DNA of 64,000 nt from Xanthostigma xanthostigma (lineage: Eukaryota > Arthropoda > Insecta > Raphidioptera > Raphidiidae): NCBI GenBank assembly GCA_963575645.1, contig OY754464.1, positions 65,136,948-65,200,947 on the forward strand. Reading direction: 5' to 3'. Positions 1 through 64,000 of the stretch are shown in pieces; position 1 is the stretch's first letter, and each line of letters begins with the position of its first letter. Position numbers and translations under genes: made by a program. The notes beneath the pieces are model-generated. The model saw only the letters and a list, made by a program, of their open reading frames with translations, searched no databases and was not told where the DNA came from.

Positions 1-190
1 TCCATATAACGAAAATTCTTTATAACGAAAAAAATGTTCGGTCCCTTAAAATTCGTTATAAAGAGATTATACATTACATTGAAGATTATTGTTAATTTGG
101 TTGTTTTTCTTTCTTCACTCCATATAACGGTAACTCTCTATAACGATAAAAAATGCTCGGCCCCTTGAGTTTCGTTATAAAGAGTTTACA
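1..190. repeat. Two diverged units of a TATAACGAAA repeat (pogo/Tigger-like)
   Basis: Two imperfect direct units lie at about 1-70 and 118-188. Each contains 'tataacgaaaa', a 'tcggtcccttaaa'-like stretch and 'ttcgttataaagag'. Similar sequence recurs at 43603-43680 and 44161-44225. 'Ctctataacgaa' stretches of this kind are typical of terminal regions of pogo/Tigger DNA transposons, but no transposase is visible, so the assignment is tentative. Confidence 0.4.
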
Positions 191-268
191 CTGTATTTGG
201 AAAAAAATCCGTGGCATAAGGATCGAAAATGAAGCAATACTGAAATTTTTTAAACTTGCATTTAATAA

Positions 269-321
269 TGACGTTTCGATACGTTTTGTATGAAGATGAT
301 ACAAAACATATCGAAACGTCA
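269..321 (+). repeat. Hairpin with a hammerhead-like core
   Basis: Positions 269-291 and 299-321 are inverted repeats of 23 bases with one mismatch. On the plus strand the sequence reads ATGAAGA, a possible 4-bp stem (GATA/TATC), then GAAACGTC. This matches the hammerhead-like motif seen at 34389-34423, except that the first C of CTGAAGA is an A. No target duplication is evident. Confidence 0.4.
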
Positions 322-2120
322 GTCCCACGACTCCTCTCATCTTTTTTTTCATATTTTTGTATTCAGTATCTCACATGAATTTCAATAATCTCGATGAAAT
401 TTATACAGATTTTAGAAACTATCAATTATTTACAATTTTCATCATCACTTTGTAAATGTTTTTTGCAGACATTTTATCAAATGAACAAATGTTCAATTTG
501 AGGTCTGCCAGGTTTAATACGATTTTACAAGCACGACCTTTGAGGTTCACAGGTTCCCAGTATGATTAATATTGAATAATATTAAATATGTATTTAACGA
601 ATTAAACTCGAGAAATCTTTTTCAAAAAATCCTAAAATATACTTTTTTACAGCCATTTTCAAAAAAACGACTAGATCGATTTTGATAAAAAAAAAACTTT
701 GATCAAATTGACGTCAATACGTTCGACAGACTTCCAGTCAAATCCAAAAAAACGGGTGGATCAATTTTCAAAATAACTTCTTTCAAATCGTGTTTACATG
801 AATACTCACCGATTAGCACCCTAACGTAGTAGATTTGTCATTTTTATTTTTTATGATAAAGGAAGGTTTTGATTGAAGATTTATTTTTTATTTTCGGGAT
901 TCGTACTAGAAAGAAATGACCGTGTACGTACGTACGTACGTACATACATACACAAACACATAAGTATATTTCTTTTCAAAAATAGTGCAAACGTACTGTA
1001 GTGGCCTTGAAACATAAAAATGTGTTAAAACTTTTCACTTTTCACTTTTCGAATATATTACAATAACTTCACAATGTATAATGGAATGTCAGTAATTGAT
1101 CTGTACAAATTTTATCATGTAGCATTGGGACGTGTTTGAGATACTAACAACAAAGCAAATGAATTAGTGAGGGCTGAGTATAAACAAAATATATGTTAAT
1201 AATATTAAAAGCATCTGTTTTCCGTTGTTTTGCGGTTTGCAGATACGAATTCTGCGAATTGGACTAATTAGATTTTCTGAAAAGCATTGACAATATTACA
1301 TAAAAAATATGATATATATTTTTTTTTACTTCAATTCCTGGAATCTCTGTCATTATTTATAAAAGTTATCTTACTTCAGCACTGAATTTATATTGTAATG
1401 AAAAATCAGTGGCATCAAATATTTCTCACGTAAATGCTAATATTATATAAAATTATAATAGAACCCTCAATCTACAATAAAACAAAACAAACTGCGTATT
1501 TTACACAACACACTACTGAAGTAAAAGTGGTATAGTTGTAAGAAAAAAAAATCATAATGGCACCACCCCCTGAGATCGTAAGAAAAAGTAATAATTTTTT
1601 TATTATTTTATATAGAAAGACTTCAACAGCTATTGTGCATTAACGAAGCTATAGTCAAATATTTCTCTTGGTAGAAAAAACGAAACCTTTGTAGGCTTTT
1701 AAATTTAACCAAACGCTGAAATTTTTATTTTTTTTTGCCGTTTCATTTTCTACCTTTCCATAAATCATTTTGAATTGCCACTGTTTTTATACAAAGTTTT
1801 TATTTTCTTTTAAAATATTAAGCTAATCAAGTAAGTATCCTGTTATATAAACAGTAGCCCTTTGCTATTAATTAAGTGGAAGTTTAAAAATGTAGAAAAT
1901 AACGGGAAGTGAGATAGATGGTAATGGTACGAATGGTGTCTGTTATGAAATAAAGTCGAGAAAGGGACGTTAAACGCATTATAATTATTATTATTTTATG
2001 TTTTTTAGTAAAGAATTTTAATATAACCAAATTTCAAGCAATTGGGCTTTTGAATGAAATTTTTTTGTCATAAATGGAAAGATCGTATATAAGTTTTATA
2101 ACAAAACTATTTTTCTTTTT
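322..2120. other. AT-rich stretch with no recognised gene
   Basis: No reading frame, RNA gene or bounded transposon is recognised. The only distinct sequence is a short alternating (CGTA)n/(CATA)n microsatellite at about 922-952. Poly-A and poly-T runs are frequent. Confidence 0.6.
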
Positions 2121-2144
2121 TTTATTTTCGTTATGATTCAAAAG

Positions 2145-2303
2145 TTTATTGTTTATTGTTTATTGTTGTTTCAACAGGGCAAGCCCCATACAAAAATATA
2201 AATTTGAAATATTTGTGTAGCTTAAAAAATATAATAAAAAAATTAAAATATAAGTAATTAAATAAGGAGTATTACAAAAATACTAAAAAAATAATACAAA
2301 AGT
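2145..2303 (-). mobile_element. LINE 3' UTR with heptanucleotide tail
   Basis: Read on the minus strand, ORF2 is followed by about 130 bases of AT-rich UTR. Then comes 'ggggcttgccctgttgaaac', and the element ends in an AATAAAC-type repeat of roughly three units at 2145-2173. A short tandem 3' tail is characteristic of CR1/L2/Jockey-like non-LTR retrotransposons and marks a complete 3' end. Confidence 0.75.
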
Positions 2304-5150
2304 TTATTCATATTTTAGTAAATTCTTTGATTTGCTTTTAACTTTAAAAATGGATGAACAATATAAATCCAACCAGATAGCATTAACATTGCACAGTTCA
2401 GATAATCTATGCACTACACTCTTTTTTTGACCATCACGCAATGTTGGAATCAGAAAATAATAATTATTCGACCTGAGACTTCTAGGAGGAATATATAAAC
2501 TAAATCTATACAATAATTCTGAACAATCAATCAAACCAGAAAAGATCTTAAAGGCAAATAATATGTCTGCTCTATCTCTGGCTGATTCCAAAGTACTAAT
2601 ATTAAACAATTTATAAATCGAAGAAAAGTCATGGTTCGTATAGTGCAAAGCATTACCCGTTTTAAACGAAGCGTATCTAAGGTACAAAGTATTTAATGAC
2701 TCAATCTTTTTAATTAGACCTTTCTCATGAGGTCTCCAAACAGTTGAAGCGTACATAAGTTTTGAAAAAATAAATGAGTAATATAATGTACGAAAGGTGA
2801 GAATAGATTTGAATAAAAATGAAAATCTTTTTATAAAGTAAATTTTTTTGCGTATTTTAATATCAAGGTGCTCTATATGATACTTAAATGACATTTTGGA
2901 ATCAAATATCACTCCTAAATCTTTGATATATTCTACTCTTTTAAGAGGGCTATTATTAATATAATAATCCATTGACTGGATGAGATGACTTCTTCCGAAT
3001 CTAATCGTAAAGCATTTTTTTGCATTGCATTCCATTCCATTTAAACTACACCATTCTTCAAAGGAGGCGATATCCAAACGTAACAGCATCATATCTTCCG
3101 GAGTTTCAATAGCTTTGAATAATTTAGTGTCATCAGCAAAAAGAGATATATTGCAATATGATATGTTATTAACAATATCATTAATGAAAAGCAAAAAAAG
3201 TAAGGGACCCAAATGAGTGCCTTGACCCACCCCCGATAATACCTCAAAAATATAAGATACAAAGTTTTGCAACTTAACGATTTGTTGTCTACCGTTTAAG
3301 TAAGAGTCGAACCATTGTAGCATGGTACCAGTAGTTCCATACGCATACAATTTTCTAATTAACAAGTTAAGATTGACTAAGTCGAAGGCTCTAGAAAAGT
3401 CAATGTATATTGAGTCAACTACTTTATTTAAATTAAGATTTTCATAAATAAATTCCGAATACACTAACAGGTTCGTAACTGTTGAACGTCCCTCGAGAAA
3501 CCCATGTTGATGGGGTGTAATAAATTTTCGGAAATATGGGTAAGACTTTATGTAAACAAGATAATCGAACATCTTTGCAAAGACCTTGTACTTGTTAATC
3601 GGCCTATAATTATTGATATCAGTAGGATCACCTCCTTTGAAGAAAGGCGAAATATAAGAAATTTTCCAACAGAGTGGAAAAATCCCCAACTTAAGCGATA
3701 AATTAAATAAATCTAATAGCCAATGTTTAATTTCATTACTACAATTAATGACTAGAAGTGGGTGAATTTTATCCGGGCCAGGACTGCCACTGGAGCATAA
3801 ATTATCTATACATCCGTTAATGTCCGCCATGCTTAAAGAAATATTACTAAATGAATCTTTTATATCAAATGGAATTATAGTGTTACTGAGGTCTAAATTG
3901 CGATAAACACTACTAAATTTATTGGCAAATAGATTTGCACTATCTTGGAGGTTATCAGCCATTTGACCATCAAAGTGAAGCATTGACGGTATAGTACTGG
4001 AAGAGTTTAGATTATTCACATATTTAAAAAAGTTTTTGGAGTTATTTTTTATTGAATCCTCTGTGAATTTCAGGTAAGCTTTTTCATCCTTAGTAGCCGG
4101 CAGTTTAGCAAAAGCTCTGTCTTTTTTGAAGCAATTAAAATAATAGTTTGAGTTATATTGTTTATATAATTTATGGGATCTTTTTTTAGTAATGATTGCT
4201 GCTATTAACTCATTAGAATACCAATGGGGAAATGATCTAGTTTTAATACTGAAAGTAGGTACAAAGTCATTAATGAGTTCAGAAAATTTATTTTCCAGAT
4301 CTGAGACGAAGTTATTAAGTGAGGTTGCATCATTAACTGAATTTGGAATAAAAATGCCATTTAGCTGACGGGAAATTTCAGAAAAGTTTGCTTTTTTGTA
4401 ATTAAGAATAACTAAATTTTGTGGATTGAAAGTTACTTTATCAATAATAAAAGAGATTGAAAGAGGGGAATGAGCTTCGTCACATTTTAATAGAAAATCT
4501 TCACTAAGTTCAGACAAAGCATCATAACAATTTGTAAATATTAAATCTAACAAATTTCCAAAATTATTCTTAATATTATTCTGTTGTATTAATTTGTATG
4601 ATTGACACCATTTAGATAGAAGGAATGCAGCTTCTCTAAAATTTACATTAGGATGATAACCATTAGCAGTAGAGTAATTAAATTCAGTTAACCAATCAAA
4701 ACCAGGAACATTAAAATCACCTACTAAAATAAACTTTGTATTAACATTATCCTTATCAAATAAAATATCTCCAAGAGATGTCTGTAAGCATTCTATTAAT
4801 TCTTCATAATACTCAGATTTTGAGTTGGGAGGGATGTAACAAGCCCCTAAAACCACAGAAGATTCATTACAAAATACCTTAATAAGAAGTAGTTCAACAC
4901 AAGGATTACTAATCAATAACTTTTGAGTTTTAAATTTATCTTTAACCGCAATTAGTACACCTCCTCCATCTTTTTTAGGACTTGTTAATGCAGAGCGATC
5001 ACATCGATATAAATTATAATTACATAAACCCAGTTCAGAGTCACTGATATCCTCATTGAGCCAAGTTTCCGAAAGAATGACTGCATCAAAGTCTTGGAGA
5101 AATCCAATACCAGAACGAACTAGATTAAGTCTACCACGGATACTGTGCAC
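2304..5150 (-). CDS. LINE ORF2: endonuclease and reverse transcriptase, intact
   Basis: This 948-codon frame encodes an apurinic-like endonuclease followed by a reverse transcriptase, used for target-primed retrotransposition. Endonuclease marks are ETW at residues 28-30, GDFN at 144-147, a DLIFTN segment near 202-207 and EAHSPL near 225-230. Reverse-transcriptase marks are SPGPDKIHP near 456-464, QHGF..GRST near 548-556, YIDFSRAFD near 582-590, GQGTHLGPLLF near 642-652 and the catalytic FADD at 671-674. No frameshift or stop interrupts it. The first codon of the listed frame is GTG, not ATG. The frame is actually open for 14 more codons upstream, up to the TAG that ends ORF1, and those codons (ending YQN) look like the normal start of the endonuclease fold. 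There is no methionine before residue 390. ORF2 is therefore probably translated by TAG readthrough, reinitiation or a non-ATG start. The clade is CR1/L2/Jockey-like; finer placement needs a tree. Confidence 0.93.
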   Translation of the reverse strand: MHSIRGRLNLVRSGIGFLQDFDAVILSETWLNEDISDSELGLCNYNLYRCDRSALTSPKKDGGGVLIAVKDKFKTQKLLISNPCVELLLIKVFCNESSVVLGACYIPPNSKSEYYEELIECLQTSLGDILFDKDNVNTKFILVGDFNVPGFDWLTEFNYSTANGYHPNVNFREAAFLLSKWCQSYKLIQQNNIKNNFGNLLDLIFTNCYDALSELSEDFLLKCDEAHSPLSISFIIDKVTFNPQNLVILNYKKANFSEISRQLNGIFIPNSVNDATSLNNFVSDLENKFSELINDFVPTFSIKTRSFPHWYSNELIAAIITKKRSHKLYKQYNSNYYFNCFKKDRAFAKLPATKDEKAYLKFTEDSIKNNSKNFFKYVNNLNSSSTIPSMLHFDGQMADNLQDSANLFANKFSSVYRNLDLSNTIIPFDIKDSFSNISLSMADINGCIDNLCSSGSPGPDKIHPLLVINCSNEIKHWLLDLFNLSLKLGIFPLCWKISYISPFFKGGDPTDINNYRPINKYKVFAKMFDYLVYIKSYPYFRKFITPHQHGFLEGRSTVTNLLVYSEFIYENLNLNKVVDSIYIDFSRAFDLVNLNLLIRKLYAYGTTGTMLQWFDSYLNGRQQIVKLQNFVSYIFEVLSGVGQGTHLGPLLFLLFINDIVNNISYCNISLFADDTKLFKAIETPEDMMLLRLDIASFEEWCSLNGMECNAKKCFTIRFGRSHLIQSMDYYINNSPLKRVEYIKDLGVIFDSKMSFKYHIEHLDIKIRKKIYFIKRFSFLFKSILTFRTLYYSFIFSKLMYASTVWRPHEKGLIKKIESLNTLYLRYASFKTGNALHYTNHDFSSIYKLFNISTLESARDRADILFAFKIFSGLIDCSELLYRFSLYIPPRSLRSNNYYFLIPTLRDGQKKSVVHRLSELCNVNAIWLDLYCSSIFKVKSKSKNLLKYE

Positions 5151-5192
5151 ATTTTGGTAAAATAACTTGAATTGTAAGGGGCTTCCGTAATC

Positions 5193-6035
5193 CTATTCTT
5201 GAGAGTTAGCAGGTGTATTTTTTTTCTTGACTAATTTATCAACACAAATGGTGGGGACACCTCGTACATATTTAATGAAGATCCCTTCTTCGCCTTGTTC
5301 TAAACGAGACTTGAGTTCATTAACAATACTGGAGCGATATTCTCTCTGTTGACGAGTAAGATCGGCTGATATAGCAATATCTGACTTATTGCATAATCTT
5401 CTCTTATTATGAAAAACCCAATGAACGTCTTCTATAGATGGCAATGTAACTTTAACAGGCCGAGTAACTTTATTAACAAACTTATTACCCATACGAGAAA
5501 CGATTATATCGTTGATATTAAATGATGGCTGACTATCACCTTGACTTAAAACTTCGATGACCTTCTGTTTGTCCGAAATTTCATCATTAGCTGCATCCCG
5601 TAATTTATAAATCATGATATTCTTTGCACGTGAAAGTCTGTCATGGATTTCGGCGATGACATCTTCTGATTTATGCAATGCATTCTCCTCCAAAATATCC
5701 AGTCTTTGTTCAACATCAATTATCTTTGTTTTTAGGTTATTGACTGATGCAACAATGTTATTAAAATTGTCATCAATTTTTTTAGATAGAAGCTTAAAAA
5801 GTATTTTAGAATTATTATCAAATTCATCTAAATCGGATGAATCACTGGATATGTCAACAGAATGATTAGGATCTGCATTTCCATTATTACAGCAAGCATT
5901 AAATGTACCGTCAACCCTGGGTTTAGCCTTCTTTGCACAAGAGGGATGAAAAAAGGAATTACATCCAGTACATTTGGTAGCATCTTCTGTCAAAGTAGCT
6001 ACTTTTCTCGGGCATAAAAAACACTTGAAAGGCAT
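5193..6035 (-). CDS. LINE ORF1: zinc finger, coiled coil and RRM-like RNA-binding protein
   Basis: This 280-residue protein is the expected nucleic-acid-binding partner of ORF2. The N-terminus has a PHD-like cluster: C5, C8, C22, C25, H30, C33 and C48/C49. An acidic linker follows near 58-75, then a coiled coil near 78-135 with heptad-like leucine and isoleucine spacing. The C-terminal half resembles L1-type ORF1: NIMIYKL near 139-145, IIVSRMG near 177-183, TRPVKVTL near 191-198 and ADLTRQQRE near 224-232. The start ATG at 6035 lies just after a purine-rich GAGAAA. The protein ends in TAG at 5193-5195, and ORF2 continues in the same frame after it. It is intact, so the copy may be young. Confidence 0.88.
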   Translation of the reverse strand: MPFKCFLCPRKVATLTEDATKCTGCNSFFHPSCAKKAKPRVDGTFNACCNNGNADPNHSVDISSDSSDLDEFDNNSKILFKLLSKKIDDNFNNIVASVNNLKTKIIDVEQRLDILEENALHKSEDVIAEIHDRLSRAKNIMIYKLRDAANDEISDKQKVIEVLSQGDSQPSFNINDIIVSRMGNKFVNKVTRPVKVTLPSIEDVHWVFHNKRRLCNKSDIAISADLTRQQREYRSSIVNELKSRLEQGEEGIFIKYVRGVPTICVDKLVKKKNTPANSQE

Positions 6036-6355
6036 TTTCTCAAAAGCCCGTTACACTATGCACGTTTAAATTTGTAGGTTAGGTTTTAAATTAGAAAAGA
6101 TTGAATGTTTTCAACACTCTAATTATCTGGTTGGATAATAAAAACCAATAAAAGTTAAGAACAATAAGAATCACTAATTTACCACAATGTATTACTGATT
6201 AAAAAGAATCAAAACTATCAAAATTATTAAACTTAAGCGGAGCTAAGAGAAACACGTCTTACTCGCACCGCAGCTACAACAATTTATAAGTTATATCAAA
6301 TTAAAAATAAATTTTTGTACCCAGTTCCGAGAACGCGCCGACATTTCCCGAGCAT
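6036..6355 (-). mobile_element. Probable LINE 5' UTR
   Basis: This is the non-coding sequence upstream of ORF1. A GC-richer patch near 6320-6355 ('ccgagaacgcgccgac') abuts the inverted repeat at 6359. No clear target duplication was found, so the exact 5' end is not fixed. Confidence 0.5.
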
Positions 6356-6358
6356 AAC

Positions 6359-7385
6359 GTGACGTCATAATATTAATTTCTATTATCATCACATGCAACT
6401 GACACAGTGTTTTAACACTTTTAACCTCTCATTGATTGAATACCGTCAATATATTAAGAAATTTATCAAAAATGTCGAATCTTAAATTGTATCGTGCTTG
6501 CTTTGTACAAAGGTGTACGAATATTACATAAAAAACTCCCCAAAAAATGTTTTTAAATGTGCCACAAGATGTTACACATCGAAAACAATGGTGTCAACAT
6601 CACGAAACATCCATTTTTTTGTGTTGCAAGGATCATTTTGATGTAAATATTTTAATATAATACTGTAATTAATAATAATTTATATCAACGTATTTTAAAT
6701 ATCTGGGTGACCGAACTTTGCTTGGAATAGTTCAATAAACATATTATTAATTTGCTGTGATTTGTTGATTTTGTACTATTTTTTTTACAAAACGAATTAA
6801 TTTCAATGTTATGTATTTTTTAAACGAGAAATCCAAGATTCAACTTTACCAACCATTTTTCCCTATAATAACAGTCGTTCCCTTTGTAAATATTATTTAG
6901 GTCGTCATTTTGAAATCTACCGCCGTTATTTTAGATCCTTTAAAAATTGTCGTTTCGGTCTTCGGTTGTAATTTTACTCACCCATTGCATTTCTCGGCAC
7001 TCATTTTTAAGCATAATATGGTATATCAATTTTATCGATGTATTTTTTTAGCAATGTCTCTTGTATAATATTTCAATCAATAATTATTTGTTTTGCATAG
7101 GTCACAAAAAAACTCACAAAAATCGACATTTAAGGAAATGCATACATAGGTACATAATAATATCTTTTAATAATAGACTATGAGCTGTGTTTTTTCATAT
7201 ATTAAGATAACAATTGAAAAAATTAGTAACAATGTGACAACAATAAAAATTTTCAAACAATGAAAAAAAAAATAGTGTATTTCAGTTACATTTTGATGTA
7301 TACTTTTAGGATAGTTTTAGTCAATACACATGTAGAAGCCATTGATAGTATACTGCGTATATACATTTTAATATTATGACGTCAC
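6359..7385. mobile_element. About 1-kb segment bounded by perfect 18-bp inverted repeats
   Basis: GTGACGTCATAATATTAA at 6359-6376 is exactly inverted at 7368-7385. A THAP-domain remnant lies inside. Together these suggest a decayed DNA transposon with a THAP-type DNA-binding domain, as in P-element-like transposases. Apart from the THAP remnant, the interior (6662-7367) is AT-rich and shows nothing else. Confidence 0.4.
6472..6661 (+). pseudogene. THAP-domain remnant, possible first exon
   Basis: From ATG at 6472 the frame reads a THAP-like zinc-binding domain: 'CFVQRC', then 'FLNVPQD', an invariant-type W in 'RKQWC', and the closing 'CCKDHF' pair. THAP domains bind DNA and are found in P-element-like transposases and domesticated relatives. 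An in-frame TAA at 6529-6531 breaks it, and the frame stops at 6659-6661. Directly after the 'HFD' codons the DNA reads gtaaat, a good splice-donor consensus. The piece may therefore be the dead first exon of a THAP gene or transposase. No downstream exon was recognised. Confidence 0.6.
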
Positions 7386-7659
7386 AATTGTCAAAAACAA
7401 TTTTAGTGCGTTTGCAGTCACGTGATTTTTTTTATATTTTATCAATTTTAAATTGCTTATAATTAATTTAAATAAAGTTTTTTGAAAGTTTTTCGCTTCG
7501 ACTATCAATATTATTTATAATAAAGTTTTAAAATAATTAAAAAAATCGATAATTATTTTTTTTTCAAAAGCCTAATTGCAGAATAAACAGATATACAAAC
7601 AGACGAACTGAACGATGGGGATATATTATGTATAATGGAACATCACTCATTTCTCTCAG

Positions 7660-8335
7660 TTACTTGAACTCACCGAAAACTTTTCCGTTCTTAATTAGAT
7701 CAGGCTAGAAATATTCTACTCCAGCATTTTCCAAACTTTTTTGGCCGTGGCCCGGTACAAGGTTATAAAAATATTGCGACTGAACTCATGAAAAAAAACA
7801 TTTATTTACAAAACAAATTTTATTTTTTAATAGAAATCAAGTTATTTGTTTGCTTATTTCATACACAAAATTGCAAAATAGTTATATAACAAAAATATAT
7901 GTAATTAAAAAATTAACAATTTTTCTACGACCCGGTGACGGGTCGCGACCCACACTTTGAGAAACGGTGTTCTACTCTATTTTTTCTTTTTTTTTAATAC
8001 AAAACGCGCTTAGCTACGAAGGTTATATGCGCGGGTGAGTGAAAATACAAGAGCAGGTGCTGTATGAAAATCTACTCTATTTTGATGGTGGAAGTACCGG
8101 GTACAGTCTTTGACTGTTAAAAAACGACTAGAATACGGTGATCGCAGAACGAAATACCAAACAGTCACTCGTTTCGTTTGGTAATTTATCTGTCTGTTCA
8201 CTTACGTAAACTCACCGACCTTAATTGATTCAGGCTACAAAGACTCTATCGTACGTTGCCGGTGGAAGTAGCGGGTATTCACGGGTCATTGTATGAACTT
8301 TGAAAAAGAACTAGAATACTGTCTGCAGCATTGAT
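7660..8335. repeat. Degenerate direct repeat units flanking the hAT MITE
   Basis: The 'ctcaccga...ttaatt..atcaggcta' motif near 7669-7708 recurs near 8211-8237. The 'gtggaagta.cgggta' and 'gactagaata' motifs near 8088-8135 recur near 8263-8320. They look like old tandem units of an unidentified repeat. Confidence 0.4.
7722..7969. mobile_element. hAT-type MITE with perfect 8-bp target duplication
   Basis: This 248-bp element starts CAGCATTTTCCAAACTTT and ends ACTTTGAGAAACGGTG, which are imperfect terminal inverted repeats. It is flanked by TTCTACTC at 7714-7721 and again at 7970-7977. An 8-bp duplication with CA/TG-type ends is the hAT signature. It has no coding capacity. Confidence 0.8.
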
Positions 8336-8520
8336 ACTGTTAACATCAAAAAAGAACCTACAGGTGGAATGTCAGCCATTATCTAATTAATGATTTAAGG
8401 TGTATTCCTTAAAATAGTGTCTGTATTATACAATGCGAAAAAAAGTTTAGAACACAAATAATCCCGAAATATACTTTTCTTTTAAAACGTTTTATGTCGC
8501 GGATTTCCAAAATTATTTTA

Positions 8521-8833
8521 TTTAAAATGTCTGACACCTCGAATATGTCGACATATTCGAGGTGTCAGACATTTTAAATCGTTCATGTTATTTGTCAGAG
8601 AACATAATTTTAGCGTTTTGGTTGAAGTTTTTAAACTATCCAATTAAAAAACAAACAGTATCTATAAATTTTACAAGTCGTCAAAACGACATGTTTCGGA
8701 AAATTTAGAGGGAAACCGCCCCAAACACAAAAAATTCATAGAGGAAATAGGTGTGAGACTAGGCCTAATGAAGCCATATACAAAGTTTGGGGAGAGTATT
8801 TGTTAGTAAAATCTTTGCCGACGGGCACTCTGA
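8521..8833 (+). repeat. Dispersed repeat Q, copy 1, opening with a 58-bp perfect palindrome
   Basis: Positions 8521-8578 form a perfect palindrome centred on GTCGAC. About 250 bases of family sequence follow, ending 'gacgggcactctgac'. The same sequence occurs inverted at 41595-41935, where the palindrome is longer but imperfect. The nature of the family is unknown; it may be a non-autonomous DNA transposon with a palindromic end. Confidence 0.6.
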
Positions 8834-8926
8834 CCAATATCACAATACCATAGTTACCCAAAGTAAATTAATAAATTATTCGTATACAATGTTACATTAT
8901 TATGACAATAATCTAGTATTTTTGAT

Positions 8927-9475
8927 GAATTCCAGTCCTCCTTCACCTAAAATTATGATCATGGTGTCATTCGATTCGGAATGACATCTAGAATTTTTTT
9001 GAAAAATTGAAGTGGGGAGCGAAAAAATTGCAAAAGCTATAAACACTTTAGTAAAATAAAAAAAAAGTTTGTTTTTTTGCGAATATATCTCAGTAACTAT
9101 TGCACATATCTGAAATCACAAAAAAGATTCTGAACGAGCTGCAGGTTTCCTACAAAAAAGTCTCATCTTCCGGAACTCTACCACCAATATTTGTAATTTC
9201 AATAGGATTAAATTTTTTTTATATATTTTTTATACGACAAGCTAAAACATATTATAAAAATATTGCAAATTATATAAAAAATAGAAAAACATTTTTGTAG
9301 CCCTATTTTCACCCCAAAATTAAAACTAAAAATATTGGTGGTAGAGTTCCGGGAGATGGGACGTTTTGTAGAAAATTTCCTGCTCTTTCAGAATCTTTTT
9401 TGTGCTTTCAGATATCTGCAATAGTTTTTGAGATATTCGCAAAAAACCAAACCCCTCTTTTATTAACTGTCTTTC
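8927..9475 (+). repeat. Partial copy of foldback repeat S
   Basis: This matches the left arm, centre and part of the right arm of the long inverted repeat at 45408-46142. It includes the mirrored 'ccggaactctaccacc' and 'ggtggtagagttccgg' blocks. The far right arm is missing. Confidence 0.65.
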
Positions 9476-9845
9476 TACTTTTGGCCCTTTTTATGTCTCA
9501 TTTTCACAAAAAAAAATATTCTTTCATATAATGAAACTCGTATCAAAACTGGCTCATAATAATGAAAAGTTACGATATCGCAGACAGACAGATGCCCAGA
9601 CCAAATTTAGGGAGATATTTCGAGTGTTCCAGACTTTTTCTCTGCACTGTATTATATTTAGCCAGACAAACATTCGGCGGTGCTGGTCGATGTGTAACGG
9701 TTAAAGACATAACCCACAGGTGGAGGCCCTGTCAGTGATATCTGATAAATGATTAAGGGCATTCTATTTATAGCACCGTTGCGTGCCGGACTTCGTCTAA
9801 GGCCTGCGGTACAGGACAGGGATGAACTGATCCACTGCTATTCAC
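9476..9845. other. No gene seen; one short repeated motif
   Basis: Nothing coding is recognised. A motif near 9706-9765 ('cacaggtgga...gtcag...atgattaagg') resembles 8357-8410, which suggests an old repeat copy. Confidence 0.4.
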
Positions 9846-10068
9846 ACAGTGAATTTCATTTAAAACGCAATATAGACATGAGTTTTTTGATATGATAGCT
9901 ACGAAAATCATTAATGCATTATAGAAAATCGTTCCGTATTAAATATAACATAGACCGGACCTGTGTTGCATTTTATGTGGAACGATTTTCTGTAATCTAG
10001 TAATGATTTCCGTAGCTACCATATTAACAAAACTCATGTGTATGTTGCATTTAAATGATATTCACTGT
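9846..10068. mobile_element. Hairpin MITE with ACAGTGAAT ends
   Basis: The outer arms begin ACAGTGAATTTCATTTAAA and end as the imperfect inverse. Pairing continues inward over about 90 bases on each side ('acgaaaatcatta', 'gaaaatcgttcc'). The central loop is about 40 bases. No target duplication is certain. Confidence 0.55.
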
Positions 10069-10275
10069 ACATGGACAAATTAAACGTGCATTTGTTTATA
10101 ACGGAATGTAAAATGATTAAGAGCATCGCGACTATTTTTTAAGCAATCAATAAAAGTTCTCATAATTTGTAAAACAAAAGTAGCTATAAATAAACTTATA
10201 GAACATTATGTCAAATATTAATACGGAATTTCTCAAGAGAAAATATACAATTAGATCTAAACAAAATTTGATATT

Positions 10276-10454
10276 CAAATAAATAAAATTGTCGACCATT
10301 TTGTTTTTCAGACTATATATTGACAAAAAATAATATAAAAATATAAATCAATATACCTATTTTTGTATTATTTTTTGTCAATATATAGTCTGAAAAAAAT
10401 TGGTCGACAATTTTATTTACTTGAAGAGTTCTATTCAGACGTTAATCAAAGATT
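10276..10454 (+). mobile_element. Palindromic PLE-like element, copy a
   Basis: The left arm starts CAAATAAATAAAATTGTC. The right arm is its inverse and is followed by a tail of about 35 bp ending 'gttaatcaaagattt'. The flanks 10262-10275 and 10455-10468 are a 14-bp direct repeat with mismatches (AAATTTGATATT versus AAATTTGGTATT). The same arms, tail and duplication length recur in several other copies. Confidence 0.7.
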
Positions 10455-10544
10455 TCAAATTTGGTATTATTATTGTTAGGACACGCCCATTGCTGGTAAT
10501 GTAAGAAAAATTTATTTTCAAAAAATTCACCGTCGGGACTCTAA

Positions 10545-11187
10545 AGGCCCCCATACACCTCGTTCTTTTTTGGCAGTTTTAACCGCCGGGTAAAACTGTA
10601 CGGTTAATTTAAACACGAACAACGGCCATATCCACACAGAGGCGTAGTTTCGTTCAGTTTTTCTGAAGTCGTGGCATCATTAATACGATCTGCTTTGATG
10701 GAAAATACAATAATATTGATATTATTTTATGTTTAATAAACATTAATAAACAATATAATGCAAAAATAATTAATAAAATTGATTGATATTTGTCTAAATT
10801 AGAGTGTTTTATTTGACACCATTATTTTTTCCTCTAAATTAATCAATATGTTTATAGCAATTTTCATTTATTTTTGTCAAAATTGCTTAGCACTAAAACG
10901 GTTAAAATATAAATCAATACTCAAACTAATTACAATCATTTAATTAATATGACTTATTTGCTGTACGTCGCACCACTGAATAAACACGTCGATTCTTATC
11001 GGAAAGCGCCACACATTACGATTTAAAACGACAACCAGCAAACACGTCGTGTTTAAAATCAAGATTCGGCAGATAAAAAAACTGCCGTGTTTCATCGACA
11101 GTTTTTGCCCATACACTTCGGTTTTGACCGACGTGTTTTATCGTGACGATGAAAACTGCCAAAAAAGAACGAGGTGTATGGGGGCCT
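10545..11187. mobile_element. Harbinger-type MITE 1
   Basis: The terminal inverted repeats are nearly perfect over about 35 bases, starting AGGCCCCCATACACCTCG. The element is flanked by TAA at 10542-10544 and 11188-11190. A 3-bp TWA duplication with this kind of end is typical of PIF/Harbinger elements. The 643-bp interior has no reading frame of note. Confidence 0.8.
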
Positions 11188-11398
11188 TAAACTCGTATCA
11201 TGCACTGTGGCGACCGCCGCGATAGTAGAAGATTGTTTACGAAAACTATGGCTACTTTCCTGTCTGTGTTTTAATTAGAAACTATTACTATTAGATTGGA
11301 AAAAACACATTTCTTGTTGTAATTTACACACTAGCGCGAGAAGGATAATTTTGCTACATGAAAAGCAGATATTTTATAGGAGGCCGTGTAAAAAAAAT

Positions 11399-11518
11399 TA
11401 GGCAATGTTACATTGAAGAGCGCTAGAGAGAGAGAGAAGATGTAATAAATAGTTGCTACAACTATTTGTTAGATTTATTACATTTTCTCTCTCTTTCTCT
11501 CTAATGTAACATTCCCTA
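11399..11518. repeat. Hairpin with GA-rich arms
   Basis: 'Ggcaatgttacatt' plus a GAGAGA tract and 'gatgtaataaat' is mirrored by 'atttattacat', TCTCTC and 'aatgtaacattccc'. The loop is short. It is probably a small MITE. Confidence 0.55.
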
Positions 11519-11519
11519 A

Positions 11520-11610
11520 ATACTTTTGACGTGATAACGTCTTATAAATTGATGAAACACCGGCTGCACGTACGAAAAAGAGTAACGTTCCGCAAGCGAG
11601 AGCGCGATAT
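11520..11610 (-). repeat. Fragment of dispersed repeat R (end segment)
   Basis: 'Gacgtgataacgtcttataa' and 'caccggctgca' match the end of the longer R copies at 17763-18419 and 31879-32587. Only about 90 bases are present here, directly after the GA-rich hairpin. Confidence 0.6.
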
Positions 11611-12278
11611 AAGCGATAGTCTCTCTCTTCTCGCGTGACGTCATAGAGTAGTGTGCGTTCAAAATTTTTTTCGGCTGTTCCAGCGAAAGCTACATCTGAC
11701 AGATGGCCAGATAAATTATACGGTTTGTTAACAAATATATAATATATATACATTTATTTATATATACATTTAAAAAAATGTCTTTTATAATTGCTTAAAA
11801 ATATGTATTTTGCTTTGGTTGATCAAATTATTAGTCGGTAAAAATATAGTTTGACAGCTACTAAAATTTAGGTTATGTATTATTAAATATGATATTCGAA
11901 CGGTCTCTCTCGCTCCCCAATAGTTGCTACACTAGTATTAAAATCAGGCCAGTAAATTTCTAGCCGGTTTTCATCTTTATATCCAACTGAACGTTATAAC
12001 CGGCCTTTCTTATTTTCCAATAATCATCCATCCTTGTTCCAAGGGTACACTTATATTACGTCATTCAAATTTGGAACAAGAGTATTCATTAAACATGGTG
12101 TGGCTTGACTTGGCCTGGATCTAAATGTTATATTTAGGTATATTTGCGGTCGCAAGGGAAAGTGGCCTATATCGGATGTTTTGATTAAAATTGAACTAAT
12201 GAATAGTGACCTTCTAACCCCTTATTTAGGATGAGCGGCGCATATGTAATGTAATGCGTTGGATATGACCTGCTATTC
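11611..12278. other. No recognised feature
   Basis: AT-rich sequence with TATA-type simple repeats near 11735-11775. No gene or bounded element is seen. Confidence 0.5.
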
Positions 12279-12281
12279 TAA

Positions 12282-12866
12282 AGCCGGGACCGCACATTGG
12301 GGCCAATGTTGGTGCCAACAACGCTCGGCCAATATGTGGATCGAGATTATAGTGTTGGTGCCAATGTTTGCTCCAACGTTGGACGTTGTCCGTCTTGTGT
12401 CAGTTTTTTGACGAAACATCAAAGGGAATTTGTCCCAACGCAAAGTTCGTGTATTCGGCCACACATTGGCGTGTAAAACGCCAACCAGTCTTTAGTATCT
12501 GATGAAGCGAGTGACAACGTCGTAATATTATTTAAAATTATAAATGATGTCATCAAAGGAGACATGGTCAAATGAAAATGTATTACTGTTTTTGGAGCTG
12601 TATCAAGCAGAACCAGTTTTATGGAATCCAATAATTAAAGACCACAAAAATAGAAACGGACGTTTTTTTTTTTTGGTTTTGTAGAAAAATAATATTATGA
12701 TAAGCAGCACTTAGCACAGCAACCGCACCCACAGCCACTTCTAGGTCCGACATGTTGATGTTGGCTCTGCTTGGAACTAACTGAGGTTGGCTCCAATAAA
12801 TCCCAATGTGTGGACGCTTTTCAAAAATAATACCGCCAACACTGGCCACATTGTGCAGTCCCGAGG
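12282..12866. mobile_element. Harbinger-type MITE 2
   Basis: The imperfect terminal inverted repeats ('gggaccgcacattgg' versus inverted 'ccacattgtgcagtccc') are flanked by TAA at 12279-12281 and 12867-12869. It is 585 bp long. Internal repeats of 'ccaatgttgg' type lie near both ends. Short reading frames inside do not look like protein. Confidence 0.75.
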
Positions 12867-12898
12867 TAACGCATAACAGAAATGATTATTATCAATTA

Positions 12899-13357
12899 AG
12901 GCTAGTTTACACAGTGCGAGCTGCTGACCAGACAGTAGACAGCTACTCGACTTGTCTACTCGTACGCCAGTAGCTCGGCTCGCCTTTGCTGTCTACACAA
13001 TACGAGTAGCTGCTGTCCAGTCTTGCGAGTTGCCAGGATGTCGAGTGAACGTGTTATGAAAAAAACGGTGATACAAAACACGGGTTCCGCTTAGTAGACT
13101 ATCCCGCTCGCACTGGCGAGCTACTGCCGAACGCGTCCAAACGATGCGAGCGACGGCCGAGCTGCTGTCATGTACGAGTTGCTGGCGGGCGAGCATGCGA
13201 GTGAAAACAAAAAATGTTGAAGTAACTCGGATGCGAGCTACTATCTAACTCGCACGTGCGAGTTACTCGTAAGTGACGTCCAAACAGTGCGAGTTACTAC
13301 AGTGCAGCTACTCGGCAAACTGACTCGTACGCTAGCTCGCACTGTGTAAACTAGCCA
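12899..13357. mobile_element. Harbinger-type MITE 3 with CGAGYTACT subrepeats
   Basis: Its termini pair as GGCTAGTTTACACAGTGCG and its inverse, with TTA on both sides (12896-12898 and 13358-13360). The interior carries many copies of 'gcgagctactg' or 'gcgagttact' in both orientations, so the whole 459-bp unit can fold on itself. It begins only 29 bp after MITE 2's target duplication. Confidence 0.75.
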
Positions 13358-13360
13358 TTA

Positions 13361-13859
13361 GGCATTAATTTTACTTACAGTTATTATTATATAACATTTT
13401 CATTCATTATACAGTAAAAAATCCATAAGTTTCTTTGGTTACTTATACCTCCTTTTAATCGGCGGGTTTAAAATTTTTTTTTAACCCTTTTTCTATTCCA
13501 ACGTTTACATCCGTAAATTTTTAATGTTGTTTTATATTTTAATGGTTGTTTATATCATGCAAATAAGAATATTGCAATGTACTTTTCGTTTATCTTTGTA
13601 CCACTTTGCCCTGCAGTCTTAGATATAAATACAACCACTTGCACAAGCCCTTTAGATATTCTCATTATATTCATATTATAACTTCTTTACTCCGAGATTT
13701 CCTTGATTTAAAAACTTTCAAGGTTTCTCTATAATGCTTACGTAAATGCTACGTACGAACCCTGGCCTGGGTACGTGTCGCTATTTATAAAATAATAAAC
13801 CCTAATTTTAAAATTATTTATATACTTTACCTTCAAATCTAGCAAGTATTAATTTTCTT
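13361..13859. other. No recognised feature
   Basis: AT-rich, with no reading frame, RNA gene or repeat boundary that I can support. Confidence 0.5.
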
Positions 13860-14440
13860 AAGGCCACTGCACACGAGGCTGGAAACACTGCTAGAAAGGA
13901 CTTCTGCTGCCCGATATGCTGGCTACTGGGCTGAAAATGACGTCACTGCGGGCTTGCCTGCTAGCTCACAAGATAGATTTTAAAATTAGAACAGGGGCTA
14001 TTTATCTTGCTAGATCCTGTGCTTGCTCTGAGCAAAAAACCAATCAGGAAACTGTATCTTGTCACGTGGGTGACATAAACGCCCACAAACCAACATGACG
14101 TAATTCTGCATAGCGCTCTCTGATGATTCGGCACGTCATCCTATGGAGAAAGAGAGAGAGACTTCAGAATGCAGACGCACGCATGATTATGTAAAGGCCG
14201 CTGCACACGAGACTGGAAACACTGCTTGGACTTCTGCTAGCCGGCAGGCTGGGTACAAGGCTGGAAATGACGTCACTGCGTGCACGCCTGCTGGCTCACA
14301 AGATAGATTTTAAAATTACAACAGGGTCTATTTTCTTGCTAGGAGATAGGGACAAGAACCAATTAGGAAACAGTACCTTGTCACGTGAGTGACATGCACA
14401 AACGCCCACAAACCACCATGACGTCATTCTGCTCAGAGTC
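13860..14440 (+). repeat. Two direct units, each starting AAGGCC(A/G)CTGCACACGAG
   Basis: Unit 1 starts at 13860 and unit 2 at 14194, a 334-bp period. They share 'ctggaaacactgct', 'atgacgtcactgcg', 'ctcacaagatagattttaaa', 'cttgtcacgtg' and 'cgcccacaaacca'. The start resembles the AAGGCC ends of the Harbinger-type MITEs upstream. A matching inverted end was not found, so these may be two truncated tandem copies. Confidence 0.6.
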
Positions 14441-15056
14441 AGATAACAGACATTTTTTGCTCTGTGTTTATATTTGAACTGTCACTGCGCGCGCACCCGA
14501 TCTATCCACAAAGCAAGCTTGAAAAGACGTGTCGAGTGAAGCGAGCACATGAAAGCAGTTATTAAACCAGCGCTAGAAAACTAGTAGTCAAATCTAGCGG
14601 CAAATCCAGCCTTTATACTATACTAGTGTTAAATGGGTCACTTTACGACCGCTATAATATTCATGAAACTTAACTATTTCTTAGCCGGTAGTGTCACAAC
14701 TACTATTTGAATGTTTCTGAAAATGTATGTCTACATAATGTTTTAGTACAAGATCCGACTTCGTGATTGCTACGTCCATCTGTTTTTTAATCAAAACACA
14801 TTTTTTAGTAATAGAGAAATACGGTTTTGCAGGGTTGCCTATCAAAATGTGGCCGCAAGTATTTTGAAATAAAATTTTATTACTTATTCAATTCTTTTTA
14901 AAACAGTTTCATTTATTTGTTTTGATGATATAATATGAAAGTTATGCAATCGGTCAATAGCGGAAATATCATATTATTTGCTGCAGTAGAATTTGTCAGA
15001 CTTTTGAACTGATAAGTTGTGATCGAGTTTTTTGATTATTTAATTTCTGATATGAG
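14441..15056. other. No recognised feature
   Basis: No gene is seen. The segment is moderately AT-rich without clear repeats. Confidence 0.45.
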
Positions 15057-15059
15057 GAC

Positions 15060-15230
15060 AGCGTGGTGTAATGGTCAGCGTGCTGGCCTTTGGATCGCAC
15101 TGTCGTGGGTTCGAATCCCACATCTGCTCATGGATATTTTGTGTTTGTCGTTTAGACCCAGCTTTGATATTTAATGATACTGGCCAGATACCAAGAGGTA
15201 GTGCCATCCCCCAAGTGATATTCTCTTGTA
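15060..15230 (+). mobile_element. tRNA-derived SINE head and body
   Basis: Positions 15062-15127 have a polymerase III A box ('tggtgtaatggtcagc') and B box (GGTTCGAATCC) at tRNA-like spacing, with a T-arm 'cgtgggttcgaatcccac'. It is not a functional tRNA: acceptor and anticodon pairing are poor. The body runs directly into LINE coding sequence at about 15240. Confidence 0.65.
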
Positions 15231-15239
15231 TATGTGCAT

Positions 15240-15944
15240 ATGCTCTATATATGTGGATATATACAAAATACAGTTCAATTCCTTGGGTTGACTATTGACA
15301 CCAGTATGTCATTTGCTTGTCACATTGATAAGATAGTCAAAAAAATCAGCAAAAGTTCATATCTACTTCGTTCCTTAACTAGACAGGCTACTCAAGAAAT
15401 TTTAATTACCGCATATTATGCACTGATTGAGTCACGAATAAGGTATGCCATAATATTTTGGGGAAAGTTCCCTCACATTTACGATGTCTTCATTGCGCAA
15501 AAGAAAATTATTCGTATAATTATGGGCGTTAAGTCAAGGTCGTCCTGCAGAAATGGGTTCAAAAATTACGTCTTTTAACTGTTTATGGTATATTTGTGCT
15601 GGAATGTATAATGTTTTGCAAGAGTAATCAAAGTATCTTTAATCAGAGAAATACAATACACAAGCATAATACTAGGAATAAAAATAATTTTGTAGGTATT
15701 AATTCTAATCTTTCTGTTGTACAAAATGGTACTTACAATATAATCACAAAAATCTGCAACAAATTACCATACAAACTATTCAATTTAGATCCACTTAAAC
15801 TAAAAAAACATGTTAAAAACATTTTAATTGAAGAAACTTTGTACAATTTAAATGACTATTTTAAGATAGATTTTTATAAATATCAATTGTAACTTTAATA
15901 TGACGCATTCTACACTGTATTCACAGTATTCCAGAATAAAGCTA

Positions 15945-15975
<31 letters not shown>
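15240..15975 (+). pseudogene. LINE reverse transcriptase 3' end with (TTA)n tail
   Basis: Translation gives the C-terminal part of a Jockey/CR1-like reverse transcriptase: 'QFLGLTID' (the thumb-region motif), 'YYALIESRIRYAIIFWG', 'GVKSRSSCR', then after a frameshift near 15545-15590 'LECIMF' and 'HKHNTRNK'. The last frame stops at 15890-15892. An AATAAAG signal lies at about 15936 and a (TTA)n tail at 15950-15975. The piece corresponds to the last quarter of ORF2, 5' truncated and frameshifted. The tail and the HNTRNK motif match the fragment at 53695-54150, so both come from related families. Confidence 0.8.
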
Positions 15976-15978
<3 letters not shown>

Positions 15979-16311
15979 CAATTGAATATACCTTTAAAAA
16001 AAAAAAATCTGATGTGATATGTTCTGTGATATCGTAAGAACAATGGTGTTTAAAGATATGTGAATACAGTGTTGTGTATAATTCTGACATAAGGTATGGG
16101 ATAAATATTATTATTTTCAAAAAAAATAGTTGTCACGTGGTTGAAATATTTTTCTTTTCGCATAATATAGTTTTTTTATTAAACACCAATGCGACTGAAA
16201 CGAAACAATGTTATATAACTCCTTAACGCAGTGAATTTAATGACCCTGGCAGTCGAAGCACACTTTTTATCTACTTATAAAAAAAAAAAATCTTTTATAT
16301 TCTTGTATATA

Positions 16312-16691
16312 CAGTCAAACTTGATTGATTGAGAACTGGGTAAGCGAGAAAACTCTCAAAGTGAGAGTAATTGCTAGGTACCTTCTTTGTAACCCTCTAA
16401 AACCTCGATAAGAGAAAGACGTTTTCACTCATGTACCTCTATAACTGAGAATACTACTTGCCTGTACCTTTATAAGCGATAGTCGAACGTATTAATAGTT
16501 CCACGAAATTTAAAAGTGAGTCTTAAATAGTTGAACTAACTATCATTGTTTTTATATAGTTTTATAGACCTCTTTAAGTACGAAAGGCCACTCCCGTACC
16601 TCTATAAGCTAGAAACTCGGGTTAGTGAAAAACCTCTATACGCGAAAAATAGTCGCAGTCACTTGAAGTCTTGCTTATCCAGGTTCGACTG
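16312..16691. mobile_element. pogo-type MITE 1
   Basis: It starts CAGTCAAACTTGATTG and ends 'tccaggttcgactg', flanked by TA at 16310-16311 and 16692-16693. The interior repeats 'cctctataagcga'-like motifs. A TA duplication with CAGT ends suggests the Tc1/mariner-pogo group. A second copy is at 39577-40024. Confidence 0.65.
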
Positions 16692-16698
16692 TATAATG

Positions 16699-16871
16699 TA
16701 TATATGTTACGGTAAATGTAAACTCTTGGGAAATGTACACATTTACCGTAAAATGTGCCGGAGAATGTGTACATTAAATGTAGATATTGCGGCAAATGTA
16801 CACATTCTCCAGCACATTTTACGGTAAATGTGTACATTTCCCAAGAGTTTACATTTACCGTAACATATATA
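16699..16871. repeat. Long hairpin with TTACGGTAAATG arms
   Basis: Arms of about 77 bases (16699-16775 and 16795-16871) are nearly perfectly inverted, and each contains internal 'aaatgtacacatttaccg' repeats. The loop is about 20 bases. It lies between a pogo-type MITE and a PLE-like element. Confidence 0.7.
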
Positions 16872-16881
16872 TTATTTTATT

Positions 16882-17177
16882 CAATAAATAAAAATATAAA
16901 AAATAATTAATATTTAATTTCTAATTCGCTTTATATAAAATTTTTTTAATATTAATTAGAGTCAAAATATTTTTTCAATATTTTGATTCTAATTAATATT
17001 TTGAAAGAATTTTATATAAAGCGAATTAGAAATTAAATATTAATTATTTTTTAGATTAGTTCTGAAGAATTGAAACGTTAATGTATTAATTATATTTTTT
17101 GTTAATATATTGTCTGATAAATTGGTCGATAATTTTATTTATTGAAGAGTTCTAATCAGACGTTAATCAAAGATTTG
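16882..17177 (+). mobile_element. Palindromic PLE-like element, copy e, with hammerhead-like core
   Basis: The 14-bp duplication TATATTATTTTATT (16868-16881 and 17178-17191) is exact. The 5' end starts CAATAAATAAAAA and the 3' tail ends 'gttaatcaaagatttg'. The centre holds a separate near-perfect inverted repeat (16900-16965 against 16980-17051). On the plus strand 17068-17086 reads CTGAAGA, three bases, GAAACGTT: the hammerhead-like core with stem II lost. Confidence 0.75.
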
Positions 17178-17191
17178 TATATTATTTTATT

Positions 17192-17762
17192 CTTTAAACT
17201 TTTTAGAATTTGGAGAAACTTTGGTTCTGGGAGGAAATTTTTCTTCTTTTTGTCTAGCTTAAGTTTTCACATCATTACAGCCCCCCCCCCACTGCGTTTA
17301 AAATAGTAATTCACACTCTAGATACATAACCTACTATTTTATACGTATCCCATATTATAAAATATCTGTTTTTACGCTCTTTTGACAGTATAATTTTAAA
17401 ACAAACTTCATTTATATTTGATTGTTTATGAAAATTAGTATTCGCGCCTACTGTTGTTTTACATGTATTTCTAATGTTAGCTGATAGGTAGCTTATGGAA
17501 ATGACTATTGAATTGGTCAGATCGCGTATAGTTTTGTTTTTCATGTAAAGCAGCTATTTTATAAGTTGATCAAAAAATTATAAATTTCAATGTTTTTTTT
17601 TTAATTGCTAGTAGAGTTCATGTTAAATTGTACCAACAGTAGGTGTACCCTATTGACATAAATTTTTATAGATAGTTACATAATTACTAGATATTCATTT
17701 CTATTATTATCAACACTGTGAATAGCTGATCACAGCTGAACCAGTGATATTAAAAGTTAAAA
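17192..17762. other. No recognised feature
   Basis: Contains a C-run of about 11 at 17280-17291. No gene or bounded element is seen. Confidence 0.5.
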
Positions 17763-18419
17763 AAAAGTTAGTTGTCTGTAAAGTCGGTTTACGGACGATA
17801 GTTTTACGTGATAACGTATTCCGTAATACATAACCTAAACCTCCCAAAATTTGGTTTCAATCCGCTTATCCTTGGTGTCGGAATGATAAGAAATGTCAAA
17901 AGTGACGTTTGCAACTGTCAAAGTATTATGTTCTAATAATAATTAGTTATTCCAATACTTAACTTAGAAGGCGTTGCATTTCACAAAATACTAATGTCAA
18001 AAAATTGAATTAAACATTAGAAATGCAGCCGTTTTCATGTTAAGACAAGACATACGTTATCGTCTAATTTCCATGTACGGCAAACAAAGACGACCGACCG
18101 CGTCGCGCCATGCATTAGACAACATTGCATTTATACAGCTATTTTTCTATATAAATTTGTATAAAAAAACTGTTTAGGGCAAATTCTGTTATACGAAATC
18201 TATGTAAAATGTTCTCCTCTTTCGTTTAAGACTGGTTTCAAACCGATCTGATTTGAATTGAGCGAGAAATTAGCAAAAAGCACGCACAGGGTCAGGCGGA
18301 ACGTTACGCGTTACGAACGTTAGGAACGTTACACTTTTTCGTGCATGCAGCCGGTGTTTTATCAATTTATAAGATTGGTGATTCATCAATTTATAAGACG
18401 TTATCACGTCAAAAAAAAA
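17763..18419 (+). repeat. Dispersed repeat R, copy 1
   Basis: About 650 bp, almost identical to the inverted copy at 31879-32587 and related to 58172-58640. It starts 'gttagttgtctgtaaagtcg' and ends 'gacgttatcacgtc' plus an A-run. An ACGTGATAACGT motif occurs near both ends in inverted orientation, so it is probably a non-autonomous DNA transposon. It has no coding frame. Confidence 0.7.
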
Positions 18420-19137
18420 TTGCTAGTAAGTTGTAGTTACCCAGTTTATTTTCTGTTTCCTGGAAACAGTTATATATTTATTGTAGTACCTATTGACTTT
18501 CATAAAGACGAACAGTTTAATTTGTGTTTGTTTGTCAGCTAAGCTACTGAACGCATTTAAAAATATATATACATATTGCATATTATATTACAAATTACAT
18601 ATACATAGTGAATAAATTAACTATTTTAGTCGTTTTTTTGAAGTCTGTTAAAAATCACCGGAGTGGCACATTTTGTTGAGATCGACGGTTTTATCAACGA
18701 AACGTGCCGGCTCGCTATTATGGATAGGTAGCTAGGAATCATGAATGGGGACCTACGTTTGTCCCTATATACATATACACACCCCCACCGATCCCACACA
18801 GACCCATTCATCACAACCGTATTTCTATTCCCACTTCTGGCGTTTGTAAACAATAGGGTTACGTCACACATTCACAGCCCACTGATGGAATTTATAAAAT
18901 GAGATTAATTATTATTATCTATTCAAATTCTGCTATACTATCGTAAATAGCTTCGTTAAGACTACTATTTCTGGTTCAGAATTTTCTCAGAAAAATTCAG
19001 TTTTTTATTTCGACACTTTACGCTTAAATCACTTATTAATTTTTTCTGTATTTTTTCGAATTGATAATTGTTAGGTATTATACTGTTATAGTTTTTACAA
19101 CGTTGGTTACAATTTAAAAACAGTTTTTAATCATCTA
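18420..19137. other. No recognised feature
   Basis: AT-rich, with no supported gene. A GC-richer patch near 18740-18870 has a weak inverted 'tgaatggg/cccattca' pair only. Confidence 0.45.
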
Positions 19138-19345
19138 AATATATAAATAGAAACAGTAACTGACTGACTAATCTATCAACACACAGCTCAAACTACTGGA
19201 CGGATCGGGCTGAAGTTTGGCACACAGATAGTTATTATGACGTAGGCATCCGCTAAGAACAGATTTGTGAAAATTCAACCCCTAAAAGGTTGTAACGGGG
19301 ATTTAAAATTTGTATAGAGAAATCATATAATATATGTAGATGTAT
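19138..19345 (+). repeat. Fragment of a common insect interspersed repeat
   Basis: It contains 'tgactgactaatctatcaac', 'ctactggacggatcgggctg' and 'cccctaaaaggttgtaacgg'. The phrasing, with an 'actactgga.cgat' block, is like internal sequence of non-autonomous Helitron-like elements. No ends are defined. Confidence 0.35.
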
Positions 19346-19847
19346 CAATTCGAAAATGCGCAGGATTACTCCTGTCAACAAACAAATAAACACGTGTTTC
19401 ATGCTTTTTCAATAACAATTCCTACAGAGGGTGAAAAGAGGTAAATAGTCTAAAAATCAACATGGGTGTCATTTTCAAGGTTTGTTAGGACGTTGATCAC
19501 GTGAATGTCATCAATTTTTGAAATTCATTAGGAGGGGATCTACGTCGAGAAACGAGTAACTAATAATGGGAATGCATCCGTGTTTCGTCTTAGTCGCGTG
19601 CAAAGTCGCGGGTAACGGCTATACTTTTAAAATATTTAGAGTTTGTTTTGGTAAATGGATGATAATACTTATTTATCACCAATTTATTGTGCTATTCTAG
19701 AGTTAGAAATTACAGTGTTGATAATTTTTGTCACTTTCTAACAAATTTGACATTACATAAGTCAGTAAAGTGAAACAGAAAATTCACAATACCGTAAATT
19801 CTAATTTTAACAATGCAGAATGGCGACAATTTAATCTTTATTGAATA

Positions 19848-20228
19848 CTAGCGGAAAGGTCCGGCTTCGGCCGAATTTGTAGATTGCCACTGTTTTTCGT
19901 CGACTTATACGTTGCAAAATTTGTCTCCACTAAAAGCTCTTTTATTTTAACGCGATAAATGTTCATTCTAAATATTGGTGAAAAAAATGTTGAAGTCAGA
20001 TGAGTAGTTTTGGAGATTACCTCCTACACTCAAATCTTTGATTAACGTCTGATTAGAACTCTTCAATAAATAAAATTATCGACCAACTTTTCAGACAATA
20101 TATTAAGAAAAAATATCAATATTTTTTGTTAATATATTGTCTGAAAAATTGGTCGATAATTTTATTTAATGATGATTACCTCCTACATCCAAACTTACAC
20201 ATTTTACCTATTTATAAATTAGCATAGA
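19848..20228 (-). mobile_element. Helitron-like element, family B, copy 4, interrupted
   Basis: On the minus strand it starts TCTATGCTAATTTATAAATAGG and ends in CTAG (19848-19851), matching the intact short copy at 53006-53246. It is interrupted by a palindromic element at 20029-20173 plus one duplicated 14-mer. Removing that insertion restores the family B sequence. Confidence 0.65.
20029..20173 (-). mobile_element. Palindromic PLE-like element, copy b
   Basis: It is inserted in a Helitron-like copy and flanked by an exact 14-bp duplication GATTACCTCCTACA (20015-20028 and 20174-20187). The tail is on the left ('caaatctttgattaacgtc') and the arms are inverted around 'aaaaaatatcaatatttttt'. 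Because the host element is known, both ends are well fixed. Confidence 0.8.
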
Positions 20229-22377
20229 ATACTATGCAACTTTGGAACATTCTCTGCGTTAATGTAAATGACAAAAATCTTATACAAATAAAATATAGAC
20301 TCTGACACGGAGGTAAAGTGTTGCAGAATCTGAATCTGTGAAAAAAACATACGCTGTTTTTTGAAAAATCAAAGTTGAGTTTTAGAAAGTTCATTAATTC
20401 ATGAATTAATTACTTCATGTTCTTTCCCCCTCAAAGTTATGCAACTTTTGTCCCAAAACATTGCTTTTTATCTGGTGTTTAGGTTTCAAAATATTCTTGA
20501 AATGAAAACTCGGTTTGGGCTCGTGTAGTTTTAATACAACTAGCTAATTATGTTTCTAAATAATTAATTATATTTTTTTGTTCCAGGTAAGCAAAATACA
20601 AGTAGAAATATGTGAGTTGGAATATAATCTTATTTTTATTTTATATATTTATTTTTTTATGAATTTTTATTTAACTTTTTATTTGGAACTATTTAACAAC
20701 AAAAAAAGAAATTAACAAATCGATAATTTCATTTCAAATAATCAACTTATTAAGATTTATAAATTTAATATACATTTGTACGACAACCAGCCCGTCAATT
20801 TATCAGGCTCGATGTCCTTTACATTTATAAATTAGCTTGCGAAAATGTGTCTTTATTCTGCATTATTTTTTTAATTGTTTTTTGTTGTTTTGATAACTGA
20901 AATGGTAAAATATCAATAAACAGTTGTTCGTGACATTAAATAATGTGCAAATATTTATTTACAGTTAAATTTGAGCAATAATTAATATAAATTGCCTACT
21001 CTAATTTAAAAAAGAAAACATACACAAGAGACTTAAAATGTAGCGTAATTCAAGCCCGATAAAATTCAGGATCGACATTCTATGTTGCATAAACGGAATT
21101 TACCTTCCAGTCGTTAGGGGGGGTCAATAATCTGGATTTCTGACCTCCTATGTGTCTTAACAAACTCATAAAAATTGAGCAGTTGCCATAAAAATGTTAG
21201 TAAACGTATCATTTAGTGAAATAACAATAAATCGGCAATTCCAGATTTCCTACAGAATGAATAAGTCATCTAAACAATTCCGAATGCAATCTAACAGATC
21301 TTTCTAAACATCAAAATAATATGGCACAACTAATTTTAATTCTTATTACTAACGCCAATATTTGTCTTTATTTTTTATTTAATTCAACATTGTTGATGAG
21401 ATGGTGTTTTTGTTACGCAGTGAAAAGCGAAGTGGATATGGGGTCGTTCCTTAAAAAACTATTAGAGGGTGCTATTGATGCGATGGTGTTTTAGAAATTA
21501 CCAATGTATTTTTGACCATAAATAGGGTCATTCCTAACATTATTTTCTTTTAATAATATCGATTGACCGCAAAGTGGGACGATAACTGTTCTGGCCGCAA
21601 GTGGCACTATTTCTCCCGAACAGGTTTTTTTCTTCGTGCTGTGCCGGTCGTTCAGGTTCATGCTTAACAAGTGTGCGCGGCCTTTTACCAGTTTAAAATT
21701 TCAAATCTAAAATTTGTCCACATTATTTTGTCTATGGACGTCAGGACTAGATGTGTAGAAGTTCTACTGTGCTATGCTAATACGTTTTTGTTATGATTTT
21801 TTTTACAATATTTAGAATTTATATAAGTAATATAGAAAAAAATAAAACTCGAAACAACATAATATGTCGAGAACGTTTCAGTTTTATGGTGACAATTTTT
21901 CACCAAACTTAATTTTCGCTAAAATTTTTGCAAATAAAAAATAACTGAGTAATTTAGATCTATTGCATTGTATTAGTACACTCGTCTCTATTTCACTCTA
22001 TCTTTGCGTAGGGATGTCCAGCTTGACTAGAATAAATTTATTAGTTTTTTTAAGATATTTTTTCATTAAACAATTCTAGACATCTCAAAAATTGTTACTT
22101 ATTTAAAATTGAGAAAATTTTCGTTGGAGATATCTTCAAATTACCTAAAAGATCTAGAATAAAAGCGCAATTTGAATTGCGAAATTATTAGTTGACGTTT
22201 CGTGAAAAATATATCCTCAGAGCTCAAACTCGTTATTAATTATTATGGGAAAAAATACTATAGTATTATTTAATTTTGATTCCTTAATGATCCTAATACG
22301 TAGTTTTTGTTGACTGGCAAGTTTTTTAAAACAAGACGCTGATGATCTCAGCTGTTGAGCATCTATAATTTACAATT
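20229..22377. other. AT-rich stretch with no recognised gene
   Basis: No coding exon, RNA gene or bounded transposon could be supported over this 2.1 kb. Host regulatory or intronic DNA would look like this. Confidence 0.5.
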
Positions 22378-22403
22378 TCTCTCTCTCTCTCTCTCTCTCT
22401 CTC
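22378..22403. repeat. (CT)n microsatellite
   Basis: Uninterrupted CT dinucleotides, about 12 units. Confidence 0.95.
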
Positions 22404-22549
22404 GAAAATTGGAAAAAAATATGTTGCCGTTAGAAAAAAAATGCACAAACATTTCCGGTATAGTTTGAAGTACAAAATACCTCTGCAGATTCCGATAGTT
22501 AATTTCAAGTTTAATAAAAAAAACTATCCTATTTTTTTTGTATCTAGTA

Positions 22550-22861
22550 CAGGGATGTCAGACTGATTTTTCTAAAGGGCCATTTATAAGATTTAGAGTG
22601 TGTTAGCGGGTCAAACTAAATTAAAATCTACAACACTTACTAGATTAAAATCTTAATTTATTTAGTTTAAATTTTCATATAAAGGAAAAAAGTGTAAATT
22701 ATCTTGAGCTTGAGGATCCAGACACCTGAGGTCTTATGTTTTTGATAAGCTCATTGATGTCAGGTGTCTAAAATCCTCACTGGATAGATTCTGGTCTTGG
22801 TCCGTATTGAGTTGGCTTGAGGGCCGGATGCGGCCCGCGGGCCATATCTTTGATATCACTG
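22550..22861. mobile_element. hAT-type MITE 2
   Basis: It begins CAGGGATGTCAGACTG and ends 'tctttgatatcactg'. Flanks ATCTAGTA (22542-22549) and ATCTAAGA (22862-22869) match at 6 of 8 bases. Inside are the 'ggatgcggcccgcgggcca' block common near such ends and an internal hairpin built on AGACACCTGA/TCAGGTGTCT near 22719-22778. Confidence 0.7.
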
Positions 22862-22919
22862 ATCTAAGATACAAGAATTATTCACTGCTACCATTACCGG
22901 TGAACACACTGTATATATT

Positions 22920-23137
22920 CAAATCTTTGATTAACGTCTGATTAGAACTCTTCAATAAATAAAATTATCGTATTATTATTTTTTCAATTTAATTAATAAC
23001 TTTGAACGAATTTTATAAAAAAACTAATTAGAAACTAAATATTAATAATTTTTTATACTTTTATACGTTAATGTATTAATTATATATTTTTTGTTAATGT
23101 ACTGTCTGAAAAATTGGACGATAATTTTATTTATTGA
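22920..23137 (-). mobile_element. Palindromic PLE-like element, copy f
   Basis: The tail is on the left ('caaatctttgattaacgtc') and the tail-less arm on the right ('gataattttatttattg'). The flanks ACACTGTATATATT (22906-22919) and ACACTTTATATATT (23138-23151) are a 14-bp duplication with one mismatch. The centre is AT-rich. Confidence 0.75.
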
Positions 23138-23215
23138 ACACTTTATATATTATATAATATTTAAAAATAATATTATATAATATATATTATATATTATATA
23201 ATATTTAAAAAAAAC
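23138..23215. repeat. TA-rich palindromic microsatellite
   Basis: Alternating 'tatataatattt' blocks repeat in both orientations. They abut, and partly overlap, the target duplication of copy f. Confidence 0.7.
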
Positions 23216-23721
23216 AGTCAACATAAATATTTTAACTCTTTTTTTAGACATAAATATACAAACGGTTGAACCCTTAAATTACAAAAAAGTAAGTATTTGA
23301 AGAGTCGTTAGTTTGACAGTTGTCAGTAATTGCTAGGTAAACTTTACCTACTAAAGTTTGAATATAAAGGATACACGCAAGGATAAATATAAGTACTTCA
23401 ATAATATTTGACGGAAACCTTTTCTGATTTAATACATTAAATTGATAAAATCCAACACGCATCATGAACGTCGCTCTGAAGTATGTTAGCTTTTCTTGAG
23501 TGGTGCTGATGTGCTACCGTTTCATATATAGAGAGAAAGGGATTATAGTTTATAGACGGTCGACAACTGAGGTCATTAGCGGTCAGTTATCATGAAAACG
23601 GAATTTAAGTTTGAAATTCCGCACGCAATTGATGTACTCTAGCTAAATTTTCTGTGAAAATTTTGTTACTTTTGATTAACCGAAAATATACAAGACAGAA
23701 TCGAGTCGGAAAGATAGTATT

Positions 23722-23759
23722 CAAGTAAATAAAATTGAAGAGTTCTATTCAGAAGATTT
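23722..23759 (+). mobile_element. Minimal 38-bp PLE-like copy g
   Basis: Only the two ends of the family remain: 'caagtaaataaaatt' joined to 'gaagagttctattcagaa' and 'gattt'. GGAAAGATAGTATT flanks it exactly at 23708-23721 and 23760-23773. Its small size makes the 14-bp duplication (13 if the last G belongs to the element) unmistakable. Confidence 0.8.
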
Positions 23760-23773
23760 GGAAAGATAGTATT

Positions 23774-24102
23774 ATTTAAAAGCAAAGATTTCAAAGATCC
23801 TGTTTTTAGACAAACCCCGATGTAAATAACAGAAATTCAGTGTAGGTATCTTAACTAATTTCAAGCTCAGAATTTCGTATTTTGCTGAATTTTCATCTTG
23901 TATTAAAAAATGAAGTGAATATATTTTCTAAATCGAATAACGTTTCGTTTACAACTAATTACTAAAGCATGTTGAGTAACAATTAAAAAAAATAACAAAG
24001 TAAAGAAATGTTTCCACTAGTTGTAATTACATGAAAATTTCTGTTTAAACGATAAATGGTGATATTTAAATACCTAAAATATTTTTCTTTACACATAATT
24101 TT
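23774..24102. other. No recognised feature
   Basis: AT-rich, with no gene or bounded repeat seen. Confidence 0.45.
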
Positions 24103-24406
24103 AATACGCGCCACGAATCTAAAAGGCTCAGAAGTTAGATGCGAATGCTGGCTTGCGCTAGTACAGTCTGTTGAAAAACTACAAACTCGCAGCTCAACAA
24201 AACTAAAATAACAATAACAACTTGACAATAGCGTACTCGACTGTACTTAAAGCAGGAAAACGACAAGTGACAAAGGAAAGGAGCGATCACGGCCAATCAC
24301 CGACGAGGTACCTGGGAGGTGGTGAGAGTATCAACGGCTCTAAAATGTGCCTTTGCGATGTTGTTTATGACTAACTTCCGAACCTTTTAGATCCGTGGCG
24401 TGTATT
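24103..24406. mobile_element. Unclassified MITE with ACRCGCCACGRATCTAAAAGG ends
   Basis: The inverted ends 24103-24126 and 24383-24406 match at most positions and extend inward to 'agaagtta/taacttcc'. The 304-bp interior has no coding sequence. The flanks are AT-rich and no duplication is certain. Confidence 0.6.
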
Positions 24407-25429
24407 ATAATTATAATGAAATAAATAAATTTAATTTAAAGTGGCTACGAACACCAATTTGAGCGCATGATGTAACGAACCTCTAATCTCATTTTCAAAG
24501 AAATATCTCTCTCGTTTTTTAAACTCTCTTGTTAATAAATATTTGTAATTGCTATAATGGAGACTGGATTCACCAAAGGAGACAGTTCTAGCTTACCAAG
24601 GATAGATTCTTTGATGGTGGCAAATTTCTTTGCCAGAAACAAGGATATTTGTTCAGCGGAACTCAAAAACCGTCAAATTGTCTTTGAAAGAATGTAGTTT
24701 TATATTACCTACCTAATATTATATCAAAGTAATAGATTTTCTGGTGTGCTTATGGATGTTGATTTACACATAGGCACTGCACAGTGTTTATTATTAGGTA
24801 CAGGCTGACGAACTCAATTTCCACTTACTCGAAAATTAGAAGAGCTTTTCCATGGTTCCGAATTTTGACAAGATACGAGCAAAAAACTGATGAAACAAAG
24901 TTTTTTAATAGGTCGCGGACTCAGTTACACCGGGAAATTTAAATTATTTTATTTCTCAATTTTTTCTTTATAATTAAACATTTTTTATTATTAAAATTTT
25001 TTTTTCGTGTTTACAAAATAAAAACTGTCATATAGAATAGATTTTGAAACTAAATTTTGATCTAAATTGGACATTGCGCAAAAACTATGTTAAAAACATG
25101 CAGTATTCATTGTTAAAAAGTCGTTTCAATTCTTCAATAATATTTTTTTTTGAGGTGGATCGATTTAAAATTCTACTATGCTTTTCTTATTGAGAAACAT
25201 GTGCAGTTAAAATATAAGATCATCGTCCAATCAGATTTTCTGCAAATATTCTACAACTTTCTTTTGGAAACAAATTTTATACAGCGCAAAGAAATATTCC
25301 AGTGAACTCTATGCGCAATATTTCATCGTACACTTTAAAGCTCCCCTGATTGGTTGATTATAATTTCGAGACATGTTCAATTGAATGTTTTAGCTCATAA
25401 AGATTTTCGCTGTTTACTCGGTATTTTTC
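24407..25429. other. No recognised feature
   Basis: No exon-like or repeat boundary signal could be supported in this stretch. Confidence 0.45.
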
Positions 25430-25612
25430 TGTTACACCGTGTATAAATTGGACTCGGGCAGCCCTGTTATTTGGCAAAGACAGAACACTTTAAGTGTTTT
25501 AGCATGCCGAACACGTAATAAAGTGAAACAGACATATAATTTTGTACGAACTTCGTGTCTGGTGTCTTTATTCAGATCACGTTAAATTTACTGTAACTAG
25601 TAAACGCCGCCT
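25430..25612 (+). repeat. Possible LTR fragment
   Basis: A TATA box (tataaat, 25442-25448) lies about 70 bases before a polyadenylation signal (aataaag, near 25517). It is followed by 'cgtgtctggtgtctttattc', the layout of an LTR R/U5 junction. Clear TG...CA ends and a target duplication were not found, so it is a low-confidence call. Confidence 0.3.
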
Positions 25613-27080
25613 ACGCTTCTGTATATAGTAATGACATAGTTCAATAAGTGCGAGTGAAATAAAACGTATTGTATTCCTTTGTGTACGAGTGAGACGAATA
25701 TAGTGCGAGGTTATGAATGACTATGACGTATATGTAAAGGTAGTTTCAGATTTCGCAATTGAGACGCATTTGTAAATTTTCTCGAATCGATAAAACACGT
25801 TCCTTTAACGAAATATAAATCCGATTTTAATTGTTCTGTTTTTGTTATCTTTGGACTTTTCTGATCTCTCGTATTGTCGTCTATTGAAGATGAACTTAAT
25901 TAAAAATACTAATTTGTAAATTATGTCAGTACCGCGATTCGATCCCGAAACCTTTACTTTCGCCACAATAATTTTAAAAAAAACAGAAGCACAACTCCGA
26001 GAAGATGTCTTTTATGTGTCTACCGATGGATTCGTGGCCTTGATTCCAAGTAAAATTAGACGTACCTAATTAATTTCTATATATTTACGGTTATGTTTAA
26101 AAATACAATTTTAGAATTAAATGAAATAAATAGCTAGATAAAGTAACTAAATAAAATGTTTTATTAAACCTGCAAGTTTACAAATAGGAAATATTTTAGT
26201 ATTACCTACAAACTTTTCAAAAAATAAAACTCATGTAAATTTATTATTATTTTTAATGCAGTTAAAAAAAAGTTATCGATTTGTCGTGTATATAGGGCCT
26301 ATGAATAAAAGAAAAAAATTCTGATCAGAAAATCTATTAACGTTATTTTAGTCCAAGTATGAAAAAAGTTAGACCTAAACATATTTTGACTCAATGTTGA
26401 CAAGCAAAGCTTAAACGATGCCCTCTTTTTTCGTTGCATTATTTTGTCTGAACTAATATTTTTTTCTTCCATTTCTTTTTCTTTGATGATAACTGGCTGT
26501 TATAACAAAAAGCAATACTTTTCCAAATAAAGAAAATGTAAAATCAAAGTAAATTATACAAAAATAAAAATATAATATGTATCAACAATTTTCCAAGGGT
26601 CGTGTAGTTTCATAAATAATTAATTATAGGTCACTGTATAAAAATGGCAAACGTTGCGTAAATTTTGCCGACTACTGTCTAGTATTTACATTGCCTTCAA
26701 ACAAACTTTTTTTTTATTTTCTACAAGTACCTATGTATTATACGTTCTTTGACTTTTTTGTGGAAAAGTAGTGTATTTTTAAAAGCTTTATAAATGTTTA
26801 GTGAAAACTAACAATATAACCTTATGTAATTTTAATTTAAACAATTATCCAAACATAGCATGATGTAAGTATAAAGTTTTATTTAACGTGTCTGCTGCTA
26901 CTAATTTTGCAAGTTGCGCTTCCGGTTATTTAATTGAGTTGAAATTTTGCAGTTCCTATGACAATACACTTTGACGATTTTATTTGAATTCACTAATTTT
27001 AATAAAGTAATATTTTTTTAATTAATGAATGAACGTGAAACTGGTACCTATATAGTATTACCGAAGGATAGTGACAAACC
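25613..27080. other. No recognised gene; short family D fragment
   Basis: Near 26921-26980, 'gttatttaattgagttgaaa' and 'gttcctatgacaatac' match the tandem family at 61625-62230. The remainder shows no supported feature. Confidence 0.45.
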
Positions 27081-27130
27081 TGGCTATAGCTCAGTCGCTG
27101 TCGTAGGTTCGTAATCCACGTTCAGCGAAT
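27081..27130 (+). repeat. Truncated tRNA-Lys-like fragment
   Basis: 'Ctatagctcagtcg' (D-arm) runs into 'gtcgtaggttcgtaatcc' (T-arm), with the anticodon arm deleted. The flank 'ttcagcgaatgtattttt' is shared with the tRNA-like sequence in the Helitron-like copy at 59848-60485, so this is a piece of that repeat and not a gene. Confidence 0.6.
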
Positions 27131-27464
27131 GTATTTTTGTTTTTGTTGTTTTAATTGTATTCTTTTTCGTGCTATTAAATATTATTTTAATAAAAAATTT
27201 AAAATACTAAAAAGAACGTAATAAAATATTAGTACAGAAAACGGGGCTAATACAATAACTCGATGTGCCCAAAATTTGACTTTTTTTAGACATAAATTTT
27301 GACATACCAAAAAAAAAATTTCGGATTATTCACAAATTAGTTCAAAAATACGTAAAATAAATGGAAGAACTTTTCGTCTTTTACTGTCATTTTTTAATCT
27401 AATCACATAGAAATCACATATACACTTCATAGCAATTGGTGCAGAATTACTATCTCGCTTTGAA

Positions 27465-27630
27465 TATACGATCCCGTAATTATTTTTTATTGCACCCTCC
27501 CCTCATACGTCTTCCCCTTTTCACTGCGCAAAAAATACGCCATCGCGTATAGACTGGACCCCGTAATTGTTTTCTAAAGAAATCCGCCCGAACGCCTTCC
27601 TGTTTTTACTGCGCAAAAAATATTTATAAA
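27465..27630 (+). repeat. Two diverged units related to the 83-bp repeat
   Basis: Units of the form 'ttccccttttcactgcg... ccccgtaattgttttctaaa' resemble the 83-bp unit of the array at 35012-36072. The matching blocks are the 'ttcactgcg', 'ccccggaattgtttt' and 'ccttcc' blocks. Confidence 0.5.
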
Positions 27631-27672
27631 AATCAATTTTCCTTTCCTAAAACGGCTAATAACACTGTTATA

Positions 27673-28260
27673 TCTTTATATATAAAAATTACGTGTCACG
27701 TTGTTTGTCCGATTGTTTGTCCGCGATGAACTCCTAAACTACTGAACCGATTTTAAATTTGATTTGCACACCGTGTGCAATTCGACCCAACTTGAAAGAT
27801 AGGATAGCTTACATTTCAATTTATAGTCGCAATATTATTTTATTGCAAATTATTTGTCTATTCCTTGACAGTCATAATACAACCATATAAAATGGCGTAC
27901 CTGTTGACTGGATTGAGTGAATATTCAATAGATGGCGCAACGAACTTAACAACCATATATCTAGATCGAGGATGTAAAAAAACTGAATATCGTTTTAAAC
28001 TGCTCGGCACGACGGCGCAGCCGGAGTGCTCGAAATAGAGCAAGTGTTTTAAAGACCAGTTATCCACGAATAGTTTACGCTATTTTTTTTCGAGCACGAC
28101 GGCGCAGCCGGAGTGCTCGACATACACACATATACGCCCATGTATATTTTAAAATAGCTAGCAATTAATAAAATAGATAGATAGATAGATAGATGTTCCA
28201 ATTAAATTGTTTTATTATTTCACTTTATAGTACGTAGCGAAGCACGTACAGGGCCGCTAG
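27673..28260 (+). mobile_element. Helitron-like element, family C
   Basis: It starts TCTTTATATATAAAAATTAC after an A. It ends 'acagggccgctag' (CTAG at 28257-28260) before a T, as expected for Helitron insertion between A and T without duplication. Inside are two copies of 'acgacggcgcagccggagtg' (28009 and 28095 regions) and a (TAGA)n tract at 28171-28194. There is no helicase, so it is non-autonomous. Confidence 0.65.
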
Positions 28261-29128
28261 TGTTATATAAAATAATAATTGTGTATTTCCATAATTGTGT
28301 ATTTTGCACATCGAGTTATCGTAACCCAAAACACATTTTAAAGATAAGCTTTTATTGAAATACACTAAAAAGAATAGAATAAGTTTTAATAATTTAGCTT
28401 CATAATAATAAAAGCGTGGATCGTGACTAATGAACTATCATAAAGATTATAACATACGCTTTTATAATATTAAAAAAAAAAACATTTTTTATTTTTAATA
28501 CAGTTTAACAAAAGGGTACTTTAAAAAGTTTTTTTTACTAATTGCCACTGCGATATGTCAAAATAGGCTGTTGTGTACTCTAGCGTCTATTATCTAGATA
28601 CAATCTCTTTCGACCACAAAATAAATAGTGTTTGATGTGAACGAAGCTTTAGAATATTTGGGTACAATAAAGGATAATGGTCCAGTCCGACGGTTGATGA
28701 GCGATGACGTCCACAAAGGGGCCGGAGTGGAGGTTTGTTTATAGGCAACCCCCGCAACACATTCATGTTTCATTTTCATTTATTATTATTTTGATTAAAG
28801 CGAGTCTTTAATGACGTCCAATGTTTGTTCTCTGTTCAGCGGAGTCACGCATTCCTTATCTGCACCTTCGCAAGTTATTTTTTATTTCATGGACGTCATT
28901 TCCATGTTTCAATGATGTATAAATTTTCCATACGGAGTGGGCTAAAACAGACGTGCGTCGCGGTCGCGCTGTTTAAACGGGTAGGTAAAATTTATCCGAA
29001 TCTAGCTAACCTCAAAAATCAATAGGTATTAATAATATAACATCAGTTAATAATAACACACAATGTCTCTGTACTAATCTATAAATACAGTGAGGCTATA
29101 ATAGCAGATTATATATCTAGTATCGTAA
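28261..29128. other. No recognised feature
   Basis: AT-rich, with short frames only. Nothing is supported as a gene. Confidence 0.45.
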
Positions 29129-29249
29129 TCTAAAGTAGAATATTATAAAAAGGTAAAGTTTGGATGGTGATGATAATCGCAGAAACTATACTCATCCTAT
29201 TTCCATTTTTTTCCACCAATATTTAGAATGGATCTTCAGGATGGACATA

Positions 29250-29854
29250 TCTATACTAATATATAAAGCTGAAGAGTTTGAACGCGCTAATCTCAGGAAC
29301 TACTGGTTCAAATTGAATAAAATTTTTTTTGTTGGATAGCCCATTTACCGAGAACGGCTATAGGCTATATAATATTACGCTACGACCATTAGGAGCGGAG
29401 ATTTAATGAAAAATGTTGCAAAAAGTATCTCAAAAATAAGCTTCTATTCATGTGAAATGCACTAACTAGATATACTCATATTAGTGAAGAAAGAACACAA
29501 CGTCAGGTAGATCAATCGGTAGCGCATGCGACTGTCAATATCAGGGTCGTGGGTTCGAGCCCCACGTTGGGTGAATATATTTTTATTTATTTTTTTTATA
29601 TTTCACATTGCTTTCTTCTAAGGCTTACATTTAAATTTATTTTTATTTTATTTAATTCATTTAAAAAAAATTATTAGTTAAAAAAAGTTTAAATACTGCT
29701 CTTTATCGACAAAAACTTTTGAACGGTAACTCCGATCATCATGAAATTTGGACACAACATTCATCTCGGTAAACTAAGATGACTGTGTGTACTCATGTCC
29801 CTTCCTTCCCCATTCATTCTTTTGCACCCGGGTGAAACCGGGCGGGACCGCTAA
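29250..29854 (+). mobile_element. Helitron-like element, family A, copy 1, with tRNA-like sequence
   Basis: It starts TCTATACTAATATATAAAGC and ends 'cgggcgggaccgctaa' (CTAA), with a GC-rich 3' end and flanking A and T. It is 605 bp long, lacks a Rep/helicase gene and is inserted within a family B copy. A tRNA-Lys-like sequence lies at 29501-29573. Confidence 0.75.
29501..29573 (+). pseudogene. tRNA-Lys-like sequence inside a Helitron-like element
   Basis: It aligns along its length with eukaryotic tRNA-Lys(CTT): 'caatcggtagcgcatg' as D-arm, 'tcagggtcgtgggttcgag' as anticodon-arm end plus T-arm, and closing 'ccccacgttggg'. The anticodon position reads GTC instead of CTT, and the acceptor stem is imperfect. 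The orthologous position in the copy at 59848-60485 keeps CTT. It probably derives from a captured tRNA or SINE head and is unlikely to be a working tRNA. Confidence 0.65.
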
Positions 29855-30073
29855 TAATATAATATATACATTATCGCGTTAAAATAAAAACACTTTTCGT
29901 GGACTAATTTTGTCGACAAAAAAACGGTGTTAATTTACAAAATTCGGGCGGAATGGGGTCGGACCGCTATACTTAATAATGTCTTTAGAGATTTCTATCA
30001 AGTCCACCGTACCTCTGAACGGAATTAATGACACAGATTTGTAATAATAATAATATTAATAATATATTTTCAC

Positions 30074-30540
30074 TTGAGACATTATTACGGAGTTGATAAA
30101 ATTCCTGTTTTACCTTATGTTCCCGGCGATATTGAGTCCGTTGTCGAGAATGAATCATGTAAGATTTTCTGGAACTATTCATTCAGTACTATCAGACAAT
30201 TTTCAGCCACAAAACCTGATATAGTTCTTAATAAAACCATACGAGTTATGTATGTGATGAGTTCTCTGCTCCTGCTGAAACGAACATAGCAACGAAAGAG
30301 ACTGAGAAGCGGACAAAATTTCAAGACCTTCTTTTTGAACTCAGGAAGCAGTATCCAGAGTATTCTGTTAAATTAATTGTTCATTTAATTGGTGTTCTTG
30401 GAGGAGCCAAATCGTCACTGTTGGCAAATATAAAATCGATTCCGGCATGTCAGTGTAATGCTGAGTTACTAGTCTATCGCATGCAAAAGCCCGTGATTGT
30501 TGGGTCACTCCGTGTACTCCGTGCGCACGACCCAAACTCA
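30074..30540 (+). pseudogene. Decayed LINE C-terminal domain
   Basis: Two adjoining frames make one protein-like segment. The first has 'KIFWNYSFSTIRQ' and 'KPDIVLNK'. After a one-base frameshift near 30245-30260 the second has 'KFQDLLFELRKQ', 'LIVHLIGVLGGAKSSLLANI', and 'VIVGSLRVLRAH'. This order matches the region after the reverse transcriptase in several non-LTR retrotransposons. No reverse-transcriptase core is present. Confidence 0.55.
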
Positions 30541-30799
30541 CTGTAATGGCTCATTTCCTGGTTTGAGACGCGGTTATAGTTGCACCTTATTCCTTGTATG
30601 ACGGTGACGAACCTGAAGTTTTGGGTGTTTGTGGATGCAGAATTCTTTACGGAACTTTTTCCTTCTCATAATAATAATGCGTTTAACATCCGTCTCTCGA
30701 CTTTATGTTGCAATAGACGCTATTCGCACCATTACTATTTTTCCGTTATTTTCTACATTTTTTCAACTTCAACTAATTAATAGCAATGGGCGAATGAAG

Positions 30800-31082
30800 G
30801 AATTTTAGGGCATTAGAATAAGGTAGGCAAATTTTGAGCATAGGAGTTTGACAGGTAAATGACAATGGCCTTGAATAAGGATTTATCTCGATATTTATCT
30901 GGAATTATTGAGGGAAACCATGGAAAACCTCAACAAGATGGCCGGTACAGGAATTACCGTTTCTCGGCAATAGGTAGCAGGAAAAAGTCCTAGCCTGCAC
31001 ATCGGCCTCCGCCGGGATTCGAATCCAGTACCCCCCGAATGCGAGTCTAGTGCTTTCATTACTACGCTACACCGCTCGGTTA
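30800..31082 (-). mobile_element. tRNA-derived SINE
   Basis: On the minus strand 31080-31010 carries a polymerase III A box ('ggtgtagcgtagtaatg') and B box (GGATTCGAATCC). The body that follows includes 'cctagcctgcacatcgg' and 'gagggaaaccatgg' (plus-strand wording). It is a tRNA-headed SINE. Confidence 0.65.
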
Positions 31083-31669
31083 CAGATTTGTAATATAAAC
31101 CATGGTACTATTTCCGTTACGCTTTTTTCATATCCGATCGGAATCTGTCCTGTTTACCGCGTCCAAGCAAATTTCATTTCAAAAACATTTTGTATATACC
31201 TAGTACGATGAAGAGACGTGGCAAAACATTTGCTAGTGCGTATTTTTAAAAGTAAATTGCATGTTTGCTGTTTTTACATTCATGTAGGAACTTATGGAGA
31301 TACTTACAACAGTTATAACTCTCTCAACTGATAAAAATAAAAGTTTTATTGAAAATTACATTTTTTAATCAAAATATACACGAACCATCGATTTATAACC
31401 TACAAAATATAATTTGAATAAAATGCCTAACGGTTTAAACCTACGTTCAGACCATTTTAATATTACCGTTACCTCCACCATGTGTGACCCGTATCTTCTG
31501 CCATCAAAACTAACACGATTTTATTACACGAAAGGAATGGTTTATTTAGTCCATAGCAGAAATTGCCAATTAAAACTGTCATATTCGTTTCAAAGGTTAT
31601 ATACCGGATGTTTTTAAAAGCTGGAAATTCAGTTTGCGTAGATTTTATTTTCGACCGGTCGTTACTAGC
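31083..31669. other. No recognised feature
   Basis: AT-rich, with no gene or bounded repeat. Confidence 0.45.
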
Positions 31670-31682
31670 GTTAATAGTAAGT

Positions 31683-31865
31683 ATATATTATATATCGTGT
31701 CCATCGAGATAATTATTAATAAAAATCGCAGGATTGTGGACAAAAAGTTATTTATTTAGTGTATGACGTTTCGTCTATAAATTTAGACTTTTTCAAGTAC
31801 AAATGTGAAAATTTAAAACAATAATTATATTTTGTCCACAATCCTGCGATTTTTATTAGGTAATA
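31683..31865 (-). mobile_element. Hairpin element with hammerhead-like core and 13-bp duplication
   Basis: Arms 31719-31747 and 31830-31858 are inverted ('atcgcaggattgtggac'). A tail of about 35 bp (31683-31718) lies outside one arm. GTTAATAGTAAGT flanks the unit at 31670-31682 and 31866-31878. On the minus strand 31797-31763 reads TTGAAAA, A, stem GTCTA/TAGAC, GAAACGTC. The layout is that of the CAAATAAAT family but the sequence differs. Confidence 0.65.
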
Positions 31866-31878
31866 GTTAATAGTAAGT

Positions 31879-32587
31879 TTTTTTGACGTGATAACGTCTT
31901 ATAAATTGATGAATCACCAATATTATAAATTGATAAAACACCGGCTGCATGTTCGAAAAAGTGTAACGTAACGTTCCTAACGTTCCTAACGTTCCTAACG
32001 CGTAACGTTCCTAACGCGTAACGTTCCGCCTGACCCTGTGCGTGCTTTTTGCTAATTTCTCGCTCAATTCAAATCAGATCGGTTTGAAACCAGTCTTAAA
32101 CGAAAGAGGAGAACATTTTACATAGATTTCGTATAACAAAATTTGCCTAAACAGTTTTTTTATAGATACAAATTTATATAGAAAAATATTTTATACAAAT
32201 TTATATAGAAAAATAGCTGTATAAATGCAATGTTGTGTAATGCATGACGCGACGCGGTCGGTTGTCTTTGTTTGCCGTACATGGAAATTAGAAGCAAACG
32301 TATGTCTTGTCTTAACATGAAAACAGCTGCATTTCTAATGTTTAATTCAATTTTTTGACATTAGTATATTGTGAAATGCAAAGCCTGCTAAGTTAAGTAT
32401 TGGAATAACTAATTATTATTAGAACATAATACTTTGTAAGTTGCAAACGTCACTTTTGACATTTCTTATCATTCCGACACCAAGGATAAGCGGATTGAAA
32501 CCAAATTTTGGGAGGTTTAGGTTATGTATTACGGAATACGTTATCACGTAAAACTATCGTCCGTAAACCGACTTTACAGACAACCAT
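31879..32587 (-). repeat. Dispersed repeat R, copy 2
   Basis: This is the inverse of 17763-18419 with high identity. It differs by extra copies of a 'cctaacgtt' unit near 31970-32010 and by a small duplication of 'acaaatttatatagaaaaat' near 32170-32215. Confidence 0.75.
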
Positions 32588-32811
32588 TTTTTTTTAATTT
32601 ATTATTTCGTGTATTTTTATTTTTTGTTGTTGTTTTAATTAAATCAGGTGTCACAATATAGTTTAATAATTATCAATTCTCTGGAAGTGGCAATGCCAAG
32701 TTGGCGTAATGATAATACAACTCTACTATTACAATTTTATTGATAACTATGAACTTTGGATATTGCTGAATTTTTTTCTCGGTCTCACAAAGAATAACGT
32801 TTAGAATTCTA

Positions 32812-32978
32812 TGATGAAGTTAACGGGATACAAGGCTAAATTTTAAAACAATATTTATTTAATAGCACTTCATTTAATAGTCAACGTTTCGGCAAACAAT
32901 TATTGCCTTCTTCAGGACTTTAAAAATGTCTATTAAAAGTCACAAGTTAAAAACATAAATTAATTTAAAAACATGATT
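32812..32978 (-). mobile_element. PLE-like short element with hammerhead-like core and 13-bp duplication
   Basis: GTTTAGAATTCTA flanks it exactly (32799-32811 and 32979-32991). On the minus strand the centre (32921-32884) reads CTGAAGA, A, stem GGCAA/TTGCC, GAAACGTT. The rest is AT-rich, with a 3' end 'ccttgtatcccgttaac'. It is 167 bp with no coding capacity. I infer a Penelope-like terminal-repeat derivative. Confidence 0.7.
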
Positions 32979-33298
32979 GTTTAGAATTCTAGTATCAAAT
33001 ATGAAAAACCTCGTGACTAGACAAAGGTTAAATGACATAAAGACCGCATGTATACAGTATTTATGTGAAATCAGCTGTTTCTAACGGTTTATAGATTTAA
33101 AAATAAACAATCAATGACAATAAAACAGCTATCTAAAAATAGTTACTTCTATTGTTGACTTTGTGTATAAAACGCAACAGTTGCACAAATATTTCATTTG
33201 TGAATGACGCGACTTTACTTGTACGAGCATTGTTTCGTGTGTCCACTTAAAGCTGTTGCATAGTACACCTGATACGGTAGATACAGTATGAATCATGA

Positions 33299-33502
33299 GC
33301 ATTTTTATGGACGTAGAAACTACTTTTCCGATTTGAAAAAATGTTTCACCAATATTTAAAATGGACCTTCAGGATGGACATGGGCTGTATATTGTCGCGT
33401 TAAAATAAAAGCGCCTTTCTTGTAAACCAATTTTACAACAAACGTCGACGAGAAAAACAATGGCAATCTACAAATTCGAACGAAACCGGACCGATCCGCC
33501 AG
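33299..33502 (+). mobile_element. Helitron-like element, family B, copy 3, partial
   Basis: It matches the inside and 3' end of family B ('caccaatatttaaaatgg', 'ttgtcgcgttaaaataaaa', 'acggcaatc'-like spacing) and ends 'gatccgccag', a mutated CTAG. The 5' start is lost. Confidence 0.55.
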
Positions 33503-33734
33503 TATTTAAATAAACGAGGTTTTCGAAAACCACAAAATATAAAACCGCGTATTCGTTGGAACAAATTTGTCCGCACAAAAGGGTTACGCTCTCACATGTG
33601 ATTTAGCAAATATTTTTGAGAATTTTCTGGAATCTCATTGCGGAATAAAAAAAAGTTCAAAAGCGTAAATTAAACGTTTTTTTCAACTTTATGTTCCGTA
33701 AATTTGTTTCGAATCTCGATAACGATTTTTTATT

Positions 33735-33880
33735 CACTTGCAGTTATCCGATTGAGTTGAAATTTATCACGCATGTGTAGTTTTGAGTATAATACAATGG
33801 AATGGTAACTAGCTGACTGATCCGGCTTTCGTCCGGGTGCAAATCGCTCTTTTAATAAAGCACACTGAAAACTAAAAAAA
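33735..33880 (+). repeat. Family D fragment
   Basis: 'Ttatccgattgagttgaaat', then 'tgatccggctttcgtccggg' and 'aaagcacactgaaaac' match the repeats at 38255-38620 and 61625-62280. Confidence 0.6.
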
Positions 33881-34289
33881 AATTAAATGTTTTTTTTATG
33901 TTAATCGATTTGGTAACTAATTGAGCTAAAAAATATTAATGGGTCATCAATTTAAAGCTTTGATAATACTAAAATAAAATCGTAGGGCGCATTTAGTAGA
34001 AAACGTTCTTTTGTCTTCTTCGACCTTAATATTACTAGATGCGCCCCATGATTTTAATTTAGTCTAATCAGAGCCCCAGATTGGTGATCCATTATTATTT
34101 TCTAGCTTTTAGTACACTATCGATTGTAGGTATATTATGATTGTTTAACTTTAAAAATGTTTTACCTGTTTTTTCAATGCAATTTTGAACATTGGATCAT
34201 AGACAGTCGTACATTAATTTTTTACTTAATAATTTTTTTACAGTTTCAGAAAGAATATAAGAAAATACGATTTATATTATTCGTACACG
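33881..34289. other. No recognised feature
   Basis: AT-rich, no supported feature. Confidence 0.4.
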
Positions 34290-34881
34290 AATAAGAAATC
34301 GTTCAAATAAATAAAATTGGCGACCAATTTTTTTCAGACTAAGTACTATAATATATTGACAAAAAATAAAATTATAAATTATTAAAAGATGACGTTTCGA
34401 TCCGGATTTGAATCTTCTTCAGGTTTAAGAAATAATTTTTGATTGGGACTGTACCTACTTAATTAATTATCGAAAATTAATGAAAAATTAATAACAAACA
34501 ATTTTTTAATAAGTAGGTAGACATGGATATCTAAGTATCTAAAAATAAAGAAAAAATTCATTAAAAAACAAAATATTATTTCAAAATAATATCATAAATA
34601 TTACTTAAATTTTCCGTATCTAATTAAGCATTAAGAGAATTTTTATTGGATTTTATATAATGGGTTGTCCGATAAGTTCTTGCCGTTTTTTTAAATTAAA
34701 AAATTAGCGATCGAAATGAAATTTTTTGGTATAATGTTTTGTGTTATTCGAAAGAGAATTTTTCGCTCTACAAGAAAGTCTATTTAGTTTTTTTGTTTGG
34801 ATTCATTTTTGTTAATTTTTAGAGCATTTAAATGGAGTGTCAAGTCGACAAAAACGAGCATTTTCGACACCACCTTCTTTT

Positions 34882-36361
34882 GGTTCCACCACGAAATCTC
34901 CCCGGACAAAATCTCCCCGACAAAATCTCCCCGACAAAATCTCCCCACGACAAAATCTCCCCACGACAAAATCCCCCCCCGTCAAAATCTCCCCACGACT
35001 TAATCTCCCCATTTGCCCCTTCCCGTTTCACTTCGAGACAATTCGCATACCCGTTTATCGTTCTCCCCGGAATTGTTTTTTTAAAAACTCCACATTTGCC
35101 CCTTCCCGTTTCACTGCGAAACAATTCGCATACCCGTTTATCGTTCTCCCCGGAATTGTTTTTTTAAAAACTCCACATTTGCCCCTTCCCGTTTCACTGC
35201 GAGACAATTCGCATACCCGTTTATCGTTCTCCCCGGAATTGTTTTTTTAAAAACTCCACATTTGCCCCTTCCCGTTTCACTGCGAGACAATTCGCATACC
35301 CGTTTATCGTTCTCCCCTGAATTGTTTTTTTAAAAACTCCACATTTGCCCCTTCCCGTTTCACTGCGAGACAATTCGCATACCCGTTTATCGTTCTCCCC
35401 GGAATTGTTTTTTTAAAAACTCCACATTTGCCCCTTCCCGTTTCACTGCGAGACAATTCGCATACCCGTTTATCGTTCTCCCCGGAATTGTTTTTTTAAA
35501 AACTCCACATTTGCCCCTTCCCGTTTCACTGCGAGACAATTCGCATACCCGTTTATCGTTCTCCTCGGAATTGTTTTTTTAAAAACTCCACATTTGCCCC
35601 TTCCCGTTTCACTGCGAGACAATTCGCATACCCGTTTATCGTTCTCCCCGGAATTGTTTTTTTAAAAACTCCACATTTGCCCCTTCCCGTTTCACTGCGA
35701 GACAATTCGCATACCCGTTTATCGTTCTCCCCGGAATTGTTTTTTAAAAAACTCCACATTTGCCCCTTCCCGTTTCACTGCGAGACAATTCGCATACCCG
35801 TTTATCGTTCTCCTCGGAATTGTTTTTTTAAAAACTCCACATTTGCCCCTTCCCGTTTCACTGCGAGACAATTCGCATACCCGTTTATCGTTCTCCCCGG
35901 AATTGTTTTTTAAAAAACTCCACATTTGCCCCTTCCCGTTTCACTGCGAGACAATTCGCATACCCGTTTATCGTTCTCCTCGGAATTGTTTTTTTAAAAA
36001 CTTCAAATTTGCCCCTTCACGTTTCACTGCGAGACAATTCACATACCCGTTTATCGTTCTCCCCGGAATTCTTGTACATGTAAACACTTAATGAGCATAA
36101 AATAATTTACAACAGCTATATCTATGTCACTACAGATGGCATCAAATGACAATTTCGTTTAAATTTCTACATTATCAACTATCAACATGTTTTGATAGAA
36201 AATTAATGTTATAATCAATAAAATTTTATCGTGGGGAGATTAAGTCGTGGGGAGATTTTGACGGGGGGAGATTTTGTCGTGGGGAGATTTTGTCGCGGGG
36301 AGATTTTAGAGGGGAGATTTTGTCGGGGAGATTTTTTCCGGGGAGATTATGTCGTGTCACC
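34882..36361. mobile_element. Foldback element with 9-bp target duplication
   Basis: CCTTCTTTT flanks the element at 34873-34881 and 36362-36370. The ends are long inverted repeats built of short 'acaaaatctccccacg' units (about 34890-35010 and 36230-36355). The interior is an 83-bp tandem array plus about 160 unique bases. The duplication length is certain because excision restores the mariner reading frame. Long inverted repeats made of tandem subunits with 9-bp duplications recall Drosophila Foldback elements and MULE-type transposons. There is no transposase. Confidence 0.8.
35012..36072. repeat. Thirteen-copy 83-bp tandem array
   Basis: Units start 'tttgccccttcccgtttcac' at 35012, 35094 and every 83 bases to 36007. 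Most differ at only a few bases. Each ends with 'ggaattgttttttta'. The reading frames crossing it are not conserved as protein, since 83 is not a multiple of 3. It lies wholly inside the foldback element. Confidence 0.95.
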
Positions 36362-36618
36362 CCTTCTTTTTGCGTTTAACCGAGGTGCCAAAGCCACGGA
36401 AGCTGCTAGAGAGATTTGTGCCGTATACGGAGAGGGTTCCATAGCTGAAAGAAAAACAAGCGACCCCGCGAGCGAAGCAAGATCTTCATCCACGGAAGAC
36501 AATGTTGTGTGTATTAATTTAAAAAAACGGCAAGAACTTATCGGACAACCCAATATAATTTTATTTATTTGAAGAGTTCTATTCAGACGTTAATCAAAGA
36601 TTTGAATAAGAATTAATA

Positions 36619-37115
36619 GTGTTTACATATAAAAAATTATTAAATTCTGATATGTACGGACAACTAGTAATTGTTTTTCTACTATATTGGGTCCTTTATA
36701 GTTTATAAATCTATACTCTGTAGTCTATAGTCTATACTTTGCTTCGTGTGTATGTTTACCAACTCTAAATATCGATTCTCATTCAAAACAGTAAACGAGC
36801 ATCATTACAGTCATAGGTCATTAAATCTTTGACGTCATCGCTGTATTTCAATTTTATAAATAATAAACGACTTCATATATGCACCGAATATACTCAAAAG
36901 ACCAATAATTTGCTTAGATTAAACTGTTTTATTGTTAGACAAAAAAAAAAATACTATAGTCATTTCTTGAACAATTAAATAATTAAGTTTATTTAAAAAA
37001 ATTAAATTATATCGAGTTGGGGAACTTACTATCTCTAATGAACAAAATCTTTATATTTAAAAATAATTTTTTACTTTTTAGTGCACATTGCTATAAAGGA
37101 GTGTTTTTTTAGTTT
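36619..37115. other. No recognised feature
   Basis: AT-rich, with no gene or bounded element seen. Confidence 0.45.
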
Positions 37116-37123
37116 GTCTAAAC

Positions 37124-37331
37124 CAGGCATGTCAAACTTATATGATATTGCAGGCCACATTATCTATTTTGTACGAAGTTGTTTTTAATGTTGAACAAAT
37201 TAATAAAATACGATTGTTAGAATGATTATATTATTATAGACTTAATGTTCTTATAATGTCTCGGCGGGCCGCAATCTATGTATTCGCGGGCCGCAATCTA
37301 TGTATTCGGGCCGCGTGTTTGACCTCACTAC
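37124..37331. mobile_element. hAT-like MITE 3
   Basis: It starts CAGGCATGTCAAACTT and ends 'cgtgtttgacctcacta'. The 'gggccgcaatctatgtattcg' block is duplicated internally near 37268-37312. No 8-bp duplication is preserved. Confidence 0.5.
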
Positions 37332-37377
37332 AAATTATAGTTTACATTCTAAACTATATATTCAAAGCAGTGGCTCG

Positions 37378-37860
37378 TCAAGCCGGTATTGGACAGGCAA
37401 CCGGATGGCGAGTGGTAATCTGGGCCTTTGAGTGGTACAGAGCCCCCTGGTAGCGGCCAAAGTGACCCCAAATGGACAGGGGCGGTGATATGAGGGTGAA
37501 GCAAAATCGAAAAATTTTTGAAAAGGCAACCGGATAAAAATGCGGTAGCATTGAACGAAATACCCTAATTATATAACAAAATTTTTTTGCCAGCCGAAAC
37601 ACGCGGGCCGTTTTTGCACTAGCAAATAAAAAAAAAAAAGTGAAAAGGCAACCGCTTCAAAATTAGTGAGCATACTTATTGACACCATCAAACGTTGGGA
37701 AAAAATTGCCATCCGATTTTGATGGGCAGTTCCGGAGAAACAACCCCTCAAAGTCGCCGGAAAACCCTGTTTTTCGATTGTATCAACAATAAGTAAAAAA
37801 ACACACTAAAAATTGTTCAAATCGGATGGAATTCGAAATTTATACTGTCCTAAGTAGGTA
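37378..37860. repeat. Region with repeated AGGCAACCG motifs, unclassified
   Basis: 'Aggcaaccgg' occurs at about 37394, 37522 and 37646, and 'gccaaccgattt' near 37882. The region is GC-richer than its surroundings. It looks like a diverged repeat with no identified ends. Confidence 0.35.
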
Positions 37861-37898
37861 CCAATAATGCTGTGTATCAATGCCAACCGATTTCGATT

Positions 37899-38117
37899 AA
37901 ATTAACCCCTATTTAGCCACCTCCCAAACCTCATAAAAATAACAATAATGCTTTACGCTGCAAAAAATTGTTGAAAATCATTTTCATGCACAGACCTTTT
38001 AAAAGTCCAAGCAGTCGTTAAATATTCATTGAAAAGGATTTTCAACAATTTTTTGCAACGTATGGCATTAATGCCATTTTCATGAGGTTTGGTGGTTGGC
38101 TAAATAGGGGTTAATTT
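37899..38117. repeat. Large hairpin with about 87-bp arms
   Basis: Arms 37899-37985 and 38031-38117 are inverted ('ttaacccctatttagccacc', 'gcaaaaaattgttgaaaatc'). The loop is about 45 bases. It is probably a MITE, but the ends are unproven. Confidence 0.65.
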
Positions 38118-38254
38118 AATTTTGGTATATGTACAGGTCGCGTAAAAACGTTCCATTTATCCGTAACGCCAAATCACCGAATTTGCCGCTTCGAGAAATT
38201 TACATCTACGGTGATTACCAAGTGCTCAGCAAAATAAGCACTTTGCGTAATTAG

Positions 38255-38620
38255 TTTCTTACAAGCTTTTATTTAGTTTCACCTGTCCCGGTGTCTGTCT
38301 GAAATCAATTTGACTCACTTCCCGATTTCCGATTAAGATGAAATTTTGCATTCGTAGGTAGTTCCTATGACAATACAATATTATAATAACTAATTGACCG
38401 GTCCGGCTTTCGCCCGGATGCAAATCACACTTTTAGTAAAGCACACTAAAAATTTAAAAATGAAAGAGATAAAAAAGCTTTTTAAGTTAAATGGTTTTGA
38501 GTTCGGATGACAACACAATATTATAATAACTAACTGATTGGTCCGGCTTTCGTCCGGATGCAATTCACACTTTGAATAAATCACACTTAAAACTTAATAA
38601 TAAAATTAATATTGAAAAAA
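38255..38620 (+). repeat. Family D, two tandem units
   Basis: It begins 'caagcttttatttagtttca' and 'cctgtcccggtgtctgtctg'. Then 'acaatattataataactaa' followed by 'ggtccggctttcg(c/t)ccgg' occurs twice (38370-38425 and 38510-38570). It belongs to the same family as 61625-62280. Confidence 0.65.
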
Positions 38621-38680
38621 CATTTTTGAGAACAAACTTTAATTTAAATGCTCCAAAACGATGAAAATAAACGTTAACTT

Positions 38681-38897
38681 AAATCAAACCCAACCATTCA
38701 TTACATTATACAATTTATATGATATAAAAGCTTTCCTGTACAAATAAACAAGAATAAAATATGTACCTTGATCTTGACACAAGTAATTCTAAGAAAAAAT
38801 GTATGTATTTCCTTAAATAAATTTTCACAGGAAAATCTCGTGACAAGCTTTTATATCATATAAATTGTATAATGTAATAAATGGCGGGGTTTGATTT
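38681..38897. repeat. Hairpin with about 50-bp arms
   Basis: Arms 38681-38733 and 38847-38897 are inverted ('attatacaatttatatgata', 'taaaagctt'). The loop of about 110 bases is unique. Confidence 0.6.
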
Positions 38898-39576
38898 AAT
38901 TTAGAGTTTATTTTCTTCTTTTTAGAGTATTTAAATAAAAGCTTGATTTAAAAATGTTTTTTTACTATTAATTTTATTTTATTTGTTATTCTGCTAAAGA
39001 AAGTGACTACCTGCAGAGCATCGTAAACATTAGTGATTTATAAATGTTGTTATCACTGTGGTTATGTAATAACAGTGATTATAGAACGCAAATAGTAGAA
39101 TATGGCTAATTATGTGCAATCGTTAATAGTAGATAATAGTAATAATATTTTAAATCTCAAAAGGACTATTACTTAGTACGAAAAGAAACAATGTTTTATT
39201 TTCTGTCCTTTTGATGATTCTGCGTATTTCGAATACGTGTACCGAAGTATTAAATGCATCTTAGTAGCTATGCAAACACATATATTTTACTTTTGCAGCT
39301 GAGATAACAATATTAATGGCTTACTTAACTGCAGTTCGAACAAAACTTCCATCCAATCAACTTTGTTATATGTTCTGTCATAAATTATACATTGATAAGA
39401 GATACAGCTTTATATGCCAATAAATCACTGCTGCAAACATCTGACATCAGAATTGGAATTTTTACATTTTAACTACACTGGCGAACAAAAAAATCGACTC
39501 ACCGTTATGAACAGGAAAACGCAATTGTTAAATAAGTTGTTAAAATAGTTGCCTGCATTTTAAAAATAAACAAAAC
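38898..39576. other. No recognised feature
   Basis: AT-rich, with no gene or bounded repeat. Confidence 0.45.
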
Positions 39577-40024
39577 ACGTCTTTGTACCCCCCTAAAACC
39601 TCCATAAGTGAGGAACAGAAACCTCTATAAGAGAAGGACGTTTTTCACTCAGAGACTACTACTTGCCTGTAGCCTCTATAAGCGATAGTCGAACGTATTA
39701 ATAGTTCCACGAAATTTAATAATGAGTCATTAAAACAGAAACACAGAAGAAATTAACGAATTTCTTTAAGTAAATATTAGTGTAAGATTTTTTGTTTTCT
39801 TTTTTTAGCATCTAAATTATTATTTATATCGAATTAATTATCTATGTCGAATAATACATAGGTAGGTACATGTTTATCACTACATATCTGCTGTAATTTT
39901 GTAGACCTCTATAAGTGAGAAAGGCCACTCCTGTACCTCTTAGAAACCCGGGTTAGTGAAAAACCTCCATAAGCGAAAAAGAGACTGCGGTCTCTTGAAC
40001 TCTTGCTTATCCAGGTTCGACTCT
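39577..40024. mobile_element. pogo-type MITE 2, left end lost
   Basis: It matches 16312-16691 ('aacgtattaatagttccacg', 'ataagcgatagtcgaacg', 'ttgcttatccaggttcgact'). The right terminus is present; the left CAGTC end is missing. Confidence 0.65.
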
Positions 40025-40121
40025 ATTTAAAATGTTGTGTTAATTAATTTTAAAATGTATGACATTAATTTACAAGTAACTCAGAATTAGAGTATAAAAA
40101 AAATGTTTTGAGAATTGCTAT

Positions 40122-40615
40122 TGTAACAAAACTGTTGTAGTCCGTGGTGGAAATTATTTATTTTTACAATAATAAAATAAAAGACTAAGTAACAGAGAAT
40201 ATAGTCACTAAATTATCTACACAAAATATTTACAACACAGGAACACAACACAAACTTTATCAGGACACTTGTCTATTAACTATAAGTCACTTATGTAAAA
40301 CCAGATTTATATAATTGCACTCACTAAAGTTTATTTATCTTCACTGTATAACTGAAGAACTTATGTCGTAATGCCAGAGCACTCGTATCGACACATGAAC
40401 AACACGGATAACCGACTAACTGACCCAAACACTCCGCTCTCATTTTATAGCTTCGTCCCACGCTTTTCGAATGTTCTTGAAGTACCGAGATTCCTTCTTT
40501 TACATGTATTGGTTTCTCCAGGCTATTCTAAAAAGGTCGGGTCTTTACCTGCTTTCGATTGTTATATTGTTGTCGTTACTAGAAGATTCCTACAGAATCC
40601 ATAGTCGTCCCAACA
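40122..40615 (-). mobile_element. LTR-like unit 1
   Basis: On the minus strand it opens TGTTGGGACGACTATGG and closes 'caacagttttgttaca'. A TATA box (ctataaaatg, near 40445) and an AATAAA signal (near 40335) lie in LTR order. The flanking 5-mers do not match and there is no internal gag-pol, so a solo or rearranged LTR is the best reading. Confidence 0.5.
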
Positions 40616-41594
40616 AGGGGCACGCAACATTATATATTATATATATTTCCCATTTCTGACAAACCCTCTCACTCCTGATAAATTGTTTTATATATCCCTA
40701 ATTTATTTCTTGTATCAAGATGGAAATAAATTTGAAATAAATAATATCGACTTTGTACAAACTTTATTTATAAATATTTAAAAATCCAAACTTGACTCTC
40801 AACGCTCCACTGACAACATTTAACTTACAACTTACACTTCCAACTATTTTATCATATTTTAAAAATCATCTTCACTCATTCAATCCATTCAATGACCAAT
40901 TACATTCAGATACTTTTTAACTGTAATTTTCTCTGCCGCCAGTTATGCTAAAACACGTTGCAGTAGTCAACCGTTCGGAGATATTAATCCTTAGAACATA
41001 AATATTTTTAATTACTTTAGCGTAACAATTTTAAAGCAGTTAATCACGTGAAGTGTTCAACTGTCAACCCAAAAAATTTTAAATTTTAACACTTGGCTCG
41101 ACTGCACATGTAATCTATTCTTCTTGTTTCTAAGAAATAGGTACCCTTAGTGTAAACGCATTTTAAAAATCATAACAGAATTATTCAGAAGCTTTTTCTA
41201 TACTTATTAAAAAAAAATTCAAGTATGTATTTTTTTATATCAAACTTTTTGAAGGCACCGTATAAATGTTCGCGGATCACGCCTATATGTGAAACAGTCA
41301 ATTATACTTTCAAACTTTATAAGGTTACAAAGTTAAAAATAGCTATTTATTATGAAAACTAATGATATCAATTATGCTATCAAAATAGTAGCACTAAAAC
41401 CTTAAAAACTAAAAAAAACTACTTTTTTTATTATCGTAATTTAAGTTGGTAAAACTGACGATGTCTGATTTATGAAATATCCAGGGCTGTACATATACTT
41501 TGATTGCTTTTTCGTTTCAGTCATTTCAGCACAAATATTTCAAAAAAAAAAAAACTAAAAAAATGAAAACTCTGACTGCGTCTAACACAAAATA
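40616..41594. other. No recognised feature
   Basis: No gene, RNA or bounded element could be supported. Confidence 0.45.
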
Positions 41595-41935
41595 GTCAGA
41601 GTGCCCGTCGGCAAAAATTTTACTGACACATACTCTCCCTAAACTTTGTATATGACTTCATTAGGCCTAGTCTGACACCTATTTCCTCTATGACTTTTCT
41701 TGATTTTGGGGCGTTTTCCCTCTAAATTTTCCGAAAGATGTCGTTTTGACGACATTTAAAAATTTATAGATACTGTTTGTTTTTTTAATTGGATAGCTTA
41801 AAAACTTCAACAAAACGCTAAAATAATGTTCTCTGACAATTAATAACATGAACCATTTAAAATGTCGGACACCTCGAATATTCGACATATTCGAGGTGTC
41901 AGACATTTTACATGGTTCATGTTATGTTTTGTGTT
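41595..41935 (-). repeat. Dispersed repeat Q, copy 2
   Basis: It is the inverse of 8521-8833. The palindrome at 41845-41923 is longer than in copy 1 ('aacatgaacca' arms added) but has mismatches at its centre. Confidence 0.6.
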
Positions 41936-42379
41936 TTTGTGTTAGACGGTCAGATTTTTTTAATGTTGCACTTTTTAGTTTTTTAAACAATTTGTTATTA
42001 CAGCTCGTATTTAAGTTACATAAATATTTTTTCAAATCTACTCATCAAGACGTTTAATTGGTACCCATCTTAATAATATTTTTTATATATATTTTTATAT
42101 CCTAGGACACTCAGAGGGTCAACACGATTCTAGCGATACCTCTTTTGTCAAAATCGGTCGATTCGTTCCAACTCTAGAGGCTGCCATCTTTGTGCCAGTG
42201 GTTTTGATCTCCCCTTAGTGGTAATTTTCTGGTTTCTAGAATTCCGTAGTCAAATGGCAAAAAGACGAAATCCTTTAAAAATTCGTCACTTCCGTTTGTC
42301 TGTCACGCATGTTATACCTTTATAACTTCGCCATTTTTTTTCTGACAGCGCTGTGTGCGGCTATTTTGCAATTATTTGG
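41936..42379. other. No recognised feature
   Basis: No supported gene or repeat. Confidence 0.4.
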
Positions 42380-42387
42380 GTTGCTTC

Positions 42388-42537
42388 CAGTGGCGTAACT
42401 ATATACCATTTTACTAAATGTTGTAATAATAAAAGTTAGGATTCTCCTGTGTTTACGGCCATCTCGGGCCGGACATCCCCTCCGGCCGCAGGCCCGTGGT
42501 ATTTTTCCCGCCCTGCCACCCTATTGTTACGCTACTG
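42388..42537. mobile_element. hAT-type MITE 4
   Basis: CAGTGGCGTAACTAT and the inverted end 'attgttacgctactg' bound 150 bp, with an internal 'cgggccgg...ccggccgc' GC-rich hairpin. The flanking octamers share only some bases (GTTGCTTC versus GTTCTCTG), so the duplication is decayed or absent. Confidence 0.6.
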
Positions 42538-43162
42538 GTTCTCTGTAGCCGACACACGCAATGCGACAACAGACGAAGATCTACGACAATAGACGAGGCT
42601 CACTAGACGCTTGTGAGAAAATGCTACAAGTGTAGAGTGATTCTCCTACTCTTTCCTTTCAACTGATGCCAGTTTAAGTCGGAGAAGAGGAACCGTTTCA
42701 CTTTACGTCTGATCGACATCAATTTACCCTACCGCGCCTAAGAAAGTTTCACTTAAAAAAAATTAATCATACATTTTTTTAAATCGCGTTTATCCCTGTA
42801 AAAAGTGCTCATTATAATATTATTTGTGTATATAATATGCGTATAAAAATAAAAATAATCATTTTCACATCTAGAAAGCGATATAATCAAGCGTTGTGTA
42901 TTTTTTCACGTAATAAGTAGTTCTGTTGGCTTAAAACTCGTAGGTATACATAATACGTATATATCCTCAGGCATAATAATTAACTGAGTGGGCGACCTCA
43001 TTATATACTCTATAATCTATATTGAGTGCTTCAAAAATTATAAAAAAAAGACTGATCGCAGGACATGACACAAAAAAATCAGATTATAGATAACGTAAGG
43101 TACGTAAAATGCATTAACTTTATCACGTGTGTCAAGTTGGCCCGCCAACCAAGCAATATTGC

Positions 43163-43566
43163 CAGTGGCGTAGCTAGGCCCTCGCGCGAGATCCTTTGTG
43201 CGCTGAATTGAAGCCAAGCACTATAAATTATAATAAAAAAATTAAGAATAGTTACTTCTTACTACAACAGTTTTATTAGCAGATGTACATTTTGGGAGCT
43301 ATGCTCATCTCATATGAAAGCATAGCTCCCAAAATGGACATCCGCTAATAAAAGGTAAGAAGTAACTATTCTTTATTTTTTTTATTTTTGTTTCAACCAC
43401 AGTGCTCTTATATTTGTACCATAAACTATATCATAACTACGCTAAATAAGTAGTACGATTAGTACCCTAAAAAACCCTACTAAATATAACGTACATACAC
43501 ATATGGTAGGATCACTACATTGACTTGGAAATAGGTACCTACTGAAAGTAAAGAGGTACGCCACTG
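43163..43566. mobile_element. hAT-type MITE 5 with perfect 8-bp duplication
   Basis: CAGTGGCGTAGCTAGG and 'aggtacgccactg' bound 404 bp. AATATTGC flanks both sides (43155-43162 and 43567-43574). It has a separate hairpin inside at 43233-43383. Confidence 0.75.
43233..43383. repeat. Hairpin inside hAT-type MITE 5
   Basis: 'Aagaatagttacttctta', 'ttattagc(a/g)gatgt(a/c)c' and 'attttgggagctatgct' are mirrored. The loop is about 20 bases. It may be a later insertion or part of the MITE. Confidence 0.6.
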
Positions 43567-43602
43567 AATATTGCTTCCGAACAATTTGTAATTTTAATAC
43601 AG

Positions 43603-44230
43603 TTTAAACCCTCTATAACAAAACTCAATCGAGTTTTTTCTTTCGTTATAAAGAGTATTCGTTATATAGGGATTTGAAAAAAAAACACAAACACATTTTT
43701 ATTTCAAATATTTGATTAACGTCTGAATAGAACTCTTCAAATAAATAAAATTGTCGACCAACTTTTTCAGATAAATATGGTCGATAATTTTATTTATGTG
43801 AAAAGTTCTATTCAGACGCTAATCAAATATTTGAACACTTTTATTTCATTTGTATAACTAGATATTACATTAATTTCTAAAATTAGTAGATAGACTGACT
43901 CCTAAACGCCTTCCAACATAACTTTTTTCACCTTTTTCTATTGCACGAATCATAGACACATTTTTGTCAACGAACAATGTTTTTTTTACTAGCCATATTT
44001 ACATTTCAAAAATCAATTCACAACGTACGAAAGTGTGTTTGGTATTGCACCCCAAACTTATCACAATGCATTCCTACCCATTATAATTAATTATTAGTGA
44101 AATGTAATAAACAATTAATTACAAACAAAAATTACACAGATTTCTAAATAAAGACGTATTGTTTCGTTATAGAGAGTGTTAATAGGTACGGCAATATCGA
44201 TTGTTATAAAGGAGCTCGTTTTAAAGAATA
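43603..44230. repeat. pogo/Tigger-like fragment, interrupted
   Basis: 'Acagtttaaaccctctataac' at 43602-43622 and 'ttcgttataaagagtattcg' look like a terminus of the same family as 1-190. Similar 'gtttcgttatagagag' sequence lies at 44160-44176. A PLE-like copy is inserted at 43705-43833. No right terminus is clear. Confidence 0.4.
43705..43833. mobile_element. Palindromic PLE-like element, copy d, symmetric
   Basis: Both ends carry the family tail here ('caaatatttgattaacgtc' left, 'gctaatcaaatatttg' right), around inverted 'ataaataaaattgtcgacc' arms. The flanks ACACATTTTTATTT (43691-43704) and AACACTTTTATTTC (43834-43847) resemble a diverged 14-bp duplication. Confidence 0.65.
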
Positions 44231-45407
44231 TATATTTTAATTTGTTACTATTTGTAAACAACTTTTTTTTGAATTTGTAACCAAACCATTCCAGAGGTAT
44301 AACCGGTTTCCCAAAGATTGACTAACTTCACATGCTAGTACTCCAAGTCACCAAATTGATCCGAAAAAATTTGTAACCTTAATATTTTTAACTATTATTT
44401 TAACTATATTTAACTATTATCTTTTTAGCATTTGTAACCAAAACTTTCTCGGACTTTTTCTCGATTCTGTCAACAATGCGTTGCCATTGTTGACTGAATG
44501 GAAAAAACGACCATATCCCGGGAACGGTTTGCTTTATTAAAAGTGCGATGTGCATCCGGACAAAAGCCGGACCGGTCAGTTAGTTATTATAATATCGTAT
44601 TGTCATCAGAACTACATACGTATGCAAAATTTCAAATCAATCGGATAACGGGAAGTACCTAGTTCAAAAAGCGGTCACCAGATGCGATACAAATATAGTT
44701 AATCATATACGGGGTCAAGCTAAATAAAACGATGCCGACTTCTTTATGGTGCCAATCGAAACGTATTAAGGTCTGTATGATCAAATTTTTTTTATTAAAA
44801 TCGGTTCAGCCGTTTTTTTTTCTATTGTTTAAATAAAATTACTACGAAAATGGTTGATTTTATGAGCGTGACATTCGGAAACACTTTATAGCTACACTCA
44901 CTTGCACATAAGCCGAAGACAGACATCAGACGGATAAAGTTTTACCATAAGCGCTGTTTTTTTACCATTTTAGTACGAAACCCTACAAAATTATTAAAAT
45001 AAAAATACCTATATTTAAATTCTTATTTAATTAAATTTACTCGCAATGTATTTTAATTAAATGTGTTTTTTCCACAAACTTACATTCAAAAAATACGTAA
45101 TTAGGTCTGCTAAATACAGTTTTATATTTATTTTTTTATTGTTTGCAATGCTAAACAGTTCATTGTTGTTGGTTAATTAGTCGTTGATAAAATCATGTAA
45201 TATTTAAAGTAACCCATAAACTTATCGTTCATCTGCGCAAATTTCTTTACTAAGTCGCAAACGTTAAAAAATTCAATGAAAAAATTTTAATTATAATATA
45301 CAAATATGTTTTAAAGTAATTATAGCATTTATTTTCAACCCATTTACAGCCTGTGGTTCAGCATCTAAAAGTTACCTACACAATAAGTTCTGTGCTTTGC
45401 TGCACCA
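44231..45407. other. No gene; one family D fragment
   Basis: 44530-44670 on the minus strand matches family D ('aaaagccggaccggtcagtt', 'aatcaatcggataacggg'). The rest shows nothing supported. Confidence 0.5.
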
Positions 45408-46142
45408 GTAATCTAGTTCACATGTCCTTTTTTGATGAATTCCAGCCCTCCTTTCCCGAAAATTATGATCATGGTGTCATTCGATTCGGAATGACATCCA
45501 GAAACTTTTTGAAAAAATTGAAGTGGGGGACGAAAAAAATGTAAAAGCTATAAACATTTGAGTAAAAGAGAAAAGAGGGATTTGATTTTTTGCAAATATC
45601 TCAAAAAATACTGCAGATATCTAAAATTACAAAGAAGATTCTGAAAGAGCAGGAAATTTCTCACAAAAAAGTCCCATCTCCCGGAACTCTACCACCAATA
45701 TTTCTAGTTTTAATTTAGAGGTGAAATTAGGGCTAAACATTTTTTTTCTATATTTTATACAAGCTAAGACCTGAAAATATTGATAATTACATAAAAAATA
45801 GAAAAGAAACTTTCAGCCCTATTTTTACATCTAAATTAAAATTAGAAATATTGGTGGTATAGTTCCGGGAGATGGGACTTATTTATGGGAAATTTCCTGG
45901 TCTTCCAGAATCTTCTTGTGAATTCAGATATCTGCAATATTTCTTGAGATATTCGCAAAAAAACAAACCCTTCCATTTTCTTTAATTAAAATGTTTAAAA
46001 CTTTTGAAATTTTTTCGTCCCCCTCTTCAATTTTTTCAAAAAGTTTCTAGATGTCATTCCGAATCGAACGACAACCACGATTATTATTTTCGCTGAAGGC
46101 AGGACTGGAACTCATCAAAAGTGAACATGTGAACTAGACTAC
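45408..46142. mobile_element. Foldback repeat S, full copy
   Basis: The whole 735 bp folds on itself. 'Gtaatctagttcacatg' at 45408 pairs with 'catgtgaactagactac' at the end. 'Tcggaatgacatc' and 'ccatctcccggaact' are also mirrored. The arms are about 300 bases with moderate divergence. There is no coding capacity. A partial copy is at 8927-9475. Confidence 0.75.
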
Positions 46143-47802
46143 AGGTCAGGGGGGACTGGGGGCTAAAGATCTCTCCAGGCATTTGATAAAAAGGGCCCCG
46201 AAACTGCATTTTTTGTTACACGATTGTGCAGTAATAAGTGATGAAGAAATTTATCGATAGTTAATTTTGAACCGCCTAAAAACACTGTGAGGGCCCTTTC
46301 AACTCCATATCATTTTAAAACTCTAGAATATATTACATTTACGCCGCCGTATCGAAATTTGCAAAGAATTTTACGAGAATTTCCTCTCAAGTTATCTGAG
46401 CCCAGCAGTTCAATATTCCAAAACCCTAGAATATACACATCCTGGCCACTAAGGCTCGAACCTTGTATGAAAATTCGCAAACAACTTTTCAAGAATATTT
46501 TTGCTTTTAAATCACTGGAAGTACTGCAGGGTCACTTGCGTACGGTTTCTTGGTTATCCGGCGGGCCAACCGGCCTTGCTTTCGTTTTTTAATTACAGTA
46601 TTGTATTCAGAGTAATAGGCTTCGTCACTTTGTCCGCTCTAGATAAGGAAGGTGCGTCCACGGTAGATAAAAAAACAAATAAAAATCTGTAATCCAGCAA
46701 AACTGAATCGAAATAAGTCCCAAGCGACTATACTGCCAAGAGGAAAACTCCTCCAGCTAATATTTTTGACATTTCAGCAATCGAAAATCACACTTTTCAT
46801 TTTTTGGATCGCACTTGCCTTCTATTTTCGTGCTACATGAAAAGAAGCGATAAAAAATGAAAATTGTTATTTCCCTATTACATTCACGCCAGAACTGACT
46901 TTTCTTTGTCTATCCTACATTCCTACTCTACAATTGTCTTGAGGCCATAACTTGTTCGGCAAAAATACAATATTATAATGACTGGTTGGTATTGTATATT
47001 AGACAACGCCCACAGAACATCCGTGCAAGAGAAAAAAAGAAAACACACGGCCAATGGCACTTTGTCTCCTGGGAAATCATTATGTAGTATAGGCAACCTG
47101 CCTTTACACTATATCAAGATTACAAAATTCAATTAAAGTTCGTTATTGCACAGCTCAAACTTGCAACCGGCAGTGTGACATACAATTTACCTGTGGACTT
47201 TTTAAAGTAGGGAGATGGGGTACGATCGTAAAAATTGTTTTTGGTGTCTCGGTATGGGTAGTCATTTTGTGAATGCATCGGAAATGTGTTCAAGAAGTAA
47301 GAGAAGCGATCGTTGGCGCGGCCTACAATTTATTGAAGCATGTGCTGCAGCAAATTAAAAAGAGAGACTTTTTAAAGTTTTGATTTTTTTTGTTGGATTT
47401 TTTACGAATGTTACAATTTTAAAAACGAAAACAATTGAGTATTTAGAAAAAATAAATAAATTTGAGAATTAGGGGAAGAGACAAAAGATTGCTCGCGGGC
47501 GCATAGACTACTTAGGGCGGGTCTTGTTTTAGCTAAATAAAGAATGACTGATCCTGCGTTGTCAAAAAAATTGATTAGATAATGATCTTAAACTATGGTA
47601 ATGTAATTGTGAAATGTGAAAGTACTTACTTAGAGCCATCTATGGACGGTTAAGTTGTGTTGTTTTTTCTGCTTGCAGTAAACATCTCTTTACATTTATA
47701 TTTATTCGACACAAGATGACACATATATGTAAATATTTTCATCAAAAATGGAGGTTTGAGTTTAAAATAAGTAACAAAGCAGCGAACTGCAGAAAACTGC
47801 AA
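46143..47802. other. No recognised feature
   Basis: Short frames near 46287-46692 do not resemble known proteins. No repeat ends are seen. Confidence 0.45.
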
Positions 47803-47914
47803 AAATTTTGGACAAAACATTCATCTCGGTAAACTAAGACGAATGTGCGTACTCATGTCCCTCCCTTCCCCATTCGTTCTCTTGCACCTGGGTGAAGCCG
47901 GGCGGGACCGCTAG
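47803..47914 (+). mobile_element. Helitron-like family A, 3' end only
   Basis: 'Acattcatctcggtaaacta' through 'gaagccgggcgggaccgctag' with a following T matches the last about 110 bases of family A. The 5' part is absent. Confidence 0.65.
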
Positions 47915-48089
47915 TGTAGAATATCATATATATTAATACGCTAAGGTTAAGAATGTTTGCCTCCCTTTTTAGAAAAATCCTCACAATTTCTCCACATAAA
48001 TTATATATCATTTTACAGATAATTGCTTGCTCTACTGACATCGACAACTAAAAAATTTATTATTGCTTTTGTTTTTGTAAATTAATTAA

Positions 48090-48440
48090 AATACAGCAAC
48101 GCTGAACAACGTCTGCCATCTGACGGTTTTCATTTTGAAACAACGTCAACACTTCGATCTGTCATCTGACCTTCATATTGTAATACAACAGACACAATAC
48201 TGCATACTGCCATCTAACGGCTTTAAATTTGATACAGCGAGCAACGCTGAACAACGGCCTAGCAATGCTGCATGATGCCATCAGACGACTTACCTCAACG
48301 CTTCTGCTACTTGCGCCTCTATATGACAATTTTAGTAAAATATTTCTTCGATCTGTCATCTGAGCTTCATATTGTAATACAACAGAAAGAAGAACGTTAT
48401 AAGCAGTGTGCAAAATTAGAAACGAATTGAATACCTGCAA
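48090..48440. repeat. Diverged direct repeats of 'cttcgatctgtcatctga'
   Basis: 'Cttcgatctgtcatctgac' with 'ttcatattgtaatacaacag' occurs at 48152-48191 and again at 48345-48388. 'Agcaacgctgaacaacg' occurs at 48095 and 48240. Probably an old tandem array of about 200-bp units. Confidence 0.55.
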
Positions 48441-48849
48441 TCATATTTAAAAAATAATTTTGTAAAGTGATAATTATTTAGTGCGAATAATTCGCACAGG
48501 TCACACTAGTAAGTTAAAAATAATCTAAAAATATCGATGTTTTTTTCTCCCGTATTTAGGCAGCCAAGAGGTGACAACCCTAAGTCAACCTGAAATCGTC
48601 AAATCTGATTTACTGATAATGCTTTCTGCAACCCAGCCAGAGTAATTCATCGGAAACGCACAATCCATTAAAACTTGTTTATATTCAGTTATTGAATTTT
48701 ATTTCATTAATTGGTGCAATTCCTTTGTACAGACGAATCCTGCTTACCGCAATATTGCACAATACAATTTCTAATCGATTAATTTTAACGTATGAATGAG
48801 GGTCAAAGGTCGGTATTGAAAATAAAATTGTTTACTGACGCTTTTTATT

Positions 48850-50030
48850 GCACATACCGTTAAACTAGCGGTATGTGCTTTATTATCGCTTTGCGCGTCA
48901 GAGCTGACTTTCGATCATATAAGAAGTTATATCTAAATAAATTTAACACGAAATCCATTCAAATTCAAGCTTTTTGAAAAGAGGTGATTCTGATCTGTAA
49001 AACAGAACAATTTTTAAATCCATTCGAGTTGTTGTAATTGAAAATCACGAACAGCAGTTGTCGGTTTGTTCTGTACGTATGTACGTCCGAGCTCTACGGA
49101 TCGCAATGTTGGTCAGATTGCCTTGAGTTATATTTTATTCATTTTGTTTACTATTAGACCAGAACCCTATTTAAATTCACTAAAATGTGTTGAGTAGTTT
49201 AATTTTTATAAACAGTTTTATTTTATTATTTTTGACAGCTAATAGTTAAAAATAGTTGGCAAAACCAAAAGTGCACATCCCGCAAGTTTTCCACTGTACA
49301 TATTATAGGTAATGAAAAAAAATTGAGAAAATAGATTTAAAAAAACCAATTAAAAAAATAGAAAAAAAATTAAAAGCAAAATGGAATAGAAAAAAATTAT
49401 TACTTGTGTCAGCGGGAATCGAACCTGGCACCTTGCTATGGACCAACGCTTTTAACCGCTCGGCCATTCCGATATCGAAGCTTGCGTTGTTATTGTGGTA
49501 TAGCAGTGTAGCAGGTATTCTACGTAATACACTACATAATATTTTACAATAACAGTAATAGGTATTTTTTTGTTTTTTAAGGTTTTTTATTTTAACTATT
49601 AACTGTCAAAAATAATAAAATAAAACTGTTTATAAAAATTAAACTACTGAACACATTTATGTGAATTTAAATAGGGCTCTGGTCTGATACTAAACAAAGT
49701 GAATAAAATATAACCCAAGGCAATCCGGCCAAAATTGCGATCTGTAGAGTCGTGACGTACATACGTACATACGTCCATACGTACATACGTACAGACCAAC
49801 CGACAACTGCTGTTTGTAATTTTCAATTACAATTTTAATAGTATTTATGAACTCGAATTGATTTAAAAATGGTTCTGTTTTATAGATCAGAATCTCCTCT
49901 TTTCAAAAAGCTTCAATTTGAATGGATTTCGTGTGAAATTAACTTAGATATAACTTCTTATATGAACGAAAGTCAGCTCTGACGCACAAAGCGACAATAA
50001 AGCACATACCGCTAGTTTAGCGGTATGTGC
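48850..50030. mobile_element. 1.2-kb foldback element with terminal hairpins and a tRNA-like loop
   Basis: The left arm 48850-49253 and right arm 49588-50030 are inverted with high identity. Each extreme end is itself a hairpin (GCACATACCG ... CGGTATGTGC; 48850-48878 and 50002-50030). The 335-base spacer contains a tRNA-like sequence on the minus strand. No transposase and no certain target duplication are seen. Confidence 0.75.
49406..49473 (-). pseudogene. tRNA-like sequence in the foldback loop
   Basis: The minus strand reads 'aatggccgagcggttaaaag' (D-arm and A box), then 'ccaggttcgattcccgctg' (T-arm and B box). This is like tRNA-Leu/Ser or a SINE head. Acceptor-stem pairing is poor and the variable arm is unclear, so it is not called as a tRNA gene. 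Confidence 0.5.
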
Positions 50031-50129
50031 AAAAAACAAAAATTATTACTGTAATTAGGTACTGTAGGTGTAGTATATTACCGTAGAATAAGTACTATAC
50101 TTCGATGATCACAGCGGCGCAGTGCAAGC

Positions 50130-50201
50130 GCGCTGTGGCCAAGTGGTTAAGGCGTAAGGCCAGTAATAACAAGGTGTCGGGTTCGATTCCCGCCAACATC
50201 A
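50130..50201 (+). pseudogene. tRNA-like sequence (SINE head)
   Basis: 'Gtggccaagtggttaaggcg' gives an A box and 'gtcgggttcgattcccgcc' a T-arm with B box at the right spacing. The anticodon region is irregular. It lies 100 bp outside the foldback that also carries a tRNA-like sequence. Confidence 0.5.
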
Positions 50202-50465
50202 TTAAGGTTTGTTTTTTCAATTCCATTTTATTTCCACTTGATATTTATATATTATATATAATATATTTAATGTAAATACAAAGGGCTCCTTACGTTCCAG
50301 TAATCCTGCAGACCCATTTGAACGGTAACCTGAGACGTTTCTTATGCATTATCTAGCTGTGGCAATGTTGGTCGTTTATTAATTGATGCAACTGAGTATG
50401 AATAATTGACCAAACTTGTAGTCGATGCGACTTGTAGAGATTTGTCCAAAATATTAAAAGTATTC

Positions 50466-50596
50466 AGCATAAAGTAGTGTTGATACAATCGAATGTTACG
50501 ATGAAGAAAGGTTTTGGTTGAGGATCATAAACGTTGGCCACTGCGTAACATTGGTAAAGCTTATTTATGGTCCTCAACTAAAACCTTCCTTCATCG
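50466..50596 (-). mobile_element. Hairpin element with exact 14-bp duplication
   Basis: TATTAAAAGTATTC flanks it exactly (50452-50465 and 50597-50610). The inverted arms are 'acgatgaagaaaggttttgg' and its imperfect inverse ending at 50596. A tail of about 31 bases lies outside the left arm. It shares architecture and duplication length with the PLE-like families but has different sequence and no hammerhead-like core that I can see. Confidence 0.65.
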
Positions 50597-50619
50597 TATT
50601 AAAAGTATTCTAACAAAAC

Positions 50620-51025
50620 TGTTATCTGTTGTGATAGCAAATATATTTATTTACAATGAAACGTTAACAAATCAACCAAACTAAAAGTACCTCTTTTATA
50701 CAATAGAAATGAAATAGAAATAATGTAACAAACAAAAACAATAACTTCTAAGTAATAATAAATACACAAAACACTTTATACAGGAAAAAAACACGACTAT
50801 ATACAAGATTTATTATTGTATGCACTCTGTCTATTTATTTACGAACTCAATGATTTATGTCCAGCGATTGAACACTGTATGTTAGTACTACACAACTGCG
50901 TCTCTCTGTACACTATCGCGCGGCTGGATTTATATGCATAGGATACCCATTCTAGCTTTTTCTCGAATGCTCGAAACTCTTACCTATGCATCTACTAATA
51001 CTAGTGGCGGCTGGCGTGCGTAACA
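50620..51025 (-). mobile_element. LTR-like unit 2
   Basis: On the minus strand it opens TGTTACGCACGCCAGCC and closes near 'gataacagttttgtta'. A TATA box (catataaatcc, near 50932) and an AATAAA (near 50826) are in LTR order. 'Aacaaaactgtt' precedes both LTR-like units on the plus strand, suggesting a shared 3' end. No internal genes or matching target duplication were found. Confidence 0.5.
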
Positions 51026-53005
51026 GTGTCCACGAAACACTAAAACCAGTGTTTGGAAAAATTAATTAAAAACAATTTACAATAAAAGTTTTTCTTTGTC
51101 GATAATCGCATCACCCACTAATCAAGAACAATTTCTCTCATTATGACGTCGCAGAATTCTAGCAGTTTCACTTCCCTTTCGCACAGACGCGAACGTTCTT
51201 TGCTTGGGCATGCAGTGTTTATTACACATGCAACGACTGAAAGAGGCGAGGGTACAATAAATAATGTTATACACTTACATGCAGAGTGCATTGGAGTGTA
51301 CAGTAAAGTAAATGACATAATTAACGTGCTCTAATGTAAATTAGGTACAATCAATGACCCATGCTGTCATTAATGTTATCAAAGTGAACAAGGCAGACAG
51401 ACGTTTGTACACATTCTGTTGCACAGCGTGTCGTTTTTAAAGTGTCATCAGTGCACGGCACAGAACTGACCGTTATCCAAACTGCATCTTATTCAATTTC
51501 GAACAAGTGACCTCATTTTTTGAAGCTATATGTACAAGTAAAAAATTCCAGGCAATTCCAAACCATTCCAACTTCAAAATGTTGACATTTGATATGGCAT
51601 AATTTTGTGAGGTTACCTACATAATCTGTTGCACGTCATGTAAAAATTAATCGAAGCATGTTTAACTAGTTTATTTCTGACAGATCTACAAAACAAAAGT
51701 ACAGCTGGTTTTTTTTTATTTACAAAATATTTCCGAAACTATAAAAATAAAAAAAAAATGTTAAGGAAAATTTTTTGAAAAAAATAAATAGAATAATAAG
51801 CCGCTATGAAAAGTATACCATTATTATATAAAAAACACCAAGCATTCTCCCAAAAGGTTTAAATCCGCTCATCTGTTTGACCTGTATCGTGCTCACAGAC
51901 AAGCAGACAAAAGACTAGCAGACACACAGTTTCTCCAAAAATATGTTTTTTTTATTCGGGGGACCTCAAAACGAAAAGATATGGTAAAACTTTGAAAAAT
52001 GATTTTTGACCTCAACTAGTATCATTGTGGATTGTAATGGGAAAACTAACGTTCAGTAGCTTTACGAAGAGGCTAAACAATAAAGCTAGTTCAAAGATTA
52101 GCCAATTTATAAAGAACTGCCTCCTGTAAAAGTAGCTGATTATCACATAATAATAAGTATATCTTTTATATTTTTGAGTTAAAAAATTTTTAGAAAAAAT
52201 AATATTATATTATCTGTATATTATATTATCTGCATAATACATACACTTAATATATGGGGGAAAAATAACACTGTTGTTTCATAATTACTAATTATTGAAA
52301 TTTCTAGACGCGATTTTAAATATTTTTAGATCACCAACAGCGCAGATTATTTGGGCTTAGCACCAATACGTTTTTTTGGAACATTTTTTTTTTTTTGGGT
52401 ACGCTGTAATATATTATTATTTTGAGCGCAAATATTTTTCAATTAGGTATTCGATTAATTAATAAATCAATTAGTTTTAACTACGTAACGAAATGGTTAC
52501 GTACACGGTACACGTAGTTTGATTATGACTCGAACGTGATTATGAACCGAGCTTTACATTGTAAACACAATTTACCTTTTTCTGGAACCTGTGAACTACA
52601 TGAATTCCAATACTCAGCGCAGTAGGGCGCCAAAATTTGGAACATGGGAAAAACATTTTTTCGCGTTACAGAAAATTCTTTGAAAACATTCATAAATACA
52701 TCTTTGCCTCTGAAAATATTTCGCAATTAGTGAGCAATCGTTTTGTTTGTCAATTTATTATTTTTAATACGAAAAAGAATGTTTTCTTGTGTAAGTATTC
52801 CGTTTGTAATAAAAAGATTTTTAGCTATAAACGAATCATTTTAATTATTTGAAAATTGTATACCGAACCTTTATCGCATTTTATGTAGAATTTAGGTAAT
52901 GCGCCGGCATTTATCACGGTGCCCCAGGGCGGCACTTAGGTTAAATCCGACTCTGCCAATACTCCTCCAAGGACCGAATAGCTGGTTGACCGAAGGTTTT
53001 TTTTA
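51026..53005. other. No recognised gene
   Basis: A short stretch near 51785-51835 ('gaataataagccgctatgaa') matches the tandem units at 57706-58150. The rest has no supported feature. Confidence 0.45.
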
Positions 53006-53246
53006 TCTATACTAATTTTATAAAGAGGTAAAATTTCTTAGTTTGTATGTAGAAGGTAATCTTTAAAACTACTCATCCGATTTCAAAAATTTGTTCACCA
53101 ATATTTAGATTGCTTCAGGATGGCTACAGGTTGTATATTATCGCGTTGAAATAAAAGCGCTTTTTTGGAGACTAATTGTGCAACGTACGTCAACGAAAAA
53201 ATGGTGGCAATTTACAAAATCGGGCGATGCCGAACCGAGCCGCTAG
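53006..53246 (+). mobile_element. Helitron-like element, family B, copy 2, intact
   Basis: It starts TCTATACTAATTTTATAAAG after an A and ends 'cgaaccgagccgctag' before a T. At 241 bp it is the shortest complete copy here and serves as the reference for the broken copies at 19848, 29129 and 33299. Confidence 0.75.
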
Positions 53247-53694
53247 TATTTAAAAAAAAAATGTGATTACCCTTTTTGTATAATATCTACAGCAAGTGAA
53301 CTAGTTACGCATATTAATTAATTTGCTCTAACACAAACGATTTAATTAATTAACTGTCAATTATTCGATGGTTAAAACATTATCGTAATATGGTAAAGCG
53401 TTTGTGTTTATAATAAACAGAAGTTACCAGGCTATTAGACGTAGATTTCACAAACAGAAATCCAGGAATCATTTTTCAAAACTATTGATCGTAAAATCAA
53501 AAACAAATCATATTATATAATCTATTGCTCTTTTAATACAAAGAAATTTGCAAGACAAGAAAACTAAACTTTTACACGTCAAATGCATGCGATACGTCGT
53601 ATTTTCAACAATGCAATCTGTAATTTAAACTTTAATAGCTTGTGAACTAAAAGCAGCGTTGCCAACTATATCATAATTATTATGATAGGTATAA
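53247..53694. other. No recognised feature
   Basis: AT-rich, no supported feature. Confidence 0.4.
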
Positions 53695-54109
53695 TCTATA
53701 TTCATTGCCGCCCTCTTTTCAAAAAATTAAACATCCTTACGATTATTGACCTTTTTATTCTAGAATGCTCTAATTTTGTCAGATTAAATCCTGCTCTTTT
53801 CAAATCAAACAATATAATACATAGGCACAACACTAGAAATAAAACATCCACTCTGAAAAACGATCAACATCATCTGCAAGTGACGAGTCGTGGAGCACGC
53901 AATGCCATGATTCGAATACATAATAATCTGCCACAGAATGTTAAAAATATTAATATGAGCAAAAAATCCCTTTTTAAAAAGGAAATAAATAAATTTTTAT
54001 TGCAAAACAACTTTTATAATTTAAATGAATTTTTTAATAAATAATGTTGTAATACATTTTATTGTTGACGCCATTAATGTGTTCTAAAAAAATACTCTCT
54101 AATAAAGTG

Positions 54110-54150
<41 letters not shown>
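53695..54150 (+). pseudogene. LINE reverse transcriptase 3' end with (ATT)n tail
   Basis: The frame reads 'PLFKKLNILTI', 'LFILECSNFV', 'IIHRHNTRNK', 'NNLPQNVKN' and 'NFYNLNEFFN', ending at 54042-54044. This is the extreme C-terminus of a Jockey/CR1-like reverse transcriptase. An AATAAAG signal lies near 54100, followed by (ATT)n at 54110-54151. It is 5' truncated, and related to the fragment at 15240-15975. Confidence 0.75.
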
Positions 54151-54153
<3 letters not shown>

Positions 54154-54346
54154 AAATTTAAGATTATATTACAATTTTTATAACAAGTCAAGGTTTGCGA
54201 CCTGTACAGCTTGGACGCGCATAACAATAATAGAGCACACCTGCTATCGCGATTATATGACTGACTCGCTTGTAAAGATTGGGACCCAGATTTACTGAGC
54301 TCTTCCTATGTGGATCTTTTTTTTCTCTTTAATGACATTCCGGGTG

Positions 54347-54690
54347 TGTTTCGAAATATAACCCAGTATACTGGCCAGTGCTAATAACGTCATAAATCGA
54401 CGCCAGACCGTTGATTCGTTCCAAAATAAACAAGCCAGCGCGTTGACGTATTATTTTTTCCCTTACCCACCAAAAGTAACTTTATTTTGTTGAAAAAACA
54501 TTATTGCAAATAACAAATAAAAAAAAATAAAAAAATCCACAAAGTCTGGTGCACACACGCCCGATTAAATATCTATGGTCACAGCTGTCTCACCAGTACA
54601 ATATGGTGGCACACCAGTACAATCATGACGTCGGATTCATAACGTCTTTTAGCACTGACCAGTATACTGGGTTATATTTCGGAACACACA
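54347..54690. mobile_element. MITE with about 55-bp inverted ends
   Basis: 'Gtgtgtttcgaaatataacc' and 'cagtatactggccagtgcta' at 54350-54410 are mirrored at 54648-54690. The interior is about 230 bp without coding sequence. No sure target duplication. Confidence 0.65.
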
Positions 54691-55309
54691 TTAAATTCCG
54701 TTACCTGACTAAGCCTATATTAATTGTAAATAAGTGTCATCGGCTATTGGACTTTTTCGCGACTGTATTTATCTACCAAATATTATTGTCATCCGAACTA
54801 TAGTATGCGTTCAAAAATCAAATCGATCGGATACGTGGAAGTGGGTTAAAATTAGATTAAATGATTTGACCTTAACTATATGTATAACAACTGAAGTCAA
54901 TAAATTTAAAGCTTCTAAAAATCAATTTTAAAATCAAAGACATACAATAACTTACAGTTAAAAAAAAGTTCGGAAACAATCAGTTGAATTTAATGAACAA
55001 AACAAAAACTATAACAATCTAAGTGATTGAACAAAACACTGACAAAGTCAATCTTGTTTTGTTGTAGAAATGTATTGTCATTGACTGATTCCTAGTCAGT
55101 TGTATTGAAACAGTAGACAGACGCCGCCAATATAAATGTAAATGCGTTGATACCAGCTGTTCCCTAAAAAGATTTCTAAACCAGGAAATTTGCTATGTTT
55201 TTCCGGAAAAAGTTAGGCTTTACTAATTTTTACGTGCGTCGGTTCATTTTAACATAGCAACCAACGGTTTATCGTTCGGAAACCGCATATAAATAAATAT
55301 AGTTTAAAA
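54691..55309. other. No gene; weak family D remnant
   Basis: 54750-54850 resembles the minus strand of family D ('aaatcgatcggatac'). Nothing else is supported. Confidence 0.4.
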
Positions 55310-55750
55310 AAAAACTTTTTAACAAAAAAATTAAACCGCCGAAAAACTGAAAAGCAAAAAATAATAGATCTTTTTATTTAATTAAGTTCTATCTAAGTAG
55401 TTGAACGTATGTGACAGTCTAGTATATCTAAGTAATTTTGAGTCGGCGTCAACAATCCTTCGCCGGAAATTTCTGAGCGTTCACGAAGTTAATGTCAGCG
55501 ACAGAGCAACCCTAACGGTAACACTGAGGGCACCGTCTTTGCGAGTGGTCGTATCATTTTTAATTTGATTTGGTTATTTCTTTTAGTGATCTTTGTTCAT
55601 TGATTGTTTGACGCCGACTCAAAATTACTTAGATATACTAGACTGTCACATACGTTCAACTACTTAGATAGAACTTAATTAAATAAAAAGATCTATTATT
55701 TTTTGCTTTTCAGTTTTTCGGCGGTTTAATTTTTTTGTTAAAAAGTTTTT
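55310..55750. mobile_element. Near-perfect inverted repeat with about 148-bp arms
   Basis: Arms 55310-55458 and 55603-55750 are almost identical when inverted ('gacgccgactcaaaattac', 'acagtctagtatatctaag', 'aaaccgccgaaaaactg'). The spacer is about 145 bases. High arm identity suggests a recent origin. Confidence 0.75.
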
Positions 55751-55799
55751 ATTTAATAATTTTTTGTGGCTATATAATTTAAAATTGTAATACACAACT

Positions 55800-56160
55800 C
55801 AGCATGAAAATCTGTGAGTGAACAATAAATCACCCCTATTTTCCCACCCTTAGGGTAGGAATTTTTTTTCCAAATTTATATGGGACCAACTTCGGGGTAT
55901 ACCCTTTCCAATAAAAAAAGAATTATCAAAATTGGACTACTCTGTAAAAAGTTATGTGTGGTCATACATTACAATCAGTGAGTGAACAATCAATCATCCC
56001 CCGTTTTCCTACCCTTAGGGTTGGAATTTTTTTACCAAATTTATATGGGACCAACTTCGGGGTATACCCTTTCAAACAAAAAAATAATTATCAAAATCGG
56101 ACTACTCTGTAAAAAGTTATGCGTGGTCATACATAAATAAAAAAAAAAAAAAAAAATATA
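55800..56160 (+). repeat. Tandem pair of about 158-bp units with poly-A end
   Basis: 'Gtgagtgaacaat', 'cccacccttagggt', 'atatgggaccaacttcggg' and 'actctgtaaaaagttatg' occur in two adjoining units, ending 'ggtcatacataaat' plus an A-run at 56136-56158. This resembles a poly-A-terminated non-LTR retroelement 3' end. Confidence 0.6.
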
Positions 56161-56211
56161 CGCGTCGACTTGAGCACCTTTTCCGTTTTTGTTTTTCGTC
56201 GGTTAAAAACT

Positions 56212-56475
56212 AAAAAACTGCTTTATATAGAACTAAAAAGTAAAAAATATTTTTTTGTAAAATAAGTTTAAAACAATAATGAATAAAAAATACAAGTATT
56301 ATTGTGAAAAAAGCGTGGGGCGCTTTGTTCCACATTTTCGTACATCGAGCGCCCCACGCTTTTTTCACAATAATACTTGTATTTTTTATTCATTATTGTT
56401 TTAAGCTTATTTTAAAAACAAATATGTTTTACTTTTTAGTTCGATATAAAGCGTGTTTTTTAGTTTTTTTTAAAT
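56212..56475. mobile_element. Palindromic element with about 120-bp arms
   Basis: The central hairpin 56271-56405 is nearly perfect ('gaaaaaagcgtggggcgc' mirrored). Weaker pairing continues outward on both sides ('aaactaaaaaactgctttat'). A tRNA-like sequence follows closely. Confidence 0.65.
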
Positions 56476-56544
56476 ATATTTATTTTCCACTTTTTGTTCG
56501 ATTTATTGTCAAAAATTTGCCGAAAAAAAATTTTTTTTTTTCGG

Positions 56545-56632
56545 CGTGGACGGGATTAGAGCCCACGACCCGTGATTCCGAAAGTTGACGTCAGCGAAGA
56601 CCCGTGCCTTAGACCGCACGGCTAGCCAGTGT
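56545..56632 (-). pseudogene. tRNA-like sequence with long variable arm
   Basis: The minus strand reads 'ctagccgtgcggtctaaggc', a long middle, then 'cgtgggctctaatcccgtcc'. The layout is like tRNA-Ser/Leu. The B box departs from GGTTCRANNCC, so it is more likely a SINE or decayed copy than a working gene. Confidence 0.45.
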
Positions 56633-56639
56633 ACTTACA

Positions 56640-57514
56640 GTGCTGGCATATTATACCACTATATAAACCACTTACTGTAGTCCAAACGAGTTTACAAACA
56701 AACATACTTACATACATACATACAAACTTACAAGTGAAACTAATATAAAGTGTGAGACTCGTGCGTTAGGACACATTGCGCATGCGTGTAGTAGAGTGCG
56801 TATGACGCTTTTTATCAGAAAGAGTAGAAACGATTCTCCTACTCTTTCCTCTCAACTGCCGGTCGAAATCGAGAAAGGGGAAGTATTTCACTTTTTATCT
56901 GATCCAGGCCAATTTAACCTACGGCGATTAAAGAATTTTCACTTCGAAGAAAAAAACAGGCACTCATTATTTTCCAAGCTTTAATTTCATTTGTTTCTTG
57001 CAACCCAATTTTGAACATAACGTCCAATCCAATAGCAGGACTGTGTGACCCCAGGGCAAAAATAAATTGAACCCCTAACTAATCTTTATGAAAATATAAA
57101 ATATACTCAAAATAATTAAAAATCCTCAGACACGCGGTCAACAATAATCGATTTTCAAACTCATGTAAATTTTCAAAAAAAAATCGTAAAAAAATGTTCG
57201 ATTATAGAATTTTGATCGGAAAAGTCTCAGCTTTAAGTCCCTGACATTCAATTTCCCGTTACTACTTTACTGTACGAAAATGTAAAAAAAATTGTCAACT
57301 TTAAGTGCAACCATGGACGTGTACATTTTTTTAGCAGCTTTTATCATAACAGCGTGAAAGACAGAAGTCTCAGCTTTCAAATTAGCTACTGAAAATTGAT
57401 CTACGATTTTTTTATTCGAAAGTACGACGATTTAAAAAAAAGTCAAAAAAAATTATTTCCGTGAGAACATACCGATGTTCTACGCAATAAAAAAATAAAA
57501 CCAGTCAAGTGTGA
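56640..57514. other. No recognised gene
   Basis: (ACAT)n microsatellite at about 56704-56732. 56815-56960 resembles 42640-42760 ('gattctcctactctttcct'), so both are copies of an undefined repeat. Confidence 0.45.
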
Positions 57515-57705
57515 GTCGGACTCGCACACGAAGGGTTCCGTACACTATGTACTTTTTAAATACTTTTGTAAAAGAAACAAGAGAGGCGCTATAACAATAT
57601 GTAACCAGTGGGAGTATGCAAGTAGTTCAAGAATTTCAAGGCGTGAAATTTTACATAATACACCCCGGCGTTTTTATATTATAAACACTTTTTTTACAAA
57701 AATTT

Positions 57706-58150
57706 CTTGTAGAATAAAATAATATAAAGTTTTGATAAATATACCATTATATCAAATAACAACGTTATGGCAAATATCTCTGTTGCGCATACGCCGATTT
57801 CCCCAAAAAAAAAAATACAAAACTTTAGAATATTAAACCATTATGAAAAATATACCATTATTATATAAAAACAATGTTATAGCACATATCTCTTCTGCGC
57901 ATGCGCCGCCTTTCCCCCTAAAACTTTTTACAAAACTTTCTTTTAAACCATTATGAAATATATACTATTATTATATAAAACAACTTTATTGCATATATTT
58001 CTTTTGCGCATGCGCCAATTTTTCCCAAAAAATTTACAAAACTTTTGTAAACATAGATAGAATAATAAACCGTTATGAAAAGTATACTATTATCTTATAA
58101 AAACAACACTATAATATATATTTCTTTTGCGCTTGCGCCGACGTCTCTCA
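57706..58150. repeat. Four tandem units of about 105-115 bp
   Basis: Each unit contains 'accattat..aaatataccattattatataaaa' type sequence (split by mismatches), 'tatctcttctgcgcatgcgcc' or a variant, and a C-run followed by 'aaaactttt'. The units are diverged. Confidence 0.65.
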
Positions 58151-58171
58151 AAAACAATAGGCCTCTTCATA

Positions 58172-58640
58172 TTTGCATATCAAATATCCTCCCAAAATTT
58201 GGTTTCATTCCGCTCATCCATGGTGTTGGAATGGTAAAAAATGTCAAAAATGACGTTTGCATCTGTCTAAGCAATATGTTCTAATAATCAAAATTAGTTA
58301 TTCAAATCTTTAACTCAGAAGGCGTTGCATTTCACAAAATACTAATGTCAAAAGATTTGAAATGACATTCGTTTTTGAACAAATGCAATATTTTTTTTAA
58401 GACAAAACATACGCAATTTTTAAATTCCCATAGTACAGTATGCAACAAACGAAGACAGACGATCCCCGTGTATGCTATGGATTAGACAAAATTGAATTTA
58501 TACATTTTATTTCTATATAAAGCTGTATAAAAAAAGTGTTTCGACGAATTCTGTTATACAAAATCTATATAAAATTTTCTGCTCTTTCGTTTAAGACAGG
58601 TCTCGAAACGATCTGATTTAAATTGAACGACTTATAAGCA
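58172..58640 (+). repeat. Dispersed repeat R, copy 3, diverged
   Basis: 'Cctcccaaaatttggtttca', 'gaaggcgttgcatttcacaa' and 'ctctttcgtttaagacagg' follow the order of copy 1. Both ends are lost and identity is lower. Confidence 0.65.
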
Positions 58641-58874
58641 AAAAACCAAATTTGCTCCTCTTTGGGGAGTTTTGGGGTTTTTTTAATTATTTGTTGTTCT
58701 AGCGGTAATAGAAATACATACTCTGTGAAAATTTCAACTCTCTACCTATTACGGTTCTTGAGATACAGCCCGCTGACAGACAGACAGACAGACAGACAGA
58801 CGGACAGACAGACGGACAGCGGAGGCTTAGTAATAGGTTCCCGTTTGACCTTCGGGTACGGAACCCTAAAAATT

Positions 58875-59215
58875 GACAACGACCTTAGATAATTTCTAAG
58901 CTAATAAAAATAAAAAATGTTTTACATCTGTAGCTAATTTTATATGTACAGGCAGTTTATTGAAAATAGTTACCCCTAGATGGGCTGGGGATCTCTTGCT
59001 CAAATTTAAGCAACTATAAGAGAGTGCTTTTTTGGCGTTTATTGATATTGTGAATATCAGAACCTAGTTAATATTTATCTTTATTTGTAAAAAGTATATA
59101 AAGCTAATTCAAAACTGTAAGATGATGTTAAAGTAAATATTTTGAATTTTTTTAAGGGTTCCCTACAGGAGCTAGACTGTGTCACCCCGCCAATACATCT
59201 AACAATCCTCCTCTG
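58875..59215 (-). pseudogene. LINE reverse transcriptase C-terminal remnant
   Basis: The minus strand gives 'QRRIVRCIGGVTQSSSCREP', 'LKKFKIFTLTSSYSFELALY', then, after damage, 'LGVTIFNKLPVHIKL'. This is the usual order at the C-terminus of Jockey/CR1-like reverse transcriptases (compare 'RPLFKKLNILTI' at 53710). Stops and shifts show it is dead. Confidence 0.6.
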
Positions 59216-59239
59216 TGAAATAAAAACATTGGAAGCTGA

Positions 59240-59350
59240 AGTCGAAGAGCCCCATTAGTCTCAAGTCTTCAAATAAAAGCGTGTTCACCGTCTTTTTTTC
59301 TGTCTAGCTATTAAAATGTAACACGCTTTTATTTGAAAACTTGAGACTGT
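59240..59350. repeat. Hairpin with 'aaataaaagcgtgtt' arms
   Basis: 'Tctcaagtcttcaaataaaa' is mirrored by 'ttttatttgaaaacttgaga'. The right flank matches the large palindrome at 62283-62560, so this is a shorter relative. Confidence 0.55.
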
Positions 59351-59847
59351 AATAAGTACGTATAAAACGGCTTATTTCTAATCGGAACAAAATTATTTTC
59401 AACTTTTTAGTTCATTTTTATTAACAACTAATAAAAGCTTGTTTCTAAAAATTATTTTTTCGTTTATTTCATTTTGAGTCACAAAAATTTTTGTAAAGTA
59501 CGCACGTAAGTGTGTTAAGTAGACCAGCCTGTATATTGTGGATAGTATAGAATTTTAGACAGAAGACAAAGTTTATATGCTGTTTCTGTCGTCTGTATAG
59601 AGTGTCGACTGTGACATTCATGACATACTTTTGTGGAGAATAACAAATCCCAAATAATAATAATACAGTAGAAATATCTGTTTCTGCTTCATTTAACTAG
59701 TTACATAACGCTATAGTAATTTACTAGCCGCATTCAACTTCCTGAAATCACGTGCTAATTTCCACAGTAAAACTAACAATAATGGCAAATAGGATTTCAC
59801 ATTGTTGTCGTCTGTGAACAAAATTATACTTCTTAATTTATTTTATA

Positions 59848-60485
59848 CTAGCGGTCCCGCTCGGCTTCACCCGGGTGCAAAAGAACGAATAGGGAAGGAA
59901 GGGATATGAGTACGCACATTCATCTTAGTTTACCGAGATGAATGTTGTGTCCAAACTTCATATTGATCGGAGTTACCGTTCAAAAGTTTTTGTCGTTAAA
60001 AAGCAGTATTTATACTTTTTTTAAGTAATAAAATTTCTTTCAATACATATAATAAATATTTAATTTTAATTAGTCATAATAAAATTTTTAAAAATTGAAA
60101 TGTAAGCCTTAAAAGAAAGCAATGTAGAAAATTAAAAAAAAAATAAAAATACATTCGCTGACGTGGGGCTTGAATCCTAGACCCTGGCATTAAGAGTCTT
60201 ACGTTCTACCGACTGAGCTATCCGAGCTAATATAGCAATATTTAGTTAAGGCATTTCACCTGATAACATTTGGTCGGACGGACTAATTTTGAGATACATC
60301 TTGCAACATTTTTCATTGATGTTCCGCTCCAATTGGTCGTAGCGTGATATTATATAGCCTATAGCCTTCCTCGATAAATGGGCTATCCAACAAAATTTTT
60401 TTTTTTCAATTCGAACCAGTAGTTTCTGAGATTAGCGCGTTCAACCAAACAAACAAACTCTTCAGCTTAAATATATTAGTATAGA
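59848..60485 (-). mobile_element. Helitron-like element, family A, copy 3, with tRNA-like sequence
   Basis: On the minus strand it runs from TCTATACTAATATATTTAAG (60485) to 'gggaccgctag' (59848). It is 638 bp, colinear with 29250-29854, including the tRNA-Lys-like sequence at 60158-60228. No helicase. Confidence 0.75.
60158..60228 (-). pseudogene. tRNA-Lys(CTT)-like sequence in a Helitron-like element
   Basis: The minus strand reads 'gatagctcagtcggtaga', then an anticodon loop with CTT in 'gactcttaatg', then 'gtctaggattcaagcccc'. It is closer to tRNA-Lys than the copy at 29501. The acceptor pairing is imperfect and the B box differs from consensus. Confidence 0.6.
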
Positions 60486-60552
60486 TTTTTGCTATTCCAG
60501 CTCCACAAGTAACGAATTACTAAACTAGCTGCGTTTTAAAACCGGCTGTAGA

Positions 60553-60633
60553 ACGCTAATGTAAGTTGGCAGCAAGGTAGAATACTTGTCTCTTAACCTA
60601 AAGGTCGTAGGTTCGATCCCGACTTTTGGCACC
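60553..60633 (+). pseudogene. tRNA-like sequence with 'cacca' end
   Basis: 'Gtcgtaggttcgatcccgac' is a perfect T-arm with B box. The upstream loop 'gtctcttaacc' places CTT as anticodon, and the end 'ttggcacca' looks CCA-like. The D-arm is irregular. It may be a tRNA-Lys-derived SINE head or a retroposed tRNA. Confidence 0.45.
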
Positions 60634-61216
60634 ATTATAATTTTATATTTTTTGTTTTTTTTTTACAATTATGTCTGTAGTGTAAAGTATACAGTCTATA
60701 TATTCTTATACAACTTATACTTTTCACAATTATTTTATTATTCTATTCATTAAAGAAAGTTTTGCAAAAAAATTCTCTAAGCCTTGCAGCGCCTCAGAAA
60801 CTCGTTAGATATAATAGCTGCAAGTACGGTAGCTTCTGTATACAAACGAAGCTGGTATTTGACGGATTTTTTATTTCTGTTTTTAAATGAAGGAAAGTAA
60901 TTAATAAATTAGAATACGGAAATACAAAGATAATTTACTAAACTAATTATTGCTACAGCTATATAAATTCCATTAGGGAAGTTTTAATTATTATTATTGA
61001 TTTTATTTTCAATTTCCTGTGAAAATGTCTCGAGGGCAACTATTCTTTCTAAAAGAAAAATAACATTCTATATAATGAACAGTCATTGAGATTACTTTAA
61101 TTATTCTACCAAACGTCACTAGAAATAAAGGCACGTACTTTTTGACAAGTAAAGGACCCCACACAAACCGTATGGGATTTGGTTTTCAGTCAAATTGATT
61201 ATTTTATAGTTTAAAG
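60634..61216. other. No recognised feature
   Basis: AT-rich, with no supported feature. Confidence 0.45.
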
Positions 61217-61510
61217 GTCCATGGGCGCATAACTTAAAACCCAATAGATTTTTAGCTACAGATATGTTTAGCGAGATTTTAAATATAGGAATTTTTAGAA
61301 AAAGAAAATTGTCGAAAACTAGGTAATGTTAGAAGGTGTCATCCTGTATAAAATAATATTGTCATATGCAGATTCAGCGCACTCGAAAACATATTTCTAG
61401 AGCTTAGTATTTTTTAAGTTGTTAATTCAACGGATATCCCTATATCTAAAATCTAATAAACATATCTGTAGCTAAAAATCTATTGGCTTCTAGGCTCAGC
61501 GCCCATGGAC
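61217..61510. mobile_element. MITE with GTCCATGGGCGC ends
   Basis: Inverted arms of about 75 bases (61217-61290 and 61437-61510), including 'aatagatttttagctacag'. The loop is about 145 bases. The family is unassigned. Confidence 0.65.
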
Positions 61511-61624
61511 ACTTTTTCTTAGTGATGTAAGAAGTAGTCACACGGCGGTGGTTCTTCAATTTATCCGGATAATTTCAAAAAGTCACCTTCCGATTTAGTA
61601 GACTGATGCATCCATGCCTTTTTT

Positions 61625-62280
61625 ACAAGCTTTTATTTAGTTTCACCTGTCCCGGTGTCTGTCTGTCTGTAACCGAATCTTGCAAGTTAAATTTGACCCA
61701 CTTCCCGTTATCCGATTGAGCTGAAATTTTGCATACGTATGTAGTTCCGATGACAATACAATATTATGAAACTAACTGACCGTTCCGACTTTCGCCCAGT
61801 TGCAAATTGCACTTTTAACTACTTCCCGTTGTCCGATGGAGTTGAAATTTAGCATACGCATGTATTTCCGATAACAATACAATATTATAATAGCTAACTG
61901 ACCATTCCGGCTTTCGCCCGGTTGCAAATTTCACTCTTAACTACTTCTCGTTATCCGATGGAGTTGAAATTTTTCGTACGTATGTAGTTCCGATAACAAT
62001 ACAATATAATATTAACTAACTGGCCGGTCCGGCTTTTGTCCAGATGCAAATAGCACTTTTTAAATTAATATACATACCTACATATATAATTTGTACTTAC
62101 CTGAAATCTGCAATTACTGAATATGTCATTTATTTAATATTTATACTTACCGTATTATGTATTTGTTTTTGCGATAATGGCTTTAGTTGCTGATTCGCTT
62201 ATTTCGTTCTTTTAAAAAAATAGCACTTTTCATAAAGCACACTAAGAACTTAAAAATAAATAAAGAAAAACATATTTTTT
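61625..62280 (+). repeat. Family D, three tandem units
   Basis: It starts 'caagcttttatttagtttca' and 'cctgtcccggtgtctgtctg'. Then three units of about 115 bases repeat 'ttatccgatggagttgaaat', 'gtagttccgataacaataca' and 'ggctttcgcccgg'. It ends with 'aaagcacactaagaactt'. The same family occurs at 33735 and 38255, and inverted near 44530. Confidence 0.65.
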
Positions 62281-62282
62281 AA

Positions 62283-62560
62283 ACATGCTTTTATTAGTTG
62301 TTATTAAAAATGAACTAAAAAGTTAAAAATAATTTTATTCTGATTAGAAATAAGGCGTACTTATCACAGTCTCAAGTTTACAAATAAAAGCCTGTTACAT
62401 TTTAATAACAAGAGATAACCAAAAAACGGTGTAACACACTTTTATTAGAAAACTTGAGACTGTGGTAAATACGTATAAAACGCCTTATTTCTAATCTGAA
62501 TAAAATTATTTTTAACTTTTTAGTTCATATTTATTACCAACTAATAAAGGTTGTTTTAAT
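62283..62560. mobile_element. Palindromic element with about 132-bp arms
   Basis: Arms 62283-62414 and 62429-62560 are inverted ('ctttttagttca', 'ttctaat(c/a)(t/c)gaataaaatta', 'ctcaagttt'). The loop is about 15 bases. It is adjacent to family D. Confidence 0.65.
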
Positions 62561-63119
62561 TTTTTTTCGTTTTTTTACGTTTCTCATTAAAGAGAACAGT
62601 CGATATACCTCGTCTGAATCACTCATGATACCCCAACACAACTGCAGCTGCTTCCATATCGGGACCAGTGTAGCCACTCACAATGGCCGACATTGGAAGA
62701 CATAATCGGAGCCGATCGGGAGAAATGCAGATTCAGTGTAGATGTAGCCTTACTAATGAAAACGTTTTAAAAAACTTAAAAAAATCGCTCGTTGTTTTAA
62801 GGATATCAAAATTTACATTCATCGTTTTGCAATGAGACTAGCCTTGAAAGTTGAATATCTGCATAATTAATAATATCCGAAGTATGTAAAGTGAAATACA
62901 ATCAATTCTATTAAATTTTAGATGATAAAATTGATGTGAACTTTTTATAAAGTACATACTTTAAATGTCAAAACGTGGGTGTCATTAATTGTAAGGAAGA
63001 ACAATAAAAGTAAAACTATTTTACTATGTCTTCTATTTTTCTAGTTTTAATTTAATAGAATAGAAGTTAAAAAAAAAACAGAATTACGTCAAAGATGTTA
63101 TTTGCACTGTAATATACGG
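62561..63119. other. No recognised feature
   Basis: No supported gene or element. Confidence 0.4.
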
Positions 63120-63411
63120 CTAGCAGTACCGCCCGGTTTCACCCGGGTGCAAAAGAACGAATGGGGGGGGGGGGGGCATGAGTACGCACGTTCATCTTCA
63201 TGATGATCGGAGCTACCGTTCAAAAGTTTTTGTCGGACGGGTAAATTTTGAGTTACATTTTTCATTGATGTCGTAGCGTGATATTATATAGCCTAAAACC
63301 TTCCTCGATAAATGGACTATCCAACAAAAAAAACATTTTTATTCGAACCAGTAGTTCCTGAGATTAGCGTGTTCAACCAAACAAACTCTTCAGCTTTATA
63401 TATTAGTATAT
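63120..63411 (-). mobile_element. Helitron-like element, family A, copy 4, without tRNA-like part
   Basis: It runs on the minus strand from near 63411 to CTAG at 63120-63123. It is colinear with family A ends but is only about 290 bp, because the middle with the tRNA-like sequence is deleted. A G-run of about 14 lies at 63164-63177. Confidence 0.65.
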
Positions 63412-64000
63412 AATATAGAAGATACGTACAAAAAAATATAAACGATAAAAGTAATGAAAACTGAAAAAGCTCTCTAGGAATCTTTAAAACTGTTCAATTA
63501 CAAACTAAGTTACGATTTTATTTATTTGAATTAATTGAGCTAACGTCTGTATAATTCATTAAAAAAATAACTCTCACAGTATGTGGATTTTTCTGTTACT
63601 ATATATACAGACACCGGACAACCGTATCATAATATTATATGTAAAATATATCATAATCAAATTCTTCAGCTTTATTATAGTAGTATAGATAGATAATAGT
63701 TTTTAACCGCGACTTCGTGACCAAGTGCTTTTTGTACACGCATCAACTTTAGGGTTCCGTAGAATATTCTTTCGTCATTAATATAGATTACTGCTATTGA
63801 TGATAATTTAATATCTAAACAAACTTGTCAACATAATATCTTGTTCAAAATAGTTTGAGTATTTATAAAGTGCATTAGTACCTATCTTGATTTTTTCAGT
63901 TTTTTATTACATAATTGGGAAGTTAGAGGGAAGCACATTAATAAGAGCTTTAGGAGCTTATATCTCGTGGAACATTCACCAAAGGATAAAAGTTACTTTA
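63412..64000. other. No recognised gene; one Helitron-like 5' end fragment
   Basis: 63660-63691 on the minus strand looks like a family A start ('aaagctgaagaat'). The rest is AT-rich. Confidence 0.4.

Follow-up and report, generated by a model that had tools for sequence, protein, structure and literature searches.

A stretch of DNA of 64,000 nucleotides from Xanthostigma xanthostigma, in the following called the window, carries on the minus strand at 34389-34423 a short motif in which two conserved boxes enclose a pairing stem. The question raised by this locus is whether the motif is a hammerhead ribozyme and what kind of element it belongs to. A sequence-only reading had described a hammerhead-like core with a covarying stem in several unrelated copies and had pointed to the terminal repeats of Penelope-like elements. 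Here, the copies in the window, their surroundings and their relatives in the window's own genome (623,323,696 bases, 28 contigs) were analysed. Judged from its letters and its surroundings, the motif is very probably a type I hammerhead of minimal form, located in the pseudo-LTR of Penelope-like retrotransposons (PLEs).

Copies of the motif in the window

The minus-strand sequence given for the named copy proved exact, with CTGAAGA-A-GATTC...GGATC-GAAACGTC at 34392-34422, and the second copy is present on the minus strand at 32884-32915 as CTGAAGA-A-GGCAA...TTGCC-GAAACG. The third copy (31763-31797, minus strand) retains its stem and has a damaged first box, as had been described, and the plus-strand copy at 289-320 exists as a partial copy which forms half of a 23-bp palindrome. 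A covariance model trained on 38 genome copies found six window sites at E <1e-4; its E-values are rough, and two of the 38 training copies are the window copies 34381-34431 and 32873-32924. Two of the sites, 22184-22229 (minus) and 17053-17089 (plus), had been missed in the sequence-only reading. The copies are:

34381-34431, minus strand: named copy, undamaged core boxes, one G.U pair in stem II GATTC/GGATC; 52.1 bits, used in training
32873-32924, minus strand: best window copy, core CUGAAGA-A-GGCAA/UUGCC-GAA-ACGU-U; 61.7 bits, member of the training set
31755-31805, minus strand: decayed copy, stem II GUCUA/UAGAC retained, damage in the first core box; 37.8 bits, E 9.8e-9, outside the training set
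22184-22229, minus strand: decayed copy with hardly any stem II; 26.9 bits, E 2.4e-5, outside the training set
17053-17089, plus strand: decayed copy, stem II deleted; 26.8 bits, E 2.5e-5, outside the training set
291-320, plus strand: partial copy, right arm of the palindrome 269-321; E <1e-4, outside the training set

The copy first named (34389-34423) is a weak representative. Its stem I opens with a C.A mismatch and, due to this first pair, a contiguous stem I is absent. Its stem II, GATTC/GGATC, is one base off GATCC/GGATC, which by eye is the dominant stem among the matches listed for the 6026-match pattern described below, and as this difference only makes a G.U wobble it is no compensatory change. 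The statement that the boxes are kept and the stems change yet still pair applies across families in the genome, but not to GATTC/GGATC itself. The best window copy is 32873-32924 and not 34389-34423: stem I AGUC/GACU comprises 4 bp, a palindromic ACGU stands where stem III would be, and all sequence features of a putative minimal ribozyme are present. When the three minus-strand copies were folded with short flanks, only 32850-32940 exceeded its shuffles, with z -3.57 compared to +0.56 and +0.65 for the other two. The folds of 260-330 and 31717-31858 also exceeded shuffles, but as foldbacks, and the fold of 34289-34429 did not (z +1.16).

A chance resemblance in AT-rich DNA would be in line with the shortness of the boxes and with a loose stem-free pattern, for which the window holds 11 matches against 3.6 expected. 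Two window sites combine perfect CTGANGA and GAAACG boxes with a stem of 5 bp or longer, whereas 300 dinucleotide shuffles of the window contained 0.003 such sites on average and never two. A looser test (first box with up to two mismatches, stem of at least 4 bp) gave a small excess of four sites against 1.2, four being reached in 13 of the 300 shuffles.

Abundance, pairing and the extra core base across the genome

The pattern CCTGAAGAAGN{4,30}CGAAACG matched 1359 times in the genome and its reversed control 0 times; the exact-box pattern CTGANGANNN{8,26}CGAAACGTC matched 6026 times and its reversed control 9 times. The sites studied were the first 100 matches of each pattern, a sample which is not random since all matches listed come from contig C1. 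Position N7 of the core CUGANGA...GAA was A, G, T or C among the matches listed where it was free, namely in the 6026-match pattern and the 81- and 1098-match patterns given below; the 1359-match pattern fixes it as A, and the other core letters are fixed by the patterns. An identical motif of the TCGG stem family (for example at loci L230, L234, L235 and L236) makes up 11 of the 100 matches listed for the 1359-match pattern, which suggests a young Penelope family.

Missing covariation in a large alignment had been named beforehand as evidence against the motif. Covariation was found: in 38 aligned sites, whose rows belong to related element families and are not all independent, stems I and II in the hammerhead register scored 0.846, against 0.213 (sd 0.025) in shuffles and at most 0.207 for slid controls. 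Among the stems compared at the genomic sites, more than 12 different sequences nevertheless occur. In this alignment 85.3% of cells were paired against 51.4%, and 140 cells were changed on both sides against 48.1. Two of five covariation measures did not exceed the shuffles, namely pairs changed on both sides (8 against 7.8) and further pair types (28 against 28.8). The alignment holds 38 of 55 distinct sites, as 17 near-duplicates or decayed rows were left out by hand (window 22184, L219, L229, L231, one of two L232, one of two L233, L234, L235, both L238, L280, one of two L310, L314, L315, L319, L320 and L329).

The pairing was also counted at sites selected by pattern only. In the 56 distinct sites among the 100 listed matches of the 1359-match pattern, contiguous stem pairs beyond the fixed G-C numbered 101 of 224, against 33.8 after reshuffling of the 3' sides (maximum 56 in 2000 reshuffles); 25 of the 56 hold only the fixed pair and appear decayed. 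The fetched loci and the window together gave 55 distinct pattern-only sites, 23 of which have fewer than four stem II pairs and are decayed. Over all 55, contiguous stem I pairs summed to 151 (shuffled mean 69.5, maximum 98 in 5000), and sliding stem I by -1, +1, +2 and +3 left 3, 17, 26 and 12 pairs, respectively. Stem I pairs from 2.1-1.1 onward and has at least three contiguous pairs in 37 of the 55 sites.

The hammerhead cleavage triplet is NUH, with U at position 16.1 and any base except G at position 17. At 40 distinct sites where these letters were free, the base after CGAAACG (16.1) was T in 38 and C in 2, and position 17 was T in 26, C in 8, A in 6 and G in none, so that the letters at position 17 follow the NUH rule. 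Stem III is very short, as had been proposed, and is missing within a single copy. GAA is followed by a palindrome, which is ACGU in most copies, ACUAGU in L278 and ACAUGU in L283; in L276, with its imperfect stem I, GAAAUGUACAU is read by eye. Such a palindrome is almost too short to fold on itself, yet can pair with that of a second copy, whereby an intermolecular stem III would become possible.

These letters bear on the reading of the two-stem hairpin as a protein-binding or reverse transcription start signal of the Penelope tail, which would no longer be, or never have been, a working ribozyme here. In favour of such a signal, the motif lies 61-131 nt from the insertion end in 10 repeat-flanked pairs (see below), and the anole hammerhead can, according to passages of PMC11167929, be mutated without losing in vitro insertion. 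A pure binding hairpin, however, would predict neither a base other than G at position 17 (0 of 40) nor U at 16.1, and neither the stem I register (151 against 3, 17, 26 and 12) nor palindromes that vary between families; we consider it distinctly unlikely. The hammerhead core and the covarying stem that had been proposed hold across the genome sample.

The core deviates at one place from the hammerhead consensus. Stem II does not close directly on A9 and G12: its 5' side is separated from A9 by a single unpaired base, which is A or U and rarely C or G. This extra base, already pointed out for the window, was found in the matched genome patterns and in almost every family examined. If stem II starts with the pairs GC/GC, 81 genome matches have any extra base and none lacks it; with GG/CC, 1098 matches have an extra A, C or T and 40 lack it. 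The patterns with extra base admit four or three letters at that position, which could account for no more than a three- to fourfold difference. In the 40 GG/CC matches without extra base the best pairing was at offset zero in 8, at offset one (with an extra G) in 11 and at neither in 21. Stem II of at least 4 bp was found at offset one in 32 of the 55 sites and at offset zero in none, a comparison in which the 1359-match pattern by itself rules out offset zero for the sites that it contributed. Because the matched patterns heavily favour it, the extra base is regarded as the rule in these families.

A chance origin of the motif, already refuted by the genome-wide counts (1359 against 0 and 6026 against 9) and opposed by the window shuffles and the covariation, is rejected as having a negligible probability.

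The absence of a significant match to hammerhead models had likewise been named as refuting beforehand, and here the outcome went against the motif: Rfam gave no hammerhead in the window at gathering level and none in the two main copies at E <=10. Likewise, no hammerhead was found in 11 genomic loci holding the motif (E <=1), nor, at gathering level, in 20 viral loci which hold three-stem hammerheads by the criteria of this analysis, three of these 20 being blank at E <=1 as well. As the 11 motif loci and the 20 viral loci are also blank, the missing match is read as a limit of the models. In another search, of 11 viral loci, only L057 matched (Hammerhead_II).

Scans of viral contigs matched phage hammerheads and no recognisable animal relative. 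They gave 205 distinct sites, 57 of which have stems I, II and III, 50 with and 7 without the insert; one of the two scans required the insert, so this ratio is no measure of frequency. Of the viral sites with a stem II below 3 bp, only 2 of 81 have stems I and III. The phage contigs suggest that the extra base is compatible with a three-stem hammerhead. At least two three-stem hammerheads each were present on the viral contigs L183, L042, L119, L120, L185 and L209, with five within 2.7 kb on L183, and on L042, L095 and L178 hammerhead motifs occur together with Rfam type-P5 twister ribozymes within about 1.4 kb. When 26 viral loci were searched with the covariance model R1, 16 matches were obtained at E <=1. 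The two best (2e-4 and 4e-4) fell on L064 and L056, both of which contain phage hammerheads; all others had E >0.01. Over 50 overlapping GIY-YIG loci, 26 covariance-model matches were obtained at E <=0.1, two of them in the training set. Due to the R1 matches on viral loci, weak R1 matches, including some at the GIY-YIG loci, are not trusted.

Penelope-type insertions and their genes

The copies had been called unrelated. This was wrong, since the copies with readable surroundings sit in Penelope-type insertions. Eight window insertions have flanking direct repeats, which are 12-17 bp long with at most one mismatch in seven of them and 9 bp long, by eye, in the split insertion 34302-36603:

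32812-32978, minus strand: single-sided insertion around the 32873-32924 copy, flanked by GTTTAGAATTCTA (32799-32811 and 32979-32991)
31683-31865, unstranded: foldback insertion around the 31755-31805 copy, extended by 34 nt at one end only, with GTTAATAGTAAGT on either side (31670-31682 and 31866-31878)
34302-36603, unstranded: insertion around the named copy, likely target duplication GAATAAGAA (9 bp; 34289 and 36604), by eye
16883-17178, unstranded: foldback insertion around the 17053 copy, same family, target duplication ATATTATTTTATTC (16869 and 17179)
10276-10456, unstranded: sibling foldback insertion of two back-to-back tails, motif absent, target duplication AAATTTGATATT/AAATTTGGTATT
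20029-20173, unstranded: sibling foldback insertion, motif absent, exact 14-bp target duplication GATTACCTCCTACA
22920-23137, unstranded: sibling insertion whose inverted ends are short, target duplication ACACTGTATATATT/ACACTTTATATATT
43707-43834, unstranded: sibling foldback insertion, motif absent, extension at both ends, target duplication ACATTTTTATTTCA/ACACTTTTATTTCA

Direct repeats were scored as length minus 3 per mismatch. The insertion at 10276 scored 9, those at 22920, 31683, 32812 and 43707 scored 11, and those at 16883 and 20029 scored 14; in 400 random placements of two 40-nt zones, a score of 9 was reached by 16 and of 11 by 9. Larger zones were searched for 32812 and 16883, and the chance of random repeats is therefore higher there. 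At 43707 the element's own palindromic end forms a repeat with a higher score. A search for direct repeats around the copies at 22184 and 291 gave no convincing duplication.

Seven of the eight insertions are inverted, with the tail, i.e. the stretch downstream of the motif, at both outer ends and pointing outward. In six of these seven a further 33-34 nt are present on one end only, and in 43707-43834 on both ends (by eye). In 34302-36603 the left arm (34302-34661) contains tail, motif and upstream part, and the right arm (36552-36603) the tail with extension. This insertion is split by a DNA transposon of 1890 bp (34662-36551) with perfect 38-bp inverted ends, which includes an 83-bp tandem array (about 35002-36131). 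The idea that a coding frame begins in the tail was dropped by eye, because indels between copies break the frame. An open reading frame (ORF) with both reverse transcriptase and GIY-YIG endonuclease was not seen in the window.

Other features of the window are a LINE-type element at 2304-6050 (minus strand) with an endonuclease and reverse transcriptase ORF and a separate ORF ahead of it, a perfect 60-nt palindrome at 8520-8579, and two large foldbacks. The arms of the foldback at 55304-55756 are about 99% alike, and the one at 48880-50000 has an exact 13-bp flanking repeat, TAGCGGTATGTGC, which may be part of the surroundings of the arms.

The same anatomy was seen elsewhere in the genome. 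Direct repeats of 10-19 bp (score of at least 10) flank 10 of 14 head-to-head pairs, and in all 10 the two distances from motif to insertion end differ, with a short one of 61-74 and a long one of 92-131. With random window placements of the same zones, from which the 83-bp tandem array was left out, 24 of 150 reached a score of at least 10 and 3 of 150 also had a short and a long distance. The pair in L231 is AT-rich and less certain, and a convincing duplication is missing in four of the 14 pairs (L232, L238 and both L237).

In a genome profile search at least 37 GIY-YIG matches were obtained, with 150 of 521 candidates scored. Six proteins were scanned, of which three contain RVT_1 and GIY-YIG, two GIY-YIG alone and one a weak RVT_1 alone. 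Among the ORFs adjacent to a motif, L278 has RVT_1 and GIY-YIG, as has L283 with RVT_1 at 29.3 bits against a cut-off of 29.6, and L286 and L288 have GIY-YIG alone; L276, with a variant motif by eye, also has both domains. The L236 ORF lies between head-to-head motifs and contains a weak RVT_1 (20.8 bits), with YVDD and GIY-YIG-like letters by eye. In L278, L283 and L288 the distance from the ORF to the downstream motif is about 390, 330 and 410 nt, respectively. A strict full minimal hammerhead, at offset one in every case, was found in the fetched DNA of 7 of 30 GIY-YIG matches and in shuffles of the same 158 kb at 0.05 per pass; of these seven, L255 and L257 are one locus, and in L260 the motif is about 2.9 kb from the gene. 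No strict motif was present in the DNA fetched for the other 23 matches. Using a regular expression, the motif was found in 4 of 20 larger loci. The link to Penelope terminal repeats, which had been suggested from the window, is thus borne out by the insertion anatomy and by RT/GIY-YIG genes beside some copies.

Two other kinds of element have to be weighed against this anatomy. Ordinary DNA-transposon MITEs, with a hairpin that resembles a hammerhead by accident, would share the foldback shape and the inverted ends. They are rejected as highly improbable, in view of duplications of 12-17 bp in seven window insertions and of 10-19 bp in the 10 genomic pairs, a variable truncation at the centre, an extension that is mostly at one end only, and RT or GIY-YIG ORFs between or beside motifs. 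Alternatively, some copies might be non-autonomous retrozymes, i.e. small tandem repeats amplified via circular RNA, and not PLE pseudo-LTRs. Locus L313 (G000:C1:10656500-10657350) resembles a retrozyme array, with three head-to-tail units of about 218 bp and a motif in each, a length within the 170-400 nt given for retrozyme tandem units in passages of PMC7229834, and window positions 193-291 are about 95% identical to part of this unit. PLE-type inverted ends at 10276, 16883, 20029, 22920, 31683, 34302 and 43707 oppose this reading, a tandem motif array was not seen in the window, and retrozymes are a rather unlikely source of part of the copies. The pseudo-LTR of PLEs is preferred as the location of the motif.

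Comparison with known systems and proposed mechanism

Since minimal dimeric hammerheads of Penelope elements have already been published (passages of PMC7761336, PMC6155905, PMC6466107 and PMC11167929, which cite Cervera and De la Pena 2014 and Lunse, Weinberg and Breaker 2017), the motif is counted as a member of an already known kind. According to these passages the published motifs agree with the present one in having the core and stems I and II, with stem III nearly or wholly absent, and in the palindromic stem III segment, the pseudo-LTR location, thousands of dispersed copies and a proposed action as dimers. A difference may lie in the base between A9 and stem II, which the published motifs might carry as well.

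The hammerhead of Poseidon of Anolis carolinensis (PAc) is likewise described in PMC11167929 with only stems I and II and loop II, at the junction of pseudo-LTR and ORF, and with insertions stopping shortly downstream of it. The PAc ORF begins at stem II, whereas most motifs here have no start codon there by eye; ATG is present in loop II of the L278 and L283 motifs. Cleavage of the PAc hammerhead has been demonstrated, whereas for the motif here it is predicted. Moreover, the same passages report that this one PLE hammerhead cut only with protein and was dispensable for in vitro insertion, and that purified PLE protein cleaves and extends both strands, with reverse transcription starting at two adjacent internal sites.

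Hammerheads of animal retrozymes and amphibian satellites have canonical cores. The non-LTR retrozymes of animals and the amphibian satellite hammerheads are similar to the motif in being type I, the amphibian stem III being weak, according to passages of PMC7229834. The retrozymes of invertebrates usually have a stable stem III, whereas the copies here whose surroundings were read are mostly in PLE-type insertions.

Endonuclease-containing Penelope elements of Adineta vaga are described in passages of PMC3846280 with similar head-to-head inverted pseudo-LTRs, target duplications and palindromic junctions. They have an optional tail of about 31 bp at one inverted end, compared to an extension of about 33 nt here, and duplications of 8-10 bp, with none in some insertions, compared to 9-19 bp here. 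The authors of that study favour self-priming, and the word "hammerhead" does not occur in the text of PMC3846280.

The findings can be combined into the following mechanism. One intact copy would supply stem I, stem II and the core, and would lack stem III within itself. Two copies on a tandem transcript would share an intermolecular stem III through the palindrome, and the paired copies would cut each other after position 17, just 5' of the 3' strand of stem I. The unpaired base between A9 and stem II would be a tolerated bulge. For the insertions, target-primed reverse transcription from the two ends of one RNA tail would produce foldbacks and target duplications, and a two-ended insertion would, as a rule, leave an extension of about 33 nt on one end. 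The window copies would then be remnants of truncated, mostly head-to-head insertions. That two-ended priming on one RNA yields foldbacks is what we infer from the arrangement of the ends; cleavage, dimer action and a role in the life cycle of the element are likewise steps that the motif would be expected to perform. Tentatively, and with less confidence than doubt, it may further be proposed that in this lineage the hammerheads of Penelope elements have, together with a set of phage hammerheads, a core of their own with the extra base as the rule, a separate architecture which standard models miss and which would be dimer- or protein-dependent in this genome.

The Rfam models are blank on a very abundant class of hammerhead-like RNAs, and the motifs are tied to a regular two-ended insertion anatomy. 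Due to the fact that many stem families with intact copies are present in this genome, the questions of cutting, of the dimer, of the extra base and of the protein are directly testable in it.
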